From contig NZ_VRYH01000004.1 in NCBI RefSeq assembly GCF_008079445.1, positions 62,001-126,000 of the forward strand: 64,000 nucleotides of DNA, read 5' to 3'. Each line of letters starts with the position of its first letter. Within the stretch, counting starts at the first letter, position 1. The notes below the pieces were generated by a model that ran no database searches, had not been told where the DNA came from, and saw only the letters and a list, made by a program, of their open reading frames with translations. The translations under genes were made by a program, and so were the position numbers. Of the stretch, positions 1 through 64,000 are shown one piece after another. Origin of the DNA: Aidingimonas lacisalsi (GTDB lineage Bacteria > Pseudomonadota > Gammaproteobacteria > Pseudomonadales > Halomonadaceae).

Positions 1-305
1 TGGAAGCCGAGCGAATACGTGAGCGGCTGCGTGGCAATGAGATGTGCGTCGCACTGGAAGTCGCAGGGCAGTCCTGGAGTACCGAGCGTCTGGCGAAAGA
101 AGCCGATGGCTGGCGCCATGAAGGACGAGATGTTGCGCTGCTTATCGGCGGTCCTGATGGGCTGGATTCCGAGCTGTCATCCCGGACGGAACAGCGCTGG
201 TCACTGTCGCCGTTGACGCTGCCTCATCCTCTGGTACGTCTGGTGGTTGCTGAACAAGTCTATCGGGCATGGACGCTGCTGGTGGGTCATCCTTACCATC
301 GCTGA
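1..305 (+). CDS. rlmH: 23S rRNA pseudouridine-1915 N3-methyltransferase RlmH, C-terminal part
   Basis: RlmH is a SPOUT-family enzyme that uses SAM to methylate pseudouridine 1915 of 23S rRNA on assembled ribosomes. Only the C-terminal ~100 residues are present; the frame is open from base 3 and the start lies left of the window. The SPOUT knot is clear: a central LLIGGPDGL segment, then SLSPLTLPHPLVR and the terminal YRAWTLLVGHPYHR, all hallmarks of the family. It lies directly upstream of mrdA, the order known in E. coli and Pseudomonas, separated by about 70 bases with no obvious terminator. Confidence 0.95.
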   Translation, partial: EAERIRERLRGNEMCVALEVAGQSWSTERLAKEADGWRHEGRDVALLIGGPDGLDSELSSRTEQRWSLSPLTLPHPLVRLVVAEQVYRAWTLLVGHPYHR

Positions 306-374
306 TGCCATGCCAGGGTGATCGAGAGAGTATTGATATATGGTGGATGCCAATGATGGCGTCGGGTAGGCTTC

Positions 375-2315
375 ATGCGTAAACAGCGTCGTTCGACGTT
401 ACAACCCCCTCGTACTCTGAAGAACACGCAGCATGAAGCGCACATATTCCGTGTCCGCTCGCTGTTGGCATTGTTGGTGGTCGTGTTGCTGACTGCCTTG
501 TTGATGGGGCGCTTGTTCTATCTGCAGGTCGTACAGCATGAGGTGTTCATCACCCGCTCCGAGAACAATCGGGTGCGTGTCGAGCCTCTACCGCCCAATC
601 GTGGTTTGATCTACGATCGTGATGGCGTGTTGCTGGCGGAAAACCGCCCGACGTATAACCTGACCCTGGTGCGCGAACGGGTAGAGGACCTCGATGAAAC
701 CCTGACGCTGCTGGTCGATATCCTGGGCTTGTCCGACGCAGAGGCCGATGCCTTTCGTGAACGGGCTCGCCGGCCACAGCGACCCTACCAGCCCGCGCTG
801 TTGATGAGTGGGCTCGATGACGAGGAAATCGCAGAGTTGGCGATCAATCGTTACCGCTTGCCCGGCGTCGAAGTGGAAGGGCAGCTTCAGCGCCATTATC
901 CCTATGCCAGGATCATGTCGCACGCGCTAGGATTCGTGGGGCGCATCAACGCCGCAGAACTCGAAACGCTGGACAGCAATGATTACGCCGGGACTCACTT
1001 CATCGGCAAAACTGGCGTAGAACGGTTCTACGAAGACGAGCTGCATGGCAAGGCGGGAGTTCGTCAGGTCGAAACCAACGCCAGTGGTCGAGTGTTGAGA
1101 GAGCTAGGACGTACGGACCCGGAGCCGGGACAGGATCTGACCTTGACCATCGACAAGGATATGCAGGCACTGGCTCACGAGCTTCTGGACGGACGCCGCG
1201 GCGCCATCGTGGCGATCGAACCGAAAACCGGGGGGATCCTGGCGATGGCGTCGGCTCCCGGTTTCGATACGAACCAGTTCGTGACTGGCATCGATCAGCA
1301 GTCGTATCAGGCACTGCAGCAAGATATCGACTTGCCTCTGTTCAACCGCGCGATACGCGGTACTTATCCCCCGGGGTCTACTGTCAAACCTTTCCTGGCG
1401 CTTGCGGGATTGGCCAATGGCGAGATCACTCCTGAGGAAACGATTTACGACCCCGGGTATTTCCAGTTACCCAATGACTCACGTCGTTATCGCAACTGGT
1501 TGCGTTGGGGACATGGCAGAGTCGACATGAAGCGGGCGATCACCGTGTCCAACAACACCTACTTCTATAGCCTGGCTCATGAAATGGGGATCGATGCTCT
1601 CTCGGACTATATGCACCGATTCGGCTTCGGTGAGCGCACCGGCCTGGACATTCAGGGAGCGAGCAGCGGTCTGATGCCGTCGCGCGAATGGAAGCGGGAA
1701 CGCTTCGGCGATCCCTGGTATCCCGGTGAAACCCTGTCGGTGGGTATCGGCCAGGGGTACTGGCAGGTGACACCGCTTCAGCTAGCAACGGCCACGGCAG
1801 TATTGGCCAACCACGGTCAGTGGGTTCGTCCACGGCTGGTACAGAAAATCGACGATGAGCGTGTCGACATCGAGCAACCCGGTACCAAGGAAGACCTGAC
1901 CCTGGACGACCAGGCGTGGTGGGATACGGTTTTTTCCGGTATGGAGCAGGTGGTGTCCGGTAGCGAAGGAACGGCTCGGCGCATCGGCGAGGGGCTTGAA
2001 TATCGGCTGGCGGGGAAATCGGGGACTGCTCAGGTATTCTCGCTGGGTCAGGATGAACAGTATGATGCCGAAGAGTTGGAGGAACGGCTGCGCGACCATG
2101 CCCTGTTCATCGCGTTTGCGCCGGTGGACGATCCTCAGATTGCCGTTTCCGTGATTGTCGAGAATGCCGGTGGTGGTAGCACCCATGCGGCACATCTGGC
2201 GCGCGCCATGACCGATGCCTGGTTGCTGGGACCGGATAACGACGAGCTCGATCCGGACAAGGTGCTTGATGAAGCCGACAGCGACGACAATGCGATGCCT
2301 GATACTCAAGGGTGA
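375..2315 (+). CDS. mrdA: Penicillin-binding protein 2 (elongasome transpeptidase)
   Basis: PBP2 is the inner-membrane D,D-transpeptidase of the elongasome, cross-linking peptidoglycan during side-wall growth with RodA and MreBCD. The 646 residues match the family length. One membrane helix lies near residues 27-50, followed by the pedestal (NRG..YDRDG motif) and the transpeptidase domain. The catalytic motifs are STVK with nucleophile Ser335, SNN at Ser392 and KSG at Lys548. The acidic C-terminal tail is dispensable-looking. The stop codon directly abuts the ATG of rodA, so translation is probably coupled. Confidence 0.97.
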   Translation: MRKQRRSTLQPPRTLKNTQHEAHIFRVRSLLALLVVVLLTALLMGRLFYLQVVQHEVFITRSENNRVRVEPLPPNRGLIYDRDGVLLAENRPTYNLTLVRERVEDLDETLTLLVDILGLSDAEADAFRERARRPQRPYQPALLMSGLDDEEIAELAINRYRLPGVEVEGQLQRHYPYARIMSHALGFVGRINAAELETLDSNDYAGTHFIGKTGVERFYEDELHGKAGVRQVETNASGRVLRELGRTDPEPGQDLTLTIDKDMQALAHELLDGRRGAIVAIEPKTGGILAMASAPGFDTNQFVTGIDQQSYQALQQDIDLPLFNRAIRGTYPPGSTVKPFLALAGLANGEITPEETIYDPGYFQLPNDSRRYRNWLRWGHGRVDMKRAITVSNNTYFYSLAHEMGIDALSDYMHRFGFGERTGLDIQGASSGLMPSREWKRERFGDPWYPGETLSVGIGQGYWQVTPLQLATATAVLANHGQWVRPRLVQKIDDERVDIEQPGTKEDLTLDDQAWWDTVFSGMEQVVSGSEGTARRIGEGLEYRLAGKSGTAQVFSLGQDEQYDAEELEERLRDHALFIAFAPVDDPQIAVSVIVENAGGGSTHAAHLARAMTDAWLLGPDNDELDPDKVLDEADSDDNAMPDTQG

Positions 2316-3449
2316 ATGAATTCAATGGAATTGACGGGCGGACATAGAGGAGTGACTCGTAGGCGCAGCCTGTGGAGCCGGCTGCATATCGACCCCTGGT
2401 TACTGTCGTTGCTGTTGGTGTTGATGGGATCGGGATTGATCGTGCTGTACAGCGCGAGCGGTCAGGACATGCAGACAGTGATTGCCCAACTGACGCGTTT
2501 TGGCGTTGCCTTGACCGTGTTATTCGTCATCGCTCAGATTTCGCCGGCGACGATGCTACGGTGGGCGCCGGTCGCCTATGGTGGCACCGTCTTGATGTTG
2601 CTGGCCGTGGAGATCATGGGGGATATGGGAATGGGGGCTCAGCGCTGGCTGGTCATTCCCGGGGTGCTTCGTTTCCAGCCCTCGGAGTTGATGAAGCTGG
2701 CCATGCCCTTGATGCTGGCCGCCTATATCAGCCGACGTGAATTGCCGCCGCGCTGGCGTGACCTGCTGGTCTGTGCCGCATTGATCGTCGTTCCGATCAT
2801 CATGATTGCCCGCCAGCCCGATCTGGGGACTTCCCTGCTGGTTGCTTGCTCCGGGGTCTTCGTGATTCTTCTTGCGGGGCTGTCATGGCGCTTCATTATC
2901 GTCATTGCCGCATTGGTCACTGCCGCGTTGCCGGTGCTATGGCTCTCCATGCACCAATATCAACGACAACGCGTATTGACGTTTCTCAACCCGGATACGG
3001 ATCCGTTGGGGGCCGGCTGGAATATCATACAGTCGACGACCGCGATCGGCAGTGGCGGCGTCCTGGGGAAGGGGTGGCTGGAAGGTACCCAGTCGCAACT
3101 CGAGTTTCTGCCCGAGCGACATACCGATTTTATCGTTGCTGTGTTGGGTGAAGAGTTCGGGCTCGCGGGTATGTGGCTGGTGTTAGTGCTGTATCTGTTG
3201 ATTGTCATGCGTGGCATGTGGCTCGCCAATGAGGCGCAAGATAGTTTCGGGCGGTTGTTGGGCGGCAGCATCGTGTTGACGTTCTTTATCTATGTATTCG
3301 TCAACGTGGGGATGGTGAGCGGTATTCTACCCATCGTCGGTGTGCCTCTGCCGTTGGTCAGTTTCGGGGGAACGTCGAGCGTGACCTTGCTGATTGGTTT
3401 CGGTATTCTCATGTCCGTCCATTCCCACCGTCGCCTGTTGTCACGTTAA
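2316..3449 (+). CDS. rodA: RodA, SEDS-family peptidoglycan glycosyltransferase
   Basis: RodA polymerises lipid II into glycan strands and forms a complex with PBP2. The protein has 377 residues and about ten hydrophobic segments, beginning with DPWLLSLLLVLMGSGLIVLYSAS. Family signatures are visible: RQPDLGTSLL in the middle and the FLPERHTDFIVAVLGEE loop, followed by PIVGVPLPLVSFGGTS near the C-terminus. It starts on the base after the mrdA stop, so the pair is cotranscribed. An N-terminal extension of about 25 residues before the first helix is longer than in E. coli. Confidence 0.97.
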   Translation: MNSMELTGGHRGVTRRRSLWSRLHIDPWLLSLLLVLMGSGLIVLYSASGQDMQTVIAQLTRFGVALTVLFVIAQISPATMLRWAPVAYGGTVLMLLAVEIMGDMGMGAQRWLVIPGVLRFQPSELMKLAMPLMLAAYISRRELPPRWRDLLVCAALIVVPIIMIARQPDLGTSLLVACSGVFVILLAGLSWRFIIVIAALVTAALPVLWLSMHQYQRQRVLTFLNPDTDPLGAGWNIIQSTTAIGSGGVLGKGWLEGTQSQLEFLPERHTDFIVAVLGEEFGLAGMWLVLVLYLLIVMRGMWLANEAQDSFGRLLGGSIVLTFFIYVFVNVGMVSGILPIVGVPLPLVSFGGTSSVTLLIGFGILMSVHSHRRLLSR

Positions 3450-3481
3450 CCGGTGATGGTAAGCATGTTATAGGGAGTTAA

Positions 3482-4534
3482 ATGCTGATGACGAAGTGTC
3501 GCGCTCGTGGGAAGACCCGGCGTGTCATCAATGATGGTGTCGGTCTGCTGATCGTGGCCTGGTTATCGCTGATGTCCTCGAGCGTAGAGGCGGCGCGTTT
3601 CGATCCTGACGATAATCCGGACGCGGCGGCTCTGATCGATGAGCTGGTGGCTCAAGGAGGAGACCGGGCTTGGCTTGAATCGACATTGAGTGACGCCAGC
3701 TTCGAGCAGACGGTGCTCGATGCCATGGACAGCGCCGCCGAAGGGCGTCTGCGTTGGGATGAGTACCGCGATATTTTCCTGACCGATGAACGGATCGAGC
3801 AGGGGGTGGCGTTCATTGAGGATTACGCCGACGCGTTCGAGCGAGTCGAAGCCCGGTACGGTGTTCCGCGTGAGTTCGTGGCCGCCATCATCGGCGTGGA
3901 AACCGCTTACGGTCGTCATACCGGCCGTCATCGTGTGCTCGACTCCTTGGCCACTCTGGCCTTCGAGCATCCGTCGAGAGGTGGATTCTTCCGTAGTGAA
4001 CTGGCGGCATTCCTGCAAATCACCAGCCAGGAAGATGTCGATCCACGCCAACCCAAGGGATCGTATGCGGGGGCAATGGGCTACCCGCAATTCATTCCTA
4101 CGAGCTATCGGGCCTATGCCGTGGATTTCGACGGTGATGGTGTGCGGGATCTGCTGGGCAACCCGGTCGATGCGATAGGCAGTGTCGGTAATTACTTTGC
4201 CGAACATGGCTGGCAATCGGGCGAGCCGGTCGTCAGCCGAGCCCGAGGGCCCTCAAGCCGGCCCGATGGTATCGACTTCAATGCCACACGGGAGCCTTAC
4301 GTGTCACTCGACACTCTGTCGGATTACGGTATCGATGCCGTCGATGAGCTGCCGACGTCGCACAACGTCGTTCCCATCGCGCTCGATCATGCGGCAGATG
4401 ACGGCGTTCGTTACACCTATTGGTTGGGCCATCATAATTTTTATGTGATCACCCGATATAATCACAGTCACCTGTATGCGATGGCAGTGACGGAACTGGC
4501 GGATGCCATTCGTGATGCTAGGGAGGCGCGCTGA
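3482..4534 (+). CDS. mltB: Membrane-bound lytic murein transglycosylase B
   Basis: MltB cleaves the glycan backbone of peptidoglycan, forming 1,6-anhydroMurNAc ends. The protein has 350 residues with a signal-like hydrophobic stretch around residues 18-36 ending in SSVEAA. No lipobox cysteine is visible, so it may be periplasmic rather than lipid-anchored. The SLT-B fold is shown by GVETAYGRHTGRH with catalytic Glu140, then GSYAGAMGYPQFIPTSYR and DFDGDGVRDL. A good ribosome site (AGGGAG) precedes the chosen ATG. The stop overlaps the rlpA start. mltB in this position is as in Pseudomonas and not E. coli. Confidence 0.93.
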   Translation: MLMTKCRARGKTRRVINDGVGLLIVAWLSLMSSSVEAARFDPDDNPDAAALIDELVAQGGDRAWLESTLSDASFEQTVLDAMDSAAEGRLRWDEYRDIFLTDERIEQGVAFIEDYADAFERVEARYGVPREFVAAIIGVETAYGRHTGRHRVLDSLATLAFEHPSRGGFFRSELAAFLQITSQEDVDPRQPKGSYAGAMGYPQFIPTSYRAYAVDFDGDGVRDLLGNPVDAIGSVGNYFAEHGWQSGEPVVSRARGPSSRPDGIDFNATREPYVSLDTLSDYGIDAVDELPTSHNVVPIALDHAADDGVRYTYWLGHHNFYVITRYNHSHLYAMAVTELADAIRDAREAR

Positions 4535-5589
4535 TGACTCACGAGCGCTGGTACCCCGGTGTTTTCCAGGCGGTGTGCCTGGCAGTCATGACGATGTTGC
4601 TGGTTGGCTGTGCCAGTTCCGGGGGCGGTCCGAGTACCGGGCGGGATGATTCGGTACCGTCCTCGTCGGATGCGACTCACAGTGCCGCCGGGCGGTATGC
4701 CATGACTCGGGATGCTTACCCGGAGTTACCGCCGGATGTCTCGGATGTTCCCAATGCCGTTCCCCGGAGTGAGCCTCGATCCCGGCGCGGTAATACGTCT
4801 CCCTATGAAGTGTTGGGCAAGCAATATCATGTCATGGAGGATGCCAGTGACTATGAAAGTCGCGGGACGGCGTCCTGGTATGGCAAGAAGTTTCATGGCT
4901 ATACCACGTCCAATGGCGAAATCTATGATATGTACAAGATGACTGCCGCGCATAAATCACTGCCCCTGCCGTCCTACGCACGCGTCACGAGTGTCGATAA
5001 TGGCCGTTCCGTGATCGTCAAAGTCAACGATCGCGGTCCATTTCACGACGATCGTGAGATCGATCTGTCATATGCAGCGGCGTCACGCTTGGACATTCTT
5101 GGACATGGCACCGGTCGGGTGCGTGTCGAGGTGATAGATCCCGCAGACTGGCGACATAAGCAGGCTGGTAACGTCGCTTCCCGTCAGGCGGGGAGTGGCG
5201 TGGATAACCGGGCCACAGCGTCTGCCAGTGCTGATGAATCGGCCATGGGCGAAACCACCGCCGGCGAGGCGACAGAGGCGCTTGATGACAGTGCACGCCG
5301 CGCGGCTAGCATCATGGCGGTCGACGATCAACCCGGGGCGGCGGGTCCCTCCGAGGGGCAAGGTGTCTTCTTGCAGGTTGCTGCGTTGAGCTCGTCGGTA
5401 AATGCGCAACGCATGCGCTCTCAGCTTCAAGAGTCACTCGAGCAACCAGTGCGTGTCACCAGCGAGAGCGGCTTGCATCGGGTACAAGTCGGCCCGCTTC
5501 GCGACGAGGAGAGTGCGCTCGTCCCGTTGCGCGAGAAACTGCGTCGAACAGGTATCGAACAGACCGTGGTGGTACGCAGTGGGCACTGA
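4534..5589 (+). CDS. rlpA: RlpA septal-ring lipoprotein / lytic transglycosylase with SPOR domain
   Basis: RlpA is an outer-membrane lipoprotein that cleaves denuded glycan strands at the septum in Pseudomonas. The 351 residues show a lipoprotein signal (LLVGC, Cys26), a low-complexity Ser/Gly/Asp linker, the double-psi beta-barrel RlpA domain (about residues 108-205, with GTASWYGKKFHGYTTSNGE and VKVNDRGPFHDDREIDLS), a second Ala/Gly-rich linker, and a C-terminal SPOR domain (about 273-350) that binds denuded glycan. TGATG overlap with mltB indicates coupled translation of two glycan-cleaving enzymes. Confidence 0.95.
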   Translation: MTHERWYPGVFQAVCLAVMTMLLVGCASSGGGPSTGRDDSVPSSSDATHSAAGRYAMTRDAYPELPPDVSDVPNAVPRSEPRSRRGNTSPYEVLGKQYHVMEDASDYESRGTASWYGKKFHGYTTSNGEIYDMYKMTAAHKSLPLPSYARVTSVDNGRSVIVKVNDRGPFHDDREIDLSYAAASRLDILGHGTGRVRVEVIDPADWRHKQAGNVASRQAGSGVDNRATASASADESAMGETTAGEATEALDDSARRAASIMAVDDQPGAAGPSEGQGVFLQVAALSSSVNAQRMRSQLQESLEQPVRVTSESGLHRVQVGPLRDEESALVPLREKLRRTGIEQTVVVRSGH

Positions 5590-5692
5590 TATCATTTCAT
5601 CGGTTCTTACATCGGCTGTCACGGCAGCGATGCTGGGCAGAACGTATCGGTTGCCATAATTTCAGGCATTTATCCTTCATCCTTCTATCATC

Positions 5693-6904
5693 ATGAGACA
5701 TGCAGTCATGAGAGAGTCACTACTATCCGTGGGTTCGCGCCGCCTGGTCGTATTGCTGGTGCTGTTATGCCTGAGTTTGTTGCCGGTGACGGCGACCTCT
5801 CAGGAAGTACCGGGTGCACAGACGCTGATCCCGTCTCCCCCCCAACTCAATGCCTCCTCCTGGTTGTTGATGGATGCCGATACCGGTGAAGTGCTGGTCG
5901 AGCACGATGCCGACGAGTCCTTGCCGCCGGCCAGTCTGACCAAGTTGATGACGGCGTATCTCGTTGAGCATGAACTCAATCGTGGCAACCTCGGTCTCGA
6001 TGATCAGGTGAGTGTCAGTGAAAATGCCTGGCGAACCGGTGGTTCGCGGATGTTCATACAGGAAGGCAGTACCGTACCGCTGCAGGAGTTGCTGCACGGT
6101 ATCATCATTGCATCCGGAAACGATGCGAGTGTCGCCGTGGCTGAACATGTGGCGGGCAGTGAAGCCGCATTCGCCGAGTTGATGAATCAACAGGCCGAAC
6201 GGCTGGGCATGGAGAATACGCATTTCGTGAATTCGACCGGGCTGCCGGACCCTGACCATTACGCCTCCGCTCACGATCTGGCAACGTTGTCCCGCCACAT
6301 TATCAATGACTACCCCGAACACTATGCCATCTATGCGGAACGGGAATTTACCTACAACGATATCGCTCAATCGAATCGCAACAGTCTGTTGTGGCGTGAT
6401 TCCAGTTACGATGGCCTGAAAACCGGGCATACCGAGGCTGCCGGCTATTGCCTGGTCGCTTCGGCTAAGCGCGATGGCATGCGTCTCATTTCCGTCGTCA
6501 TGGGTACCGATTCGGAAGATGCTCGCGCTCAAGAGACCCAGAAGCTGATGAGTTATGGCTTCCGCTTCTTCGAGACCTTGACGCTTTATGACGAAGGCGA
6601 GGAATTGGATGCGCCGCGTATCTGGGGTGGCGAGTCCGATCAACTGAGTGTGGGTGTCGACCAGCGGATCCGCATGACGATTCCCAGGGGAAGTGACGAT
6701 TCGCTATCCGCGAGTCTCAGTATGCCTGAATCGATCGAGGCCCCGGTAGCGCAGGGGGATCGTATCGGTACACTGGAAATCACCCTGGCTGACGAGACAT
6801 TGAAGGAAGTGCCGCTGGTGGCACTGGAAGATGTGGATGAAGGCAGTCTCTTCAAGCGGTTAATGGATATGGTCAAGCGCTTCATTGCTGGCTTCTTCGA
6901 TTGA
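5693..6904 (+). CDS. dacA: D-alanyl-D-alanine carboxypeptidase (PBP5/6 type)
   Basis: This enzyme removes the terminal D-Ala from peptidoglycan pentapeptides and so limits cross-linking. The 403 residues comprise a signal sequence (hydrophobic core about residues 19-33), a catalytic domain with SLTK (Ser81, Lys84), SGN (Ser141) and KTG (Lys243), a small C-terminal beta domain, and a terminal amphipathic helix (FKRLMDMVKRFIAGFF) that anchors PBP5-type enzymes to the periplasmic face of the membrane. A second ATG at 5708 gives an equally good signal peptide, and neither start has a strong ribosome site. A gap of about 100 bases separates it from rlpA. Confidence 0.95.
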   Translation: MRHAVMRESLLSVGSRRLVVLLVLLCLSLLPVTATSQEVPGAQTLIPSPPQLNASSWLLMDADTGEVLVEHDADESLPPASLTKLMTAYLVEHELNRGNLGLDDQVSVSENAWRTGGSRMFIQEGSTVPLQELLHGIIIASGNDASVAVAEHVAGSEAAFAELMNQQAERLGMENTHFVNSTGLPDPDHYASAHDLATLSRHIINDYPEHYAIYAEREFTYNDIAQSNRNSLLWRDSSYDGLKTGHTEAAGYCLVASAKRDGMRLISVVMGTDSEDARAQETQKLMSYGFRFFETLTLYDEGEELDAPRIWGGESDQLSVGVDQRIRMTIPRGSDDSLSASLSMPESIEAPVAQGDRIGTLEITLADETLKEVPLVALEDVDEGSLFKRLMDMVKRFIAGFFD

Positions 6905-6964
6905 TGGCGTTACCTTCATGACTGACTCGGGGGCATTCCCTCGGGTCTCGTCATCCGCTCTGGT

Positions 6965-6993
6965 TTGGTAGTTACCGATAGGTTGAGTAGAAT
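6965..6993 (+). promoter_or_regulatory. Probable sigma70 promoter of ybeD-lipB-lipA
   Basis: A -35 box TTGGTA (6965-6970) and a -10 box TAGAAT (6988-6993) are separated by exactly 17 bases and lie about 30 bases before ybeD, after the dacA stop. No rival start signal is evident in the 120-base gap, so ybeD-lipB-lipA probably has its own promoter. Seen by eye; not tested. Confidence 0.5.
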
Positions 6994-7024
6994 ACTCGGA
7001 AATGCGTACTAACGAGTAAATCTC

Positions 7025-7336
7025 ATGAGCGACTCGTCCTTGCGTGATCTTCGTCAGACGACCGGTGACGCGGAAACGCCACAACCCCGAATCGAATTCC
7101 CATGTGATTACCCATTGAAAATCGTCGGTGATGCGGTCGACGGTTTTCACGATGCGGTCATGGCGATCCTCGAACAGCATGCCCCTGAACTCGATCGAGA
7201 TAGCGTTCAGGTCATCGACAGTCGCAATGGCCGTTTCCAGTCGTTGCGTGTGACAATCACGGCAACGGGCGACAAGCAGCTGCAGTCCTTGTTTGCCGAC
7301 CTCAAGGCAACCGGTCGCGTTCACATGGTGCTCTGA
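7025..7336 (+). CDS. ybeD: DUF493 (YbeD-like) protein
   Basis: This is a 103-residue DUF493 protein of unknown molecular role, with an ACT-like ferredoxin fold in known structures. Family features include FPCDYPLKIVGDA near the N-terminus and a C-terminal sheet ending in TGRVHMVL. The first 25 residues are polar and probably disordered. Its place between dacA and lipB is conserved widely in gammaproteobacteria. It ends on the base before the lipB ATG, so the two are translated together and a role linked to lipoylation is often suggested, though not shown. Confidence 0.93.
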   Translation: MSDSSLRDLRQTTGDAETPQPRIEFPCDYPLKIVGDAVDGFHDAVMAILEQHAPELDRDSVQVIDSRNGRFQSLRVTITATGDKQLQSLFADLKATGRVHMVL

Positions 7337-8023
7337 ATGATAGCCAAGGGTGGGCAACTGGATGTCCATTGCCTGGGGCTGAAGCCCTATCGTGAGGTGT
7401 GGCAAGCCATGCGTAGATTCACCGACCAGCGCGACGGTGATGCGCGTGACCAGTTGTGGGTCGTGGAGCATGAACCGGTGTTCACCCAAGGGCAGGCCGG
7501 CAAGGCGGAGCATCTGCTACTCCCCGGCGACATTCCGGTCGTTGATACCGATCGAGGCGGACAAATCACCTATCACGGGCCTGGCCAATTGGTGTTATAC
7601 CCCTTGCTGGATGTCAAACGTGCTCGTATCGGCGTTCGCATGCTGGTCGATGCCTTGGAGAATTCGGTCGTCGATGCATTGCGGGAGCACGGTATCGCTG
7701 CCCGGGCACGGCCGGATGCCCCAGGCGTCTATGTCGGTGCTGACAAGATCGCATCGTTGGGGTTGCGGATTCGCCGAGGTTGCAGTTTCCATGGCATTGC
7801 CATCAATCTGGACATGGATCTGTCCCCGTTTGCAAGAATCAACCCCTGTGGCTATGCAGGGCAGGCCATGACTCAACTGGCCGATTTGACAACAATGCCG
7901 CTTGATCGCCATGCCGAGGCTTCGCGTCTGGTTCGTTGTCTGGCATTGCGTTTGGGCTGTTATGCACTGAATCAGTCTGGTATGCCGCCTGCGCTTGTGA
8001 CTGACGAGTCGGCGACTGCCTAG
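7337..8023 (+). CDS. lipB: Octanoyl-[ACP]:protein N-octanoyltransferase LipB
   Basis: LipB transfers octanoate from acyl carrier protein to the lipoyl domains of 2-oxoacid dehydrogenases and GcvH, the first step of endogenous lipoate synthesis. The 228-residue protein has [13 protein letters not shown] (73-85), catalytic Lys137 in [12 protein letters not shown] and catalytic Cys171 in RINPCGYAG. Its ATG immediately follows the ybeD stop, with any ribosome site inside ybeD. lipA follows after 36 bases, so substrate octanoylation and sulfur insertion are encoded together. Confidence 0.97.
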
Positions 8024-8059
8024 TTTTCTCTCACGTTTTCGAACAGCAGGATAACGATC

Positions 8060-9055
8060 ATGACCGAGACGATTGCCGCTACACAAAGCAAGGCCGCTGC
8101 TGCCAAGAAAGGACGTGCCGAACGTGGTGTCAAGCTGCGCGGCGCTGAGAAGGTGGCACGCATTCCGGTCAAGGTGATACCGACCGAAACCATCCCGAAG
8201 AAGCCTGAGTGGCTAAGGGTTCGGATGCCGGTATCGCCTGAAATCACACGTATCAAACAGACGCTGCGCAAGCACGGTCTGCATACGGTATGTGAAGAAG
8301 CCTCTTGCCCGAATCTAGGCGAGTGCTTCAATGGGGGGACCGCCACGTTCATGATCATGGGAGATATCTGTACGCGCCGCTGTCCGTTCTGTGACGTTGC
8401 CCATGGTCGTCCCAACGCGCTCAATGAAAACGAGCCTCGCGAGCTGGCTGAAGCCATTGCTGAAATGCGGCTGAACTATGTCGTCGTCACGTCAGTGGAT
8501 CGTGATGATCTGCGTGATGGCGGGGCGAAGCATTTTGCCGACTGCATCCGTGAAATTCGTAACGATAGTCCCGAGATCGAAGTCGAGGTGCTGGTTCCGG
8601 ATTTCCGTGGTCGCATGAACGTGGCTCTGGATGCATTCGAAGAGACGGCACCCGATGTGTTCAACCATAACCTGGAAACCGTACCCGCGCTGTATCGCAC
8701 GGTGCGTCCGGGGGCCGATTATCAGTGGTCACTGGATCTGCTCAAGCAATACAAGGCGCGTCGGCCCGATGTGTTGACCAAGTCCGGTTTGATGCTCGGC
8801 GTCGGGGAGACCGACGAGCAGGTGATCGAGGTGATGCGCGACCTGCGAGATCATGATGTCGATATGTTGACGCTCGGCCAGTACATGCAGCCGTCTCGCG
8901 ATCACCTGCCAGTCGATCGCTGGGTGCATCCCGATACCTTCGATTGGTTTGCGGAGCAGGGAAAAGCCATGGGCTTCACCCACGTGGCGTCAGGCCCATT
9001 GGTGCGCTCTTCCTACCACGCCGATAAACAGGCCCACGGCGTCGAAGTGAAGTAA
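8060..9055 (+). CDS. lipA: Lipoyl synthase LipA (radical SAM)
   Basis: LipA inserts two sulfurs into protein-bound octanoyl groups to form lipoate. The 331-residue protein carries both [4Fe-4S] clusters: the auxiliary, sacrificial cluster motif Cys78-x4-Cys83-x5-Cys89 and the radical-SAM motif Cys104-x3-Cys108-x2-Cys111. The C-terminal [12 protein letters not shown] segment supplies the conserved serine that ligates the auxiliary cluster. The N-terminal 45 residues are basic and Ala-rich. It is the last gene of the ybeD-lipB-lipA unit and converges on a LysR gene. Confidence 0.97.
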
Positions 9056-9082
9056 ACCGGACGCGAGTCGTCGGCGCTGGAT

Positions 9083-9117
9083 CCCGTGGCCTAGAATCTG
9101 GTGTTTTCGGCCACGGG
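9083..9117. other. Perfect 9-bp inverted repeat at the lipA/pycR convergent junction
   Basis: CCCGTGGCC (9083-9091) is the exact reverse complement of GGCCACGGG (9109-9117), with a 17-base loop. It covers the last codons and stop of the leftward LysR gene and lies 28 bases past the lipA stop. It could act as a bidirectional terminator, but neither strand has a T tract after it. Confidence 0.45.
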
Positions 9118-10089
9118 AAGGCACACGACGCCATGCCCCGGCATGGGCTCCAATGGTGCCTGGAAGTGGCGATTGAGTTCCGGCAGCAATTCCCGGACGA
9201 AACGCAGGAACAGCTCGGTGACCGGCGACGGGTGCCGATCCTTGGGGTAGACCGTGCACCATGACCGACGCAGAGGGAATCCCGGCAGTGACGGCGAGGC
9301 CAATAAGCCGGAAGCCAGTTCCAGTTGAACGGCCAGGCGAGGTAATACGGCAACGCCCAGATGGGCCATGACGCCCTGCTTGATCGCCTCGTTGGTGCCC
9401 AGCTCGATGGTATGGGACAGCGAGACTCGTTCACGAGCGGCGAATTCCTCGAACGCTGTACGCGTGCCCGAACCGGGCTCTCGCATCAGTACGTAGTGGC
9501 GGGCAAAATCGTCCAGCGTCGGTTTGTCCTCGTTCAAGAGGGGATGGCCGGGCCAGACGACGGGAATCATCTCATTGTCGAGAATCGGCATGAAGGACAG
9601 ATTCGAGTCTTCGGGAACCATTCCCATGATGACGAGGTCATCACGTCGTTCGGCCAATCGCTCCAACGCCTGGCCACGATTACACACCCGCAGCCGAATC
9701 TGTACCTCCGGGTAGCGCGCTCGAAAGCGGGCGAGAATATGTGGTACGACATACTGCGCCGTAGAGACGGCGGCCAGATTCAGTTCCCCGCGTATCGTGC
9801 CCGCCAGTTCCGACAGTTCCATCTGCAGGCTCGAGACTTGTCCAAAGATTGATTGAACCGACGCGGCCAGTGCATCGGCGGCCGGCAGAACATGGAGCGT
9901 CTTGCCTGCATATTTGAAGAGCGGCTGTTCGAGGGCTTGTTCCAGTTGACGGATTTGTGCACTGACCGCTGGCTGGGTCAGCCCGAGCTGTTCCGCGGCA
10001 CGTGAGTATGACTGCTGGCGATGCACGGCCTGGAAGACCTGTAACTGACGAAACGTCAGGCGATTGAGCAGACTGGGGCGTGTCATCAA
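9091..10089 (-). CDS. pycR: LysR-family regulator, PycR-like, divergent from pyruvate carboxylase
   Basis: This is a 332-residue LysR-type transcription factor: a winged helix-turn-helix at about residues 10-68 (RQLQVFQAVHRQQSYSRAAEQLG) and an effector-binding domain with the CbbR-like EPGSGTRTAFEEF segment. It is divergent from pycA with a dyad operator in between. In Pseudomonas aeruginosa the LysR gene pycR has the same position next to the pyruvate carboxylase genes, so control of anaplerosis is the likely role. The effector is unknown from sequence. The last residues lie inside an inverted repeat. Confidence 0.85.
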   Translation of the reverse strand: MMTRPSLLNRLTFRQLQVFQAVHRQQSYSRAAEQLGLTQPAVSAQIRQLEQALEQPLFKYAGKTLHVLPAADALAASVQSIFGQVSSLQMELSELAGTIRGELNLAAVSTAQYVVPHILARFRARYPEVQIRLRVCNRGQALERLAERRDDLVIMGMVPEDSNLSFMPILDNEMIPVVWPGHPLLNEDKPTLDDFARHYVLMREPGSGTRTAFEEFAARERVSLSHTIELGTNEAIKQGVMAHLGVAVLPRLAVQLELASGLLASPSLPGFPLRRSWCTVYPKDRHPSPVTELFLRFVRELLPELNRHFQAPLEPMPGHGVVCLPVAENTRF

Positions 10090-10102
10090 TGCTTCCGCTA
10101 GT

Positions 10103-10120
10103 TATAAGTCGTAACTTATA
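10103..10120. promoter_or_regulatory. LysR-type operator between pycR and pycA
   Basis: TATAAGT (10103-10109), spacer CGTA, then ACTTATA (10114-10120) form a perfect dyad with the T-N11-A character of LysR boxes. It begins 14 bases upstream of the pycR start, where an autoregulatory recognition site is expected, and about 135 bases before the pycA start. Binding is inferred. Confidence 0.6.
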
Positions 10121-10253
10121 GGTTGGCAAAAAAATATCAATTTTTCTATTGAAGCCGGGGCGGGTAGCGTAATAATGATGTACCGCCGCTGGCACGTCGT
10201 TATCCCCGAGTGTTTCTTATGCCTGCGTTGGACGCAACCCCGGAGAACGCATC

Positions 10254-11669
10254 GTGTTCCGTAAGCTACTGATTGCCAACCGTGGCGAAATCGCCGTTCG
10301 TATTGGTCGCGCCTGTGCGGAAATGGGCATACGGTCGGTTGCCGTCTATACCGACCCTGATCGGTTCGCCCTGCATGTCAAACGCGCGGATGAGGCCTAT
10401 TTCCTCGGCGACGATCCCATGGCAGGGTATCTCGATATTCGGCGACTGGTCGATCTGGCACGCGAAACCGGTTGCGATGCCATCCATCCCGGCTATGGTT
10501 TCCTGTCGGAAAACCCCGAGCTGGCGCGTGTCTGTGGTGAGAAGGGGATCGCCTTCATTGGGCCGGATGCCGATGTCATGGCGCGGATGGGAGACAAGAC
10601 CGCCGCGCGTGCGGCTATGCGCCAAGCTGGCGTGCCGGTCACTCCCGGCTCCGATAGTCATCTGGAGAGCCTCGCCGAGGCGCAGCGCGTTGCCGCTCGG
10701 ATTGGCTTCCCGGTGATGCTCAAGGCGACCTCTGGTGGTGGTGGCCGAGGCATTCGCCGCTGTGACGATGCTGAACAGTTAGAGCGTGCCTGGCGGCGTG
10801 TCGCTGCTGAAGCCAATAAAGCGTTCGGGTCGGCTGACGTGTTCCTCGAAAAGTGCATCGTCGGCACTCACCATATTGAAGTGCAGGTCATGGCGGACCG
10901 TCGTGGCGGTGTGATCCACCTGTTCGAACGAGACTGCTCGGTTCAGCGGCGTAACCAGAAGCTGATCGAGATCGCGCCGAGCCCGCATTTGACCCCGGAG
11001 CAACGGGCTTATGTCGGGGAATTGGCGGTCAGTGCCGCTGCGTCGATAGGCTACGAAAATGCCGGTACGGTCGAATTCCTGGTCAAGGGGAATGAGATCT
11101 ACTTCATGGAAATGAACACACGGATACAGGTCGAGCATACGATCACGGAAGCGATTACCGGCATGGATATCGTGCGGGAACAGATCCGCATCGCTGCGGG
11201 TATGAAGTTGTCATTCCGACAGGAGGATGTCCGTCATCACGGCCACGCCATCCAGTTTCGCATCAACGCCGAAGACCCTCGTAATGACTTCCTGCCTTCC
11301 TTTGGCCGGATTACCCGCTACTATGCCCCGGGCGGACCGGGCGTGAGGACGGATACGGCGATTTATACCGGCTATCAACTCCCTCCCTATTTCGATGCCT
11401 TGTGCTTGAAGTTGATCGTCTGGGGCATGAGCTGGGAGGAGACCTTGAATCGGGGAATTCGTGCGCTGAACGACATGCGTCTGCAGGGGATCAAGACCAC
11501 GGCACCCTTCTATGAAGAAATTCTCAGACATCCCGAATTCCGCAGCGGCCGCTTTGATACCGGGTTCGTCGCCGGGCATCCTGAGTTGCTGAATTATTCC
11601 GTCAAACGCAATCCCGAAGAAGTGGCATTGGCCATTGCTGCCGCCATCGCGGCTCATGCCGGGCTATGA
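10254..11669 (+). CDS. pycA: Pyruvate carboxylase subunit A (biotin carboxylase)
   Basis: PycA carboxylates biotin with ATP and bicarbonate; PycB then transfers the carboxyl to pyruvate, giving oxaloacetate. The 471 residues show the biotin carboxylase N-domain (KLLIANRGEIAVR), the ATP-grasp glycine loop (KATSGGGGRGI) and the active-site EMNTRIQVEHTITE. The start is GTG at 10254; no in-frame ATG precedes the conserved FRKLLIANRGE. It resembles AccC, but the partner ten bases downstream is a carboxyltransferase-biotin carrier and not AccB, which assigns it to pyruvate carboxylase. Confidence 0.93.
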   Translation: MFRKLLIANRGEIAVRIGRACAEMGIRSVAVYTDPDRFALHVKRADEAYFLGDDPMAGYLDIRRLVDLARETGCDAIHPGYGFLSENPELARVCGEKGIAFIGPDADVMARMGDKTAARAAMRQAGVPVTPGSDSHLESLAEAQRVAARIGFPVMLKATSGGGGRGIRRCDDAEQLERAWRRVAAEANKAFGSADVFLEKCIVGTHHIEVQVMADRRGGVIHLFERDCSVQRRNQKLIEIAPSPHLTPEQRAYVGELAVSAAASIGYENAGTVEFLVKGNEIYFMEMNTRIQVEHTITEAITGMDIVREQIRIAAGMKLSFRQEDVRHHGHAIQFRINAEDPRNDFLPSFGRITRYYAPGGPGVRTDTAIYTGYQLPPYFDALCLKLIVWGMSWEETLNRGIRALNDMRLQGIKTTAPFYEEILRHPEFRSGRFDTGFVAGHPELLNYSVKRNPEEVALAIAAAIAAHAGL

Positions 11670-11679
11670 GGAGAGAACC

Positions 11680-13491
11680 ATGAGCGATATGCCGGCTTCC
11701 CGTGTCCATGTCACCGATGTGGTGTTACGCGATGGCCATCAGTCGTTGATTGCCACGCGGATGCGCACCGAGGACATGCTCCCGGTCTGCGCTGACCTGG
11801 ATGCAATCGGTTTTCACTCCCTGGAAGTCTGGGGAGGGGCTACGTTCGATGCTTGCGTCCGTTTTCTCAAGGAAGATCCCTGGGAACGGTTGCGTCGTCT
11901 CCGGCAGGCGATTCCCAATACGCCGCTGCAGATGCTGCTCAGAGGTCAGAATCTACTCGGTTACCGGCATTACGCCGATGATGTCGTGACTCGCTTCGTT
12001 GCCCGCGCCGCGGAGGGGGGGATCGACATCTTTCGGGCGTTCGATGCGCTCAATGATCTGCGCAACCTGGAAACGGCGATGCAGGCGATCAAGTCTGTCG
12101 ACCGGCATGCCCAGGGGACGCTCTGCTATACGGTGAGTCCCGTGCATACGCTGGATATGTTCGTCGCCGACGCCAAGCGGCTGGTCGATATGGGCGCCGA
12201 CTCCATTGTAATCAAGGACATGGCGGGACTATTGACCCCGTATGCCACTTATGACCTCGTCGGTGCGCTCGTCGATGCTGTGGAGGTCCCCGTTCACCTG
12301 CACGCTCATGCCACGTCCGGGTTGGCTTCCCAGTGCCTCCTGAAGGCGGTCGAGGCCGGTTGTCGTCATATCGATACATGTAGTTCGGCGTTTTCCGGCG
12401 GCACCAGTCATCCTGCAACCGAGGCGATGGTGGCTGCCTTTCACGATACCGACTTCGATACCGGCCTGGACCTGGAGGCGATCAAGGCCGTAGGCGACCG
12501 GTTGCGGGACATTCGAGGTAAATACGCGGCCTTCGAGAGTGAGTTTACCCAGGAGGATGTTTCTGTACAGCTCAATCAGATTCCCGGTGGCATGATGTCC
12601 AACCTGGCCCATCAGTTGAAAGAGCAGAATGCATTGTCACGGATTCGTGATGTATTCGCAGAGATTCCGCGAGTCAGGGCCGAACTGGGTTACCCCCCCT
12701 TGGTGACCCCGACATCACAGATCGTTGGCTCGCAAGCGGTCATCAATGTACTGACGGGCAGTCGTTACAAGTCGATTACCAATGAGGTCAAACGCTATCT
12801 GCTGGGTGGCTATGGTCATCCACCGGCACCGGTGGATGAGGCGATTCGCCATCTTGCCGTCGGCAATCAGATGGTCGAGGAGGGGCGTCCCGCCGACTCC
12901 CTCGACCCGGAAATGGTACGTCTGACCGAGGAGCTCGGCAGTCTGGCTGATACGGAAGACGATGTCCTGACCTATGCGATGTTTCCCGACATCGGCCGGG
13001 ATTTTCTGGTCGGACGTCGTGATGGCACTTTGGTACCTGAACCTTTGCCGGCGCAACAAGGCGAGCAGCGCCCCGTCAGCGAAGGTACGCCTACCGAGTT
13101 CGTGATCGACGTGCATGGAGAATCCTATGAGGTCCAGATCACGGGAGTGGGCAGTAACACCAGTGGTAAACGGCAGGTCTATCTGACGCTGGATGGCATG
13201 CCGGAGTCGGTGGTATTCGAACCCCGCGACAGTTATCAGCCCGCGTCGCGGGGAAATGGGCGTGCCCAAGCCACGTCACCTGGCCATGTCACGACGGCGA
13301 TGCCCGGCAATATCGTGGATGTACTGGTTGTGGAAGGTGACGCAGTCGCGGCTGGTCAACCCGTCTTGATTACCGAAGCAATGAAGATGGAGACGGAAGT
13401 GCATGCGCGGCAAAGCGGTGTCGTGCGGGCGATACATGTCGTCAGAGGTGATCGCGTGACGCCTGGTGAGGTATTGATCGAGATCGAATGA
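11680..13491 (+). CDS. pycB: Pyruvate carboxylase subunit B (carboxyltransferase plus biotin carrier)
   Basis: PycB moves the carboxyl from biotin to pyruvate and carries the biotin. From the ATG at 11680, which follows a GAGGAGAG ribosome site, the protein has 603 residues. The N-terminal TIM-barrel carboxyltransferase has the VVLRDGHQSLIATRM metal-site motif, followed by a PYC/OAD conserved domain and a C-terminal biotinyl domain with EAMKMET, biotinylated Lys569. A 15-residue upstream extension into pycA is open but lacks a ribosome site. OadA is homologous, but no oadB or oadG is nearby, favouring anaplerotic carboxylation. Confidence 0.92.
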   Translation: MSDMPASRVHVTDVVLRDGHQSLIATRMRTEDMLPVCADLDAIGFHSLEVWGGATFDACVRFLKEDPWERLRRLRQAIPNTPLQMLLRGQNLLGYRHYADDVVTRFVARAAEGGIDIFRAFDALNDLRNLETAMQAIKSVDRHAQGTLCYTVSPVHTLDMFVADAKRLVDMGADSIVIKDMAGLLTPYATYDLVGALVDAVEVPVHLHAHATSGLASQCLLKAVEAGCRHIDTCSSAFSGGTSHPATEAMVAAFHDTDFDTGLDLEAIKAVGDRLRDIRGKYAAFESEFTQEDVSVQLNQIPGGMMSNLAHQLKEQNALSRIRDVFAEIPRVRAELGYPPLVTPTSQIVGSQAVINVLTGSRYKSITNEVKRYLLGGYGHPPAPVDEAIRHLAVGNQMVEEGRPADSLDPEMVRLTEELGSLADTEDDVLTYAMFPDIGRDFLVGRRDGTLVPEPLPAQQGEQRPVSEGTPTEFVIDVHGESYEVQITGVGSNTSGKRQVYLTLDGMPESVVFEPRDSYQPASRGNGRAQATSPGHVTTAMPGNIVDVLVVEGDAVAAGQPVLITEAMKMETEVHARQSGVVRAIHVVRGDRVTPGEVLIEIE

Positions 13492-13526
13492 TCAGCGGCT
13501 ATCATGATGATGATGCGTATCACATG

Positions 13527-13560
13527 ACAGCCTTGCCGGTTTCGCGCTAGGCTGTATTTT
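13527..13560 (+). terminator. Candidate terminator of pycAB
   Basis: ACAGCCT (13527-13533) pairs exactly with AGGCTGT (13549-13555) across a 15-base loop and is followed by ATTTT. The stem is short and the T run weak, so termination may be partial. It lies 36 bases after pycB. Confidence 0.4.
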
Positions 13561-13619
13561 GCATTGCACAAAAAACGTCGACACCATAGCGATCGAGCGC
13601 GACGAACCGGAGAGCCATC

Positions 13620-15830
13620 ATGCTATCGGCCTATCATTCCCTGGCGGCTACGGCGTTAACCTTCTGCGATCCGTTGGGCATCGGACGCGCGGCGCTGGAT
13701 TACTGGCGTGACGGTATCGAGCGGCAAGTGCTCTATCTTGACGTCATGCGTCAACGAGGCAATCAGTATCTGGAGCACATGGAGCAGACCAAGCCCAATG
13801 TGCTGGGGTTCGAAACCGAGGTGCTGATGGATGGGCGTGACCTGCCGCGTCCGGTCAACTACGAACTGTTGCGTATCGTGCCCCCGGCCGGGGTGGAGAT
13901 CGACCCCGATATGCGTCCGTTCGTTGTCGTGGACCCCCGTGCGGGTCATGGGCCCGGTATCGGTGGCTTCAAGCCGGATAGCGAGATTGGTGTCGCACTG
14001 CGCGCCGGGCACCCTTGCTATTTCATCGGCTTTCTGCCTTTTCCGGTATCCGGGCAGACGGTAGAAGACGTTGCGGATGCAGAGATCGCGTTCCTGCATG
14101 ACATCAATGCCCGCCATGCTCATGTGTCCGAAAAACCCATGGTCGTTGGCAATTGCCAGGCTGGCTGGCAGGTCATGATGGCCGCTGCCCTTGAACCGGA
14201 TTGCTTCGGCCCGATCCTGATTGCCGGTGCCCCGCTATCCTATTGGGCCGGCGAGCGCGGCAAGGCGCCCATGCGCTACAGTGCAGGACTGACCGGAGGA
14301 AGCTGGTTGACGGCCTTTGCCAGTGACCTGGGCGCCGGTTTGTTCGATGGCGCCTGGTTGGTCCAGAACTTCGAGAAACTCAACCCGGCCAATACCCTCT
14401 GGACCAAGCAGTACCAGCTATATGCCAACGTGGATAGCGAGGCCGAGCGGTATTTGCAGTTCGAACGCTGGTGGGGTGGGCACGTGGTGCTGGGTGGTGA
14501 AGAGATTCAGTACATCGTCGACAACCTGTTCGTGGGCAATCGCCTGAGTAGTGCGAAATTGACGACGCGTGACGGCCGCCGTATCGATCTGCGCAATGTG
14601 CGTTCGCCGATCGTGGTGTTCTGTTCCCAGGGTGACGACATTACGCCGCCGCCACAGGCGTTGGGCTGGATTCGTGATCTGTATGCCGATGTCGACGACA
14701 TTCAGGCGCATGAGCAGACGATCGTCTATTGCGTCCATGACAGCACAGGCCATTTGGGGATCTTCGTGTCGGGCAACGTGTCTCGCAAGGAACACACGGA
14801 GTTCACGGCCAACATGGACTATATCGATGTATTGCCACCGGGACTCTATGAAACTCAAGTGACCGAGAGAGCGGCGCAAGGTGCCAAGGACGCTGAACAT
14901 GTCGACGGCGATTATCTGCTCGAGTTCTCGCCACGAAGCCTGGAAGACGTCGAAGACATCGTCATGCCGATCGATGACGACGAGCGTCGTTTCGCAACGC
15001 TGGAACGGGTATCCCAGATTAATCTGGGGATCTATCAGATGGTACTTCAGCCGTGGCTGCAAGCGATGATGACCCCATCAGCCGCACGCTGGATACGCCG
15101 CCTGCACCCGATTCGGTTGGGTTACAAGCTGTTTTCTGATCGCAATCCCCTGATGGTACCGGTGCCGGTCCTGGCAGAGTCGGTCAGAAACGATCGTCAC
15201 CGCGTTGATGACGATAACCCGTGGCGAACGGTGGAGGGCATGGCTTCCGACCAAATCACGGCAGCACTCAATACGTATCGTGACTTGCGAGATCAAGCCA
15301 CCGAGAATTTCTTCATGCAGTTCTACGGTCAACCTTGGTTGCAGACCATGGTCGGTCTCGGCGCGACAGGAGAACCGCTGCATCGGCGACCCGGCATCGA
15401 GCCCGAGCACCGCCGCTTCATCGCCACCCGCAAGGCGGAACTGGCTGAACGCGTTGCTGAGGGGGGCAGTGTGGAAGCCGTCGTACGCTCTCTGATCTAT
15501 GTGCTGGGCGGTGCGACTGCGACCGATGAACGCAACTTCCAGCGTCTCAAGGCATCCCGTGCCGAGCTGGAAGGGGAGCTCGATCTGGCTGAGTTCAAGG
15601 CGCTGGTACGAGATCAGTTCTTCATACTGAGAATGGACCGGCAGGCTGCTCTCGATGCGCTTCCCTCATTGTTGCAAGGGGCAAGCAATGACGACATCGA
15701 TGCCGATCTGGCGCATATCGAGCACGTTCTTGCGGCCAGTGGACCGCTGTCGGATCATGCGGCCGAACGCTTGTCCGTGATCCAGGAGCGTTTCGAACGC
15801 GCTCGACCCGAGGCTGTCACGCAAGGGTGA
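13620..15830 (+). CDS. DUF3141 protein, alpha/beta-hydrolase related to PHA synthase
   Basis: This is a 736-residue protein of the DUF3141 family; I do not know a proven reaction. An alpha/beta-hydrolase core occupies roughly residues 60-400. Its nucleophile elbow is GNCQAGW with Cys179 in place of serine, as in PHA synthases (G-x-C-x-G). Candidate partners are Asp339 or Asp340 (SQGDDITPP) and His378 (TGHLGIF), giving a Cys-Asp-His triad. The remaining C-terminal ~300 residues are helical and specific to the family. There is no signal peptide. It follows pycAB, so a role in carbon storage or acyl metabolism is plausible but unproven. Confidence 0.85.
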   Translation: MLSAYHSLAATALTFCDPLGIGRAALDYWRDGIERQVLYLDVMRQRGNQYLEHMEQTKPNVLGFETEVLMDGRDLPRPVNYELLRIVPPAGVEIDPDMRPFVVVDPRAGHGPGIGGFKPDSEIGVALRAGHPCYFIGFLPFPVSGQTVEDVADAEIAFLHDINARHAHVSEKPMVVGNCQAGWQVMMAAALEPDCFGPILIAGAPLSYWAGERGKAPMRYSAGLTGGSWLTAFASDLGAGLFDGAWLVQNFEKLNPANTLWTKQYQLYANVDSEAERYLQFERWWGGHVVLGGEEIQYIVDNLFVGNRLSSAKLTTRDGRRIDLRNVRSPIVVFCSQGDDITPPPQALGWIRDLYADVDDIQAHEQTIVYCVHDSTGHLGIFVSGNVSRKEHTEFTANMDYIDVLPPGLYETQVTERAAQGAKDAEHVDGDYLLEFSPRSLEDVEDIVMPIDDDERRFATLERVSQINLGIYQMVLQPWLQAMMTPSAARWIRRLHPIRLGYKLFSDRNPLMVPVPVLAESVRNDRHRVDDDNPWRTVEGMASDQITAALNTYRDLRDQATENFFMQFYGQPWLQTMVGLGATGEPLHRRPGIEPEHRRFIATRKAELAERVAEGGSVEAVVRSLIYVLGGATATDERNFQRLKASRAELEGELDLAEFKALVRDQFFILRMDRQAALDALPSLLQGASNDDIDADLAHIEHVLAASGPLSDHAAERLSVIQERFERARPEAVTQG

Positions 15831-15835
15831 CAGCC
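15812..15835. other. Perfect hairpin spanning the stop codon of the DUF3141 gene
   Basis: GGCTGTCAC (15812-15820) pairs fully with GTGACAGCC (15827-15835) across a six-base loop; the TGA stop lies inside the right arm. The gene converges on purN. No T tract follows on either strand, so it may protect the mRNA 3' end or terminate without a U tail. Confidence 0.5.
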
Positions 15836-15861
15836 GCAGGGGCGAGATATTGCCACGCGGC

Positions 15862-16614
15862 TCACGATTCGGAGGTGCCCACGTCCACGTCTTCGTCGAG
15901 CTCTTCGGCAGCGTCGGAATGCGACATGCGCAGGCCGTGTGAGGGCAGTGGCGTACCATCGAATGTTACGTAACTGCCGGCCAGTTGGAGGCGTCCTTCC
16001 AGGAACCAGCGAACCGCTATCGGGTAGATCAGGTGCTCGCGTGCTTGAACTCTGGCCTTGAGACGTTCCTCTGTATCGCCGTCGCTGACGGTGACAACGG
16101 CTTGCATGGCGACTGGCCCACCATCCAGCTCTTCCGTGACGAAATGCACACTGGCGCCGTGCTCGGCGACACCATCGGCCAAGGCGCGTGCATGGGTGTT
16201 CAACCCTTGATAGGCCGGTAGCAGTGATGGGTGGATGTTCAGCAAGCGGCCAAAAAAGCGTTGCACGAAGATCGGCGTGAGGATACGCATGAAACCGGCC
16301 AGCACGATCAGGTCGGGCTCATGACGTTCGATCACCTTGATGAGCGCCCCATCATAGGCCTCTCGACTATTGTACTCCTGATGTGGCAAGGCGACGGCAT
16401 CGATGCCGGCATCGCGTGCCCGCTTGAGACCATAGGCATCCGCCTTGTTCGAAATGACGGCGACGATCTCGCCACCCAGTTCATCGTAGGATTGGGCGTC
16501 GAGCAGGGCCTGCAGGTTGCTGCCGTGGCCGGAAATGAGGACGACGACGCGGGGCGCCTCCGCCGGTTCGGCCTGCATGTCGTTGGTGTCATCGGTATGG
16601 CTGGTGTCATTCAT
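15862..16614 (-). CDS. purN: Phosphoribosylglycinamide formyltransferase
   Basis: PurN formylates GAR with 10-formyl-THF, the third step of purine synthesis. It has 250 residues, against about 212 in E. coli, because of a polar N-terminal extension (about 20 residues) and an acidic C-terminal tail. The catalytic pieces are intact: [34 protein letters not shown] with the Asn and His, and the ELDGGPV aspartate loop. The start codon overlaps the purM stop (ATGA), so the two are coupled as in E. coli. Confidence 0.97.
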
Positions 16615-17702
16615 GCGTCGAGATTCTCCAGACGAACGTGTGCGTCAGTCTCCGTGCGTGCAACGACCTCACCGAGCCGGTAGACGGTTTCTCCCTGGTT
16701 CTGGAGGTGAGCCTGCGCATCGTCGGCATGCGCCCGTGGCACGATGACGATCATGCCAATGCCACAGTTGAGGACCCGGTACATTTCGTGGGTATCGACG
16801 TTGCCTTGTAACTGGAGCCAGTCGAAGACCGCTGGACGTTGCCAGGCAGTCGTATCGATACGCGCCGCCAGCGACTCGGGGAGCACTCGGGGGATATTCT
16901 CGAGCAGTCCACCGCCGGTGATGTGCGAGAGTGCGTGGACGTCGACAGCGCTTTCCCGTAACAGGGAAAGCAGCGGTTTGACGTAGATACGGGTCGGTTC
17001 GAGTAGAGCATCGCGCAACGGCTTACCATCGACCGGTGTATCCAGCGATGACGCATCGGCTGCCAGAATCTTGCGAATCAGCGAGTAGCCATTGGAGTGC
17101 GGGCCCGATGAGGCCAGTCCCAGGATGATGTCGCCTTCGCCGACCTGACGGCCATCGAGGATCTGCGATTTTTCCACGACACCGACGCAAAAGCCGGCGA
17201 GATCGTAGTCGTTGCCTTCATACATGCCTGGCATCTCGGCCGTCTCGCCACCCACCAGAGCGCACCCGGCCTGGGTACAGCCTTCGCCGATACCGGTAAC
17301 GACGTCGGCGGCAATATCCACGTCGAGCTTGCCCGTGGCATAGTAGTCGAGGAACAGGAGAGGCTCGGCACCTGCCACGACCAGATCGTTGACACACATG
17401 GCGACCAGGTCGATACCGATGCTGTCGTGTTTACCGATGTCCATGGCCAGGCGGAGTTTCGTGCCGACGCCATCGGTGCCGGTGACCAGAACGGGTTCGC
17501 GATAGCCACTGGGCAGTTCGCACAAGGCACCGAAGCCACCGAGTCCCCCCAAGACCTCGGGTCGCGTGGTACGCTTGGCAACGCCTTTGATACGCTCGAC
17601 CAGGGCATTGCCGGCATCGATATCCACGCCGGCATCCTTGTAACTCAATGAAGGCCGGTCCGACGTGGTGTTAGCGGGGGTATCCGATGAACTCGAAGTC
17701 AT
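16611..17702 (-). CDS. purM: Phosphoribosylformylglycinamidine cyclo-ligase (AIR synthetase)
   Basis: PurM closes the imidazole ring, converting FGAM to AIR with ATP. From the ATG at 17702 (AGGA ribosome site five to six bases ahead) the protein has 363 residues, near the usual ~345; an upstream in-frame start at 17765 lacks such a site. Family landmarks are [34 protein letters not shown] and [11 protein letters not shown]. The first ~18 residues are Ser/Thr-rich and extra. It begins the leftward purMN unit, divergent from a PerM-type permease. Confidence 0.97.
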
Positions 17703-17790
17703 GAGGCTTCCTGTTGCACAGCACGTGATAGGCAAGGGGAATGAAAACGCTGTGGATTGTAGCACCGAGAGGGCGAGGACGCACCGGCGA

Positions 17791-17812
17791 ACCGGTATCC
17801 GTCGATACCGGT
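17791..17812. promoter_or_regulatory. 22-base perfect palindrome between purM and the PerM gene
   Basis: ACCGGTATC (17791-17799), spacer CGTC, GATACCGGT (17804-17812) is a perfect inverted repeat 90 bases upstream of the purM start and 34 bases upstream of the permease start. It does not match the PurR consensus known to me. It may be an operator for the divergent pair or a hairpin in the permease leader. Confidence 0.5.
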
Positions 17813-17845
17813 CGATGCATGTGAATGGGACCAGGGAGAGGCGTC

Positions 17846-18919
17846 ATGCGTAAATCGTGGTGGGTGTTGATCGGGGTCGTGGCTCTGCTGTGGTTGCTGG
17901 TCAGCCTGGAGCCGATTCTGATGCCTTTTTTCGTCAGTATGATACTGGCGTATCTTGGCGATCCCCTGGCCGATTGGCTGGAAGCCCGCGGTGTGTCGCG
18001 CCGCTTGGCAGTGTCGCTGGTGTTTTTGTTGTTGACGGTGGTCGTCGTGTCGGCCCTGTTGATACTGATCCCGATTCTGGGGCGGCAACTGGGACAACTG
18101 GTCGAGTCGATACCGGGAATTCTCGGCTGGGTGCAATCGACGGTCGTGCCTCGCGTCCAGGCGTTGACGGGGATCGACCTGACGCCTGATATCAACCAGA
18201 TGCGTGATACGATCGTCGAGAATTGGCGAGAAACCGGGACCTTTGCGGCCAATCTACTGGCGCAAGCATCACGCTCCGGCATGGCTCTGTTGGGATGGAT
18301 AGCCAATCTGGCGCTGATTCCGGTCGTGACGTTCTATCTGTTGCTGGACTGGGATCGTCTGACCGCCAGTATTCACGCCTCGTTACCACGGCGTTGGGAA
18401 CCGGAAATCGCCCGGCTCGCCAAGGAGTGTGATGAGGTTCTTGCCGCTTTCCTGCGCGGTCAACTCGTCGTCATGATATGCCTGGGCATCATCTATGCGG
18501 TCGGGTTGAGTCTGTTGGGGGTGCGTTTCGGTGTCTTGATCGGGCTATTGGCAGGATTGGCTAGCATAGTGCCGTATCTGGGGGTGATCGTGGGGATTTC
18601 GGTGGCGGCGGTCGTCGCATTCTTCCAGTTCGGCGATCTGCTGCCCTTGCTTGGGGTCGCTGGGGTGTTTGCGGTTGGCCAATTGGTCGAAAGTACGGTT
18701 CTGCAGCCCAAGTTGTTGGGCGACAGGATTGGCCTGCATCCAGTGGCAGTGATCTTCGCCGTACTGGCCGGCGGCCAGTTGTTCGGTTTTACCGGTGTGC
18801 TGCTGGCATTGCCGGCTGCTGCAATGATCATGGTGGTATTGCGCTACCTGCATGCACACTATAAACACAGTAGTCTCTACGACAATGCCCAACGTCGCCG
18901 AGACGAGGAGTCTTCATGA
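17846..18919 (+). CDS. AI-2E/PerM-family membrane transporter
   Basis: This is a 357-residue PerM (AI-2E transporter) family membrane protein with about eight hydrophobic segments, starting RKSWWVLIGVVALLWLLVSLEPIL. The family's middle extracytoplasmic region lies at about residues 75-155, and the C-terminal half has the conserved glycine/proline pattern VPYLGVIVGI and LVESTVLQPKLLGDRIGLHP. Members export varied solutes; the substrate here cannot be read from sequence. The ATG at 17846 was chosen for its AGGGAG site. Its stop overlaps the hda start (ATGA). Confidence 0.88.
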   Translation: MRKSWWVLIGVVALLWLLVSLEPILMPFFVSMILAYLGDPLADWLEARGVSRRLAVSLVFLLLTVVVVSALLILIPILGRQLGQLVESIPGILGWVQSTVVPRVQALTGIDLTPDINQMRDTIVENWRETGTFAANLLAQASRSGMALLGWIANLALIPVVTFYLLLDWDRLTASIHASLPRRWEPEIARLAKECDEVLAAFLRGQLVVMICLGIIYAVGLSLLGVRFGVLIGLLAGLASIVPYLGVIVGISVAAVVAFFQFGDLLPLLGVAGVFAVGQLVESTVLQPKLLGDRIGLHPVAVIFAVLAGGQLFGFTGVLLALPAAAMIMVVLRYLHAHYKHSSLYDNAQRRRDEESS

Positions 18920-19617
18920 GTCCGGGGCCGGCACAACTGCCATTGGGTGTCAGCATTCGCGATGATGCGACCTTCGACAACTATCTAGCGCACGGCAATG
19001 CCTCATTGGTCGAGACGCTGCGTCGGCAACTCGATGCCGATGGAGAGCCCTTGTTGTTTCTCTGGGGTGGCGAGGATGTCGGGCGCAGTCATCTGCTGCA
19101 GGCCGCCTGTCATGAAGCCAGTTCTCGCGACAGACGCTCCTTGTATCTCCCGCTGGCAGAGCTTTGGCACTTCCCGCCGCACATTCTCGAAGGGCTGGAA
19201 CAACTCGATCTGGTGGCGATAGACGATCTGGAGCGGGTATTGGGTCGACGGCGGTGGGAGGAGTCGCTGTTCCACTGTTTCAATCGCTTGCGAGAGGCGG
19301 GGACGCGATTGGTGATCTCTGCCGATGCATCGCCTCGCCAACTCGCGTTTCAACTCCCCGACCTGGCATCACGCATGAGTTGGGGAATGACGTTCCATGT
19401 ACAACGCCTCGACGATGAAGGACGAGCTCAAGCGCTGAAGTTGCGGGCAGGAGTCCGCGGCATGCAGTTACCGGACGATGTGGCGCGATACATCCTGCAT
19501 CGAGGACCGCGCCGGTTGAGTGCATTGTTCGATGTGCTGGAGACATTGGATAGTGCCTCCTTGTCGGCACAACGCAAGTTGACGATTCCTTTCGTCAAGC
19601 AGGCGCTGGGGTGGTGA
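18916..19617 (+). CDS. hda: Hda, regulatory inactivator of DnaA
   Basis: Hda is a DnaA-related AAA+ protein that, bound to the DNA-loaded sliding clamp, stimulates ATP hydrolysis by DnaA and so prevents re-initiation. The 233 residues include the N-terminal clamp-binding QLPLG (7-11), a P-loop region FLWGGEDVGRSHLLQA, Walker B LVAIDDLERV and the sensor/arginine-finger helices near LASRMSWGMTF. DnaA domain IV is absent, as expected. Translational coupling to the PerM-type permease is common in related genomes. Confidence 0.95.
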   Translation: MSPGPAQLPLGVSIRDDATFDNYLAHGNASLVETLRRQLDADGEPLLFLWGGEDVGRSHLLQAACHEASSRDRRSLYLPLAELWHFPPHILEGLEQLDLVAIDDLERVLGRRRWEESLFHCFNRLREAGTRLVISADASPRQLAFQLPDLASRMSWGMTFHVQRLDDEGRAQALKLRAGVRGMQLPDDVARYILHRGPRRLSALFDVLETLDSASLSAQRKLTIPFVKQALGW

Positions 19618-19632
19618 GTTCGTCCGAGCCCC

Positions 19633-20214
19633 TCAGCGTTGAAGGTTGACTTCTACGGTCTGGCCGTTCCGGACACTGACTTGGTTGATGATGATCCGGG
19701 GGCGGGCGTTGGGCGATGGCTGGATGCTTCCGGAGACATAGAAGTCGCCCCCCGGTAAGCCGTTGACCCTGAAGAAACCACGATCATCGGCTCGCGTACG
19801 GTGAGTATAGGCCCGGGCCCGTGGGTCGGCGGGTTCCACGGCCTTGCCGGCCAGCGCCATTTCGGCGGCCTCGGCCGAATAGGTCGTGACGGGAGCGATG
19901 GAGATCGCCGCACCGGAGCCGTATTTCACGCCTGAAGGGGTAGAGAGAGCAATACGCCCCGTGATTGTGGCATTGCCGGTTTTTTCCAGAGCGGCATATT
20001 CGTCCTCCGGGAACGCGACTTGCCGCTCTACGCGGTCCGTTTCCCTGGGGCGTGGTGTCGTTTCCGATTCGCGTTCGGTATCCTTGGCTTCCTCGCCGGC
20101 TTCAATGACTTCGACACGACGGGGAGAGCGTTCTCCCCAGGGATCGACTGCCTGGCATCCGCCCATCAACACGCCGAATGTCATGATCCATGCCACATTG
20201 ATGGCGATTTTCAT
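19633..20214 (-). CDS. Lipoprotein with carboxypeptidase-regulatory-like domain
   Basis: From the ATG at 20214, preceded by AGGAGG, this is a 192-residue predicted lipoprotein with lipobox LMGGC (Cys20). A charged Glu/Arg/Thr-rich linker (about 25-70) leads to a beta-sandwich with the carboxypeptidase-regulatory pattern ATITGRIAL ... DDRGFFRVNGLPGGDFYVSG. The function is not known. It starts 14 bases after the diguanylate cyclase gene and probably shares its transcript, so an envelope role under c-di-GMP influence is possible. Confidence 0.7.
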   Translation of the reverse strand: MKIAINVAWIMTFGVLMGGCQAVDPWGERSPRRVEVIEAGEEAKDTERESETTPRPRETDRVERQVAFPEDEYAALEKTGNATITGRIALSTPSGVKYGSGAAISIAPVTTYSAEAAEMALAGKAVEPADPRARAYTHRTRADDRGFFRVNGLPGGDFYVSGSIQPSPNARPRIIINQVSVRNGQTVEVNLQR

Positions 20215-20227
20215 GCTGCCTCCTGGC

Positions 20228-21259
20228 TCAGATGGAGTGGTCGTCCGGTTCACTCGTTTCCACTTCGATACGGTTACGTCCATTGCGCTTGGCAGCTAAC
20301 AGTAATGCGTCGGCGCGCTGCACGAGAGCGTCCAATTGATCATCTTCGGGGCGCCTGGCGGTGATGCCGATACTGATTGTGCGCCGAGTGCGGTCGCCTT
20401 CGTGTAGCGATCGGCACAGGCGTTCCGCCGTTTCACGTGCCCCGGGTAACGACGTTTCCGGCATGACGATCAGAAATTCATCGCCGCCATAGCGGCCAAC
20501 GAGGTCGCAATCGCGTACCGTGCCGACGATCATGTCGGCGATGTCCCGCAAGGCCTCATCTCCTGCCGCATGTCCATTATGGTCGTTGATGGTCTTGAAG
20601 TCATCGATATCCAGCATGAGCAGGCATAGCGGCAGTGCGTAGCGTTGGGCACGGCGCAATTCGATATCGGCCAGATGAACGAGATGGCGTCGGTTATACG
20701 TATTGGTGAGATGGTCGTGAGTCGCCAGGTGGGTGAGTTGCTGGTTGACCTCCATCAGTTCGGCAGTGCGCTCGGCGACACGATGTTCGAGTTCCAGGTT
20801 ATGTCGTTCCAGGGCATGTCTGGCGAGATGCAGTTCGGTCAGGTTCTGCGCGACGCCAAATAGGTGCGCAATGTTGCCTTGACAATCATTGATCGGGACC
20901 AACAAGGTCAGCCAGTGGCCGCTGCGGTGAACGCCATCCGGGCCGATGTAGATCCCTTTTTGCTCGTAGCGAATCGGGCGGCCTTCGGCGACGCAGCGAG
21001 CGTAATTGGCAATGACATCATCGGCGGTCGGGGATGGCAGCAACTCCTCGATACGCTTGCCCGTGCAGTTGGTATCGTGGCCCAAGGTGGCTTGTTGTGC
21101 CGGATTGACGGCTTCAATGATGAAGTCCCGCGAACCTTCGACCCGAATGATGAACATGTGTTCGGGGAAATGCTCCCATAGGTGCTTGACGAACAGTATT
21201 CCCGAGCTGTTGTCGAGCAGCCGGAGGATATCCGTTTGTAGTTGGGGATCGGTATCCAT
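20228..21259 (-). CDS. PAS-GGDEF diguanylate cyclase
   Basis: This gene makes cyclic di-GMP from two GTP. The 343-residue protein has a PAS domain (about 25-145, FPEHMFIIRVEGSRDFI ... HLFGVAQNLTELHLARHAL), a coiled-coil linker (about 145-178) and a GGDEF domain. The active site GGDEF is at 258-262 and the inhibitory I-site RDCD at 249-252, exactly five residues ahead, so product inhibition is expected. There is no membrane helix, so sensing is cytoplasmic through the PAS fold; the ligand is unknown. An AGGAG site precedes the start. Confidence 0.93.
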   Translation of the reverse strand: MDTDPQLQTDILRLLDNSSGILFVKHLWEHFPEHMFIIRVEGSRDFIIEAVNPAQQATLGHDTNCTGKRIEELLPSPTADDVIANYARCVAEGRPIRYEQKGIYIGPDGVHRSGHWLTLLVPINDCQGNIAHLFGVAQNLTELHLARHALERHNLELEHRVAERTAELMEVNQQLTHLATHDHLTNTYNRRHLVHLADIELRRAQRYALPLCLLMLDIDDFKTINDHNGHAAGDEALRDIADMIVGTVRDCDLVGRYGGDEFLIVMPETSLPGARETAERLCRSLHEGDRTRRTISIGITARRPEDDQLDALVQRADALLLAAKRNGRNRIEVETSEPDDHSI

Positions 21260-21392
21260 AGGCGGTTCTCCTTGAATGGCGCCTACCTTGCAGTATCGCA
21301 GGCGTTGCGCTTCTTTGGTCGTGATGTTGTCAACGGCCTAAGTCCACTAGCTGGAATCGACTACGATGCGGATTCACCATAGGAGGGTCGTC

Positions 21393-21437
21393 ATGCGCTT
21401 GCAGTATGATTTTCCTCATTTTCGGAGAGTCACTTGA
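21393..21437 (+). CDS. Possible 14-codon leader peptide upstream of fumC
   Basis: AGGAGG followed six bases later by ATG opens a 14-codon frame (MRLQYDFPHFRRVT) ending in TGA, 100 bases before fumC. The ribosome site is as strong as any in the window, which is unusual for a chance frame. It may be a leader peptide or a remnant. The rest of the 278-base gap shows no clear terminator or -35/-10 pair. Confidence 0.3.
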   Translation: MRLQYDFPHFRRVT

Positions 21438-21537
21438 AAGTCGTGCGGGTAAGCGCAACCTTCACAGAATGGGTACGTAGCGAAGGCGCCGATGGGGTCG
21501 CCGGGCGCCGTGGACGGTAAATCGATAGGAGGCAGTC

Positions 21538-22917
21538 ATGAACGATACTCGGATTGAACGCGACAGCATGGGTGAGCTGGAAGTGCCGTCCAATGCACTC
21601 TATGGCGCTCAAACGCAACGTGCCGTGAATAACTTTCCCGTCAGTGGGCAGGCCATGCCCACTCGCTTCGTTCATGCCATTGCGCGGATCAAGCTCGCTG
21701 CTGCCGAAGTGAATGCCGAGCTGGGATTGTTGGATGGTGACCGCGCCGAGGCAATCATCGGCGCAGCCCGTGACATCCTGAATGGCTGCCATGACGACCA
21801 GTTTCCCATCGATGTCTTTCAAACGGGGTCGGGGACGTCGAGCAACATGAACGTCAACGAAGTGATCGCGCATCTGGCGTCGCGGAAAGGCGTGGAAGTC
21901 GGCCCCAACGATCATGTGAACATGGGCCAGTCGAGCAACGACGTCATTCCGACGGCGATTCATCTCTCGGCGTCACTGGCAATCAAGGACGAGTTGCTGC
22001 CGGCATTGAGGCACTTGCGGTCGGTCATCGACACTCGGGCGGAGTCGCTGGATGCCGTGGTCAAAACGGGGCGAACGCACTTGATGGATGCCATGCCGGT
22101 ACGCATGAGCCAAGAGCTGAATGGCTGGGCCAGTCAGGTTGGGCAGGCAATAGAGCGCTTCGAAGAATGCCAGGGACGCTTGAATCGGTTGGCGCAAGGC
22201 GGTACGGCGGTCGGTACCGGTATCAACGCGCACCCGGAATTCGCTCAACGCATGGCTGAGGCGCTGGGGCGTCAAACGGGGTTGTCGCTGGCCAGCAATG
22301 ACAGTTTCTTTGCCAGTTTGTCGTCGCAGGACACTGCGGTGGAGCTCTCGGGCCATTTGCGTGGCTATGCCTGTACGGTGATGAAAATTGCCAACGATCT
22401 TCGTTGGATGAACTCCGGGCCATTGGCAGGATTGGGAGAGATAGAGCTGGAAGCGCTTCAACCCGGCAGTTCCATCATGCCCGGCAAGGTCAATCCCGTC
22501 ATCCCTGAATCCGCCGCTCAGGCTGCCGCTCAGGTCATGGGGCTGGATAGTGCCATCACCGTGGCCGGTCAGAGCGGTAATTTCCAACTCAACGTCATGC
22601 TGCCGCTAGTCGCGAACAACGTGCTGTCGTCATTGACGTTGATGACTCAAACCAGTCATTTGCTGGCTGACCGGGCCATTGCGACCTTCAAGGTACGCAA
22701 GGAAAACCTCGAGGCCCCCTTGTCACGTAATCCGATCCTGGTGACCGCGCTGAATTCGGTCATTGGTTACGATGCCGCGGCAGCGATCGCCAAGAAAGCC
22801 TACCAGGCGGGTAGGCCGATTCTGGATGTGGCCGACGAAGAAACGGAGCTCGATAGAGAGGAACTCGAGCGTCTACTCGATCCTGTTCAGTTGACGCAAG
22901 GCGGCATTCCCGAGTAA
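21538..22917 (+). CDS. fumC: Class II fumarate hydratase
   Basis: FumC is the iron-independent, oxidant-resistant fumarase that hydrates fumarate to L-malate in the TCA cycle. The 459 residues match the family, with TGSGTSSNMNVNEVIA, the GRTHLMDAMPV active-site histidine region and the superfamily signature GSSIMPGKVNPV. A GGAGG site precedes the ATG. It stands alone, with a neighbouring diguanylate cyclase on the opposite strand and a convergent EEP hydrolase. Separation from aspA and argH is clear from length and motif context. Confidence 0.97.
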   Translation: MNDTRIERDSMGELEVPSNALYGAQTQRAVNNFPVSGQAMPTRFVHAIARIKLAAAEVNAELGLLDGDRAEAIIGAARDILNGCHDDQFPIDVFQTGSGTSSNMNVNEVIAHLASRKGVEVGPNDHVNMGQSSNDVIPTAIHLSASLAIKDELLPALRHLRSVIDTRAESLDAVVKTGRTHLMDAMPVRMSQELNGWASQVGQAIERFEECQGRLNRLAQGGTAVGTGINAHPEFAQRMAEALGRQTGLSLASNDSFFASLSSQDTAVELSGHLRGYACTVMKIANDLRWMNSGPLAGLGEIELEALQPGSSIMPGKVNPVIPESAAQAAAQVMGLDSAITVAGQSGNFQLNVMLPLVANNVLSSLTLMTQTSHLLADRAIATFKVRKENLEAPLSRNPILVTALNSVIGYDAAAAIAKKAYQAGRPILDVADEETELDREELERLLDPVQLTQGGIPE

Positions 22918-22939
22918 TGAATTCGTCGCCTGGAGAGTG

Positions 22940-24004
22940 TCAGGACGTCTGGTCGCGAGCCTGCGCTTCATCGATGGTATCGTTCGCATCCTGACGCTCT
23001 TCAGGGGCCGCTTCCGGGGGATCGTGTTCTTCGGCACGTGATGGCCGGTAGCAGAAGGTCGTGAGTATCGGGAAATGGTCCGATCCGATACTGGCGAGGC
23101 GCCGTATCGATACCAGGGTGAATTCTTCGCTGACGAACACATGATCCAGTGGCCAGCGCAACAACGGGTAATTGGCGTGAAACGTACTGTACATGCCACG
23201 GCCACGACGAGGATCCAGCATGCCGCTAACGCGGCAGAATAGCCGAGTCGAGCGTGACCAGGCGACATCGTTGAGGTCGCCGGCGACCAGCGACGGTTCG
23301 CCTGACCGGTGGATCTCCTTGCCGACCAACAACAACTCGGCATCGCGCCACAACGACTCTTCGCTTTCATTGGGTGCTGGCGGGCGGGGGTGAAGCGCAT
23401 GTAGCTTGAAGCGATGTCCGCTTGGCAGTTGCACCCAGGCGTGCATCGAGGGTATGTCCTCTTGTATCAGCCACTCGATCCGTGGCTCATCCAAAGGTAG
23501 ACGCGAATAAAGGTGCATGCCGTACAGGTTGTCCAGCGGCATTTTCAGCGAGTATGGGTAATCCTTATCGAGTACTGGATCGAGTTGCTGTTGCCACCAG
23601 CCGTCACTCTCCAGCGTCAAGACGATATCCGGTGAGTGGCGTTGTATCAGTTCGATGAGCGCTTGAGATCGTCGGTTCGTTGTCAGAACGTTGGCGATCA
23701 GTAACGTGACATGGCGATCGCCGTCACCATGTTCGGCGTCTTTGACCTGCGTAGGCCATAGTCGCGTCCAGGGGAGGATGCGATAGCCTTGAATGAGCAG
23801 CACGATCAGACACGCGATGACGACGGGCAACTGCCAGTCGGAGGCGATTATCAACGACCCGATGAGTGTCAGTAGTGCGAGACCGGCAATCTGCAGGCGA
23901 GGGAACTCACAGGCACGTATCCACCAGGCATGCAAGGGCAGCTTGGCCAGCAATGTGGCCGCTAACAGGCCGGTTGCCACAGAGGCGAGAAATAGTCCAA
24001 CCAT
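22940..24004 (-). CDS. Membrane-anchored endonuclease/exonuclease/phosphatase-family protein
   Basis: The 354 residues start with three hydrophobic helices (about 1-22, 36-55, 58-75), then an EEP-fold domain (about 98-315). Recognisable pieces are LLIANVLTTNRRSQALIELI, DIVLTLESDGWW with the metal-binding Glu, the VAGDLNDVAWS Asp/Asn motif and the terminal GSDHFPI His. A charged tail follows. Family members with this layout are usually annotated as hypothetical phosphodiesterases; the substrate is not known. The active site probably faces the periplasm. It converges on fumC. Confidence 0.82.
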   Translation of the reverse strand: MVGLFLASVATGLLAATLLAKLPLHAWWIRACEFPRLQIAGLALLTLIGSLIIASDWQLPVVIACLIVLLIQGYRILPWTRLWPTQVKDAEHGDGDRHVTLLIANVLTTNRRSQALIELIQRHSPDIVLTLESDGWWQQQLDPVLDKDYPYSLKMPLDNLYGMHLYSRLPLDEPRIEWLIQEDIPSMHAWVQLPSGHRFKLHALHPRPPAPNESEESLWRDAELLLVGKEIHRSGEPSLVAGDLNDVAWSRSTRLFCRVSGMLDPRRGRGMYSTFHANYPLLRWPLDHVFVSEEFTLVSIRRLASIGSDHFPILTTFCYRPSRAEEHDPPEAAPEERQDANDTIDEAQARDQTS

Positions 24005-24032
24005 GCTGCGACCTCCCTGTCTCCCTCTTCAA

Positions 24033-24791
24033 TCAGGCAATGTGGAGGGCGACGTCATTGGTTTCCAGTAGGTGGATCAAACTATCCGGTGGCTGACGGT
24101 CAGTGAACAACGCATCGAGTTGCGCAACATTGCCTTGGCGAACGACGGGGTTGCGATGGAACTTCGAATGATCCGCGGCCAGAAACACTTGTCGTGAGTT
24201 GTGAATGATCGCCTGGGCGACTCGTACTTCCTGGTAGTCGAATTCCAGCAGCGAGCCGTCTTCATCGATGCCACTGATGCCGATAATGCCATAGTCGACC
24301 TTGAACTGGTTGATGAAATCGATGGTCGCTTCGCCGATGATACCACCGTCACGTGAACGAACCTGGCCGCCGGCCACGATGACATTGAAGTCGTCATTGT
24401 GTTGGAGAATGGCAGCGACATTGAGGTTGTTGGTAATGACTTCCAGGCCTCGATGGTGGCGCAGGGCTTCGGCCACGACTTCATTGCTGGTACCGATATT
24501 GATGAACAACGACGAGTCGTTCGGGACCTTCGATGCCAACAAGGCCGCGATTCGTTGTTTCGCTTCGAGGTTCAAGGCCTTGCGGGTATGGTAGGACGTG
24601 TTGACGGTGCTGGATTCCAGCCCGGCTCCACCATGAACGCGTCGGATCAACCCTTCATTGGCAAGTGCATTCAGGTCGCGGCGAATCGTCTGGGGCGTCA
24701 CGACAAAGTGGGACGTCAGTTGTTCAATGGATGCATACCCTTGGCGCCGGACAAGATCGACAATGGATTCCTGGCGTTCCTGCTGTGTCAT
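24033..24791 (-). CDS. glpR: DeoR-family glycerol-3-phosphate regulon repressor
   Basis: GlpR represses glycerol catabolism genes until glycerol-3-phosphate binds. The 252 residues have the DeoR N-terminal helix-turn-helix (about 5-57, SIEQLTSHFVVTPQTIRRDLN) and the sugar-phosphate binding domain (NIGTSNEVVAEAL, NNLNVAAIL, GGQVRSRDGGIIG). A GAGGAG ribosome site precedes it. It is divergent from glpK with half-sites of the AAACGA type in between, which supports the assignment over other DeoR members. Confidence 0.92.
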   Translation of the reverse strand: MTQQERQESIVDLVRRQGYASIEQLTSHFVVTPQTIRRDLNALANEGLIRRVHGGAGLESSTVNTSYHTRKALNLEAKQRIAALLASKVPNDSSLFINIGTSNEVVAEALRHHRGLEVITNNLNVAAILQHNDDFNVIVAGGQVRSRDGGIIGEATIDFINQFKVDYGIIGISGIDEDGSLLEFDYQEVRVAQAIIHNSRQVFLAADHSKFHRNPVVRQGNVAQLDALFTDRQPPDSLIHLLETNDVALHIA

Positions 24792-24902
24792 ATCGTCTCC
24801 TCGTTAGCCATTGTCCCGATTGGTCGCCAAGCTGTTATACGACCATGGTGGTAGGCAATCGGCGCACCGATCGATTGAGCGCTTGTCGCTGCTGGTTTAG
24901 TC

Positions 24903-24962
24903 TCGTTTATCGAAAACGAACATCATGATAGCAAAAACGAAAATAAAACGTGTAAAAGCGAA
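24903..24962. promoter_or_regulatory. GlpR operator region upstream of glpK
   Basis: TCGTTT-ATCGA-AAACGA (24903-24919) is a dyad, followed by further AAAACGA-like half-sites at about 24934, 24944 and AAAGCGAA at 24955-24962. The core GTTTATCGAAA recurs, inverted, upstream of glpS. A possible promoter TTGTCG (24883) with TTTATC (24906), spacing 17, would be covered by the dyad, which suits repression. Confidence 0.6.
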
Positions 24963-25005
24963 AGTCGCATACATGCACGCCCCGATAACCACCGAGGATT
25001 AGACC

Positions 25006-26487
25006 ATGGCTTCGTATCTGCTTGCCATCGATCAGGGTACCACCAGCACTCGAGCGATCCTGTTTGATCGTGACGCCAATGTCGTCGGTGCGGCTCAACG
25101 AGAGTTCACCCAATACTTCCCTCAGGATGGTTGGGTAGAGCACGATGCTGAAGACATCTGGTCCTCGGTCGTTGCCACGTGTCGAGAGGTATTGAAGGCT
25201 CAAGGTGTCAGCGCCGACGAACTGGGCGGAATCGGTATCACCAATCAACGCGAGACATCATTGATCTGGGACCGCGATACCGGGGAGGTACTGCATCCTG
25301 CCATCGTCTGGCAGGATCGCCGTACCGCGGATGCTTGCAAAGCACTGAGGGATGCCGGGCATGGCGACTGGGTGCAGTCGCGTACCGGTTTGTTGATCGA
25401 TCCGTATTTTTCGGCGACCAAGCTGGCCTGGATGCTCGATCATGTCAACGGGGCGCGGGAGCGCGCCGAACGTGGCGAACTCGCCTTCGGTACCGTGGAC
25501 ACTTTTCTCATCTGGCGGCTGACGGGAGGGCGTGTCCATGCGACCGATGCGACCAATGCGTCACGCACGGCCATGTTCAATATTCATACCCAGCAGTGGG
25601 ATGGCGAGTTACTGAGGCTGTTCGATATCCCCGCCAGTCTGTTGCCCGAGGTCAAGGATTCCAGTGACGATTTCGGTCGCGTCGACACTCAGTGGTTGGG
25701 AAGCGACATCCCCATTGCCGGTGTTGCGGGCGATCAGCAGGCGGCGCTCGTCGGGCAGGCGTGTTTCGAGCCTGGTATGGGCAAGAGCACCTACGGGACA
25801 GGGTGCTTCATGATCCTCAATACGGGGCAGCGTGCCGAAACGTCCCGCAACCGGCTGCTTACCACCGTAGGTTATCGCCTCAATGGGGAGACGACCTATG
25901 CGATGGAGGGCAGCATTTTCGTTGCCGGAGCCACCGTGCAGTGGATGCGTGATGGCCTCAAGTTATTTGCCGAGGCGGCGGATACTGAAACGCTGGCGCA
26001 ACAGACGCGTAGCGGCCACAGCGTCTATCTCGTACCTGCCTTCACCGGACTGGGGGCACCCCATTGGGACCCTCAGGCTCGCGGCGCCATTTTCGGTTTG
26101 ACGCGGGATACCGGTATTGCCGAGATCGTGGCGGCGGGCCTGCAGGCCGTTTGTTACCAGACGCGTGACTTGCAGGTATGCATGAACGATGATATTTCAG
26201 TCAACACCGGGACCCTACGCGTCGACGGCGGCATGGTCAGCAACAACTGGGTCATGCAGTTTCTGGCCGATATGCTGGGTGTACCTGTCGATCGGCCGAC
26301 GGTATTGGAAACGACTGCGTTAGGCGCCGCCTATCTGGCGGGGTTGCATATCGGCTGGTATCGCAACCTTGATGAGATCGCCGGTCTATGGCGTTGCGAG
26401 CGTACCTTCACACCACGGATGCCGGAGTCGGAACGCGAGACGTTGTATCGAGGCTGGTTGGATGCGGTTGAACGCGTCAAATGCTGA
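25006..26487 (+). CDS. glpK: Glycerol kinase
   Basis: GlpK phosphorylates glycerol with ATP to glycerol-3-phosphate, trapping it in the cell. The 493-residue FGGY-family protein has [17 protein letters not shown] at the N-terminus, the glycerol-site segments QRETS and [26 protein letters not shown], and the C-terminal [17 protein letters not shown]. It is divergent from glpR and lies about 9 kb from the glycerol transporter and glpD. No glpF permease gene adjoins it, unlike E. coli and Pseudomonas. Confidence 0.97.
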
Positions 26488-26497
26488 CGAGCAGGTC

Positions 26498-26525
26498 TTG
26501 CATTCATGGGGTGAATCCGTAAAAT
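26498..26525 (+). promoter_or_regulatory. Promoter of the tRNA-Val pair
   Basis: TTGCAT (26498-26503) and TAAAAT (26520-26525), 16 bases apart, lie just after glpK. The sequence after the -10 box, ACGCACCCG, is a GC-rich discriminator typical of stringently controlled stable-RNA promoters. The first tRNA begins about 36 bases after the -10 box. Confidence 0.55.
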
Positions 26526-26561
26526 ACGCACCCGTTGTCATAGTGAACAATGAGATGGAAT

Positions 26562-26638
26562 AGGACCATAGCTCAGTTGGTTAGAGCGCCACGTTGACAT
26601 CGTGGAGGTCAGCGGTTCAAATCCGCTTGGTCCTACCA
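26562..26638 (+). tRNA. tRNA-Val (GAC anticodon), first copy
   Basis: A 77-base gene folds as a full cloverleaf: acceptor AGGACCA paired with TGGTCCT, D arm with AGCTCAGTTGGTTAGAGC, anticodon stem CCACG/CGTGG with loop TTGACAT giving GAC, and T arm AGCGG-TTCAAAT-CCGCT. CCA is encoded. It reads valine codons GUC and GUU. Confidence 0.97.
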
Positions 26639-26670
26639 AGTTTCCATTCTCGGTTTGGCAACCGTAATAA

Positions 26671-26747
26671 AGGACCATAGCTCAGTTGGTTAGAGCGCCA
26701 CGTTGACATCGTGGAGGTCAGCGGTTCAAATCCGCTTGGTCCTACCA
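26671..26747 (+). tRNA. tRNA-Val (GAC anticodon), second identical copy
   Basis: This is base-for-base identical to the copy 109 bases upstream over all 77 positions, including encoded CCA; the 32-base spacer is unrelated to flanking sequence. A hairpin terminator follows, so both are probably processed from one transcript. Confidence 0.97.
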
Positions 26748-26755
26748 GACATGGA

Positions 26756-26790
26756 AGCACCTCGTGGCCTTCGCTGCGGGGTGCTTTTTT
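26756..26790 (+). terminator. Intrinsic terminator of the tRNA operon
   Basis: AGCACC (26756-26761) pairs with GGTGCT (26780-26785) with additional partly paired bases in the loop, followed by a run of six T. It starts nine bases after the second tRNA. The leftward msrC gene ends about 45 bases further on. Confidence 0.8.
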
Positions 26791-26833
26791 ATTGCCTATT
26801 GATTCAGGACATGGATTCACGGCGAAGTCACCG

Positions 26834-27301
26834 CTACAGAGTAACGGTGAGGTCACTACGCCGAATGAATACATCGAGCACGTGTTCCAGGCCTGCCTGG
26901 TCGTGCACACGGAAGCGGCCCCGTATTGGACTATCAAGATCGAGAACGCCCCAAAGCGTGTCGTCGATGACGACCGGCACGACGAGTTCAGCTTGCGATT
27001 CCGGATCGCATGCGATGTGATCCGCGATGGCATGAACATCGTCGATGCGTTGCGTGCGGCGATGCCGAGCGGCTGCACCGCACACTCCCGTGTCGAAGGG
27101 GATGGGGTTGCAGGCTGGTTTGCCCTGGAACGGACCCAGCGACAAGCGCTGCGGCTCTCGCTGCACATAGAAACCCGCCCAATTCAGGTCAGGAACCTCC
27201 TGCATGATGAGTGCGCAGGTCTGTGCCATGTTGGTCAGGGCATCACGTGTATCGAGTAACGCGTCGAGTTGTCGAGCGAGAAGGTCGTAGTCAAGAGGCA
27301 T
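26834..27301 (-). CDS. msrC: Free methionine-(R)-sulfoxide reductase (GAF domain)
   Basis: fRMsr reduces free L-methionine-(R)-sulfoxide to methionine with thioredoxin. From the ATG at 27301, preceded by AAGGAGA, the protein has 155 residues and is one GAF domain. The three redox cysteines are at 64, 74 and 98, with the same spacing (10 and 24) as Cys84/94/118 of the E. coli enzyme, inside GPFQGKPAC, TGVCGAA and HIACDPES. An upstream in-frame start would add 59 residues unlike the family. It is last in the metN-metI-metQ-msrC unit, so methionine import and sulfoxide repair share expression. Confidence 0.92.
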   Translation of the reverse strand: MPLDYDLLARQLDALLDTRDALTNMAQTCALIMQEVPDLNWAGFYVQREPQRLSLGPFQGKPACNPIPFDTGVCGAAARHRRTQRIDDVHAIADHIACDPESQAELVVPVVIDDTLWGVLDLDSPIRGRFRVHDQAGLEHVLDVFIRRSDLTVTL

Positions 27302-27321
27302 GACATCTCCTTGAACGCAAT

Positions 27322-27343
27322 GAGCCGGCCCGGAGGCCGGCTC
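27322..27343. other. Strong hairpin between metQ and msrC
   Basis: GAGCCGGCC (27322-27330), tetraloop, GGCCGGCTC (27335-27343) gives a perfect 9-bp GC-rich stem 22 bases after the metQ stop and 21 bases before the msrC start. There is no T tract, so it more likely sets mRNA stability or partial read-through to msrC than full termination. Confidence 0.6.
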
Positions 27344-27365
27344 GTCAGCGTTTATGCTGGCAGTC

Positions 27366-28172
27366 TCATTCCCAGCCGGGAACGGCACCACCTTTGAACA
27401 GCTCTTTTGCTTTTTCGGCGACGGCTTCCGTTTGATACGCCTCGACCAATTGTTGAATGGCTTCACGGTCCTCGTCACCGTTGCGTACGACGATCAGGTT
27501 GACATAGGGAGAGTCGGGGCCCTCGCTGATTAGCGCATCGTCGAGCTGCAAACCGGCAGGCTGAGCAAAGGTGTTATTGATGAACGCCATGTCGACGTCC
27601 GGCAGAACGCGTGGAAGCTGTGCTGCTTCGATTTCGCGAAACTCGAAATCGTGTGGATTGTCGACGATGTCGATGGGGGTGGCCTCGAGATTGTCGGGAT
27701 CGTCGAGCTCGATCAGACCTTCCTTGTGCATCAGGATCAGGGCGCGCCCTTCGTTGGATGGATCATTGGGCAGAGCCACCGTGGCGCCTTCGGGAAGCTC
27801 ATCGATACTGTCATACGTTTCTGAATAGGCCCCGATCGGGTAAACGAACGTGTAGCCTGCAACCGCGAAATCATAGCCACGATCATCGATCATGCCTTGC
27901 ATGTAAGGTTCATGCTGATAGGCGTTGGCATCCAGGCTGCCATCGGCCAGTGCGGCATTGGGCGTCACGTAATCGGTGAATTCGACGATTTCCACCTCCA
28001 GCCCGTATTCCTCGTCGGCAATGTCGGCGGCCAATTGCATGATGTTGGTTTCAGGCCCAGCCACGGTGCCCACCTTGATGTGGTTGTCAGCATGGTCGGC
28101 CAATGCCGGAGCACTGATCATGCCGAGGCTCAGCAGCGCCGTCCCGAAAAGTTTGCTGGCAGTTGTCGTCAT
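27366..28172 (-). CDS. metQ: MetQ, methionine ABC transporter substrate-binding protein
   Basis: MetQ binds methionine in the periplasm and delivers it to MetNI. From the ATG at 28172 (AAGGAGA site) it has 268 residues; an open upstream extension has no family similarity. The NlpA-family core is clear: IKVGTVAGPETNIMQ, VEFTDYVTPNAALADGSLDANAYQHEPYM and VALPNDPSNEGRAL. The signal peptide ends APALA before Asp26 and has no lipobox cysteine, so the protein should be soluble, unlike lipidated E. coli MetQ. About 100 AT-rich bases separate it from metI and could hold a secondary promoter. Confidence 0.95.
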   Translation of the reverse strand: MTTTASKLFGTALLSLGMISAPALADHADNHIKVGTVAGPETNIMQLAADIADEEYGLEVEIVEFTDYVTPNAALADGSLDANAYQHEPYMQGMIDDRGYDFAVAGYTFVYPIGAYSETYDSIDELPEGATVALPNDPSNEGRALILMHKEGLIELDDPDNLEATPIDIVDNPHDFEFREIEAAQLPRVLPDVDMAFINNTFAQPAGLQLDDALISEGPDSPYVNLIVVRNGDEDREAIQQLVEAYQTEAVAEKAKELFKGGAVPGWE

Positions 28173-28272
28173 TGAGATCTCCTTGGCTGTGTGTTCCGTT
28201 TTTACTGTCGAAATAAATTTAAAGGTATAAAAGATAAAAGCAAAATTCTTTTTGGTTATCGATATAATGGAT

Positions 28273-28926
28273 TCACTTGTGATCGCTCCGTCGCACCAGG
28301 TAATCCCCCAGGCTCTGGAAGCCTTGGACCATGACGACCAGGATGACGACGGTGATGAGCATGATGGTCGGTTCGAAACGGTTATAGCCATAGCGGATGC
28401 CAAGGTCTCCTAGACCTCCGCCGCCGACGGCCCCAGCCATTGCCGAATAGCTGACCAGCGTCACGACGGTGATGGTCAGCCCGGTAATGATGCCCCCGCG
28501 AGCTTCCGGTAGCAGCACCTTCATGATGATTTGCCACGGGCTGGCACCCATCGATTGAGCCGCTTCGATCAAGCCGGGAGAAATTTCGTTGAGCGATCCC
28601 TCCACGAGGCGTGCAACGAAAGGAATGGCCGCGATCGTCAACGGTACGACAGCAGCGTTGAGCCCGATGGAACTGCCGACGAGCATGCGTGTGAAAGGGA
28701 TGATCGCCACCATCAAAATGATGAAAGGCACCGAGCGCCCGATATTGGTCACGACGCCCAATAGATGGTTGAGGACGGGCAATGCCAGAAACTGTCGTGG
28801 CCGGGTCACATACAGCAATACCCCGAGCGGGATACCTGCCAGGGCGGCTATGAATCCAGAGACACCGACCATGTAGAGTGTGTCGAGTGTCGCGGCGAGG
28901 ATCAGTTCAATCATTGCGTTTGACAT
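28273..28926 (-). CDS. metI: MetI, methionine ABC transporter permease
   Basis: MetI is the inner-membrane channel subunit of the MetNIQ importer. It has 217 residues from the ATG at 28926, which sits nine bases after GGAGG; an in-frame TTG six bases earlier is possible. There are five hydrophobic helices, and the coupling EAA loop reads EAAQSMGASPWQIIMKVLLPEARGG in conserved form. It overlaps the end of metN by 20 bases, so the two are translationally coupled. Confidence 0.96.
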   Translation of the reverse strand: MSNAMIELILAATLDTLYMVGVSGFIAALAGIPLGVLLYVTRPRQFLALPVLNHLLGVVTNIGRSVPFIILMVAIIPFTRMLVGSSIGLNAAVVPLTIAAIPFVARLVEGSLNEISPGLIEAAQSMGASPWQIIMKVLLPEARGGIITGLTITVVTLVSYSAMAGAVGGGGLGDLGIRYGYNRFEPTIMLITVVILVVMVQGFQSLGDYLVRRSDHK

Positions 28927-29965
28927 GGCCAATCACCTCCACTTGCAGATCATGATTGTCGAGGTACGCCAGGGCTTCACGGGTTTTTTCCGCCGGGCCG
29001 ACCAATTCAGCGATCATCAACCCCAGCGTGCGGTGGCGAATCGATTCCACCTTGGCTTCCAGGATGCTGATGTCGATGTCGCAGTCGCGAGCGAGTCGTG
29101 AGATCAGCGGTGTGGATATCGAGTCACCGGCATAGGCTAGACGCAGTACGGGGTGTGCATCGGGCGCCGGGTCGGATAGCAACCTGTCGCGTAGGGACTG
29201 GGGCAGATTCAGCTCGAGGAAGTCATTGATGAAGCGTCGGGCCAACCGAGTACGCGGCGACGTGAAGAAATCGCCGACCTCGGCTTCCTCGACCAGCTCG
29301 CCGTCGGATATCAGGCTTACCCGGTGACAAATACTTTTCACGACTTCCATTTCGTGGGTGATCAGGAGAATGGTCAGCCCGAGTCGACGATTGATATCTT
29401 CAAGCAACGCCAGGATCGAACTCGTGGTCTGAGGGTCGAGCGCTGACGTCGCTTCATCGCATAACAGAACCTTGGGACGGCTGGCCAGTGCCCGGGCAAT
29501 GGCCACCCGCTGTTTCTGACCTCCCGACAGTTCCGCTGGATAGCTCTCCGCCTTGTCGGACAGACCGGTCAGTTCCAGTAATGGGTGCACGCGTTCACGA
29601 ATGGTTTCCCGGTCGACCTTCATGAGTTCCAGCGGCAAGGCGACATTGGCAAAGACCGTCCGCGACGTTAGCAGATTGAAATGCTGGAAGATCATGCCTA
29701 TGCCGTGGCGTGCGCGGTTGAGCGCAGCACGGTTCAATGTCGTCAGGTCCTGGTCATCGACGCTGACATGCCCTGTGGTCGGGCGTTCCAACAGGTTGAC
29801 GCAACGGATGAGGGTCGATTTGCCCGCACCGGATAAGCCAATGACACCGTGGATGCTGCCCTGGGGGATGTTCAGGCTGACATCCTTGAGAGCAGTGACG
29901 GCATTGGAGCCACTACCGTAAACCTTGGAGATATTGTCGAGGGCGATCATGATCCTGTTGGGCAT
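28907..29965 (-). CDS. metN: MetN, methionine ABC transporter ATPase with NIL domain
   Basis: MetN powers methionine import. From the ATG at 29965 it has 352 residues: an ABC domain with Walker A GLSGAGKST, signature LSGGQKQR, Walker B VLLCDEATSAL and H-loop THEM, then a C-terminal NIL (ACT-like) domain (about 265-345) that binds methionine and causes trans-inhibition in E. coli. A long upstream open frame reads through the riboswitch and is not coding. The gene therefore has two layers of control: SAM-sensing RNA and methionine-sensing protein. Confidence 0.96.
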   Translation of the reverse strand: MPNRIMIALDNISKVYGSGSNAVTALKDVSLNIPQGSIHGVIGLSGAGKSTLIRCVNLLERPTTGHVSVDDQDLTTLNRAALNRARHGIGMIFQHFNLLTSRTVFANVALPLELMKVDRETIRERVHPLLELTGLSDKAESYPAELSGGQKQRVAIARALASRPKVLLCDEATSALDPQTTSSILALLEDINRRLGLTILLITHEMEVVKSICHRVSLISDGELVEEAEVGDFFTSPRTRLARRFINDFLELNLPQSLRDRLLSDPAPDAHPVLRLAYAGDSISTPLISRLARDCDIDISILEAKVESIRHRTLGLMIAELVGPAEKTREALAYLDNHDLQVEVIGHVKRND

Positions 29966-30006
29966 TGACCTGCCTTTGATCTGTGTGGACGACGGGGCGG
30001 CAGCAC

Positions 30007-30035
30007 AAAAAAAAGGCCACCCTGGTGGGGTGGCC
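30007..30035 (-). terminator. Attenuator terminator in the metN leader
   Basis: On the minus strand GGCCACCC pairs with GGGTGGCC and is followed by eight T. It lies between the SAM-II aptamer and the metN start, about 40 bases before the ATG, so it must be conditional for metN to be expressed. The GGGTG at the end of the aptamer can also pair with CACCC of the left arm, a plausible antiterminator. Confidence 0.85.
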
Positions 30036-30049
30036 ATCAACGCTGGACA

Positions 30050-30139
30050 CACCCTTTTAGCAGTATTTCCCGCACTGGGCAGTGTGAAGCGTGCCAGTAG
30101 CCGGGGGCGCCCGCAATCTGGGGACAAATCGGCGCCGAG
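30050..30139 (-). promoter_or_regulatory. SAM-II (SAM_alpha) riboswitch controlling metNIQ-msrC
   Basis: Read on the minus strand, GGCGC-CGATTTG-TCCCC-AGATTGC-GG-GCGCC is followed, after an inserted stem, by AAATACTGCTAAAAGGG. This matches the SAM-II core as I remember it from the metX aptamer: P1 CGCGC/GCGCG enclosing GAUUU and AUUGC, then AAAU-nnn-GCUAAAAAGGG for the pseudoknot. CCC of the loop can pair with GGG at the 3' end. The ~36-base insertion folds as CCCG/CGGG plus CTGGCA/TGCCCAG. A promoter lies just upstream and a U-tailed hairpin just downstream, so SAM should cause termination. SAM-V shares the core and is the main alternative. Confidence 0.85.
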
Positions 30140-30151
30140 ATTAATCGCACT

Positions 30152-30181
30152 ATTTTAAGAACCGATTCGGCGAAGTGTCAA
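30152..30181 (-). promoter_or_regulatory. Promoter of metN
   Basis: On the minus strand TTGACA (30181-30176) and TAAAAT (30157-30152) are 18 bases apart. A start near 30145 places the 5' end of the RNA a few bases before helix P1 of the SAM-II aptamer, the expected geometry. Confidence 0.7.
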
Positions 30182-30265
30182 TTATATTGGGACATGTCAA
30201 TAGACGATGACGATCTTGTCAGAGGATATTGCTGTGAAAGCCGCTCAGGGGCGAAAAAGCGATTA

Positions 30266-30355
30266 CCATCGGCTCGACGATTGCCGATGGACGCTACCGG
30301 GCCTGCTTCCCTAGACTAGTGGCTTCATCGACGCGTGCCTCGGATGTGCCGAGGC
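30266..30355 (+). other. Inverted repeats in the ribE upstream region
   Basis: The 418-base gap metN-ribE holds the metN promoter, riboswitch and terminator on its left. On its right CCATCGGC/GCCGATGG (30266-30273, 30283-30290) and GCCTCGG/CCGAGGC (30337-30343, 30349-30355) form two perfect stems before ribE. A TAGACT at 30312 could be a -10 box. The FMN riboswitch motifs (AGGGUGAAA..., ACCGGCGG) are not present. Confidence 0.4.
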
Positions 30356-30383
30356 CGGATAATCGCTTGCGAGGCATGACAGC

Positions 30384-31010
30384 ATGTTCACGGGGATCAT
30401 TCAGGGGATGGCCGAAGTCGTATCGATCATCGAGGACGAGGCCTTTCGCACCCATATAGTCAGGATGGATGACTACCTGCTGGAAGGGCTGGCGCTGGGG
30501 GCGTCCGTGGCCCACAACGGCGTTTGCCTGAGCGCAACGGCGATCGATGGCAATGATGTCAGCTTCGATTTGATGCGCGAGACGCTACGTGTGAGCAATC
30601 TCGGCACACTGCAAGTCGGCGACCGCGTCAATATCGAGCGGGCGGCTCGTTTCGGTGATGAAATCGGCGGGCATGCCATGTCGGGACATGTCTCTTGCAT
30701 GGCCACCTTGGTGGAGGTCAACAAGACACCCAACAATTTGCGTCTATGGTTCGAGCTTCCCGATAGCCAAGGGCGCTTTCTGTTCGACAAGGGGTACATC
30801 GGCGTTGATGGTATTAGCCTGACGATCGGCGAGGTGGTGGCTTCGAAACACGGGAGTATCCGCTTTTGTGTCAATCTGATTCCGGAAACCCTGCAGCGAA
30901 CGACCTTGTCTGAACGACGTCCCAATGATCGTGTGAACATTGAGATCGATCCCCAGACACAGGCCATTGTCGAGACGGTCGAGCGGGTCATGGCAAGGAA
31001 AAAGGGGTGA
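30384..31010 (+). CDS. ribE: Riboflavin synthase, alpha chain
   Basis: This enzyme dismutates two 6,7-dimethyl-8-ribityllumazine molecules into riboflavin and a pyrimidine. The 208 residues form the two internally similar lumazine-binding barrels: MFTGIIQGMAEV ... VAHNGVCLSATAI and DEIGGHAMSGH ... GVDGISLTIGE, with the closing NIEIDPQTQAIVETVERV. Length and motifs are those of the E. coli RibC/RibE form. It stands apart from the usual rib operon genes, which are not in this window. Confidence 0.96.
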   Translation: MFTGIIQGMAEVVSIIEDEAFRTHIVRMDDYLLEGLALGASVAHNGVCLSATAIDGNDVSFDLMRETLRVSNLGTLQVGDRVNIERAARFGDEIGGHAMSGHVSCMATLVEVNKTPNNLRLWFELPDSQGRFLFDKGYIGVDGISLTIGEVVASKHGSIRFCVNLIPETLQRTTLSERRPNDRVNIEIDPQTQAIVETVERVMARKKG

Positions 31011-31057
31011 GGTCGAGGCATCGAAATTGACCGTTCCGTCAAGTTTCCGTTAGCTAT

Positions 31058-31249
31058 CCAAGCTGGCGCTTGGCCGGGGGCTTGCTTGTATTCTGAGGTT
31101 TGGCGTCGCCATGCGACCTTGTGCCTCGCATCAGCGCAGGCCTTTGGGTACCATGTGCGGCTTTCTTGGAGCGAGGGCGCCTAGGTTTTGGCTGAATACT
31201 GGCAGCATGGGCTGATGTTTCAGACGAATCCTACTGTCCTGTGCAGGAC
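31058..31249 (+). other. Structured-looking leader before the purine permease
   Basis: The 249-base gap ribE-permease contains three small perfect hairpins: CCAAGC-TGGC-GCTTGG (31058-31073), GTCGC-CAT-GCGAC (31105-31117) and GTCCT-GTGC-AGGAC just before the start codon (31236-31249), the last covering a possible AGGA ribosome site. I do not recognise a known riboswitch class here. Confidence 0.3.
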
Positions 31250-31259
31250 TGGATGAACA

Positions 31260-32564
31260 ATGATGAAACGTCTGTTGAACGACCATTTCAAGCTGGACGA
31301 ACACGGTACGAGTATCCGTACCGAGGTCATTGCGGGAATCACGACCTTCTTGACGATGGCCTACATCATCTTCGTCAACCCGAGCATTCTTTCGGAGGCG
31401 GGCGTCGATTACGGCGCCGTCTTCGTCGCCACTTGTCTGGCAGCGGCTATCGGCTGTCTGATCATGGGGCTGTGGGCCAATTATCCCATTGCACTTGCCC
31501 CCGGCATGGGCTTGAACGCCTTCTTCACCTACGGCGTCGTGTTGGGGATGGGGTATAGCTGGGAAGCTGCCCTGGGAGCGGTGTTCCTGTCCGGTGTGAC
31601 GTTCTTCCTGCTGAGCGTGTTCAAGATTCGGGAGTGGATCATCAATTCGATCCCGATGTCGTTGAGGTTGGGTATCGCTGCCGGCATTGGCCTCTTCCTG
31701 GCCATGATTGCACTACAGAATGCCGGCATCGTCGTCGACAACGACGCGACGTTGTTGGCACTGGGCGATCTCTCTTCGCCAGAGGCCCTGTATGCATTGC
31801 TGGGTTTCTTCGTCATTACGGCATTGGCCTATCTGCGTGTGACTGGTGCCGTCATGATCGGCATTCTTGGCGTCACCTTGCTAGCCATGCTGTTGGGACA
31901 CAATGAGTATGGCGGGCTGGTATCCGCGCCACCGTCGATTGCACCAACCTTCATGGCCATGGACGTCGCCGGCGCTTTCGATATCGCCATGCTCAGCGTG
32001 ATCTTCGCCTTTCTGTTCGTCGACCTGTTCGATACTTCCGGTACCCTGATCGGTGTGGCCCATCGGGGCGGGCTGTTGGACGAACAGGGCAAGTTGCCCC
32101 GGTTGGGGCGCGCTTTGATGGCGGATTCCACGGCTTCGATGGCGGGGGCTGCGCTGGGCACGTCGACGACGACCAGCTACATTGAAAGCGCTTCGGGAAT
32201 CGCCTCGGGCGGCCGCACGGGGTTGACCGCGGTCGTGGTGGCAGTGCTGTTCTTGGTGAGTCTGTTCTTCGCGCCGTTGGCGGGATCGATTCCGGCGTAT
32301 GCGACGGCGGGTGCACTGCTCTATGTGGCCGTATTGATGGCCGGTAGCCTGGCACATGCCGATTGGGAGGATGCCACGGAAGCGGCCCCGGTATTGATTG
32401 CTGCACTGGCCATGCCCCTGACGTTCTCGATTGCCGAAGGGATCGCCTTGGGCTTCATCAGCTACACCGCTATCAAAGCCCTGGCGGGCCGTTTCAAGGA
32501 TCTGAATCCTGCGGTCGTTGTGTTGGCCATCGTGTTCGTACTTAAATTTCTTTTCCTTGACTGA
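31260..32564 (+). CDS. AzgA-type hypoxanthine/guanine/adenine permease (NCS2)
   Basis: This is a 434-residue nucleobase permease of the AzgA branch, with about 12-14 membrane segments. Diagnostic pieces are [38 protein letters not shown], the [17 protein letters not shown] motif and [22 protein letters not shown]. These distinguish purine/proton symporters from UraA-type uracil carriers. The downstream apt and gpt genes, eight bases and further on, convert imported purines to nucleotides, so import and salvage form one unit. Confidence 0.9.
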
Positions 32565-32572
32565 GAGTGGCA

Positions 32573-33118
32573 ATGAGCATCTACGACGACTATATCAAGT
32601 CCGTCATCCGCACCGTTCCCGATTGGCCTCAGCCGGGGGTCAATTTCCGTGACATCACGCCGCTGCTGCAGAATAGCGCGGCGTTTCGTAAGCTGATAGA
32701 CAGTTTCGTGCATCGCTATCAAGAGATGAATCTGGATGCGATTGCCGCCATTGATGCCCGCGGCTTCATTATCGGGGCTCCACTCGCTTACGAGTTGAAT
32801 TGTAGTTTCGTGCCGGTTCGCAAGAAGGGTAAGTTACCGTTCAGGACGATCAGCGAGACCTATACGCTGGAATATGGGCAGTCGGAAGTGGAGCTGCATT
32901 CCGACGCCTTTCGCGAGAACGATCGCATCCTCGTCATGGATGACCTGATTGCCACCGGAGGAACCATGCTGGCGGCGGCCAAGCTCATTTCACGCAGCGG
33001 CGGTCGGGTCGTGGAGACCGCCACTATCATCGACCTGCCGGATCTGGGTGGCGCACAGAGAATACGTGATGCCGGTTTCGGTGTGTTCGCTGTATGTTCC
33101 TTTACCGAAGACGAGTGA
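32573..33118 (+). CDS. apt: Adenine phosphoribosyltransferase
   Basis: Apt converts adenine and PRPP to AMP. The 181 residues carry the type I PRTase loop [11 protein letters not shown], the flexible [20 protein letters not shown] loop and the N-terminal [12 protein letters not shown] hood. The ATG at 32573 is preferred over a GTG six bases earlier because it aligns with the family and follows GAGAG. It is second in the permease-apt-gpt-ung unit. Confidence 0.96.
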
Positions 33119-33125
33119 TTGCACT

Positions 33126-33611
33126 ATGAGCCGTGATCGTTATCACCAGCATTTTACGGTCTCCTGGGATCAACTGCACCGGGATGTCCGCGCACTGTGT
33201 CACAATCTCGTCGAGCGGGATTTCAAGGGTGTCGTCGCGATTACCCGCGGCGGTTTGATTCCGGCCGCCTTGATCGCACGCGAACTCGATATTCGCCTGA
33301 TCGATACCGTCTGCATCAAGAGTTACGAGCATATGGATCAAGGCGGTTTGCAGATTCTCAAGGGTATCGAGCATGATGGAGAACATTGGCTACTGGTCGA
33401 CGATCTTGTCGATACCGGCAAGACGGCCAACAAAGTGCGGGAAATGCTGCCCAAGGCGCATTTCGTGACCGTCTATGCCAAACCGGATGGACGCCCTCTG
33501 GTCGATCAATATCTGACCGAAGTCGCCCAGGATTGCTGGATACAGTTTCCCTGGGATCTCGGCGTCGCTTATGTCGAACCGCTCGTCGATCAGGTCAAGC
33601 GCAAGGATTGA
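33126..33611 (+). CDS. gpt: Xanthine-guanine phosphoribosyltransferase
   Basis: XGPRT salvages guanine and xanthine to GMP and XMP. From the ATG at 33126 it has 161 residues, close to E. coli Gpt (152), with the PRPP loop [30 protein letters not shown] and [18 protein letters not shown]. The C-terminal [12 protein letters not shown] corresponds to the base-recognition segment. An upstream in-frame start lies inside apt and is not family-like. A KAKP-type loop supports xanthine/guanine over hypoxanthine preference. Confidence 0.93.
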
Positions 33612-33616
33612 GGACG

Positions 33617-34303
33617 ATGTCGTCACCATTACCGGATAGCTGGAATCATTATCTGGAGTGTGAGTTCGAAGCGCCCTATATGCAGCAGTTGCGGGAGTTT
33701 CTGGCGCGTGAAAAAGCCGCTCGCAAGGTCATATACCCACACTCGACGAATTGGTTTCGTGCTTTCGAGCTGACACCTCTGGATCAGGTCCGTGTCGTGG
33801 TGTTGGGCCAGGATCCCTATCATGGCCCCAACCAGGCCCATGGGTTGTGTTTTTCGGTGCGTCCAGGGGTGGCTACGCCTCCGTCGCTGGTCAACATTTA
33901 CAAGGAACTCGCCCAGGATGTCGGCACGACGCCCGTCAATCATGGTTTTCTCGAGCCTTGGGCAAGACAGGGAGTACTGCTGCTCAACAGTGTGCTGACG
34001 GTAGAGCAGGGCAATGCCGGGTCGCACCGCGGTCAAGGGTGGGAGACGTTCACCGACCGGGCCATCGCGACGGTCAATGAACAGTGCGATGGTGTGGTTT
34101 TCCTGCTCTGGGGCAGTTATGCGCAGAAGAAAGCCTCGTTCGTCGATCGTCAACGCCACCTGGTGCTGCATGCCCCGCATCCGTCACCATTGTCGGCACA
34201 CCGTGGATTCTTCGGGACCCGGCATTTTTCGCAGGCCAACGAGTTTCTGATGGCACGGGGACGTGGGCCCATCGATTGGCAGTTACCCGATACACCTGCT
34301 TGA
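33617..34303 (+). CDS. ung: Uracil-DNA glycosylase
   Basis: Ung removes uracil from DNA as the first step of base excision repair. From the ATG at 33617 (TTGAGGACG site) the protein has 228 residues with the water-activating motif [14 protein letters not shown] (Asp66) and the [13 protein letters not shown] loop (His188). It starts five bases after gpt, so it is cotranscribed with nucleobase salvage genes. A much longer in-frame upstream extension overlaps gpt and is rejected. Confidence 0.96.
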
Positions 34304-34311
34304 GTCGTGGC

Positions 34312-34340
34312 TTAACTCGCAACGCAGTTCGAGCTAGAAT
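34312..34340 (+). promoter_or_regulatory. Probable promoter of upp
   Basis: TTAACT (34312-34317) and TAGAAT (34335-34340) are exactly 17 bases apart in the 78-base ung-upp gap; the start would be about 35 bases before the upp ATG. Confidence 0.5.
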
Positions 34341-34381
34341 TCCCGGCCGATGCATTCCGCCCATCCAGCCAGGAGCCGTCC

Positions 34382-35011
34382 ATGAGCGTTCATGCCATTC
34401 AACACCCCTTGGTCAAACATAAGCTGGGGTTGATGCGCGCTGCCGATATCAGTACCAAGAGTTTTCGTGAACTGGCTGGGGAAGTCGCCAAACTGCTGAC
34501 CTATGAAGCGACTCAGGATCTCGAGGTGGAGCCCACGACCATTGAGGGGTGGAATGGGGAGCCGATTGAAACTGAACACCTGAAAGGCAAAAAGGTCACC
34601 GTGGTACCGATCCTGCGCGCGGGACTAGGCATGTTAGAAGGCGTAACCGACCTGATTCCCAGTGCTCGAGTCAGTGTGGTGGGACTTTACCGCAATGAAG
34701 AGACGCTGGAACCGGTTCCCTATTTCGAAAAGTTTACCAACGACCTGCATGAGCGACTGGCAATCGTGATCGATCCGATGTTGGCAACGGGGGGATCGAT
34801 GGTTGCGACCTTGGATATGCTGAAAGCTCGCGGTTGCCCCCTGATGAAGGTGATCGTACTGGTGGCAGCGCCGGAAGGCTTGCGGCGTGTACAGGACGCC
34901 TATCCAGACATAGAGATCTATACGGCGGCCATTGATGATCGGCTCGATGAGAACGGTTACATCGTGCCAGGATTGGGGGATGCGGGAGATAAGATATTCG
35001 GTACCCGTTGA
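34382..35011 (+). CDS. upp: Uracil phosphoribosyltransferase
   Basis: Upp salvages uracil to UMP with PRPP. The 209 residues contain the [21 protein letters not shown] loop, [13 protein letters not shown] and the C-terminal [17 protein letters not shown] uracil-binding segment. In many gammaproteobacteria uraA follows directly; here a rightward glycerol cluster of about 8 kb lies between upp and uraA. A strong hairpin terminator follows the gene. Confidence 0.97.
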
Positions 35012-35069
35012 TTTGCCCGACACGCCCTGAGTCGGGTTGACCCTGTGACCATGTTCGTGCTGTAGGCTA

Positions 35070-35118
35070 CGCTCGCTCACGATTTCGTATGCGAAAAAGT
35101 GAGCGAGCGCTTTCTCTT
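35070..35118 (+). terminator. Terminator after upp
   Basis: CGCTCGCTCAC (35070-35080) pairs perfectly with GTGAGCGAGCG (35099-35109), and TTTCG/CGAAA inside the loop extends the fold. The tail CTTTCTCTT is T-rich. The 315-base gap to glpS also holds an AT-rich stretch (about 35130-35180) with a TATAAT and a GlpR-like site. Confidence 0.75.
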
Positions 35119-35226
35119 CGTTACGCCATCCTATCTTTGCATCTAAAGTATAATATTTTATTTTTTTATTTGTAAATCAGCAAGTTATTTCCGTTTGGCG
35201 CTCATCTGACGGAACTGCATCATCAG

Positions 35227-35259
35227 TTTCGATAAACCACATTTGTGTCTGAAAGCGAA
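35227..35259. promoter_or_regulatory. GlpR-like operator upstream of glpS
   Basis: TTTCGATAAAC (35227-35237) is the exact inverse of GTTTATCGAAA upstream of glpK, and AAAGCGAA (35252-35259) also recurs there. GTTT-CGAT-AAAC is itself a dyad. It lies 90 bases before the glpS start, so the transporter operon is probably in the GlpR regulon. Confidence 0.6.
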
Positions 35260-35326
35260 TCTCGACTACTGTGAGTTCACGCCACGCCGCGTGTCAGTTC
35301 ACAACAACGACTACGTCGAGTTACGC

Positions 35327-36415
35327 ATGTCTCTGATCCTTGAAAATATTGACCTCGAGGTTGGGCGCGAGACCCATGTCGAGGGAGTTGATCTCGAGTT
35401 GGCTCCGGGCTCGTTCAATGTGTTGCTGGGTCGCACACTGTCCGGGAAAACGACGTTGATGCGTCTCATGGCGGGGCTGGATGTACCGACCCGCGGGCGT
35501 ATCCTGATGGATGGTCGAGATGTGACCGGCGTATCGGTACGCCGCCGCAACATATCCATGGTCTATCAGCAGTTCATCAATTACCCGGGATTGAGTGTCT
35601 ACGAGAACATTGCGTCGCCGCTACGCCTGGCCAACGTTCAATCACACGAAATTGATCGCCGTGTTCGCGAAACGGCCGAAATGTTGCATATCGAACATCT
35701 CCTTGACCGCTATCCTCTGGAACTGTCCGGAGGGCAGCAGCAGCGTACCGCCATGGGGCGTGCGTTGGTCAAGGATGCCGATGTCATCCTGTTCGACGAG
35801 CCTCTGGTCAACCTGGATTACAAACTTCGGGAAGAGTTTCGCGAGGAACTCCGGGCACTGTTCAGCGAACGACACTGTATTGCCGTCTACGCGACCACGG
35901 AGCCCGCCGAAGCCCTGGCATTGGGCGGGAATACTGCTGTGCTTCACGAGGGGCGGCTACTGCAGTATGGCCGTACCGAGGATGTTTACCATCGGCCACG
36001 GGATATCCGTAGCGCTGAAATGTTTTCCGAGCCACCGATGAATGTCATCGACGGCATCGTGTCGGGTAGCGAAGTCACCTTTGACCACCATTTGCACTTT
36101 CCGCTCGATGACGCCTTCCGCAACCTGCCCCCGGGTGACTATCGCTTTGGAGTCCGGGCGTCTCATATTTCACTGACACCGCAAGCGGAAAGCGACATTC
36201 GACTCGAAATGACGGTCGATCTCGCCGAGATCAGTGGGTCGGAAACATTTCTGCACGCGCACAACGATTGGTTCGAAGTGACGGTGCATCTGGCGGGTGT
36301 GCACGAGTTCAGCGTCGATGAAGCGGTATCGCTGTATTTCCCCACGCACAGAATGTATGCCTTCGACCGGCAGGGTGGCGTGGTGCATATACCCACTCAC
36401 CTGGGAGGTGTGTGA
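35327..36415 (+). CDS. glpS: GlpS, glycerol ABC transporter ATPase 1
   Basis: GlpS is one of two ATPases of the glycerol importer first described in Rhizobium leguminosarum. From the ATG at 35327 it has 362 residues. Walker A is the GlpS-type GRTLSGKT (35-42), the signature LSGGQ (133-137) is canonical and Walker B is VILFDEP. The H-loop histidine is replaced by Thr191 (YATTEP where MalK-like ATPases have YVTHDQ). A TOBE-like regulatory domain follows from about 240. It starts the glpSTPQUV-glpD unit; the preceding ribosome site is weak. Confidence 0.9.
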   Translation: MSLILENIDLEVGRETHVEGVDLELAPGSFNVLLGRTLSGKTTLMRLMAGLDVPTRGRILMDGRDVTGVSVRRRNISMVYQQFINYPGLSVYENIASPLRLANVQSHEIDRRVRETAEMLHIEHLLDRYPLELSGGQQQRTAMGRALVKDADVILFDEPLVNLDYKLREEFREELRALFSERHCIAVYATTEPAEALALGGNTAVLHEGRLLQYGRTEDVYHRPRDIRSAEMFSEPPMNVIDGIVSGSEVTFDHHLHFPLDDAFRNLPPGDYRFGVRASHISLTPQAESDIRLEMTVDLAEISGSETFLHAHNDWFEVTVHLAGVHEFSVDEAVSLYFPTHRMYAFDRQGGVVHIPTHLGGV

Positions 36416-36416
36416 G

Positions 36417-37520
36417 ATGGCGGAAATCACTCTCAAGTCCTTGGCTCATTCTTATCTGCAAACCCCCGACGGCGACCAGGATTATGCCATTCGCGAGATG
36501 GATCATGTCTGGCATCAAGGTGGTGCCTATGCATTGCTGGGGCCTTCCGGGTGCGGAAAGTCGACGTTGCTGAATATCATCTCCGGTTTGCTGGAACCGT
36601 CGCGCGGTGATGTGTTGTTCGATGGCGAGGTGGTCAATGCACTGCCGCCGGAACAACGCAACATCGCGCAGGTTTTCCAGTTTCCGGTGGTCTACGACAC
36701 CATGACGGTCTACGACAATCTGGCTTTCCCGCTGCGTAACGTGGGGACCTCGGAAGAACGTGTCCGTGAACGGGTCAGTGAAGTCGCCGATGTCCTGGAG
36801 CTGAGTGGGCAACTCAAGCGCAAGGCCAAGAACCTCACTGCCGACGAAAAACAGAAAGTCTCGATGGGGCGCGGACTGGTGCGCGATGATGTGTCGGCCA
36901 TTCTGTTCGATGAGCCCCTGACCGTCATCGATCCTCAACTCAAGTGGAAGTTGCGCCGCAAACTCAAGGAGATCCACCAGCGTTTCGGCATCACCATGAT
37001 CTATGTCACTCACGACCAACTCGAAGCCTCGACGTTCGCCGACAAGATCGCCGTGATGTATGAAGGTCAGGTGGTTCAGTTCGGTACTCCCCGGGAACTG
37101 TTCGAGCAACCTGGACACACCTTTGTCGGCTACTTCATCGGTAGCCCGGGAATGAATTTCCTGGATGTGCATGTCAGTGACGGTACGCTCTATAGCGGAC
37201 GGACGGCGCTACCGTCAAGCAGCGACCGGTTGCTGGAGCGTGTCGCCAACTGCCGTTCCGATAACGTCAAGATCGGCATACGGCCGGAATTCATCGAGGT
37301 GAGTGCGGTGCCCGGCGGGGGAAGCGTCGAGGTGGACGTGGACGATGTTCAGGATCTGGGAACTTACTCGATACTTTCACTGCGGCTGGGTGAATGGCCA
37401 CTGAAAGCGCGTGTGGAAGAGGGCGGTGTCACGCCACACGACAAAGCATACATTGGCTTTCCAGAACGCTGGGTGGGTCTGTACGTCGATGACTATCGGG
37501 TGGAGATGGATCATGAATAA
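36417..37520 (+). CDS. glpT: GlpT, glycerol ABC transporter ATPase 2 (degenerate signature)
   Basis: This is the second ATPase of the importer, not the unrelated glycerol-3-phosphate antiporter called GlpT in E. coli. It has 367 residues with canonical Walker A GPSGCGKS (42-49), Walker B ILFDEP and H-loop His199 (YVTHDQ), but the ABC signature is LTADE (140-144) in place of LSGGQ. A C-terminal TOBE-like domain follows. GGGAGGTG precedes the start and the end overlaps glpP by eight bases. Its missing signature complements the missing His of GlpS. Confidence 0.9.
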   Translation: MAEITLKSLAHSYLQTPDGDQDYAIREMDHVWHQGGAYALLGPSGCGKSTLLNIISGLLEPSRGDVLFDGEVVNALPPEQRNIAQVFQFPVVYDTMTVYDNLAFPLRNVGTSEERVRERVSEVADVLELSGQLKRKAKNLTADEKQKVSMGRGLVRDDVSAILFDEPLTVIDPQLKWKLRRKLKEIHQRFGITMIYVTHDQLEASTFADKIAVMYEGQVVQFGTPRELFEQPGHTFVGYFIGSPGMNFLDVHVSDGTLYSGRTALPSSSDRLLERVANCRSDNVKIGIRPEFIEVSAVPGGGSVEVDVDDVQDLGTYSILSLRLGEWPLKARVEEGGVTPHDKAYIGFPERWVGLYVDDYRVEMDHE

Positions 37521-38397
37521 CAAGGTACGTGACAACCGGGCCTGGTGGTTGATACTGCCGATGCTGTTGCTGGTGTCTTTCTCGGCGATCATCCCGTTGA
37601 TGACGGTCGTCAATTATTCGGTACAGGACGTGTTTGACGCGAATACACGGTTTTTCACGGGCACGGAATGGTTCGAGGTAATGCTCAATGATCCGGCATT
37701 GCAGGTTGCCTTGTTACGTCAGTTCGCATTTTCACTGACCGTGCTGGCAATCGAGGTGCCGTTGGGCATCGGTATTGCCTTGCTGATGCCCAAGCGAGGC
37801 TGGCAAGCCTCGGCGGTACTGATACTGGTGACCTTGCCCTTGCTGATTCCCTGGAATGTGGTCGGCAGTATCTGGCAGATTTTTACTCGCGGCGACATTG
37901 GGCTGATGGGGTGGAGTCTTCGTGAACTCGGCTATTCATACAACATCACATCCAGCCCCGTGGATGCCTGGGCAACGATCGTCATCATGGATGTCTGGCA
38001 CTGGACGCCGTTGATTGCACTGCTGTGCTATAGCGGCCTGCGTTCGATCCCGGAAGCCTACTATCAGGCGGCGCGCATCGATCGCGCCTCCACGTGGTCG
38101 ATATTCCGTTATATCCAACTGCCCAAACTCACCAATGTCCTGGTGATCGGCGTGCTGTTGCGCTTCATGCACTCGTTCATGATCTATGCCGAGCCGTTCG
38201 TGCTGACCGGGGGTGGGCCGGGGAATTCGACGACGTTCCTGAGTCAGTCGCTGACCACCATGGCCATCGGCCAGCAGGACCTGGGCCCATCGGCCGCCTT
38301 TTCGCTGATCTATTTCCTGATCATTCTGCTGGTCTGCTGGGTGTTCTACACCGCGATCATGAATATGCAGAAAGACAATAACAATCCGGAGGCTTGA
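37513..38397 (+). CDS. glpP: GlpP, glycerol ABC transporter permease 1
   Basis: This is a 294-residue permease with six hydrophobic helices, of the MalF/UgpA type. The coupling loop is EAYYQAARIDRASTWSIFRYIQLP, conserved as the EAA motif that docks on the ATPases. The N-terminus NNKVRDNRAWWLILPMLLLV is that of sugar-type permeases. It overlaps the end of glpT, showing coupled translation, and is followed three bases later by glpQ. The substrate, glycerol, is inferred from the operon. Confidence 0.9.
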   Translation: MNNKVRDNRAWWLILPMLLLVSFSAIIPLMTVVNYSVQDVFDANTRFFTGTEWFEVMLNDPALQVALLRQFAFSLTVLAIEVPLGIGIALLMPKRGWQASAVLILVTLPLLIPWNVVGSIWQIFTRGDIGLMGWSLRELGYSYNITSSPVDAWATIVIMDVWHWTPLIALLCYSGLRSIPEAYYQAARIDRASTWSIFRYIQLPKLTNVLVIGVLLRFMHSFMIYAEPFVLTGGGPGNSTTFLSQSLTTMAIGQQDLGPSAAFSLIYFLIILLVCWVFYTAIMNMQKDNNNPEA

Positions 38398-38400
38398 GAG

Positions 38401-39294
38401 ATGACGGACTCTATGCCCGCGACTCCCGAGGAGGTACGTCGGCGAGCGGCTGCCACCGATCGACAGCGCCGTCGGCAGGCACGTCCTGTCTCTCGACAGT
38501 GGCGTCGACGGGGACTGATGGCGCTCTATATCGTCTTCGTGCTGTTGCCGATCTACTGGCTGCTCAACATGTCGTTTCAATCCAATACCGAGATATTGGG
38601 CGGTCTGACACTGTGGCCGGAAAATTTCACGGTGGAGCATTATACCAAGATATTCACCGAAGCCAGTTGGTACATGGGCTATGTGAATTCGCTCGGTTAT
38701 GTGCTGATGAACATGCTGATCAGTATCGTCGTGGCGCTGCCGGCCGCTTATGCCTTCAGTCGCTACCAGTTCATTGGCGACAAGCATCTGTTCTTCTGGC
38801 TCTTGACCAACCTGATGGCGCCTCCGGCGGTGTTCTTGCTGCCGTATTTCCAGCTTTACTACACGGTGGGTCTGTTCGACACGCACTTTGCCGTGGCACT
38901 GGCACACTGCCTGTTCAACATTCCTCTGGCGGTTTGGATACTCGAAGGGTTCATGAGTGGCGTGCCCAAGGAAATCGATGAAACCGCGTTCATTGATGGG
39001 TATAGCTTCCCGCGCTTTTTCATCAAGATCTTCATTCCAATGATCAGTTCGGGCATCGGTGTGACGCTGTTCTTCCTGTTCATGTTCTCGTGGGTCGAGT
39101 TACTGCTGGCAAGTACTCTCACGGCCACCGAGGCACAGCCGATCGCTTCCGTCATGACGCAAACCAAGGGAGCGTCCGGCATCGATTGGGGGGCGTTGGC
39201 GGCGGCCGGGGTGCTGACCATTCTGCCCGGCATCGTCGTTGTCTACTTCGTTCGTCATCACATCGCCAAGGGCTTCGCCCTGGGCCGGACTTGA
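38401..39294 (+). CDS. glpQ: GlpQ, glycerol ABC transporter permease 2
   Basis: This is the second permease, 297 residues, of the MalG/UgpE type, with an Arg-rich N-terminal tail (about 1-38) before six helices. The EAA loop reads KEIDETAFIDGYSFPRFFIKIFIP. It pairs with GlpP to form the channel. The name follows the Rhizobium glycerol operon and must not be confused with the E. coli glycerophosphodiesterase of the same symbol. GGAGG near the glpP end provides the ribosome site. Confidence 0.9.
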   Translation: MTDSMPATPEEVRRRAAATDRQRRRQARPVSRQWRRRGLMALYIVFVLLPIYWLLNMSFQSNTEILGGLTLWPENFTVEHYTKIFTEASWYMGYVNSLGYVLMNMLISIVVALPAAYAFSRYQFIGDKHLFFWLLTNLMAPPAVFLLPYFQLYYTVGLFDTHFAVALAHCLFNIPLAVWILEGFMSGVPKEIDETAFIDGYSFPRFFIKIFIPMISSGIGVTLFFLFMFSWVELLLASTLTATEAQPIASVMTQTKGASGIDWGALAAAGVLTILPGIVVVYFVRHHIAKGFALGRT

Positions 39295-39306
39295 GGAGGA
39301 CATGCC

Positions 39307-39579
39307 ATGCAATGGATGGTCTGGACGTTACCCACTACCATTTTTTTCTGCACGATTGCCGCTCTGCTGGCAGGCATGACCGTCTGGGAAATTGCGTCGC
39401 CGACGGTGGAGCGCAAGGGATTCCTGCCCATTTCGACGACACGTGGTGATCGTTTCTTCATCGGGCTGCTGTCTGCTGCCTATATCCACTTGGGGGTGGT
39501 TGGCTTCACCTCCTTCAGTCTCTGGTTGGCGCTTGGCGCATCGGCACTCTGGTTGCTGGTATTGCTGCGCTGGGGCTGA
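39307..39579 (+). CDS. glpU: GlpU, small DUF2160 membrane protein
   Basis: This is a 90-residue protein with two or three hydrophobic segments (about 5-27, 50-68, 70-88) separated by a polar loop with ERKGFLPISTTRGDRFF. It corresponds to the DUF2160 protein GlpU that occurs only inside glycerol ABC operons. The molecular role is unknown; an accessory membrane subunit is likely. It lies 12 bases after glpQ and 55 before glpV. Confidence 0.85.
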   Translation: MQWMVWTLPTTIFFCTIAALLAGMTVWEIASPTVERKGFLPISTTRGDRFFIGLLSAAYIHLGVVGFTSFSLWLALGASALWLLVLLRWG

Positions 39580-39634
39580 TCGTGATCCATGGAGCGAATC
39601 GTTCACGGATGAACCCCACTCAAAAGAGGTCATT

Positions 39635-41374
39635 ATGAAACCGACAACAACGCGACTCTCTCTATTGACGGCTTGCGTGATGCTGGCAAGCGGCTCTTTG
39701 CACGCCGAGGAACAGGATGCTCGTGCCGTTGCCGAGCGGCTGGTCGATGAGCATTTCCAGAGTTCCACACTGTCCCGCGAGGAACAGATCGAGGAACTGA
39801 TGTGGTTCGCGGAGGCTGCCGAACCTTTCCGTGACATGGAAATCAACACTGTCGCCGAAGGGCTGACAACGCATATTTATGAGCGTGACGTGCTGGCCGA
39901 GGCGTTCGAGGAGCTTACCGGTATCGAGGTCACTCACAACATCATCGGTGAGGGTGATGTGGTGAACAACCTGCAGACCCAGATGCAGTCCGGGCGCAAT
40001 ATCTATGACGGCTATGTCAACGATACCGATGCCATCGGTACGCATATTCGTTACGGCACGACTATCAACCTCTCCGAGGCCATGGAAAACGAGTGGTCGG
40101 ATTATACGCTGCCGACCCTGGACCTTGATGATTTCATCGGTATCCAGTATGGAACCGGCCCGGACGGCAGCATCTACCAGTTGCCGACTCAGCAATTCGC
40201 CAACCTTTACTGGTTTCGCTACGACTGGTTCCAGCGCGAGGATCTGCAGGAGCAGTTCCGGGACATTTATGGCTACGAGCTGGGCGTACCGACCAACTGG
40301 ACAGCCTACGAGGACATTGCCGAGTTCTTTACCGACCACGTTGGTGAGATCGATGGTGAAACTGTCTACGGCCACATGGACTATGGTCGTCGCGACCCGT
40401 CCCTGGGCTGGCGTTTCCACGACTCGTGGCTTTCCATGGCCGGTATGGGCAGCCCCGGCGTCCCCTTCGGCAATCCTGTCGACGACTGGGGCATTCGGGT
40501 CAATGAAGAGAGCCAGCCGGTGGGAGCCAGTGTGAGCCGTGGTGGTGCCACCAATTCGCCGGCATCGGTATTTGCAGTGACCAAGATGGTCGACTGGCTG
40601 GAGCAATATGCGCCACCTGAAGCCAGTGGCATGACATTCGGTGAGGCTGGACCAGTCCCTGCACAGGGCAACATCGCTCAGCAAATGTTCTGGTACACGA
40701 CCTTCACGGCTGATATGACCGATCCTGAACTGCCGATCAACAATGAAGACGGTACCCCGAAGTGGCGTATGGCGCCGTCACCGACCGGCCCCTATTGGGA
40801 AGAGGGCATGAAGGTGGGGTATCAGGATGTGGGAGCCTGGACCTTCTTCGACTCCACGCCGGAAGATCGGCGCACGGCGGCCTGGTTGTTTGCCCAGTTC
40901 ACCGTCTCCAAGAGCGTGTCGCTCGAAAAACTGATGGCCGGACTGACGCCGATCCGCGAGTCGGACATCTTCTCCGAGCAGATGAGTGATATGGCACCAC
41001 AGTTGGGCGGTTTGGTCGAGTTCTATCGCAGCCCCAACGAGTCCAACTGGACGCCGTCGAGTACCAATGTTCCCGACTATCCGCGTATGGCGCCATTGTG
41101 GTGGCAGAACCTGGCACCAGCGGTCAATGGTGAGATCGAGCCTCAGGAAGCGCTGGACAATCTGGCGGGGGATCTCGATAACATCATGCGGCGACTGGGT
41201 AGGGCCGGCGTATTCGCGACTTACTCGCCGGTGCTCAACGACGAGCGCGATCCCGGCTACTGGCTGGAGCAGGACGGCGCGCCCAAGGCCAAGCTCGATG
41301 ACGAGATGCCGCAGGGTACTACCGTGCCTTATGACGAAATGATGGAAGACTGGATGGCTGCCGGTACGCGCTGA
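39635..41374 (+). CDS. glpV: GlpV, glycerol-binding periplasmic protein
   Basis: This is the substrate-binding protein of the importer. From the ATG at 39635 (AAAGAGG site) it has 579 residues, unusually long for a sugar-type binding protein (about 400-450) but typical of GlpV. The signal peptide ends SLHA near residue 24. The mature part has an N-terminal charged helix region (about 25-70) and then the extracellular binding fold with GEGDVVNNLQTQMQSGRNIYDGYV. A perfect stem-loop follows the stop. Confidence 0.9.
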   Translation: MKPTTTRLSLLTACVMLASGSLHAEEQDARAVAERLVDEHFQSSTLSREEQIEELMWFAEAAEPFRDMEINTVAEGLTTHIYERDVLAEAFEELTGIEVTHNIIGEGDVVNNLQTQMQSGRNIYDGYVNDTDAIGTHIRYGTTINLSEAMENEWSDYTLPTLDLDDFIGIQYGTGPDGSIYQLPTQQFANLYWFRYDWFQREDLQEQFRDIYGYELGVPTNWTAYEDIAEFFTDHVGEIDGETVYGHMDYGRRDPSLGWRFHDSWLSMAGMGSPGVPFGNPVDDWGIRVNEESQPVGASVSRGGATNSPASVFAVTKMVDWLEQYAPPEASGMTFGEAGPVPAQGNIAQQMFWYTTFTADMTDPELPINNEDGTPKWRMAPSPTGPYWEEGMKVGYQDVGAWTFFDSTPEDRRTAAWLFAQFTVSKSVSLEKLMAGLTPIRESDIFSEQMSDMAPQLGGLVEFYRSPNESNWTPSSTNVPDYPRMAPLWWQNLAPAVNGEIEPQEALDNLAGDLDNIMRRLGRAGVFATYSPVLNDERDPGYWLEQDGAPKAKLDDEMPQGTTVPYDEMMEDWMAAGTR

Positions 41375-41382
41375 TCGATGAC

Positions 41383-41405
41383 GGACAGGCCGGCAAGGCC
41401 TGTCC
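41383..41405. other. Perfect hairpin between glpV and glpD
   Basis: GGACAGGCC (41383-41391), loop GGCAA, GGCCTGTCC (41397-41405) begins nine bases after the glpV stop. There is no T run. It could lower read-through into glpD or protect the upstream mRNA end. The 195-base gap shows no GlpR-like site. Confidence 0.6.
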
Positions 41406-41569
41406 GCGGTGAGCGGAGAACCGGAACGCGGCTATCTCGACGAGTTCTCCGTGTCGCCGACGGCTCAAGTAGTAAAGAGCCCGACATTACAGTGACCGGT
41501 TGCCCGAACGGGATCACGGCCCCGCCCGGCGCACGCCGAGGGGGGGCTTTGTCTGAATAAGGCCCTGCT

Positions 41570-43183
41570 ATGCCACTTCCTCCGAACAACATCCGCCAAC
41601 TGGCGGAGCGTGATTTCGATGTCCTGGTCGTTGGTGGTGGCATCAATGGTGCGTCAGCGGCTGCCGCATTGAGTGGCAAAGGCGCCAGCGTCGCATTGAT
41701 CGATCGCGGTGATTTCGCCAGCAGTACCAGCATGCATTCATCGAACCTGGTCTGGGGCGGTATCAAGTACATGGAGAGTCATGATTTCGCTCTGGTACGG
41801 AAACTTTGCAGGAGTCGCAATCACCTGATCAAAAGTTACCCTTCCACGGTGCAGGAAATCCGCTTTCTGACTACCATCACGCAAGGGTTTCGCTACCATC
41901 CACGCTATTTGTGGCTGGGAACGTGGCTCTACTGGTTGATCGGTAACGCGTTCACGCGCATCCCTCATTATTTGACGGCCAAGGAGATCAGTCGGCGCGA
42001 GTCGATCATCGATACGTCCCGAGCGGTGGGGGGCTTTGAATATTCCGATGCGTATCTGCATGACAATGACGCCCGTTTCGTCTTCAATTTCGTGCGCAGT
42101 GCCCTGGATTTCGGTGCGGTGTCCGCCAACTATGTGGAATCGCTGGGGGCCGAGCATAATGCAGAGGGCTGGGTGACTCGAGTGCGTGACCGGATCGGCG
42201 GTGACACCTTCGACATTCATTCTCGCGTAGTGATCAATGCAACCGGCCCCTGGGTCGATCGCCTCAACCGGCTATCCGCACAACCTACCGAGTACCAGCA
42301 CGTTTTCTCCAAGGGCATTCATCTGATCGTGCCACGGCTTACCGACAGCCAGCGGGTACTGGCCTTCTTTGCCGATGACGGTCGCTTGTTCTTCGTCATT
42401 CCGATGGGGCCGCGCACCTGCATCGGGACGACCGATACCCGTGTGGATGACCCCGATGTCGGAGTCACTCGGGAGGACATCCAGTTCGTGCTGGATAACA
42501 TCAACAAACGGCTGTGCCTTGATACTCCCTTGTGTGAGAGCGATATCATAGCTACCCGTTGTGGTGTCAGGCCGTTGGCGGTCAAGGCAAGCAGCACCGA
42601 CGATCGTGATTTCCTGCAGTTGTCGCGTAAGCATGTCATCGATGTCGATCGTCAGCGCCGCCATCTGAGCATATTCGGAGGCAAGTTGACCGATTGCCTG
42701 AACGTGGGCGAAGAAGTCGTCGATGAAGTGCAACGACTGGGTATCGAGATACCGTATGCTGGTTATTGCTGGTACGGAGAGCCGCCGACATCGGTCAAAG
42801 AGACTTTCATGCATCAGGCACGTCTGATGGGGCTGGATGAACGGGCCGACGATCATGCGACCGAACCCTTGAGTCTGCGCCTGTGGCGGCGCTATGGAGC
42901 GGCTGCCATGGAGATGCTCGAAGATATCCGTCAGGACCCTCGCCAGGGCGACGTATTGATAGCGGGCACCGAGTATCTGCGTTGTGAATTGCGCCAGGCT
43001 CAGCGTCGCGAGATGGTAACCCGGCTGGAGGATTTCTTGCGTCGACGCTCGAAGATCTCGCTGGTGGTGCCGGAGGAAACCATCCGCGATTCACCCGGCT
43101 TGCGGGAGGCGTGTGACATTCTCTTTGGCGATGAGGCCGAGGTACGGTTACGGGAATATCTCGATAGCGGAGAAGTGGGGTAA
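41570..43183 (+). CDS. glpD: Aerobic glycerol-3-phosphate dehydrogenase
   Basis: GlpD is a membrane-associated flavoenzyme that oxidises glycerol-3-phosphate to dihydroxyacetone phosphate and passes electrons to quinone. The 537 residues begin with the FAD-binding DVLVVGGGINGASAAAALSG, then SSMHSSNLVWGGIKY-like residues, GTTDTRVDDPDV and the closing IFGGKLTDCLNVGEEV. It completes the pathway begun by the ABC importer and GlpK. It probably shares the glpS transcript in part, despite the hairpin ahead of it. Confidence 0.95.
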   Translation: MPLPPNNIRQLAERDFDVLVVGGGINGASAAAALSGKGASVALIDRGDFASSTSMHSSNLVWGGIKYMESHDFALVRKLCRSRNHLIKSYPSTVQEIRFLTTITQGFRYHPRYLWLGTWLYWLIGNAFTRIPHYLTAKEISRRESIIDTSRAVGGFEYSDAYLHDNDARFVFNFVRSALDFGAVSANYVESLGAEHNAEGWVTRVRDRIGGDTFDIHSRVVINATGPWVDRLNRLSAQPTEYQHVFSKGIHLIVPRLTDSQRVLAFFADDGRLFFVIPMGPRTCIGTTDTRVDDPDVGVTREDIQFVLDNINKRLCLDTPLCESDIIATRCGVRPLAVKASSTDDRDFLQLSRKHVIDVDRQRRHLSIFGGKLTDCLNVGEEVVDEVQRLGIEIPYAGYCWYGEPPTSVKETFMHQARLMGLDERADDHATEPLSLRLWRRYGAAAMEMLEDIRQDPRQGDVLIAGTEYLRCELRQAQRREMVTRLEDFLRRRSKISLVVPEETIRDSPGLREACDILFGDEAEVRLREYLDSGEVG

Positions 43184-43270
43184 ACTGCGCGGCGCCGGGA
43201 GATGGCAAGTCGCGACGTCATCTCGTGCCCGGCCCGACGCTGTTCATTCGCCGCTAAGGGAGATTCTTCC

Positions 43271-44509
43271 ATGAGTGATTCCGCCGCCCCGGAGGAGGCG
43301 CCTACCGACTCTGTACCACGCACTGTGTTGATCGGTGCACAGATGCTTTTCGTCGCCTTCGGGGCGTTGGTACTGGTTCCTCTGTTGACCGGGCTGGACC
43401 CTAATGTCGCACTGTTTACTGCGGGGGTGGGAACGCTGATCTTTCACCTGGTGACTGGCCGTTGCATACCGGTATTCCTGGCGTCTTCGTTTGCCTTTAT
43501 TGCTCCGATTCAGGGCTCGGTCAGCAATTTCGGCATACCCGCGACGCTTGGCGGCCTCATGGCGGCAGGATTGGTCTATGTCGCTATCTCCCAGTTCGTG
43601 CGCGTGAAAGGAACCGTCTGGCTACACCGACTGTTGCCACCAGTCGTGGTTGGGCCGGTGATCATGGTCATCGGTCTCGCATTGGCGCCAGTGGCGGTTG
43701 ACATGGCAATCGGCGAGACCAGTGACCATATCGCTTACGGCCAGGCCCTGACGCTGTCCATGGTCAGCTTGCTGGTGACATTGGTACTGGCCGTATTCGC
43801 TCGAGGACTGCTGCGCCTGGTACCGATCCTCGGCGGGATTGCTGTAGGCTACCTGCTGGCGCTTGCCATGGGAGTGGTCGAATTGTCGCCGATCCATCAG
43901 GCGGCCTGGTTGGCGCTGCCGTCGTTCACGCCACCGAGCTTTCATTGGGCGGCGATCCTGTTCATGGTTCCCGTGGCGATAGCGCCTGCCGTCGAGCATA
44001 TCGGCGATATGGTGGCTATTGGCTCGGTCACTCGCCGGAACTACCTTGATTCCCCGGGATTGCACCGGACACTGCTAGGCGATGGTCTGGCGACTTCGAC
44101 GGCCGCCCTGTTCGGTGGGCCGCCCAATACGACGTATTCCGAAGTGACAGGGGCCGTCACGTTGACTCGTGCATTCAACCCACGAATCATGCTGGTGACA
44201 GCATGCCTGGCCATCGTGCTGGCTTTCGTCGCCAAGCTGGGAGCCGTTCTGCAATCGATTCCAGGGCCGGTGATGGGTGGCATCATGACGCTGCTCTTCG
44301 GCTCGATCGCCGTGGTAGGCATGAATACACTGGTTCGCGCCGGCAACCCCCTGACAGCGCCACGCAATCTGGTCGTCGTGTCCTTGATTCTGGTGTTCGG
44401 CATCGGTGGTATGCAGGTCGGGAATGGTCAATTTACGCTTCAGGGAGTCAGTCTCGCGGCCCTGGTGGGTATTATACTCAATGCCTTGTTGCCACCGGCC
44501 AAGGAGTGA
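43271..44509 (+). CDS. uraA: Uracil permease (UraA, NCS2 family)
   Basis: UraA is a proton-coupled uracil importer working with Upp. From the ATG at 43271 (AAGGGAG site) it has 412 residues and about 14 helices. Family landmarks are AQMLFVAFGALVLVPLLTGLDP, AVEHIGDMVAIG and GGPPNTTYSEVTGAVTLTRA. An upstream in-frame start adds 23 residues unlike the family. It is separated from upp by the glycerol operon. It converges on an XRE-type regulator. Confidence 0.93.
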   Translation: MSDSAAPEEAPTDSVPRTVLIGAQMLFVAFGALVLVPLLTGLDPNVALFTAGVGTLIFHLVTGRCIPVFLASSFAFIAPIQGSVSNFGIPATLGGLMAAGLVYVAISQFVRVKGTVWLHRLLPPVVVGPVIMVIGLALAPVAVDMAIGETSDHIAYGQALTLSMVSLLVTLVLAVFARGLLRLVPILGGIAVGYLLALAMGVVELSPIHQAAWLALPSFTPPSFHWAAILFMVPVAIAPAVEHIGDMVAIGSVTRRNYLDSPGLHRTLLGDGLATSTAALFGGPPNTTYSEVTGAVTLTRAFNPRIMLVTACLAIVLAFVAKLGAVLQSIPGPVMGGIMTLLFGSIAVVGMNTLVRAGNPLTAPRNLVVVSLILVFGIGGMQVGNGQFTLQGVSLAALVGIILNALLPPAKE

Positions 44510-44518
44510 TGCTCACTG

Positions 44519-45100
44519 TCAACCGTGATGCTTGGCGCTGCCGCCGTCGGAGAACGATGGCGGTGTATTGGCACTGACGATGACGCACTCGCGATCGCCG
44601 ACGTTACGGAATCGGTGCGGTATACGCGAGTCGAAGTAGTAGGCATCGCCAGCGCCGAGTTGCTGAACCTCGTCACCCACCGTGAGTTCAATGACGCCCG
44701 TGACAATGACTCCGCCTTCTTCTCCCTCGTGCTCCAGCATGGTTTCACCGGTATCGGATCCCGGCGGGTAGCGCTCGTGGAGGATGGACATGCTACGGTC
44801 CGGTCGTCGAGCACCGATCAGGCGCCACGACAGCTGACCGTCACCGATGTCGGTCAACTCGTCAGCGCGATAAAATACTTTCGTCTCATGCGTCGGCTCC
44901 CCGGCAAAGAATTCGCTGATGGAAACCGGCAAGGCATCGAGAATCTTCTTCAGCGAACTCACCGAGGGACTGACGCTATTCTGCTCGATCAATGAAATGG
45001 TGCTGTTGGTGACGTTGGCACGTTTGGCCAGTTCACGTTGTGACAGGTCATGCCGTATGCGAAGTGTCTTGAGGCGACCTCCGACATCGAATCCACTCAT
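44519..45100 (-). CDS. XRE-cupin transcriptional regulator (PuuR-like)
   Basis: The 193 residues combine an N-terminal helix-turn-helix (about 8-64, LRIRHDLSQRELAKRANVTNSTISLIEQ) with a C-terminal cupin (about 112-182, LEHEGEEGGVIVTGVIELTVG ... GDAYYFDSRIPHRFRN). This layout is that of PuuR, the putrescine-responsive repressor of polyamine or amino-acid catabolism. No such genes adjoin it here, so the target is uncertain and the effector unknown. AAGGA precedes the start. Confidence 0.85.
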   Translation of the reverse strand: MSGFDVGGRLKTLRIRHDLSQRELAKRANVTNSTISLIEQNSVSPSVSSLKKILDALPVSISEFFAGEPTHETKVFYRADELTDIGDGQLSWRLIGARRPDRSMSILHERYPPGSDTGETMLEHEGEEGGVIVTGVIELTVGDEVQQLGAGDAYYFDSRIPHRFRNVGDRECVIVSANTPPSFSDGGSAKHHG

Positions 45101-45323
45101 GATGGGTCCTTGTTCAAGATCCTTGACGACATCATACCGTCCGTTGGGTCCTCACCGAAATATGCGTGTCTCATTCCTCCGCCAGTGGTCCGCTGTTTTC
45201 ACGCACCGAGGGCGAGAACGTAGTCGGAGACTTTGGTCGTGCTCTGATTCAAGCCGCTGTCTGCATACCCTCACCTTGAGGTAATCTGTCATCTATCCAT
45301 TCCGTAATGCCGGGGACTCGTCA

Positions 45324-45920
45324 ATGCAGATCGAATCGTTATCCGGCCTTATCCTTGCCGGAGGGCAAGGGCGGCGCATGGGAGGGCGTGACAAGGGCCT
45401 GGAACCCTTTGCTGGCCGCTCATTGATTGAACACGCTTGTCGTCCGTTGCAGGGACGGGTCAGAGAATTGCTAATCAATGCCAACCGTCATCTCGAGGCT
45501 TACCGACGGTATGGAGATCGTGTCATTGAAGATCGCGAAGGTGGGTATCAAGGGCCGTTGATGGGGATCTGGAGTGGGCTGTGTGCGACGGATGACGAAT
45601 GGCTTGTCATCGTGCCATGTGATAGCCCCGACCTTCCCGATGACCTGGTTGACAGGCTCTGGACGGGGAAAGGCGAGCATGATATCGCCGTGGCTCACGA
45701 TGGTGACAGGGCTCATCCCGTAGTCGCGATCATCCGCGTGGCGCTTGCCGAGGATCTTGAAGCGGCCCTGGTCGCCGGCGAACGCAAGATTGATCGTTGG
45801 TACGATCGTCACTCATGGTGTCATGTGGACTTCAGCGATTGTCCATCGGCCTTTGCCAATCTCAATTCCGACGATGACAAAGCATACCTCGAGGCGAGAT
45901 GGGCTTCCCAGGCCCCCTGA
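45324..45920 (+). CDS. mobA: Molybdenum cofactor guanylyltransferase
   Basis: MobA transfers GMP to molybdopterin cofactor, giving the bis-MGD used by DMSO-reductase family enzymes. The 198 residues show the nucleotide-binding LILAGGQGRRMGGRDKGL and the VPCDSPDLPDDLV Mg-binding motif. It is the first gene of a six-gene rightward Moco operon ending at moaA. No recognisable Moco riboswitch lies in the 220-base upstream gap shared with the XRE gene. Confidence 0.95.
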   Translation: MQIESLSGLILAGGQGRRMGGRDKGLEPFAGRSLIEHACRPLQGRVRELLINANRHLEAYRRYGDRVIEDREGGYQGPLMGIWSGLCATDDEWLVIVPCDSPDLPDDLVDRLWTGKGEHDIAVAHDGDRAHPVVAIIRVALAEDLEAALVAGERKIDRWYDRHSWCHVDFSDCPSAFANLNSDDDKAYLEARWASQAP

Positions 45921-45939
45921 GATCGGATCGGTCGAAATT

Positions 45940-46536
45940 ATGACGTTAACACTGGATCAGGAAAACTTGCCGCTATTGGGCATCGCCGCCTGGAGTGGCA
46001 CCGGAAAAACGACGCTGCTGGAACGGTTATTGCCCGTGCTGCGTGAACGGGGGATGCATGTTGCCGTCATCAAGCACGCGCATCATCAGTTCGATGTCGA
46101 TCAGCCGGGTAAGGATAGTCATCGTTTGCGGCAAGCGGGAGCAGCGCCGATGCTGGTCGCGTCACGGACTCGGTTTGCCTTGATGATGGAAACGCCGGAC
46201 CAGGACGAACCGGACTTGCTGTCGCTGATCAATCAGGTGCGCTCACTACGGCCCGACCTGGTGTTGATCGAAGGCTTTAAATCATGGCCGGTGCCCAAGC
46301 TGGAACTCCATCGCGTGTCGCTCGGCAAGGACATGCTGGCGATGTCCGACACCTGGGTCCGAGCCGTTGCCTGTGATGCGGTCGTGCCGGTACCTGCCGG
46401 TGTCGAATTGTTGGATCTCGACGATCTCGACGCCATCGCGAGTTGGGTCATGGCATGGCCGAGTCGTTGGTCATCGGTACGTACTCCGAGAGCGGGGAAC
46501 AACGAGCCGGACGAACCTCGGGGGGCCGGGTCATGA
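45940..46536 (+). CDS. mobB: MobB, P-loop GTPase of Moco biosynthesis
   Basis: MobB is a GTP-binding adaptor that assists MobA. From the ATG at 45940 the protein has 198 residues with Walker A WSGTGKTTL, the IKHAHHQFDVDQPGKDSHR motif and VLIEGFKSWPVPKLE, all standard for the family. The last ~30 residues are Arg/Pro-rich and specific. It overlaps moeA by ATGA. An open frame extending upstream into mobA has no ribosome site. Confidence 0.93.
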   Translation: MTLTLDQENLPLLGIAAWSGTGKTTLLERLLPVLRERGMHVAVIKHAHHQFDVDQPGKDSHRLRQAGAAPMLVASRTRFALMMETPDQDEPDLLSLINQVRSLRPDLVLIEGFKSWPVPKLELHRVSLGKDMLAMSDTWVRAVACDAVVPVPAGVELLDLDDLDAIASWVMAWPSRWSSVRTPRAGNNEPDEPRGAGS

Positions 46537-47801
46537 GTCTGTCCTGTTTCGATCTAGGCGAACGAATGTTGAGCGTAGATGAAGCCCTGTCGGCCTTGCA
46601 GGATTTCGTGCCAGGCCCGTTGGCGATGGAAACCTTGCCGTTGAGTTCGCTGCTCGACCGTGTCCTTGCCGAGGATGTGACCTCGACCATCGATGTGCCC
46701 CAACGGACGAATGCGGCCATGGATGGCATTGCGTTGGCATGGACTGAGCGGCTTTCCGATCATGCCATGTGGCGTCTCGCGGGGCATGTATTGGCTGGAT
46801 ACCAACATGACCGGCCTGTCGTTGCCGGGGAGGCCGTGGCCATTACGACCGGTGCGCCGATGCCGGCGGGTACCGATACTGTCATCATGAATGAGCAACT
46901 TGATGAAAGCCGGGATGGCGATGGTGTCGTCTGGATGAGCGTATCGCAGCCGGAGACGGTCAAGCGTGGTCAACATGTTCGTCAGGCCGGCGAGGACATC
47001 GGGCGTGGTGACCTGGCTTTCACGGCAGGAACCCGGATAAAGCCGCAACATCTTGGGTTCCTGGCGTCGCTGGGTGTGGCTGAGGCCAGCGTGTATCGTC
47101 GCCCGCAAGTAACGATCTTTTCTACGGGTGACGAAGTCAACTCGCCGGGAGAGCCACTGCCTGAAGCGGGGATTTATGATGCCAACCGCTTCTCGTTACT
47201 GGGGCTGCTGACACGCTTGGGGTGTGACGTTGATGATGCCGGGATTCTGCCCGATCGTCGCGATGCTATTCGTGCCACACTACAGGAAGCGGCGGCACGC
47301 TCCGATGCCGTCATCACCAGCGGTGGTGTCTCGGTGGGACAGGCTGACTGGATCAAGGCGGCGCTCAATGACTTTGGTGAGTTGGGGTTCTGGCGTATCG
47401 CACTACGTCCCGGTCGTCCGCTCGCTTTTGGCCTGCTTGGCGAGCAGCGGGTTCCGTTTTTCGGGTTACCCGGCAATCCGGTGGCGGTAATGGTGACATT
47501 CCTGCAATTCGTTCAGCCTGCGTTGCGACGACTGCAGGGAGAGTTCCACTGGGCACCTCGACGGCTCACGGCCAGCGCAGAATCGTCGTTACGCAGCCGG
47601 CGTGGGCGGGTCGACTATGTGCGTGGTATCTACCGTAGTGACGATGAGGGACGGTTATGGGTCAGAAGCACTGGTCAGCAAGGATCAGGCATTCTATCGT
47701 CGATGGTGTCAGCCAATTGCCTGATCGAGATCAGCGCAGAGCTGGAGTCGATTGCCGCCGGTGATCGAGTGCTTGTGCAACCCTTTCACGAACTATTATG
47801 A
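46533..47801 (+). CDS. moeA: Molybdopterin molybdenumtransferase
   Basis: MoeA inserts molybdate into adenylated molybdopterin. From the ATG at 46533 it has 422 residues with the family domains: N-terminal [12 protein letters not shown], domain [46 protein letters not shown] and [16 protein letters not shown]. Both its start and its stop overlap the neighbouring genes by ATGA. The adenylating partner MogA/MoaB is not in this window. Confidence 0.95.
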
Positions 47802-48613
47802 GTGGGTCGGATAACATGAATCTCAGTCATATGAATGCCCGTGGCGAGGCCCACATGGTGGATGTGGCCGATAAGGAAGAGAGCCGTCGCGAGGCTGTGG
47901 CCAGCGGGTATGTCCAGATGCAATCCGAGACGCTGGAGCTGCTGGTCGAGGGGGGGCTGCCCAAGGGTGATGTCTTGGCCACTGCCCGGATTGCCGGTAT
48001 TCAAGCGGCCAAGCGGACGCATGAATTGATACCGCTCTGCCATGCTTTGCCACTGTCCAAGGTGGAAATCGAGTTTCGAGTCGATGAGGCGGCATCGCAA
48101 GTCGATGTAACGGCTCGGTGTCGTCTCAATGGCCGGACCGGGGTGGAAATGGAAGCACTGACTGCGGTTTCCGTTGCCTGCCTGACGCTTTATGACATGT
48201 GCAAGGCAGTCGACAAGGGTATGGTCATTGGTGCTATACGCCTTGATGCCAAGACAGGGGGAGCATCGGGGGATTTCAAACGACAACCCGGTGAAACACC
48301 TATCGTGACGGCCTCATGCAGTGATGGAGAAGTGGGTATGCCACCGCGTCGTGCATCGCCCGGTCTACGTGTCAAATGCCTTGCAGAGCTGCGTGAACGG
48401 ATGGGTGTCAGTGAATTGGACGTTGAGTTCACCGAACTGGAACATACCAATATCGCGGGGCTGAAGCAGGCGCTGCGTCAGCGGGATTCGCGGTTTTCCC
48501 TGTTGCAAGGGCAGCGTGTTCTCTGTGCCGTCAATCAGGTCATGGGCAGTGACGATACCCCCTTGAGTGACGGTGACGAGGTAGCTTTCTTTCCTCCGGT
48601 TACGGGAGGATGA
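47798..48613 (+). CDS. moaC-moaD: MoaC-MoaD fusion (cPMP synthase plus MPT synthase small subunit)
   Basis: One 271-residue frame joins two Moco enzymes. Residues 1-165 are MoaC, which makes cyclic pyranopterin monophosphate, with active-site LCHALPLSK (80-88), GVEMEALTA (115-123) and DMCKAVDK (133-140), closing with SGDFKRQ. A linker of about 25 residues leads to MoaD (about 189-271), the sulfur carrier of MPT synthase, with [15 protein letters not shown]. The terminal Gly-Gly needed for thiocarboxylation is free. moaE follows one base later. The frame is continuous, with no stop or internal ribosome site obvious at the junction. Confidence 0.92.
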
Positions 48614-48614
48614 C

Positions 48615-49070
48615 ATGATACGCGTTCAGCATGCGCCTTTCGATCCTGGAGGAGAACAGCAGGCTCTGACGAAGGGGCGCACCGATATCGGTGCCGTGGT
48701 CAGCTTTACCGGCCTGGTGCGTGATTTCAATGAACGGCCGGACGTGACGGCGTTGACGCTTGAACATTACCCGGGCATGACCGAACAAGCACTTGCCGAT
48801 ATCACGGAACAAGCGATGCATCGTTGGTCGTTACAGGGTGTAAGTCTGATTCATCGAGTCGGGTGCTTGTCGCCGGGCGATCCAATCGTGTTGGTCCTGG
48901 TGGCGAGTGCTCACCGACGTGATGCATTCGATGCCTGTGCTTTCATCATGGATTTTCTCAAAACGCGAGCGCCTTTCTGGAAAAAAGAGCATACCCGTAG
49001 CGGTCACTACTGGGTTGCCGAGCGTGAAGCCGATCAGCGCGATGCCAATCGCTGGGAGGATGAGCAATGA
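48615..49070 (+). CDS. moaE: Molybdopterin synthase catalytic subunit
   Basis: MoaE binds cPMP and, with thiocarboxylated MoaD, makes molybdopterin. The 151 residues contain [14 protein letters not shown] near the N-terminus, [31 protein letters not shown] and the catalytic lysine region [11 protein letters not shown]. It starts one base after the moaC-moaD fusion, putting both synthase subunits in adjacent frames, and overlaps moaA by ATGA. Confidence 0.96.
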
Positions 49071-50056
49071 CAACATTGATCGATAATTTCGATCGCCAGG
49101 TGCGTTACGTGCGGATCTCGGTCACTGACCGCTGCGACTTTCGCTGCGTTTACTGCATGAGCGAGGACATGACCTTTCTGCCCCGTGCCCAGATATTGAC
49201 TCTGGAAGAGTTGTCCATGGTCGCAAGGGCATTTGTAGAATTAGGCGTCGAGAAAATCCGCTTAACCGGCGGTGAGCCGTTGGTTCGACGCGACATTGAT
49301 CAACTGGTATCCGACATCGGTGAGTTGCCCGGGCTGAAGGATTTCACCATGACGACCAATGGCGCCGGATTGGGTAAGTATGCAGAGTCGCTGCGACAAG
49401 CAGGAATGCAGCGTCTCAACATCAGTCTTGATTCACTGGATCCGGAACGTTTCCATCGACTGACGCGGACCGGCCAATTAGGCAAAGTGATTGATGGAAT
49501 CCGCGCTGCCAAGGATGCCGGGTTCGAGCGTATCAAGCTCAACGCTGTCATCCTCAAGGGTCGCAATGACGACGAAGTGCTGGATCTGGTCGAGTTCGCG
49601 CGTCAGGAAGGCGTGGACATCAGTTTTATCGAAGAGATGCCGCTGGGCGATGTATCGGATCATTCGCGAGCAGAAACCTTCTGCTCGAGTGACGAAGTCC
49701 AGTCAATGATCGAGGAACGGCATTCTCTCGTCCCCACGACCGAAACGACACTGGGGCCATCGCGCTATTTCAGGATGACGGATAGCGAGACTCGGGTTGG
49801 ATTCATTTCCCCGCATAGCCATAACTTCTGTTCGACCTGCAACCGGGTCAGGGTCACTGTGGAAGGGCGTTTGCTGCTCTGCCTCGGCAATGAGCATTCC
49901 GTAGATTTACGTGAGGTGTTACGCCGTTACCCTGGAGACATGGATGCATTGAAAACTCGCATTATCGAGGCGATGCCATTGAAACCGGAACGCCACCATT
50001 TCACTACTGATGGCGATGTGCAAGTGGTTCGCTTCATGAACATGACGGGGGGTTAA
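49067..50056 (+). CDS. moaA: GTP 3',8-cyclase MoaA (radical SAM)
   Basis: MoaA starts Moco synthesis by radical rearrangement of GTP. The 329 residues have the N-terminal radical-SAM motif Cys23-x3-Cys27-x2-Cys30, [10 protein letters not shown], the C-terminal cluster motif [19 protein letters not shown] and the terminal Gly-Gly that enters the active site. It is the last gene of the operon, whereas moaA leads in E. coli. No Moco-sensing RNA is evident here. Confidence 0.96.
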
Positions 50057-50113
50057 TGCCTTAATACGGAGCGATTCTCTTCACTTAGTTGCTGACTGGC
50101 CTTCTCTTTATGT

Positions 50114-50157
50114 CACCTTGGCAAAAGAATTATTGACTGACTTTTCTTGCCAAAGTG
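50114..50157. other. Imperfect inverted repeat between moaA and the H-NS-like gene
   Basis: CACCTTGGCAAAAGAA (50114-50129) and TTCTTGCCAAAGTG (50144-50157) can form a stem of about 12 pairs with a mismatch and a bulge. It overlaps the -35 region proposed for the next gene, so it may be an operator or the 3' hairpin of the Moco operon. Confidence 0.45.
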
Positions 50158-50174
50158 CCATATCTGCATATACT
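50147..50174 (+). promoter_or_regulatory. Probable promoter of the H-NS-like gene
   Basis: TTGCCA (50147-50152) and TATACT (50169-50174) are 16 bases apart, about 55 bases before the start codon, in locally AT-rich DNA as usual for nucleoid-protein genes. Confidence 0.45.
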
Positions 50175-50229
50175 TTTTACCACAGTATCTATCGATACGT
50201 TTTTTTGACCCTCAGCATGGAGGAGGCCA

Positions 50230-50520
50230 ATGTCTTCCGAATCCTTGGAGCGCATCGCTCGTAACAAGAACGTAGCCCGTGCTGCTGCACGCCAATTGAG
50301 TATGGAACAGCTCAGTAAACTGTCCGAGGTTATCGGAGAGGTTATCGAGCAAAAGCAAGAGGAGGAGAAAAAGCGCCGGGAAGAGGAAGCCATGAAAGAG
50401 CGAAAGTTGGCTGAAATTCGTGAAGCGATCAATGATGCCGGCTTGTCACTGAATGACCTCGTTCCGGAGCAACCCAAGCGGCGTCGTGGACGTCCACCAA
50501 AGAATGCCAAGAAATCCTGA
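50230..50520 (+). CDS. Small H-NS-like nucleoid protein with AT-hook tail
   Basis: The 96 residues begin with a helical dimerisation region (about 5-40, AARQLSMEQLSKLSEVIGEVIEQ), a strongly charged coiled coil (about 40-62, EEEKKRREEEAMKERK), then AEIREAINDAGLSLNDLV and a basic tail KRRRGRPPKNAKK. The core Arg-Gly-Arg-Pro (86-89) is an AT-hook able to enter the minor groove. The full H-NS DNA-binding domain (usual TWxGxGRxPxW) is missing, so this is a short variant. A strong GGAGGAGG site precedes it. Confidence 0.7.
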   Translation: MSSESLERIARNKNVARAAARQLSMEQLSKLSEVIGEVIEQKQEEEKKRREEEAMKERKLAEIREAINDAGLSLNDLVPEQPKRRRGRPPKNAKKS

Positions 50521-50541
50521 ATGGCATTCCGGGTAAGTAAG

Positions 50542-50584
50542 TATCGGCGCAGGATCCGATATCGGCGCATGTCGGGACATGTCG
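50542..50584. repeat. Short direct repeats downstream of the H-NS-like gene
   Basis: TATCGGCGCA occurs at 50542-50551 and 50560-50569, and CATGTCG at 50568-50574 and 50578-50584, in the 102-base convergent gap before the RNase J gene. No hairpin with a T tail was found. Confidence 0.4.
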
Positions 50585-50622
50585 ACTCTTGCTACCATGG
50601 TTAGTGTAAATGCGCCATCTGC

Positions 50623-52278
50623 CTATGCGGCGATTAATTGCAAGTGGACCGACGGCAGGTGGCGCATGTGTGTTGTCAGATACTCCATCAGTAGTGGACG
50701 CAGTGCCTGACGAAGCTGTGCAATATGGTGGCTCGCCAAACTAGGCAGATGGTCATCAAGCCACGCTATGAGAGCGGTTTCGTCCAGCGCGGCTGTCATC
50801 TGCGACTCGATGAGCGGCAGACCGATGCGACACCATCCGTGCCCGTTCGGCATCACGGAAATGGCGAGAAACAGGGTGCCGAAGCGGTCATGGTCGCCGG
50901 ATTCGGCATTGAACAACTCGGGAAGCGGGGTGATGCGGTTCCTGTCGATGATGCAAGGATGCTGTGGATGGCTCGCCTCGTGCGTCAACTCCCTGGCGCT
51001 GAAACGAATCAAGTCGCCGTTCGAGGGTGTCAAGGGCGCTTGAATGTCGAGCGCCTTGGCAAGGGCTTGGTGGGCCTTCTGGTGGGGTCTTTCTCCATGA
51101 ACGGGAAGCAGGTAACGTGGTTGAATCCAGCGGTAGAGCGTGGTGATCTCGTCCCGTCCCGGGTGACCTGAGGCATGCAATTCCGGGTGGTTCTCACCAT
51201 CGTAGATGACCACTCCCAGTTGCTTGAGACCTTGCTGAAGTCGCTCGATTAGAGGCTCGTTTCCCGGGATGGCTTTGGCCGAAAAGATGACACTGTCGCC
51301 GGGTATCAATTCGAAATTCGGATGTTGATTGCGTGCCAGTCGCGATAAAGCCGATCTAGGCTCACCCTGACTTCCGGTGGCGATGACCAGGACTTCTTCC
51401 GGTGGCAGGTAACCGAGATCGTGAACGGGAACGGTCGGAGGGAAATCGTCGAGGTATCCCAGTCCACGGGCAATGCCAACCATACGCTCCATGGAGCGTC
51501 CCATGAGACTGATGCGTCTACCGCATTGTTCGGCGGCTCGTCCAATGGCGAGTACACGAGCCAGGTTACTGGCAAAGCATGAAATAATGATGCGGCCACG
51601 GCATTCCGCCAATCTCCTTTCCAGCGCGCGGGCCACGTCTCCTTCGCTGCGTGTCGATGGGGTCGTCGCCGCATTGGTGGAATCTCCAACGACCAAATCG
51701 ACCGGAGCGAGTGCTCGAAACATGGCTTCGTCCGGTGGCGACCCGATCACTGGGTCGGCATCGAGTTTCCAGTCTCCCGTATGCAGCACGCGTTGTTCTG
51801 GCGTGACGATCAACAGGGCGCAACTCTCAGGAATCGAATGCGTTACCGGCAGGAAGCGAATCGTAAAAGGCCCCTGTTCGCAGGCATCCCCCGGGTCGAT
51901 TACATGAATACTGTCGGTCGTCAGTCCGTGGTCATTGAATTTGGCCCGCAACAGGGCAGCGGCCAATGGCGTGGCATGAATAGGGCAGCCCCAGCGAGGC
52001 CAGAGCCAGGCAATGGCGCCGATATGGTCTTCGTGACCATGAGTTATCACCAACGCTTCTGGACGGATATTCAGGTCATCAAGAGTGTCCGGGTTGGGTA
52101 CTTGCAAAGGGGTCTCGGTTAAATCCTGACGGATCATCATCCCGCAATCGACGGCGATCCATTGTCCCTCATAACCGTACAGACTGAAGTTCATGCCGAT
52201 TTCACCGCATCCCCCCAAGGAAAGGAAGTACAGGGAAGGACGCTGTCGTTGGCGAATCTGAACGCGAGGTTGATACAT
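50623..52278 (-). CDS. RNase J-type metallo-beta-lactamase ribonuclease
   Basis: The 551 residues have the metallo-beta-lactamase/beta-CASP architecture of RNase J: GGCGEIGMN near the start, metal-binding HGHEDHIGA, the VTHSIPES and HTGDWKLD motifs, the beta-CASP domain with SCFASNLARV and TGSQGEPRSAL, and the LLPVHGE motif near residue 390. A C-terminal domain follows. RNase J degrades and matures RNA with 5'-exo and endonuclease activity; it is absent from E. coli. The ATG at 52278 was chosen; a GTG nine bases upstream is possible and neither has a clear ribosome site. It is divergent from purU. Confidence 0.85.
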   Translation of the reverse strand: MYQPRVQIRQRQRPSLYFLSLGGCGEIGMNFSLYGYEGQWIAVDCGMMIRQDLTETPLQVPNPDTLDDLNIRPEALVITHGHEDHIGAIAWLWPRWGCPIHATPLAAALLRAKFNDHGLTTDSIHVIDPGDACEQGPFTIRFLPVTHSIPESCALLIVTPEQRVLHTGDWKLDADPVIGSPPDEAMFRALAPVDLVVGDSTNAATTPSTRSEGDVARALERRLAECRGRIIISCFASNLARVLAIGRAAEQCGRRISLMGRSMERMVGIARGLGYLDDFPPTVPVHDLGYLPPEEVLVIATGSQGEPRSALSRLARNQHPNFELIPGDSVIFSAKAIPGNEPLIERLQQGLKQLGVVIYDGENHPELHASGHPGRDEITTLYRWIQPRYLLPVHGERPHQKAHQALAKALDIQAPLTPSNGDLIRFSARELTHEASHPQHPCIIDRNRITPLPELFNAESGDHDRFGTLFLAISVMPNGHGWCRIGLPLIESQMTAALDETALIAWLDDHLPSLASHHIAQLRQALRPLLMEYLTTHMRHLPSVHLQLIAA

Positions 52279-52434
52279 GGTGGACACGATATCGAGTATG
52301 AGAGAACTCCATCATACGGGATGGGTAAGCGCCGCCACAACGCAGATGTCCTGACCGTCAAGAATTCGCTAGACTAATGCATCAGATGGCAATTCTTCCC
52401 GGCATGTTTTCTTGTTTCGACCGATGGCTTACCG

Positions 52435-53289
52435 ATGTCCCATTATTATCGTCTCGTCGTATCCTGTCCTGATCGTGTCGGCATTGTGGCACGCGTTTCC
52501 AGTTTCATTGCTGAACATGGCGGCTCGATTACTGAAGCCAGTCAGCACTCCGATCTGATGACCGGGCGTTTTTTCATGCGCTATGAAATCCTGGCGGATT
52601 CCATTGCCGTGGGCATTGAAGCGTTGCGGCGGTCTTTCGCTCCGATTGCCGACGAGTTCAGCATGGATTGGGCATTGACCGATACGGCTCAACGTTCGCG
52701 TATCGTGTTAATGGTGTCACGTGAATCACACTGTCTGGTTGACTTGCTTTATCGCTGGACCGCTGGCGAGCTGGATTGCGATATTGCCTGTGTCATCTCC
52801 AATCACGACGACATGCGGTCGCTGGTCGAATGGCATGGCATCGATTATTACCATGTACCTGTGGCGCCGGCTGACAGGACGTCGGCATTTAGCGAGGTCG
52901 AGCGTCTCATCGACCAGGTGCAAGCGGATACCGTGGTGCTTGCACGATACATGCAAATCCTGCCTCCAGGGCTGTGTGAGCGATATCGAGGCCGAGTGAT
53001 CAACATCCACCACAGCTTCCTGCCCTCGTTCGCTGGTGCCAAACCTTATCATCAGGCGTACGAACGAGGGGTCAAATTGATAGGTGCAACATGTCATTAC
53101 GTGACTGCCGAGCTCGATGCTGGCCCGATCATCGAGCAGGACATTCATCGTGTATCGCATTGCCATACGACCGCTGACTTGATGCGCTTCGGCCGGGATA
53201 TCGAGAAGCTGGTATTGGCGCGTGGGTTGCGCTGGCATCTACAGGATAGGGTACTGATTGATGGCAACAAGACAGTCGTATTCGCCTAG
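52435..53289 (+). CDS. purU: Formyltetrahydrofolate deformylase
   Basis: PurU hydrolyses 10-formyl-THF to formate and THF, balancing one-carbon pools. The 284 residues have an N-terminal ACT domain (about 5-80, LVVSCPDRVGIVARVSSFIAEHGGSI) and a formyltransferase-like domain (about 88-280) with INIHHSFLPSFAGAKPY and ELDAGPIIEQD, giving the Asn-His-Asp catalytic set. The ACT domain and spacing separate it from purN. Its ribosome site is weak. Confidence 0.95.
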   Translation: MSHYYRLVVSCPDRVGIVARVSSFIAEHGGSITEASQHSDLMTGRFFMRYEILADSIAVGIEALRRSFAPIADEFSMDWALTDTAQRSRIVLMVSRESHCLVDLLYRWTAGELDCDIACVISNHDDMRSLVEWHGIDYYHVPVAPADRTSAFSEVERLIDQVQADTVVLARYMQILPPGLCERYRGRVINIHHSFLPSFAGAKPYHQAYERGVKLIGATCHYVTAELDAGPIIEQDIHRVSHCHTTADLMRFGRDIEKLVLARGLRWHLQDRVLIDGNKTVVFA

Positions 53290-53339
53290 GCCCTGAAGCC
53301 TTGGAGTGTCTCTACACACGGCGTCGGGCCTGCTATCCG

Positions 53340-54407
53340 CTAGATGGCATCCAGCGACAGGCTGAGTTGGCGTTGTCCTTCGCGGGGTGTCAGCCGGACG
53401 CCGACCCCCAGTAGCCGTATCGGGCGCGGATTGCGCCGCCAGATCTGTTCCAGCAATGTGGCATAACGCGTCCGGTCGATGTCCTGTCCGGCGATTTCCA
53501 GGGTGGTCAGGCTGAAGTCGTTGAAACGCACTTTAATGAAGACCTTGTCCAGCGACGGCCTCCCTTGACGGGCCAGACGACCGTCCAATTTGTCGATCAA
53601 CGGGGGGAGGGCGTCAAGGGAGGTGTCAAGATCGGGCAGATCGCGATCATAGGTCGTTTCGACGCTTACGGACTTGCGTTCGCGGGAAATGGCGACATCG
53701 CGGTCGTCGATCCCGCGCGACAGTTCATAAAGCCGGTAACCGAATTTTCCGAACCGATCGATCAAGGACTCCAGTGGCCATGTCCGCAAGTCTGCACAGG
53801 TTTTTATGCCCATCTCTTCCAGTTTCATCGCCGTTGCCGGGCCGACGCCATGTAGTCGTGTCACGGGGAGGTCAAGCAGGAAGGGCTCGACCCGCGCCGG
53901 TTCGATGACGTATAGGCCGTCCGGCTTGTCCCAGTCGCTGGCGATCTTGGCAAGGAACTTCGCCGGTGCGGCGCCCACCGACAGAGTGATTCCCGTGTGC
54001 CTGTAGGTTTCCTCCTTGAGCCACTGAGCCATCCAGGTTGCGCTACCGCGAAAGCGTGAAACGTCACTCACATCAAGATAGGCCTCGTCGAGGGAGAGAG
54101 GCTCGACCAGCGGTGTGAGTTCGTGAAAAATCGATTGTATGCGCTGTGATACGGCACGATATCTGTCGAAGTCGGGCGGCAACACCAACAAGTCGGGGCA
54201 AAGGCGTAATGCCTTTGCCGTCGGCATGGCCGATCGTACGCCATAGGTACGTGCCGGATAATTGCAGGTGGCGACCACTCCGCGTCGTTCGGCGCTACCG
54301 CCAATGGCAAGCGGCACGTCTTTCAGTGCCGGATCATCTCGCATTTCGACGGCGGCATAAAAACAGTCGCAATCGGCATGCAGGATTTTCCGCGTCCGCG
54401 TACTCAT
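53340..54407 (-). CDS. dinB: DNA polymerase IV
   Basis: Pol IV is the error-prone Y-family polymerase that bypasses lesions. From the ATG at 54407 it has 355 residues, with catalytic HADCDCFYAAVEMRDDP and SLDEAYLDVS, the helix-hairpin-helix thumb (LHGVGPATAMKLEEMGI) and a little-finger domain. The C-terminal QRQLSLSLD resembles a clamp-binding peptide (QLSLSL). It starts seven bases after lexA, so the mutator is in the same transcript as the SOS repressor. Confidence 0.96.
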   Translation of the reverse strand: MSTRTRKILHADCDCFYAAVEMRDDPALKDVPLAIGGSAERRGVVATCNYPARTYGVRSAMPTAKALRLCPDLLVLPPDFDRYRAVSQRIQSIFHELTPLVEPLSLDEAYLDVSDVSRFRGSATWMAQWLKEETYRHTGITLSVGAAPAKFLAKIASDWDKPDGLYVIEPARVEPFLLDLPVTRLHGVGPATAMKLEEMGIKTCADLRTWPLESLIDRFGKFGYRLYELSRGIDDRDVAISRERKSVSVETTYDRDLPDLDTSLDALPPLIDKLDGRLARQGRPSLDKVFIKVRFNDFSLTTLEIAGQDIDRTRYATLLEQIWRRNPRPIRLLGVGVRLTPREGQRQLSLSLDAI

Positions 54408-54414
54408 GGCTCCA

Positions 54415-55077
54415 TCAATGCAAGGCTTGGCCACTGCCGCCACGAATGACACCGACACCGATACCTTCGATTTCCAGATGCTGCGTCTTCAAGTCGATAT
54501 CGATGGGGGCGAAGTCGGTATTTTCCGCGATCAATTGAACGTGGTGACCATGTTGTTTGAAGCGTTTGACCGTGACGTCATCCTCGAGCCGAGCGACAAC
54601 GATCTGACCGTCACGGACCTGGTCGGTACGATGTACGGCGAGGAGGTCGCCTTCGAGGATTCCGATGTCCTGCATGGACAGCCCTCTGACACGCAACAGA
54701 TAGTCGGCACGGGGAGTGAAAAAGTCCGGCGGTAGTGGGCAATAGCGGTCGACATGTTCTTCGGCCAGGATGGGGCTGCCGGCGGCAACATCGCCGATGA
54801 TGGGCAGGCCTGTTTGAGCCGGTGCATGGTCGCCGCTGGTGCTCGTCTCGGTTTCATGATCCTGCGTCGTGAGTCGGATGCCACGAGACGTGCCCGCGAT
54901 CATGCGGATGACTCCCTTCTTGTTCAGTGCGCGCAGATGTTCCTCGGCGGCATTGGGCGAGCGGAACCCCAACGCCTTGGCGATTTCCGCGCGTGTGGGC
55001 GGGTAGCCCAGTTCGTTGACAGTCTTGACGATGAAGTCATAGACGTTCTGTTGGCGCGGGGTCAGGGCGCGGGACAT
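54415..55077 (-). CDS. lexA: LexA, SOS repressor
   Basis: LexA represses SOS genes until RecA-stimulated self-cleavage. The 220 residues have an N-terminal winged helix (about 1-70), the Ala99-Gly100 cleavage site in VAAGSPI, and the Ser134/Lys171 catalytic dyad in RGLSMQDIG and [13 protein letters not shown] precedes the start. lexA-dinB are leftward and divergent from psrA, as lexA is from psrA in Pseudomonas. Confidence 0.97.
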
Positions 55078-55104
55078 GGGACAACCTCCGGCATCGGTAG
55101 CTAT

Positions 55105-55141
55105 TTGGTTAAGTATACAGCATGGAATTGCATCCAGTCAT
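55105..55141 (-). promoter_or_regulatory. lexA promoter with a degenerate SOS box
   Basis: On the minus strand ATGACT (55141-55136) and TATACT (55117-55112), spacing 18, form a promoter. CTGTATACTTAACCAA (55120-55105) overlaps the -10 box; the left half fits the CTGT-N8-ACAG SOS consensus but the right half does not, so LexA binding is plausible but unproven. Confidence 0.4.
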
Positions 55142-55260
55142 GCCCGCTGCTTGTTTTCCACGGCTTACCTACCGATGATGGATCGAACGGGATACCGTTA
55201 TCGTTTGAAACGCATTGGTTTGTGGCCCGGATATGATATGCGTAAAATCGACCCACGTTT

Positions 55261-55278
55261 CAAACAAATGTTTATAAT
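55261..55278 (+). promoter_or_regulatory. PsrA operator overlapping the psrA -10 box
   Basis: CAAAC-AAAT-GTTTA (55261-55274) fits the known PsrA consensus (G/C)AAAC-N2-4-GTTT(G/C) except at the last base, and overlaps the -10 box TATAAT (55273-55278). A second partial site, GAAAC-N6-GTTTG, lies at about 55207-55222. Autorepression is expected. Confidence 0.6.
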
Positions 55279-55296
55279 ATAACGAGAGGCGGTTCC

Positions 55297-55965
55297 ATGG
55301 CCCAGAACGATACAGTCACACGGATACTCGATACCGCTGAAGTGCTGTTTGCAGAGCGCGGTTTTGCCGAGACGTCGTTGCGTCATATTACCAGCAAGGC
55401 CAGAGTCAACCTGGCAGCCGTTAATTACCATTTCGGCTCCAAGAAATCATTGATTCAAGCCGTATTCGCTCGTTATCTGGACCCATTCACTGAACGCTTT
55501 CATGACGTGCTCGATGAACTGGAACGTCGCTACCAGGGCGATGTCATTCCCCTGGAAGTGCTACTGGACAGCATGGCGAGAACGGTGCTCGAAGTGCCGG
55601 CGGAGCGCAATAGCCTCAAGGTGTTCATGCGTCTGTTGGGGTTGGCTTACAGTCAGGCTCAAGGGCATCTGCGCCGTTATATCCAGGAGCACTATGGTAG
55701 TGTGTTCACGCGCTTCTCATCGCTTGTTCGGCAGGCGACGCCTGATTTACCGGATGCCGAGCGATTCTGGCGGTTGCACTTCGTTCTGGGGACCGTGATA
55801 TTCACACTATCGGGCCTGGATGCCTTGCGCGACATTGCGGAAAAGGATTACGGCGAACACGTCAGTGTGCGCGAATTGGTCGATCGCTTGCGTCCCGTCG
55901 TTGTGGCTGCCATGCAGGCTCCCTTGCCGTCGGCGGAAGCTAACCACTTTCCAACAGCCAGCTGA
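55297..55965 (+). CDS. psrA: PsrA, TetR-family fatty-acid-responsive regulator
   Basis: PsrA senses long-chain fatty acids and controls beta-oxidation and, in Pseudomonas, rpoS. The 222 residues match PsrA closely through the DNA-binding domain (MAQNDTVTRILDTAEVLFAERGFAETSLRxITSKA, VNLAAVNYHFGSKKSLIQAVF) and share the IFMRLLGLAxSQxQGHLRxY-type segment. The lexA-psrA-nagZ order is as in Pseudomonas. A self-operator lies on its promoter. Confidence 0.92.
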   Translation: MAQNDTVTRILDTAEVLFAERGFAETSLRHITSKARVNLAAVNYHFGSKKSLIQAVFARYLDPFTERFHDVLDELERRYQGDVIPLEVLLDSMARTVLEVPAERNSLKVFMRLLGLAYSQAQGHLRRYIQEHYGSVFTRFSSLVRQATPDLPDAERFWRLHFVLGTVIFTLSGLDALRDIAEKDYGEHVSVRELVDRLRPVVVAAMQAPLPSAEANHFPTAS

Positions 55966-55974
55966 GTTCGGGCC

Positions 55975-56493
55975 ATGCAAACGCCGCGACTTTCTCATTT
56001 GCCTCCCGAAGATGATGTCTGGTTGGAAATCGACCTGACCGGGCAACGCCTGTGCGTCTGGCGGGGGAGGGACCGTGAGGCAGACTATCCGGTATCCACG
56101 GGTGCAGCCGGCATCGGTCAGCAGCAAGGCAGTGGTCGCACGCCGGCTGGCTGGCACTACATTCGTGCCATGATCGGTCATGGGATGCCGGCAGGCAGCG
56201 TATTTCGTGGGCGGCGTCCAACGGGAGAAATCTACTCTCCACACATGGCGCGATCATTTCCCGAGCGCGACTGGATCCTGACTCGGATCCTATGGCTGAC
56301 CGGCCTTGAGCCCGGTGTCAATCGTGGCGGAAACGTCGATTCTCAGCGACGCTATATTTACCTGCATGGCACGCCCCCGGATGAACCGATGGGGACACCG
56401 GCCTCGCATGGCTGCATCCGGTTGCATGACACCGCGCTACTGGCCGTGTTCGATCGCGTGACTCCTGGTACGCCGGTTTGGCTCCATGTTTGA
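55975..56493 (+). CDS. L,D-transpeptidase (YkuD domain), no signal peptide visible
   Basis: The 172 residues are almost entirely an L,D-transpeptidase domain. The active site is intact: His131 in YLHGTPPDEPMG, then Ser144-His145-Gly-Cys147 in TPASHGCIRLHD. Such enzymes make 3-3 peptide cross-links or attach proteins to peptidoglycan in the periplasm. No signal peptide or membrane helix precedes the domain; the first residues, QTPRLSHLPPEDDVW, are polar. It lies nine bases after psrA and before nagZ, so a cell-wall recycling context is suggested. Confidence 0.85.
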   Translation: MQTPRLSHLPPEDDVWLEIDLTGQRLCVWRGRDREADYPVSTGAAGIGQQQGSGRTPAGWHYIRAMIGHGMPAGSVFRGRRPTGEIYSPHMARSFPERDWILTRILWLTGLEPGVNRGGNVDSQRRYIYLHGTPPDEPMGTPASHGCIRLHDTALLAVFDRVTPGTPVWLHV

Positions 56494-56584
56494 TACCACC
56501 CGGTGAAGGAGGCGTCAGAGAATGCCTGTCGTCGGATAACGCATTGCTCTAGAATCATCGCCCTCAACACCAAGGAATTCGCTC

Positions 56585-57610
56585 ATGACTCAACCTCTCG
56601 GTCCCCTGATGCTGGATATTGAAGGGACTCGGCTGACCAGTGAGGACAATGACCTGCTTACGCGCCCTGAAGTCGGGGGTGTCATCCTGTTTTCACGCAA
56701 TATCGAGGATGCCGATCAGGTGCAGCACCTGTGTGCCGACATACGACGCGTACGGCCTGATGTCCTGCTGGGCATCGATCAAGAGGGCGGTCGTGTACAA
56801 CGCTTGCGCAAGGGTGTGACTCGCATGCCGTCGATGTCGGTGTTGGCCGAGGGGTATCACGACGCGCCTGAGTCGGTCACCCAACGTTGCCAGGATGCGG
56901 GATGGTTGCTGGGACTGGAAATGGCCGCATGTGGTTTGGATGTCGTGTTCGCGCCGGTACTGGATGTCGACAGTGGTATCTCGTCGCTGATCGGCGATCG
57001 CAGCTTTTCAGGCGAACCGCACGTAGTGACGACCCTGGCCGGTGCCTTCATCAATGGTATGCATGAGGCGGGCATGGTGGCAGTAGGCAAGCATTTCCCG
57101 GGACACGGCGGTGTGGCCATGGATTCTCATCACGAGTTTCCCATCGACCCTCGTTCGATGGAGACGTTACGGGCTCGAGATCTGGTGCCGTTTGCCGCCT
57201 TGGCGTCTCGGCTCGAGGGGATGATGCCGGCACATGTGGTCTACTCCTGCTTCGATGAACGCCCCGCTGGGTTTTCGCCCAACTGGTTGGGCATGCTGCG
57301 TGAAGACGTGGGGTTCAAGGGAGCGATATTTTCTGACGACCTATCCATGGTCGGTGCGAGTGTCGCAGGTGATGTCGCCCAACGTGTCAGTGCGGCACTC
57401 GATGCCGGCTGTGACATGGCACTGGTATGCAATGATCGTGATGCCGTCATGAACGCACTGCCTGTCTGCCGGGATCGGCAAGGGAAACGTCAGGCTCGTT
57501 TGCGTTACGGTCGTGCTCGGCCGAATCTGGCGTCGCTGTCCGCACTATCTCGTTGGCGACGCGCACACGCACGCTTGGAGGCCCTGGCTAGCCAGCAAAG
57601 CGATCATTGA
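56585..57610 (+). CDS. nagZ: Beta-N-acetylhexosaminidase NagZ
   Basis: NagZ is the cytoplasmic glycosidase that removes GlcNAc from anhydro-muropeptides during peptidoglycan recycling; its product feeds AmpC induction in some species. The 341 residues show GVILFSRNIEDADQV, GIDQEGGRVQRLR, the KHFPGHGGVAMDSHHEFP catalytic histidine loop and the FSDDLSM nucleophile aspartate. AAGGA precedes the ATG. It is followed one base later by an MscS gene. Confidence 0.96.
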   Translation: MTQPLGPLMLDIEGTRLTSEDNDLLTRPEVGGVILFSRNIEDADQVQHLCADIRRVRPDVLLGIDQEGGRVQRLRKGVTRMPSMSVLAEGYHDAPESVTQRCQDAGWLLGLEMAACGLDVVFAPVLDVDSGISSLIGDRSFSGEPHVVTTLAGAFINGMHEAGMVAVGKHFPGHGGVAMDSHHEFPIDPRSMETLRARDLVPFAALASRLEGMMPAHVVYSCFDERPAGFSPNWLGMLREDVGFKGAIFSDDLSMVGASVAGDVAQRVSAALDAGCDMALVCNDRDAVMNALPVCRDRQGKRQARLRYGRARPNLASLSALSRWRRAHARLEALASQQSDH

Positions 57611-57611
57611 T

Positions 57612-58871
57612 ATGCAAGACTGGATGACCCCGCTCGAAACATTGGTCGAAGCCCGGTTGGGCGTTCCCGACTGGTTGGTGATCCCGGCGCTGCTGCTGCT
57701 GGCTGCCGCGGTTGCCGATCTGGCGGCCTGGTTGTTGATCTGGCGGTTGGGTCCGCTATTGGAACGAACCCGCAACCGCTGGGACGATACCATCGTCATG
57801 GCGCTACGGCGTCCGTTGCGGGTCTGGATCTGGGGCATGGCCATTGTCGGGTTGCTGCGTTTCACCGGCTTGCGCTTGGAGTGGGACTGGATCAATGACC
57901 ATTACGGACATCTGGCGGGACTGTTCAGTCTGTTGATGTTTGCATGGACGGGCGTGCGCTTGGTCGGCTTGATCGAGAAGCGGCTCATTTTTCCGCCGGC
58001 GAAACACAAGGCGAGGTCCCTGGATCCCACGACGGCATCAGCGGTCAGTAAAGTGGTCGGTGCCATCATCATGGTCGTGGTTTTCCTGCTTGCCTTTCAG
58101 CTCATGGGGATGAGCGTGTCAGGGTTGCTGGCATTCGGCGGTGTCGGCGGCATCCTGGTCGGATTTGCCGCACGTGACGTCTTGGCGAATTTTTTTGGTG
58201 GATTGGCAGTCCATCTCGATGATCCCTTCAAGGTGGGGGACTGGATACGCTCGCCGGACCGTGACATCGAAGGTATCGTGGAAGATATCGGTTGGCGATT
58301 GACGCGCATTCGCACCTTCGACTCCCGCCCCTTGTATGTGCCGAATGCCACGTTCAGTACGATCAGCGTGGAAAACCCCTCGCGGATGTTCAATCGCAGG
58401 ATATTCCAGCAGCTAAGCTTGCGCTACGAGGATCTACCTCAAGTCCGCGACATCGTCCACGATATTCGCCAGATGCTGGATGCTCACGAGTACCTCGATC
58501 ACCAGCAGACAACGTTGGTCAACTTCCAGCGCTTCGGTGACGATGATCTTGAGCTCTTCGTGCATGCCTATACCCGTACGACCGATTGGGCCGAGCATCA
58601 GGATATCCAGCAGGACGTACTGTTGCGGATTGCCGACATCATCGCATCCCACGATGCCGCGCTGGCCATACCATCACGTGAAGTGCATTTGCATGATATG
58701 GCGCAGACACAGGCGTCCGGCGATACGGGAAGCCGCGGGCGGCCTGAGGGCTCGATCGATGAGCAGCGGGCTGCAAGTGAACGCCCGGAAACACCGGGCC
58801 AAGATCATTCGCCCGGCTCGCGTCCGTTACGCGGCGACGAGCCGGGCGCCGATTCTCCAGCCAACGATTAA
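57612..58871 (+). CDS. MscS-family mechanosensitive channel
   Basis: The 419-residue protein has four or five hydrophobic segments (about 20-43, 65-85, 100-120, 140-165, 170-190). The pore and beta domain follow in FGGVGGILVGFAARDVLANFFGGLAVHLDDPFKVGDWI, the MscS hallmark with its Gly/Ala-rich TM3. The C-terminal ~70 residues are polar and likely disordered. It protects against hypo-osmotic shock, fitting a halophile. The start abuts nagZ, and the ribosome site lies within nagZ. Confidence 0.9.
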   Translation: MQDWMTPLETLVEARLGVPDWLVIPALLLLAAAVADLAAWLLIWRLGPLLERTRNRWDDTIVMALRRPLRVWIWGMAIVGLLRFTGLRLEWDWINDHYGHLAGLFSLLMFAWTGVRLVGLIEKRLIFPPAKHKARSLDPTTASAVSKVVGAIIMVVVFLLAFQLMGMSVSGLLAFGGVGGILVGFAARDVLANFFGGLAVHLDDPFKVGDWIRSPDRDIEGIVEDIGWRLTRIRTFDSRPLYVPNATFSTISVENPSRMFNRRIFQQLSLRYEDLPQVRDIVHDIRQMLDAHEYLDHQQTTLVNFQRFGDDDLELFVHAYTRTTDWAEHQDIQQDVLLRIADIIASHDAALAIPSREVHLHDMAQTQASGDTGSRGRPEGSIDEQRAASERPETPGQDHSPGSRPLRGDEPGADSPAND

Positions 58872-58878
58872 GAGAGCG

Positions 58879-59457
58879 ATGCCTAAACTCGTGCCCACTG
58901 AACAGGACTCCTTGGCCAGCATGCGCGACCTGATGGACAACGCCGACTGTCTCATCGATCAGTCACAGGTCGAAAAAGCTCTGGACCGGATGGCTGCCGA
59001 TATTACCGCAGCACTTGGCGACAAACTCCCTGTCTTCTATTGCGTCATGAATGGTGGCTTGATCACTACCGGCCATCTGTTGACGCGTCTTGGGTTCCCA
59101 TTGGAGGTCGACTATCTTCATGTGACGCGATATCGCGGTGGTACGCATGGGGGAGAGTTGTTCTGGCGTGTCTCCCCCGAGATCCCCATGACCGATCGCC
59201 ATATCGTGATCGTCGACGACATTCTCGACGAGGGAACCACGCTCTCCGCGATCCTGGATTACTGCCGTGCCGCGGGAGCGGCCAGTATCGCCACGGCAGT
59301 ACTGGTCGACAAGCGCCATGATCGCAAGGCCGCTCCCGGACTCCAGGCCGATTACTGCAGTCTGGAAGTGGCGGATCGCTATGTATTCGGTTTCGGTATG
59401 GACTACAAGGGCTACTGGCGTAATGCCCCCGGCATTTTCGCCCCGCAGGATCAATGA
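58879..59457 (+). CDS. hpt: Hypoxanthine-guanine phosphoribosyltransferase
   Basis: Hpt converts hypoxanthine and guanine to IMP and GMP. From the ATG at 58879 it has 192 residues with IVDDILDEGTTLSAIL as PRPP loop, YCVMNGGLITTGHLL and VLVDKRHDRK. This is the second purine PRTase pair member in the window besides gpt at 33 kb. It lies seven bases after the MscS gene. A longer open frame upstream overlaps that gene and is rejected. Confidence 0.9.
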   Translation: MPKLVPTEQDSLASMRDLMDNADCLIDQSQVEKALDRMAADITAALGDKLPVFYCVMNGGLITTGHLLTRLGFPLEVDYLHVTRYRGGTHGGELFWRVSPEIPMTDRHIVIVDDILDEGTTLSAILDYCRAAGAASIATAVLVDKRHDRKAAPGLQADYCSLEVADRYVFGFGMDYKGYWRNAPGIFAPQDQ

Positions 59458-59473
59458 CAGACCAGGGTATCCG

Positions 59474-59911
59474 TCAGGTCCGATCCGCGAGGGCATTGCG
59501 ACAGCGACTCTCGACATCATCGAGTTCACGTTGCATCAAGCGAATGTCCTCGAGCTGACGCTGCATCTCGGCACGCTTTTCAGCGAGAAGTTCCAGCAGT
59601 CGGCGCAATTGCCGAACATCGCCATCGGGCATGGCATCGTAAAGTTCCACGACCTCACGTATCTCGGCGAGCGAGAAGCCGAGCCGTTTACCGCGCAGCG
59701 TGAGCTTGAGCCTGACGCGTTCCTTGTCATGATATATACGTGTTTGGCCACGTCGTTCCGGCTCCAGCAATCCCTCTTGTTCGTAAAAGCGGATGGTACG
59801 AGGCGTGATATCGAACAGACGTGCCAATTCACCGATCGTGTAGTGGCGCCGAGTGTCGCTACGGTTGGAAACGCTATCCGTTGGTTCGATTGTCGGATCG
59901 CTCTGGTGCAT
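59474..59911 (-). CDS. liuR: MerR-family regulator, LiuR-like
   Basis: LiuR-type MerR proteins control branched-chain amino acid catabolism in gamma- and betaproteobacteria. From the ATG at 59911 it has 145 residues: a winged helix (about 24-92, YTIGELARLFDITPRTIRFYEQEGLL), the LiuR-like KLTLRGKRLGFSLAEIREVVELYD and a coiled coil with RLMQRELDDVESRC. No metal-binding cysteine pair is present. Starts at 59941 and 59989 are possible, but only 59911 has a GAGGG site. It is divergent from a valine-pathway gene. Confidence 0.8.
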   Translation of the reverse strand: MHQSDPTIEPTDSVSNRSDTRRHYTIGELARLFDITPRTIRFYEQEGLLEPERRGQTRIYHDKERVRLKLTLRGKRLGFSLAEIREVVELYDAMPDGDVRQLRRLLELLAEKRAEMQRQLEDIRLMQRELDDVESRCRNALADRT

Positions 59912-59963
59912 GCACGCTTGCCCTCGAGTTTCGATATCCATGAGCATGGTATGGTCATGCTTT

Positions 59964-59979
59964 TTGACGTTTACGTAAG
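59964..59979. promoter_or_regulatory. Candidate LiuR operator
   Basis: TTGACGTTTACGTAAG (59964-59979) contains the perfect palindrome TTACGTAA and resembles the LiuR motif reported for gammaproteobacteria. It lies between the MerR gene and the divergent hydrolase gene, just where a MerR-type site should be. Confidence 0.5.
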
Positions 59980-60045
59980 ATGCAGTCATTCATTGTCATG
60001 AATGTCGAATGATGGTTCAACCTGCATGGGAACAGGAGATACCCA

Positions 60046-61152
60046 ATGACCGACTCCCCGGTACATTTCGAGGAACGAAGTACCCGCTCTGGCGGGCGTA
60101 TCGGTATCGCGACGTTGAATGCGCCGCGATCGCTCAATGCGCTATCCCTGGCGATGATCGATGCGCTGACTGCCAAGCTGGATGCATGGGCGAGCGATGA
60201 TCGGATCGTTGCGGTTTGGCTGGAAGGCGATGGTGATAAAGCGTTTTGTGCCGGGGGCGATATCGTGGCCCTGTATCAGTCGATACAGGGCGATAAGGAC
60301 GCAACGGCAACCTTTGCGACGCGCTATTTCACGGCCGAGTATCATCTCGATTACCGTATTCACCGCTATCCCAAACCGTTACTGGTATGGGGGGACGGTA
60401 TCGTCATGGGCGGTGGTCTGGGCCTGATGGCAGGAGCCAGCCAGCGTCTGGTGACACAAACCTCTGTACTTGCCATGCCGGAGATCAGTATCGGTCTGTA
60501 TCCTGATGTGGCGGCTAGCTGGTTTTTCAATCGCATGCCGCCGGGCATAGGCGCTTATCTGGCATTGACCGGAGCCCAGTTGAATGCCCGCGACGCTCTG
60601 GATCTGGGATTGGCAGACCGATTCATCCCGCGTGAATCGCATGCGGCACTCATGCATGCCTTGCTTGGCGCGAATTACCACGACGGGGCGTTTGCGGCCG
60701 TCATGTCCATCCTGGACGATTTCGACGATCGCTCGTCGGTGCCGGCGGCGCGCGTTTGGCCTCTGCGAGATCATTTGCAGAGGTTGGCAGGCACCGCCGA
60801 TGACCTCGAAGCAACGCGGCGCATTCTAAGTGATTCGAGCAATGATGAATGGTTACGTGCGAATCGTGACCGTCTCTCAGTAGGGTGTCCCCTGACCGCG
60901 CGGCTGTCCTGGCATATGTTGAACCGTCATCGTCATGCGAGTCTGGCCGATATCTTCAGAGACGAGTTGAACCTGTCCGTTCAGTGTTGCCTACGCGGCG
61001 ATCTCGGTGAGGGCGTACGCGCGTTATTGATCGACAAGGACAAGCAACCACGGTGGTCGCACAAGCATGTTTCGGAGGTTTCGGATGCGCATGTCGAGGC
61101 CATGCTGCAGCCATTATGGAGTGCCGCAGCGCATCCACTGAAGTCGCTGTAG
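60046..61152 (+). CDS. 3-hydroxyisobutyryl-CoA hydrolase (enoyl-CoA hydratase family)
   Basis: The 368-residue crotonase-fold protein is of the HIBCH type that releases 3-hydroxyisobutyrate in valine degradation. Landmarks are GDGDKAFCAGGDIVALY (oxyanion hole), GDGIVMGGGLGLMAGASQRLVT, MPEISIGLYPDVAASWFFNRMPPG and the HIBCH-specific C-terminal extension (SVQCCLRGDLGEGVRALLIDKD). Plain enoyl-CoA hydratases are about 100 residues shorter. AGGAGA precedes the start. The LiuR-like neighbour supports branched-chain catabolism. Confidence 0.88.
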   Translation: MTDSPVHFEERSTRSGGRIGIATLNAPRSLNALSLAMIDALTAKLDAWASDDRIVAVWLEGDGDKAFCAGGDIVALYQSIQGDKDATATFATRYFTAEYHLDYRIHRYPKPLLVWGDGIVMGGGLGLMAGASQRLVTQTSVLAMPEISIGLYPDVAASWFFNRMPPGIGAYLALTGAQLNARDALDLGLADRFIPRESHAALMHALLGANYHDGAFAAVMSILDDFDDRSSVPAARVWPLRDHLQRLAGTADDLEATRRILSDSSNDEWLRANRDRLSVGCPLTARLSWHMLNRHRHASLADIFRDELNLSVQCCLRGDLGEGVRALLIDKDKQPRWSHKHVSEVSDAHVEAMLQPLWSAAAHPLKSL

Positions 61153-61199
61153 ACGGCGATGCTTCGCACTCATCGCGCTTGGCAGTGAATCATTATTAG

Positions 61200-61222
61200 T
61201 CTACATTATCTCAAAATGTAGA
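61200..61222. promoter_or_regulatory. Dyad upstream of gcdH
   Basis: TCTACATT (61200-61207), seven-base spacer, AATGTAGA (61215-61222) is a perfect 8-bp inverted repeat, 17 bases before the gcdH ATG. It has the shape of a LysR-type or MerR-type operator. In Pseudomonas a LysR protein (GcdR) controls glutarate genes; no such gene is in the window. Confidence 0.45.
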
Positions 61223-61238
61223 AATTTTGGAGCCTGCC

Positions 61239-62417
61239 ATGAGTCAGATTACACCGATGACCTGGGACGACCCGTTCCGTTTGGTCGATCAGCTCGACGA
61301 AGAGGAACGGATGGTCCAGCAGACGGCGCGGGGGTATTGCCAGGATAAGCTATTACCCCGTGTGCTCGAGGCCAATCGCCATGAGCATTTCGATCGTGAG
61401 ATCCTCAACGAAATGGGGGAGTTGGGACTGCTTGGCGCTACTATTGCCGGGTATGGCTGCGCCGGGCTCAACTATGTGAGTTATGGTCTGATCGCTCGCG
61501 AAGTCGAGCGCGTCGATTCCGGTTACCGTAGCGCCATGAGTGTTCAATCGAGCCTGGTGATGTACCCCATCCATGCTTTCGGCAGTGAGGCGCAGCGAGA
61601 TACCTACCTGCCAAAACTGGCGAGTGGCGAATGGGTCGGCTGCTTCGGGCTGACCGAGCCGGATCATGGTTCTGACCCTGGTGGTATGTCGACACGCGCA
61701 CGACGGACCGAGTCGGGATGGCGGCTGAATGGTGCCAAGACCTGGATCACCAACTCGCCGATCGCCGATGTGTTCGTGGTCTGGGCGCGTGATGAAGAGG
61801 ATATCCTGCGCGGTTTCATCCTCGAGAAGGGCATGAAGGGCCTCAGCGCTCCCAAGATCGATGGCAAGTTCAGTCTGCGTGCGTCGATTACCGGTCAGAT
61901 CGTCATGGAGGACGTCGAGGTCGGCGATGAACAACGGTTACCCAATGTGCAGGGCTTCAAGGGACCCTTTTCATGCTTGAACCGGGCCCGCTATGGCATC
62001 GCCTGGGGCAGCATGGGAGCGGCAGAGGCCTGCTGGCATGCCGCGCGTGAGTATACGCTGGAGCGCAAGCAATTCGGGCGGCCGCTCGCTGCCAATCAGT
62101 TGATCCAGAAAAAGCTGGCAGATATGCAAACCGAAATCGCCCTGGGGCTTCAGGCTGCATTACGTGTGGGGCGAATGATTGATGATGACCAGCTCGTGCC
62201 CGAGACGATTTCGCTGATCAAGCGTAACAATTGTGGCAAGGCGCTGGATGTGGCGCGTGCCGCACGCGATATGCATGGCGGTAACGGCATTTCCGATGAG
62301 TATCATGTCATTCGTCATGTCATGAATCTTGAAGCGGTCAATACCTACGAAGGGACCCATGATATCCATGCGTTGATCCTTGGGCGCGCCCAGACTGGCA
62401 TTCAAGCCTTTTCCTGA
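61239..62417 (+). CDS. gcdH: Glutaryl-CoA dehydrogenase
   Basis: GCDH oxidises and decarboxylates glutaryl-CoA to crotonyl-CoA in lysine/glutarate degradation, passing electrons to ETF. From the ATG at 61239 (GGAG site) it has 392 residues. FAD/substrate motifs are [32 protein letters not shown] and [18 protein letters not shown], with the catalytic glutamate in [10 protein letters not shown] near the end. An in-frame TTG 12 bases upstream is unlikely. A CoA-transferase follows. Confidence 0.95.
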
Positions 62418-62571
62418 GATCTGTTGAACGCTCGACGAGCTATGGGTGGATATCAGTCATGAGACAGCGAAAGACTGCAACCAATGGGGACCGTGAGCCG
62501 ATTGATGACGGCGTATGCGTGAGTTCGGTCATTGTTCATACAGCGCGTAGTCAGACCGATGGGAGACAGTC

Positions 62572-63777
62572 ATGACACATCCTCTGGAAGGGAGGTTGGT
62601 GCTGGACATGTCACGAGTGTTGGCCGGTCCGTGGGCGGGACAGATGCTGGCGGACCTTGGCGCTCGGGTCATCAAGATCGAGCGTCCCGAACGAGGTGAC
62701 GATACGCGTAGTTGGGGGCCGCCCTGGCTGGAAGATGCCGTCAATGATGTCCATGAGGCCGCGTATTACCTGTGCGCCAACCGGGGGAAACAGTCGCTGG
62801 CCATCGATATCGCCGATCCGCGTGGACAGGCATTGATTCGCCGGCTGGCCGAACAAGCCGATATCCTGATTGAAAACTTCAAGGTTGGCGGGCTGGAACG
62901 TTACGGCTTGGACTATGCCTCCTTGGCCAAGCGCAATCCGGGGCTGATCGGGTGCTCGATCACCGGGTTCGGCCAGGATGGTCCGTATGCCCAGCGTGCT
63001 GGCTACGACTTCATGATCCAGGCCATGGGCGGCTTGATGAGCGTTACCGGCGACCCCGATGGCATGCCGATGAAAACCGGCGTCGCCATCACCGATGTCA
63101 TGACTGGCTTGTATGCTGCCATTGGCGTACTGGCGGCATTGGATGAGCGCGGCCGTACGGGGCGAGGGCGATACATCGACCTGTCTCTGCTGGATGTGCA
63201 GGTCGCGACGCTGGCCAATCAGTCACTCAATGCCCTGGTGGGGCATCGGGATCCCGACCGTCATGGCAATGCGCATCCCAACATCGTGCCGTATCAGGCA
63301 TTTGCCTGCAGCGATGGCTATTTAGTGTTGACGGTCGGCAACGACACGCAATTTGCACGCTTGGCGGATCTGCTGAAGCATCCGGAGTGGAGCGACGACG
63401 AGGCCTATGCAACCAACGCGGCACGCGTCGCGCACCGGGATCGATTGGTGCCGATGATCGCCGAGTGTCTTGCCGAGCGTGGGCGCGATGCATGGTTGGC
63501 AGAGTTCGAACGCCACGGCATTCCAGCGGGGCCGATCAACACGATTACGGAGGCGCTTCACGATGCTCAGGTCAGCCACCGCGGCATGGTGACGACGCTG
63601 ATGCGTGACGGTGTCGCTATCCCTCAAGTGGCCAATCCGCTCAGGTTCGATGGCGAGTCGAGAACCAGTCGGCGTCCGCCGCCGGCATTGGGCCAGGATA
63701 GCGATGCCGTCCTGGCAGGGATGGGATTGTCGGAAGCACAAATTGCCGAACTGCGTGAGCAGGGCATCGTGTCATGA
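62572..63777 (+). CDS. Family III CoA-transferase, probably succinyl-CoA:glutarate
   Basis: The 401-residue CaiB/BaiF-type CoA-transferase has VLDMSRVLAGPWAGQMLADLGARVIKIERP and the catalytic Asp146 in GYDFMIQAMGG. It follows gcdH by about 150 bases, as in Pseudomonas where the pair handles glutarate, so it most likely moves CoA from succinyl-CoA to glutarate; the substrate is inferred from context. GGGAGA precedes the ATG. Confidence 0.85.
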   Translation: MTHPLEGRLVLDMSRVLAGPWAGQMLADLGARVIKIERPERGDDTRSWGPPWLEDAVNDVHEAAYYLCANRGKQSLAIDIADPRGQALIRRLAEQADILIENFKVGGLERYGLDYASLAKRNPGLIGCSITGFGQDGPYAQRAGYDFMIQAMGGLMSVTGDPDGMPMKTGVAITDVMTGLYAAIGVLAALDERGRTGRGRYIDLSLLDVQVATLANQSLNALVGHRDPDRHGNAHPNIVPYQAFACSDGYLVLTVGNDTQFARLADLLKHPEWSDDEAYATNAARVAHRDRLVPMIAECLAERGRDAWLAEFERHGIPAGPINTITEALHDAQVSHRGMVTTLMRDGVAIPQVANPLRFDGESRTSRRPPPALGQDSDAVLAGMGLSEAQIAELREQGIVS

Positions 63778-63798
63778 TGTCGATGTGGCGGACAGCGC

Positions 63799-64000
63799 TC
63801 AATGGGGAGAAAAGCGTCTATGCAGACCGGTTTCGGCAATCATGCGGGTCGATATCTCCTCGATCGAGAAGCGGGTGGTATCGATGTAAGGAATGTGTAG
63901 ATGGCGATACAGCGTTTCCACCTGCTGGATTTCCTGCATGCATTGGTCCATTGAGCAGTAACGGCTGTTCGGGCGACGTTCGCTGCGTATGGCGGCGAGC
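63799..64000 (-). CDS. ppsR: PpsR, PEP synthase regulatory kinase/phosphatase, C-terminal part
   Basis: A leftward frame enters from the right edge and ends with TGA at 63799. Its last residues include NSRYCSMDQCMQEIQQVE-like, DTTRFSIEEISTRMIAETGLHRR, matching the C-terminus of the bifunctional PSRP proteins (E. coli: STNYSVEEIATKILD...). These ADP-dependent kinases/phosphatases inactivate and reactivate PEP synthase. Start and ATP loop lie outside the window. Confidence 0.8.
   Translation of the reverse strand, partial: LAAIRSERRPNSRYCSMDQCMQEIQQVETLYRHLHIPYIDTTRFSIEEISTRMIAETGLHRRFSPH

Follow-up and report, generated by a model that had tools for sequence, protein, structure and literature searches.

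SAM-II riboswitches are usually found with intrinsic terminators (PMC2258182, PMC1273637). A 2014 survey of methionine regulation reported the SAM_alpha element in Rhizobiales and Rhodobacterales only (PMC4239095), and sporadic gammaproteobacterial cases of SAM-II were described in earlier work (PMC2258182). In the crystal structure of SAM-V, a helix P3 lies directly 3' of P1, with stacked adenines after it in the minor groove of P1; the same paper called P3 absent in SAM-II (PMC6061858). No paper linking SAM-II riboswitches with Halomonas was found in our literature search.

The locus described here lies in a 64-kb stretch of DNA, the whole of which is called the window. In its leader (30181-30007, minus strand), a promoter precedes a SAM-II-like pseudoknot aptamer that contains one additional hairpin; a terminator with a U-tail comes next, and the genes downstream are metNIQ and one encoding a GAF-domain protein. 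The sequence evidence makes it very probable that the element is a genuine and widely conserved variant of the SAM-II riboswitch, which carries a P3 hairpin in loop L3 and represses metNIQ (and the GAF-domain gene) by attenuation.

The metNIQ leader

The preliminary description had given a promoter, a SAM-II core, an inserted stem and a U-tailed hairpin in that order, and every one of these parts was found on the minus strand, on which all features of this section lie unless stated otherwise. The sigma-70-type promoter (TTGACA-18 nt-TAAAAT, 30152-30181) matches 11 of 12 consensus letters, and a promoter of similar kind is visible in many relatives. Upstream of the promoter, a lumazine-binding (riboflavin synthase-like) gene runs divergently (30384-31010, plus strand).

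Both strands of P1 read GGCGCC (30131-30136 and 30106-30111) and were placed using the RF00521 alignment and 63 relatives, in which P1 is 100 % paired and one pair shows a GC/AU exchange. Between them, on the minus strand, stands GAUUUGUCCCCAGAUUGCG. The L1/P2 5' side (30113-30130) is composed of GAUUUG, the loop CCC (30122-30120) and AUUGC, with P2a GC at 30114-30113; it is invariant or nearly so in the 63 relatives and agrees with the RF00521 consensus. The extra 37-nt hairpin, P3, occupies 30069-30105 within L3 and was recognized by covariation and by fold z-scores of the inserts in relatives. It is followed by the L3 adenines and the P2 3' strand, AAAUACUGCUAAAAGGGUG (AAAU...GCUAAAAGGGUG; 30050-30068), located through the RF00521 alignment of orthologues that lack P3.

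The GGG at 30054-30052 is complementary to the loop CCC or, as GGGUG (30054-30050), to CACCC (30032-30028). The second pairing would form the antiterminator (30028-30054), which appears in the minimum-energy folds of most partial transcripts, and has the linker GUGUCCAGCGUUGA (30037-30050) on its loop side. The intrinsic terminator (30007-30035) has an 8-pair stem (30035-30015) and a T8 tract, and reads GGCCACCC-cacca-GGGTGGCC-T8 from 30035 to 30007. Downstream of the terminator, the leader is free to vary among relatives.

The element had been placed upstream of metNIQ, and the gene assignments agree with this. MetN, the methionine ABC transporter ATPase (28907-29965), matched TIGR02314 with an E-value of 1.3e-143; its 478.1 bits are below the curated cut-off of 499.7, yet far above all other families. 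The permease MetI (28273-28932; NF008049, 251.7 bits) and the substrate-binding lipoprotein MetQ (27366-28172; TIGR00363, 279.2 bits) exceeded their cut-offs. The last gene (26834-27478, with the true start probably inside this frame) matched the GAF-domain families PF01590 and PF13185 above cut-off and no NCBIfam family. We infer that it probably encodes free methionine-R-sulfoxide reductase (msrC). The window's genome yielded no MetJ gene, in keeping with an RNA regulator for metN. Just past the 3' end of the operon, two adjacent tRNA-Val genes (anticodon GAC; 26562-26638 and 26671-26747, plus strand) are present, which converge with the operon.

Relatives in the Halomonadaceae and the Rfam models

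When the whole window was searched with Rfam at gathering scores, two tRNAs and nothing else were obtained. The preliminary description had proposed an Infernal search with RF00521 and with RF01826 (SAM-V), and had named the lack of a covariance-model hit as a reason to give up the assignment. At relaxed thresholds, RF00521 matched the window element at positions 10-42 only, with 14.1 bits against a gathering cut-off of 36, and no SAM_V match was obtained at E<=10. Over the window's own genome, RF00521 gave only matches at E of about 5 or worse, on a par with control genomes. RF01726 was likewise not among the matches listed for this stretch; genome-wide it gave nothing over its cut-off and two sub-threshold matches elsewhere. 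Low matches to Phe_leader, suhB, isrD and Betaproteobacteria_toxic_sRNA were also rejected, as all were below cut-off and all take in the terminator.

Since this outcome fell under the description's own rule for rejection, the element was tested in another way, through its relatives and a held-out model. A loose core pattern brought out this arrangement in many genomes of the family, where the reversed pattern was almost silent. A covariance model was then built from 63 elements taken from other genera, so that neither the window nor its genus contributed to it. This model scored the window element at 65.5 bits (E-value 3.8e-18), its sole match in that genome at E<=0.001. At E<=1e-6, it matched 231 of the 275 family genomes, in 20 of 24 genera, forms without P3 included. 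By named records the relatives belong to Halomonas, Vreelandella, Billgrantia, Chromohalobacter, Onishia, Modicisalibacter, Litchfieldella, Cobetia, Aidingimonas and Bisbaumannia, which we take to be Halomonadaceae. Among 108 elements inspected in full, 107 have metN directly downstream; for the remaining one (L115), in which the leader sequence gives way to a run of N, no metN was found.

Two other arrangements were seen. In one Halomonas-like genus (g21), many genomes carry two tandem SAM-II aptamers about 110 nt apart (L006, L007, L011-L017, L020, L021, L024-L026, L028 and L029). Where inspected, the first aptamer is equipped with a separate terminator; downstream lie short ORFs, a gene for a 218-aa protein without a Pfam match, or a transporter gene of AzlC type. 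In addition, L062, L106, L108 and L110 retain the aptamer and P3 upstream of metN and have lost the conserved antiterminator and terminator, which may reflect translational action or decay.

Across the relatives the core is almost invariant and the inserted hairpin differs nearly every time. Among 100 elements, 98 distinct P3 inserts were counted (14-39 nt as measured), with a median fold z-score of -3.6 against shuffled sequences. In the 63 elements of other genera, all eight outer P3 pairs tested covary with changes on both sides. Double-changed cells numbered 140 compared with 37.8 +/- 5.2 in shuffled data, and 94.9 % of cells were paired; shifting the 3' partner by 1-3 columns makes the signal collapse. 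The pseudoknot P2 (loop C's and UUGC with the GCUAAA-GG strand) is complementary in 63 of 63 elements and shows no variation, hence no covariation signal either way. Antiterminator pairs likewise hardly vary within the family, and covariation is uninformative there.

Elements without P3 also occur at metN in sister genera and share the core, the downstream sequence and the expression platform. Their RF00521 scores were 47.8 (L005), 36.9 (L010), 29.6 (L018) and 25.4 bits (L100), the first two exceeding the cut-off of 36 bits, and none of 16 P3-bearing elements was detected in the same scan at E<=0.5. Thus, the RF00521 miss is most likely due to the inserted hairpin and not to a false element, and a SAM-II form carried by most genomes of one family escapes Rfam's model. 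Because the P3-less elements that pass RF00521 stand in the same place and share the platform, the window element is a SAM-II orthologue with P3 inserted in L3, and the SAM-II identity first proposed for it is upheld by this orthology. The window element itself has a P1 closing the GAUUU/UUGC loop, a promoter and terminator, and methionine genes downstream, as in SAM-II. Considering that P3 is present although the published contrast has SAM-II without it, the element was filed as a SAM-II variant and not as a typical member.

In a MetN tree, the P3-bearing family rows form one group (84 % SH-aLRT) with the P3-less lineages outside, which requires one change of state; the tree is a quick one with some very long outgroup branches, and the count holds when two distant P3-bearing rows are set aside. 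P3 was therefore likely gained once within the family. Some distant Gammaproteobacteria also have hairpins at the same place in L3, ahead of genes resembling metN and metZ (L177-L191), and thus L3 seems to have acquired a hairpin on more than one occasion.

Proposed switching, ligand and linker

At low SAM, the aptamer's 3'-terminal GGGUG would pair with the 5' terminator arm CACCC, letting the polymerase read on. At high SAM, the ligand would sit between L1 and the pseudoknot helix, with GGG held by the loop CCC. The antiterminator would then be blocked, leaving CACCC to pair with GGGUGG and transcription to stop at the U-tract. P3 would be a passive hairpin in L3 that should leave the binding site untouched. 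The choice of GGGTG between the loop CCC and the terminator CACCC had already been pointed out for this locus, and it is conserved in the relatives. From the anatomy of the leader and the known SAM-II arrangement (PMC1273637, PMC2258182), we infer an OFF switch, in which SAM leads to termination.

Of 101 partial transcripts ending after CACCC, 97 had the antiterminator in their minimum-energy fold, and 96 of 101 full leaders had the terminator in theirs. Blocking GGG had a median cost of 6.8 kcal/mol. The window's own partial transcript has a minimum-energy fold without the antiterminator, and the fold with it is 1.9 kcal/mol higher. All these energies refer to nested folds, in which the pseudoknot cannot be represented.

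SAM is the presumed ligand, and homology argues strongly for the function. Other riboswitch classes include variants whose aptamers have switched ligands, and the extra P3 shows a remodelled fold; the ligand here could have changed in the same way, for example to SAH, methionine or another compound. However, GAUUU, UUGC, GCUAAA and the GG strand are retained as in the RF00521 consensus, Rfam scores the P3-less orthologues in front of this gene as ordinary SAM-II elements, and the downstream gene is a methionine importer, so that a change of ligand is very unlikely.

A SAM-V-type or translational switch, in which the aptamer would govern ribosome access and not termination, could be argued from P3, which stands at the place of SAM-V's P3 (PMC6061858), and from the few relatives that lack the terminator. 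However, the aptamer 3' end is about 85 nt ahead of the metN start with a strong terminator in between, the terminator pattern was seen in 94 of 100 relatives, and the SAM_V model found no match at E<=10; we regard this reading as extremely unlikely and retain attenuation as the mode of action.

Of 100 elements, 93 have exactly the same linker, as do five of eight P3-less siblings, and it stays near-invariant while the adjoining P3 changes freely. The CCA/UGG extension of the antiterminator is missing in some of the P3-less siblings (L018 and L100). The linker may serve as a site of pausing or of protein binding, or belong to an RNA that acts in trans. SAM-II leaders of S. meliloti are known to accumulate as small RNAs (PMC9373788). 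That precedent, together with a linker conserved beyond the apparent need of the antiterminator, could suggest that the terminated leader is the main product and acts in trans, with SAM sensing secondary or lost; but in the own genome only three sites complementary to the linker were found with one mismatch, about the chance level for a 14-mer, and the metN link in 107 of 108 elements with the entire core retained leaves this reading hardly credible. A riboswitch with an added role is a different proposal. Here the SAM-terminated leader would have a second function beyond metN attenuation, with the linker and P3 forming a stable small RNA derived from the riboswitch (or an element for pausing or for binding a factor), and P3 would be an evolutionary bridge between SAM-II and SAM-V. 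We consider this proposal as a whole improbable.

Comparison with known SAM-binding aptamers

The preliminary description had called SAM-II in a gammaproteobacterium notable. With the covariance model, SAM-II-like aptamers were detected in 136 of 369 sampled Gammaproteobacteria genomes (class as in the genome collection), so the occurrence as such is not exceptional. Judged by match length, most of these lack P3. In the subset inspected, the downstream genes were metK, metA, a metN-like ABC ATPase and a Cys/Met-metabolism enzyme resembling metZ/metY, in addition to one metX-like gene identified by eye. When 20 gammaproteobacterial loci were scanned, two passed the RF00521 cut-off, a fraction that is not representative as the loci were picked to include long-L3 forms. 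Several SAM-II-like aptamers with long L3 hairpins were seen among L177-L216, and most of those scanned are under the RF00521 cut-off.

For the Halomonadaceae (Halomonas, Vreelandella, Billgrantia, Chromohalobacter, Cobetia and others), metNIQ gains a likely regulator. The hundreds of natural sequences and their P3-less siblings provide a ready comparison for the effect of an L3 hairpin on a minimal aptamer.

SAM-II (SAM_alpha, RF00521; the metA element) has in common with the window element P1, the GAUUU/UUGC loop, the predicted pseudoknot with the GCUAAA-GG strand, the presumed terminator-type OFF arrangement and the methionine genes. The window element differs from it by the 37-nt hairpin in L3 and the low RF00521 score (14.1 bits against 36). 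Many gammaproteobacterial SAM-II leaders appear, from pairing by eye, to use GCUAAAG with a CUUUAGC-like terminator arm, whereas the window's antiterminator is GGGUG/CACCC. Another SAM-II form with enlarged loops is the SAM-II long loops family (RF01726) of Bacteroidetes and marine sequences (Weinberg 2010, PMC2864571), the likeness being one of name. The window element is not among the matches of that model, and the two were compared by model and name.

SAM-V (RF01826) shares with the Halomonadaceae element a P3 directly 3' of P1, then adenines and then the pseudoknot strand (PMC6061858), which weakens the structural contrast of a P3 in SAM-V and none in SAM-II. The two differ in that the window P1 has 6 pairs (4 in SAM-V), its P3 far exceeds the 3 pairs found in SAM-V, and it is joined to a transcription terminator while SAM-V masks a ribosome site. 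In Candidatus Pelagibacter ubique, SAM-II and SAM-V, which belong to the same group of SAM-binding pseudoknots, stand in tandem. Unlike this series of two aptamers, the window holds one aptamer, with a SAM-II body and a P3.
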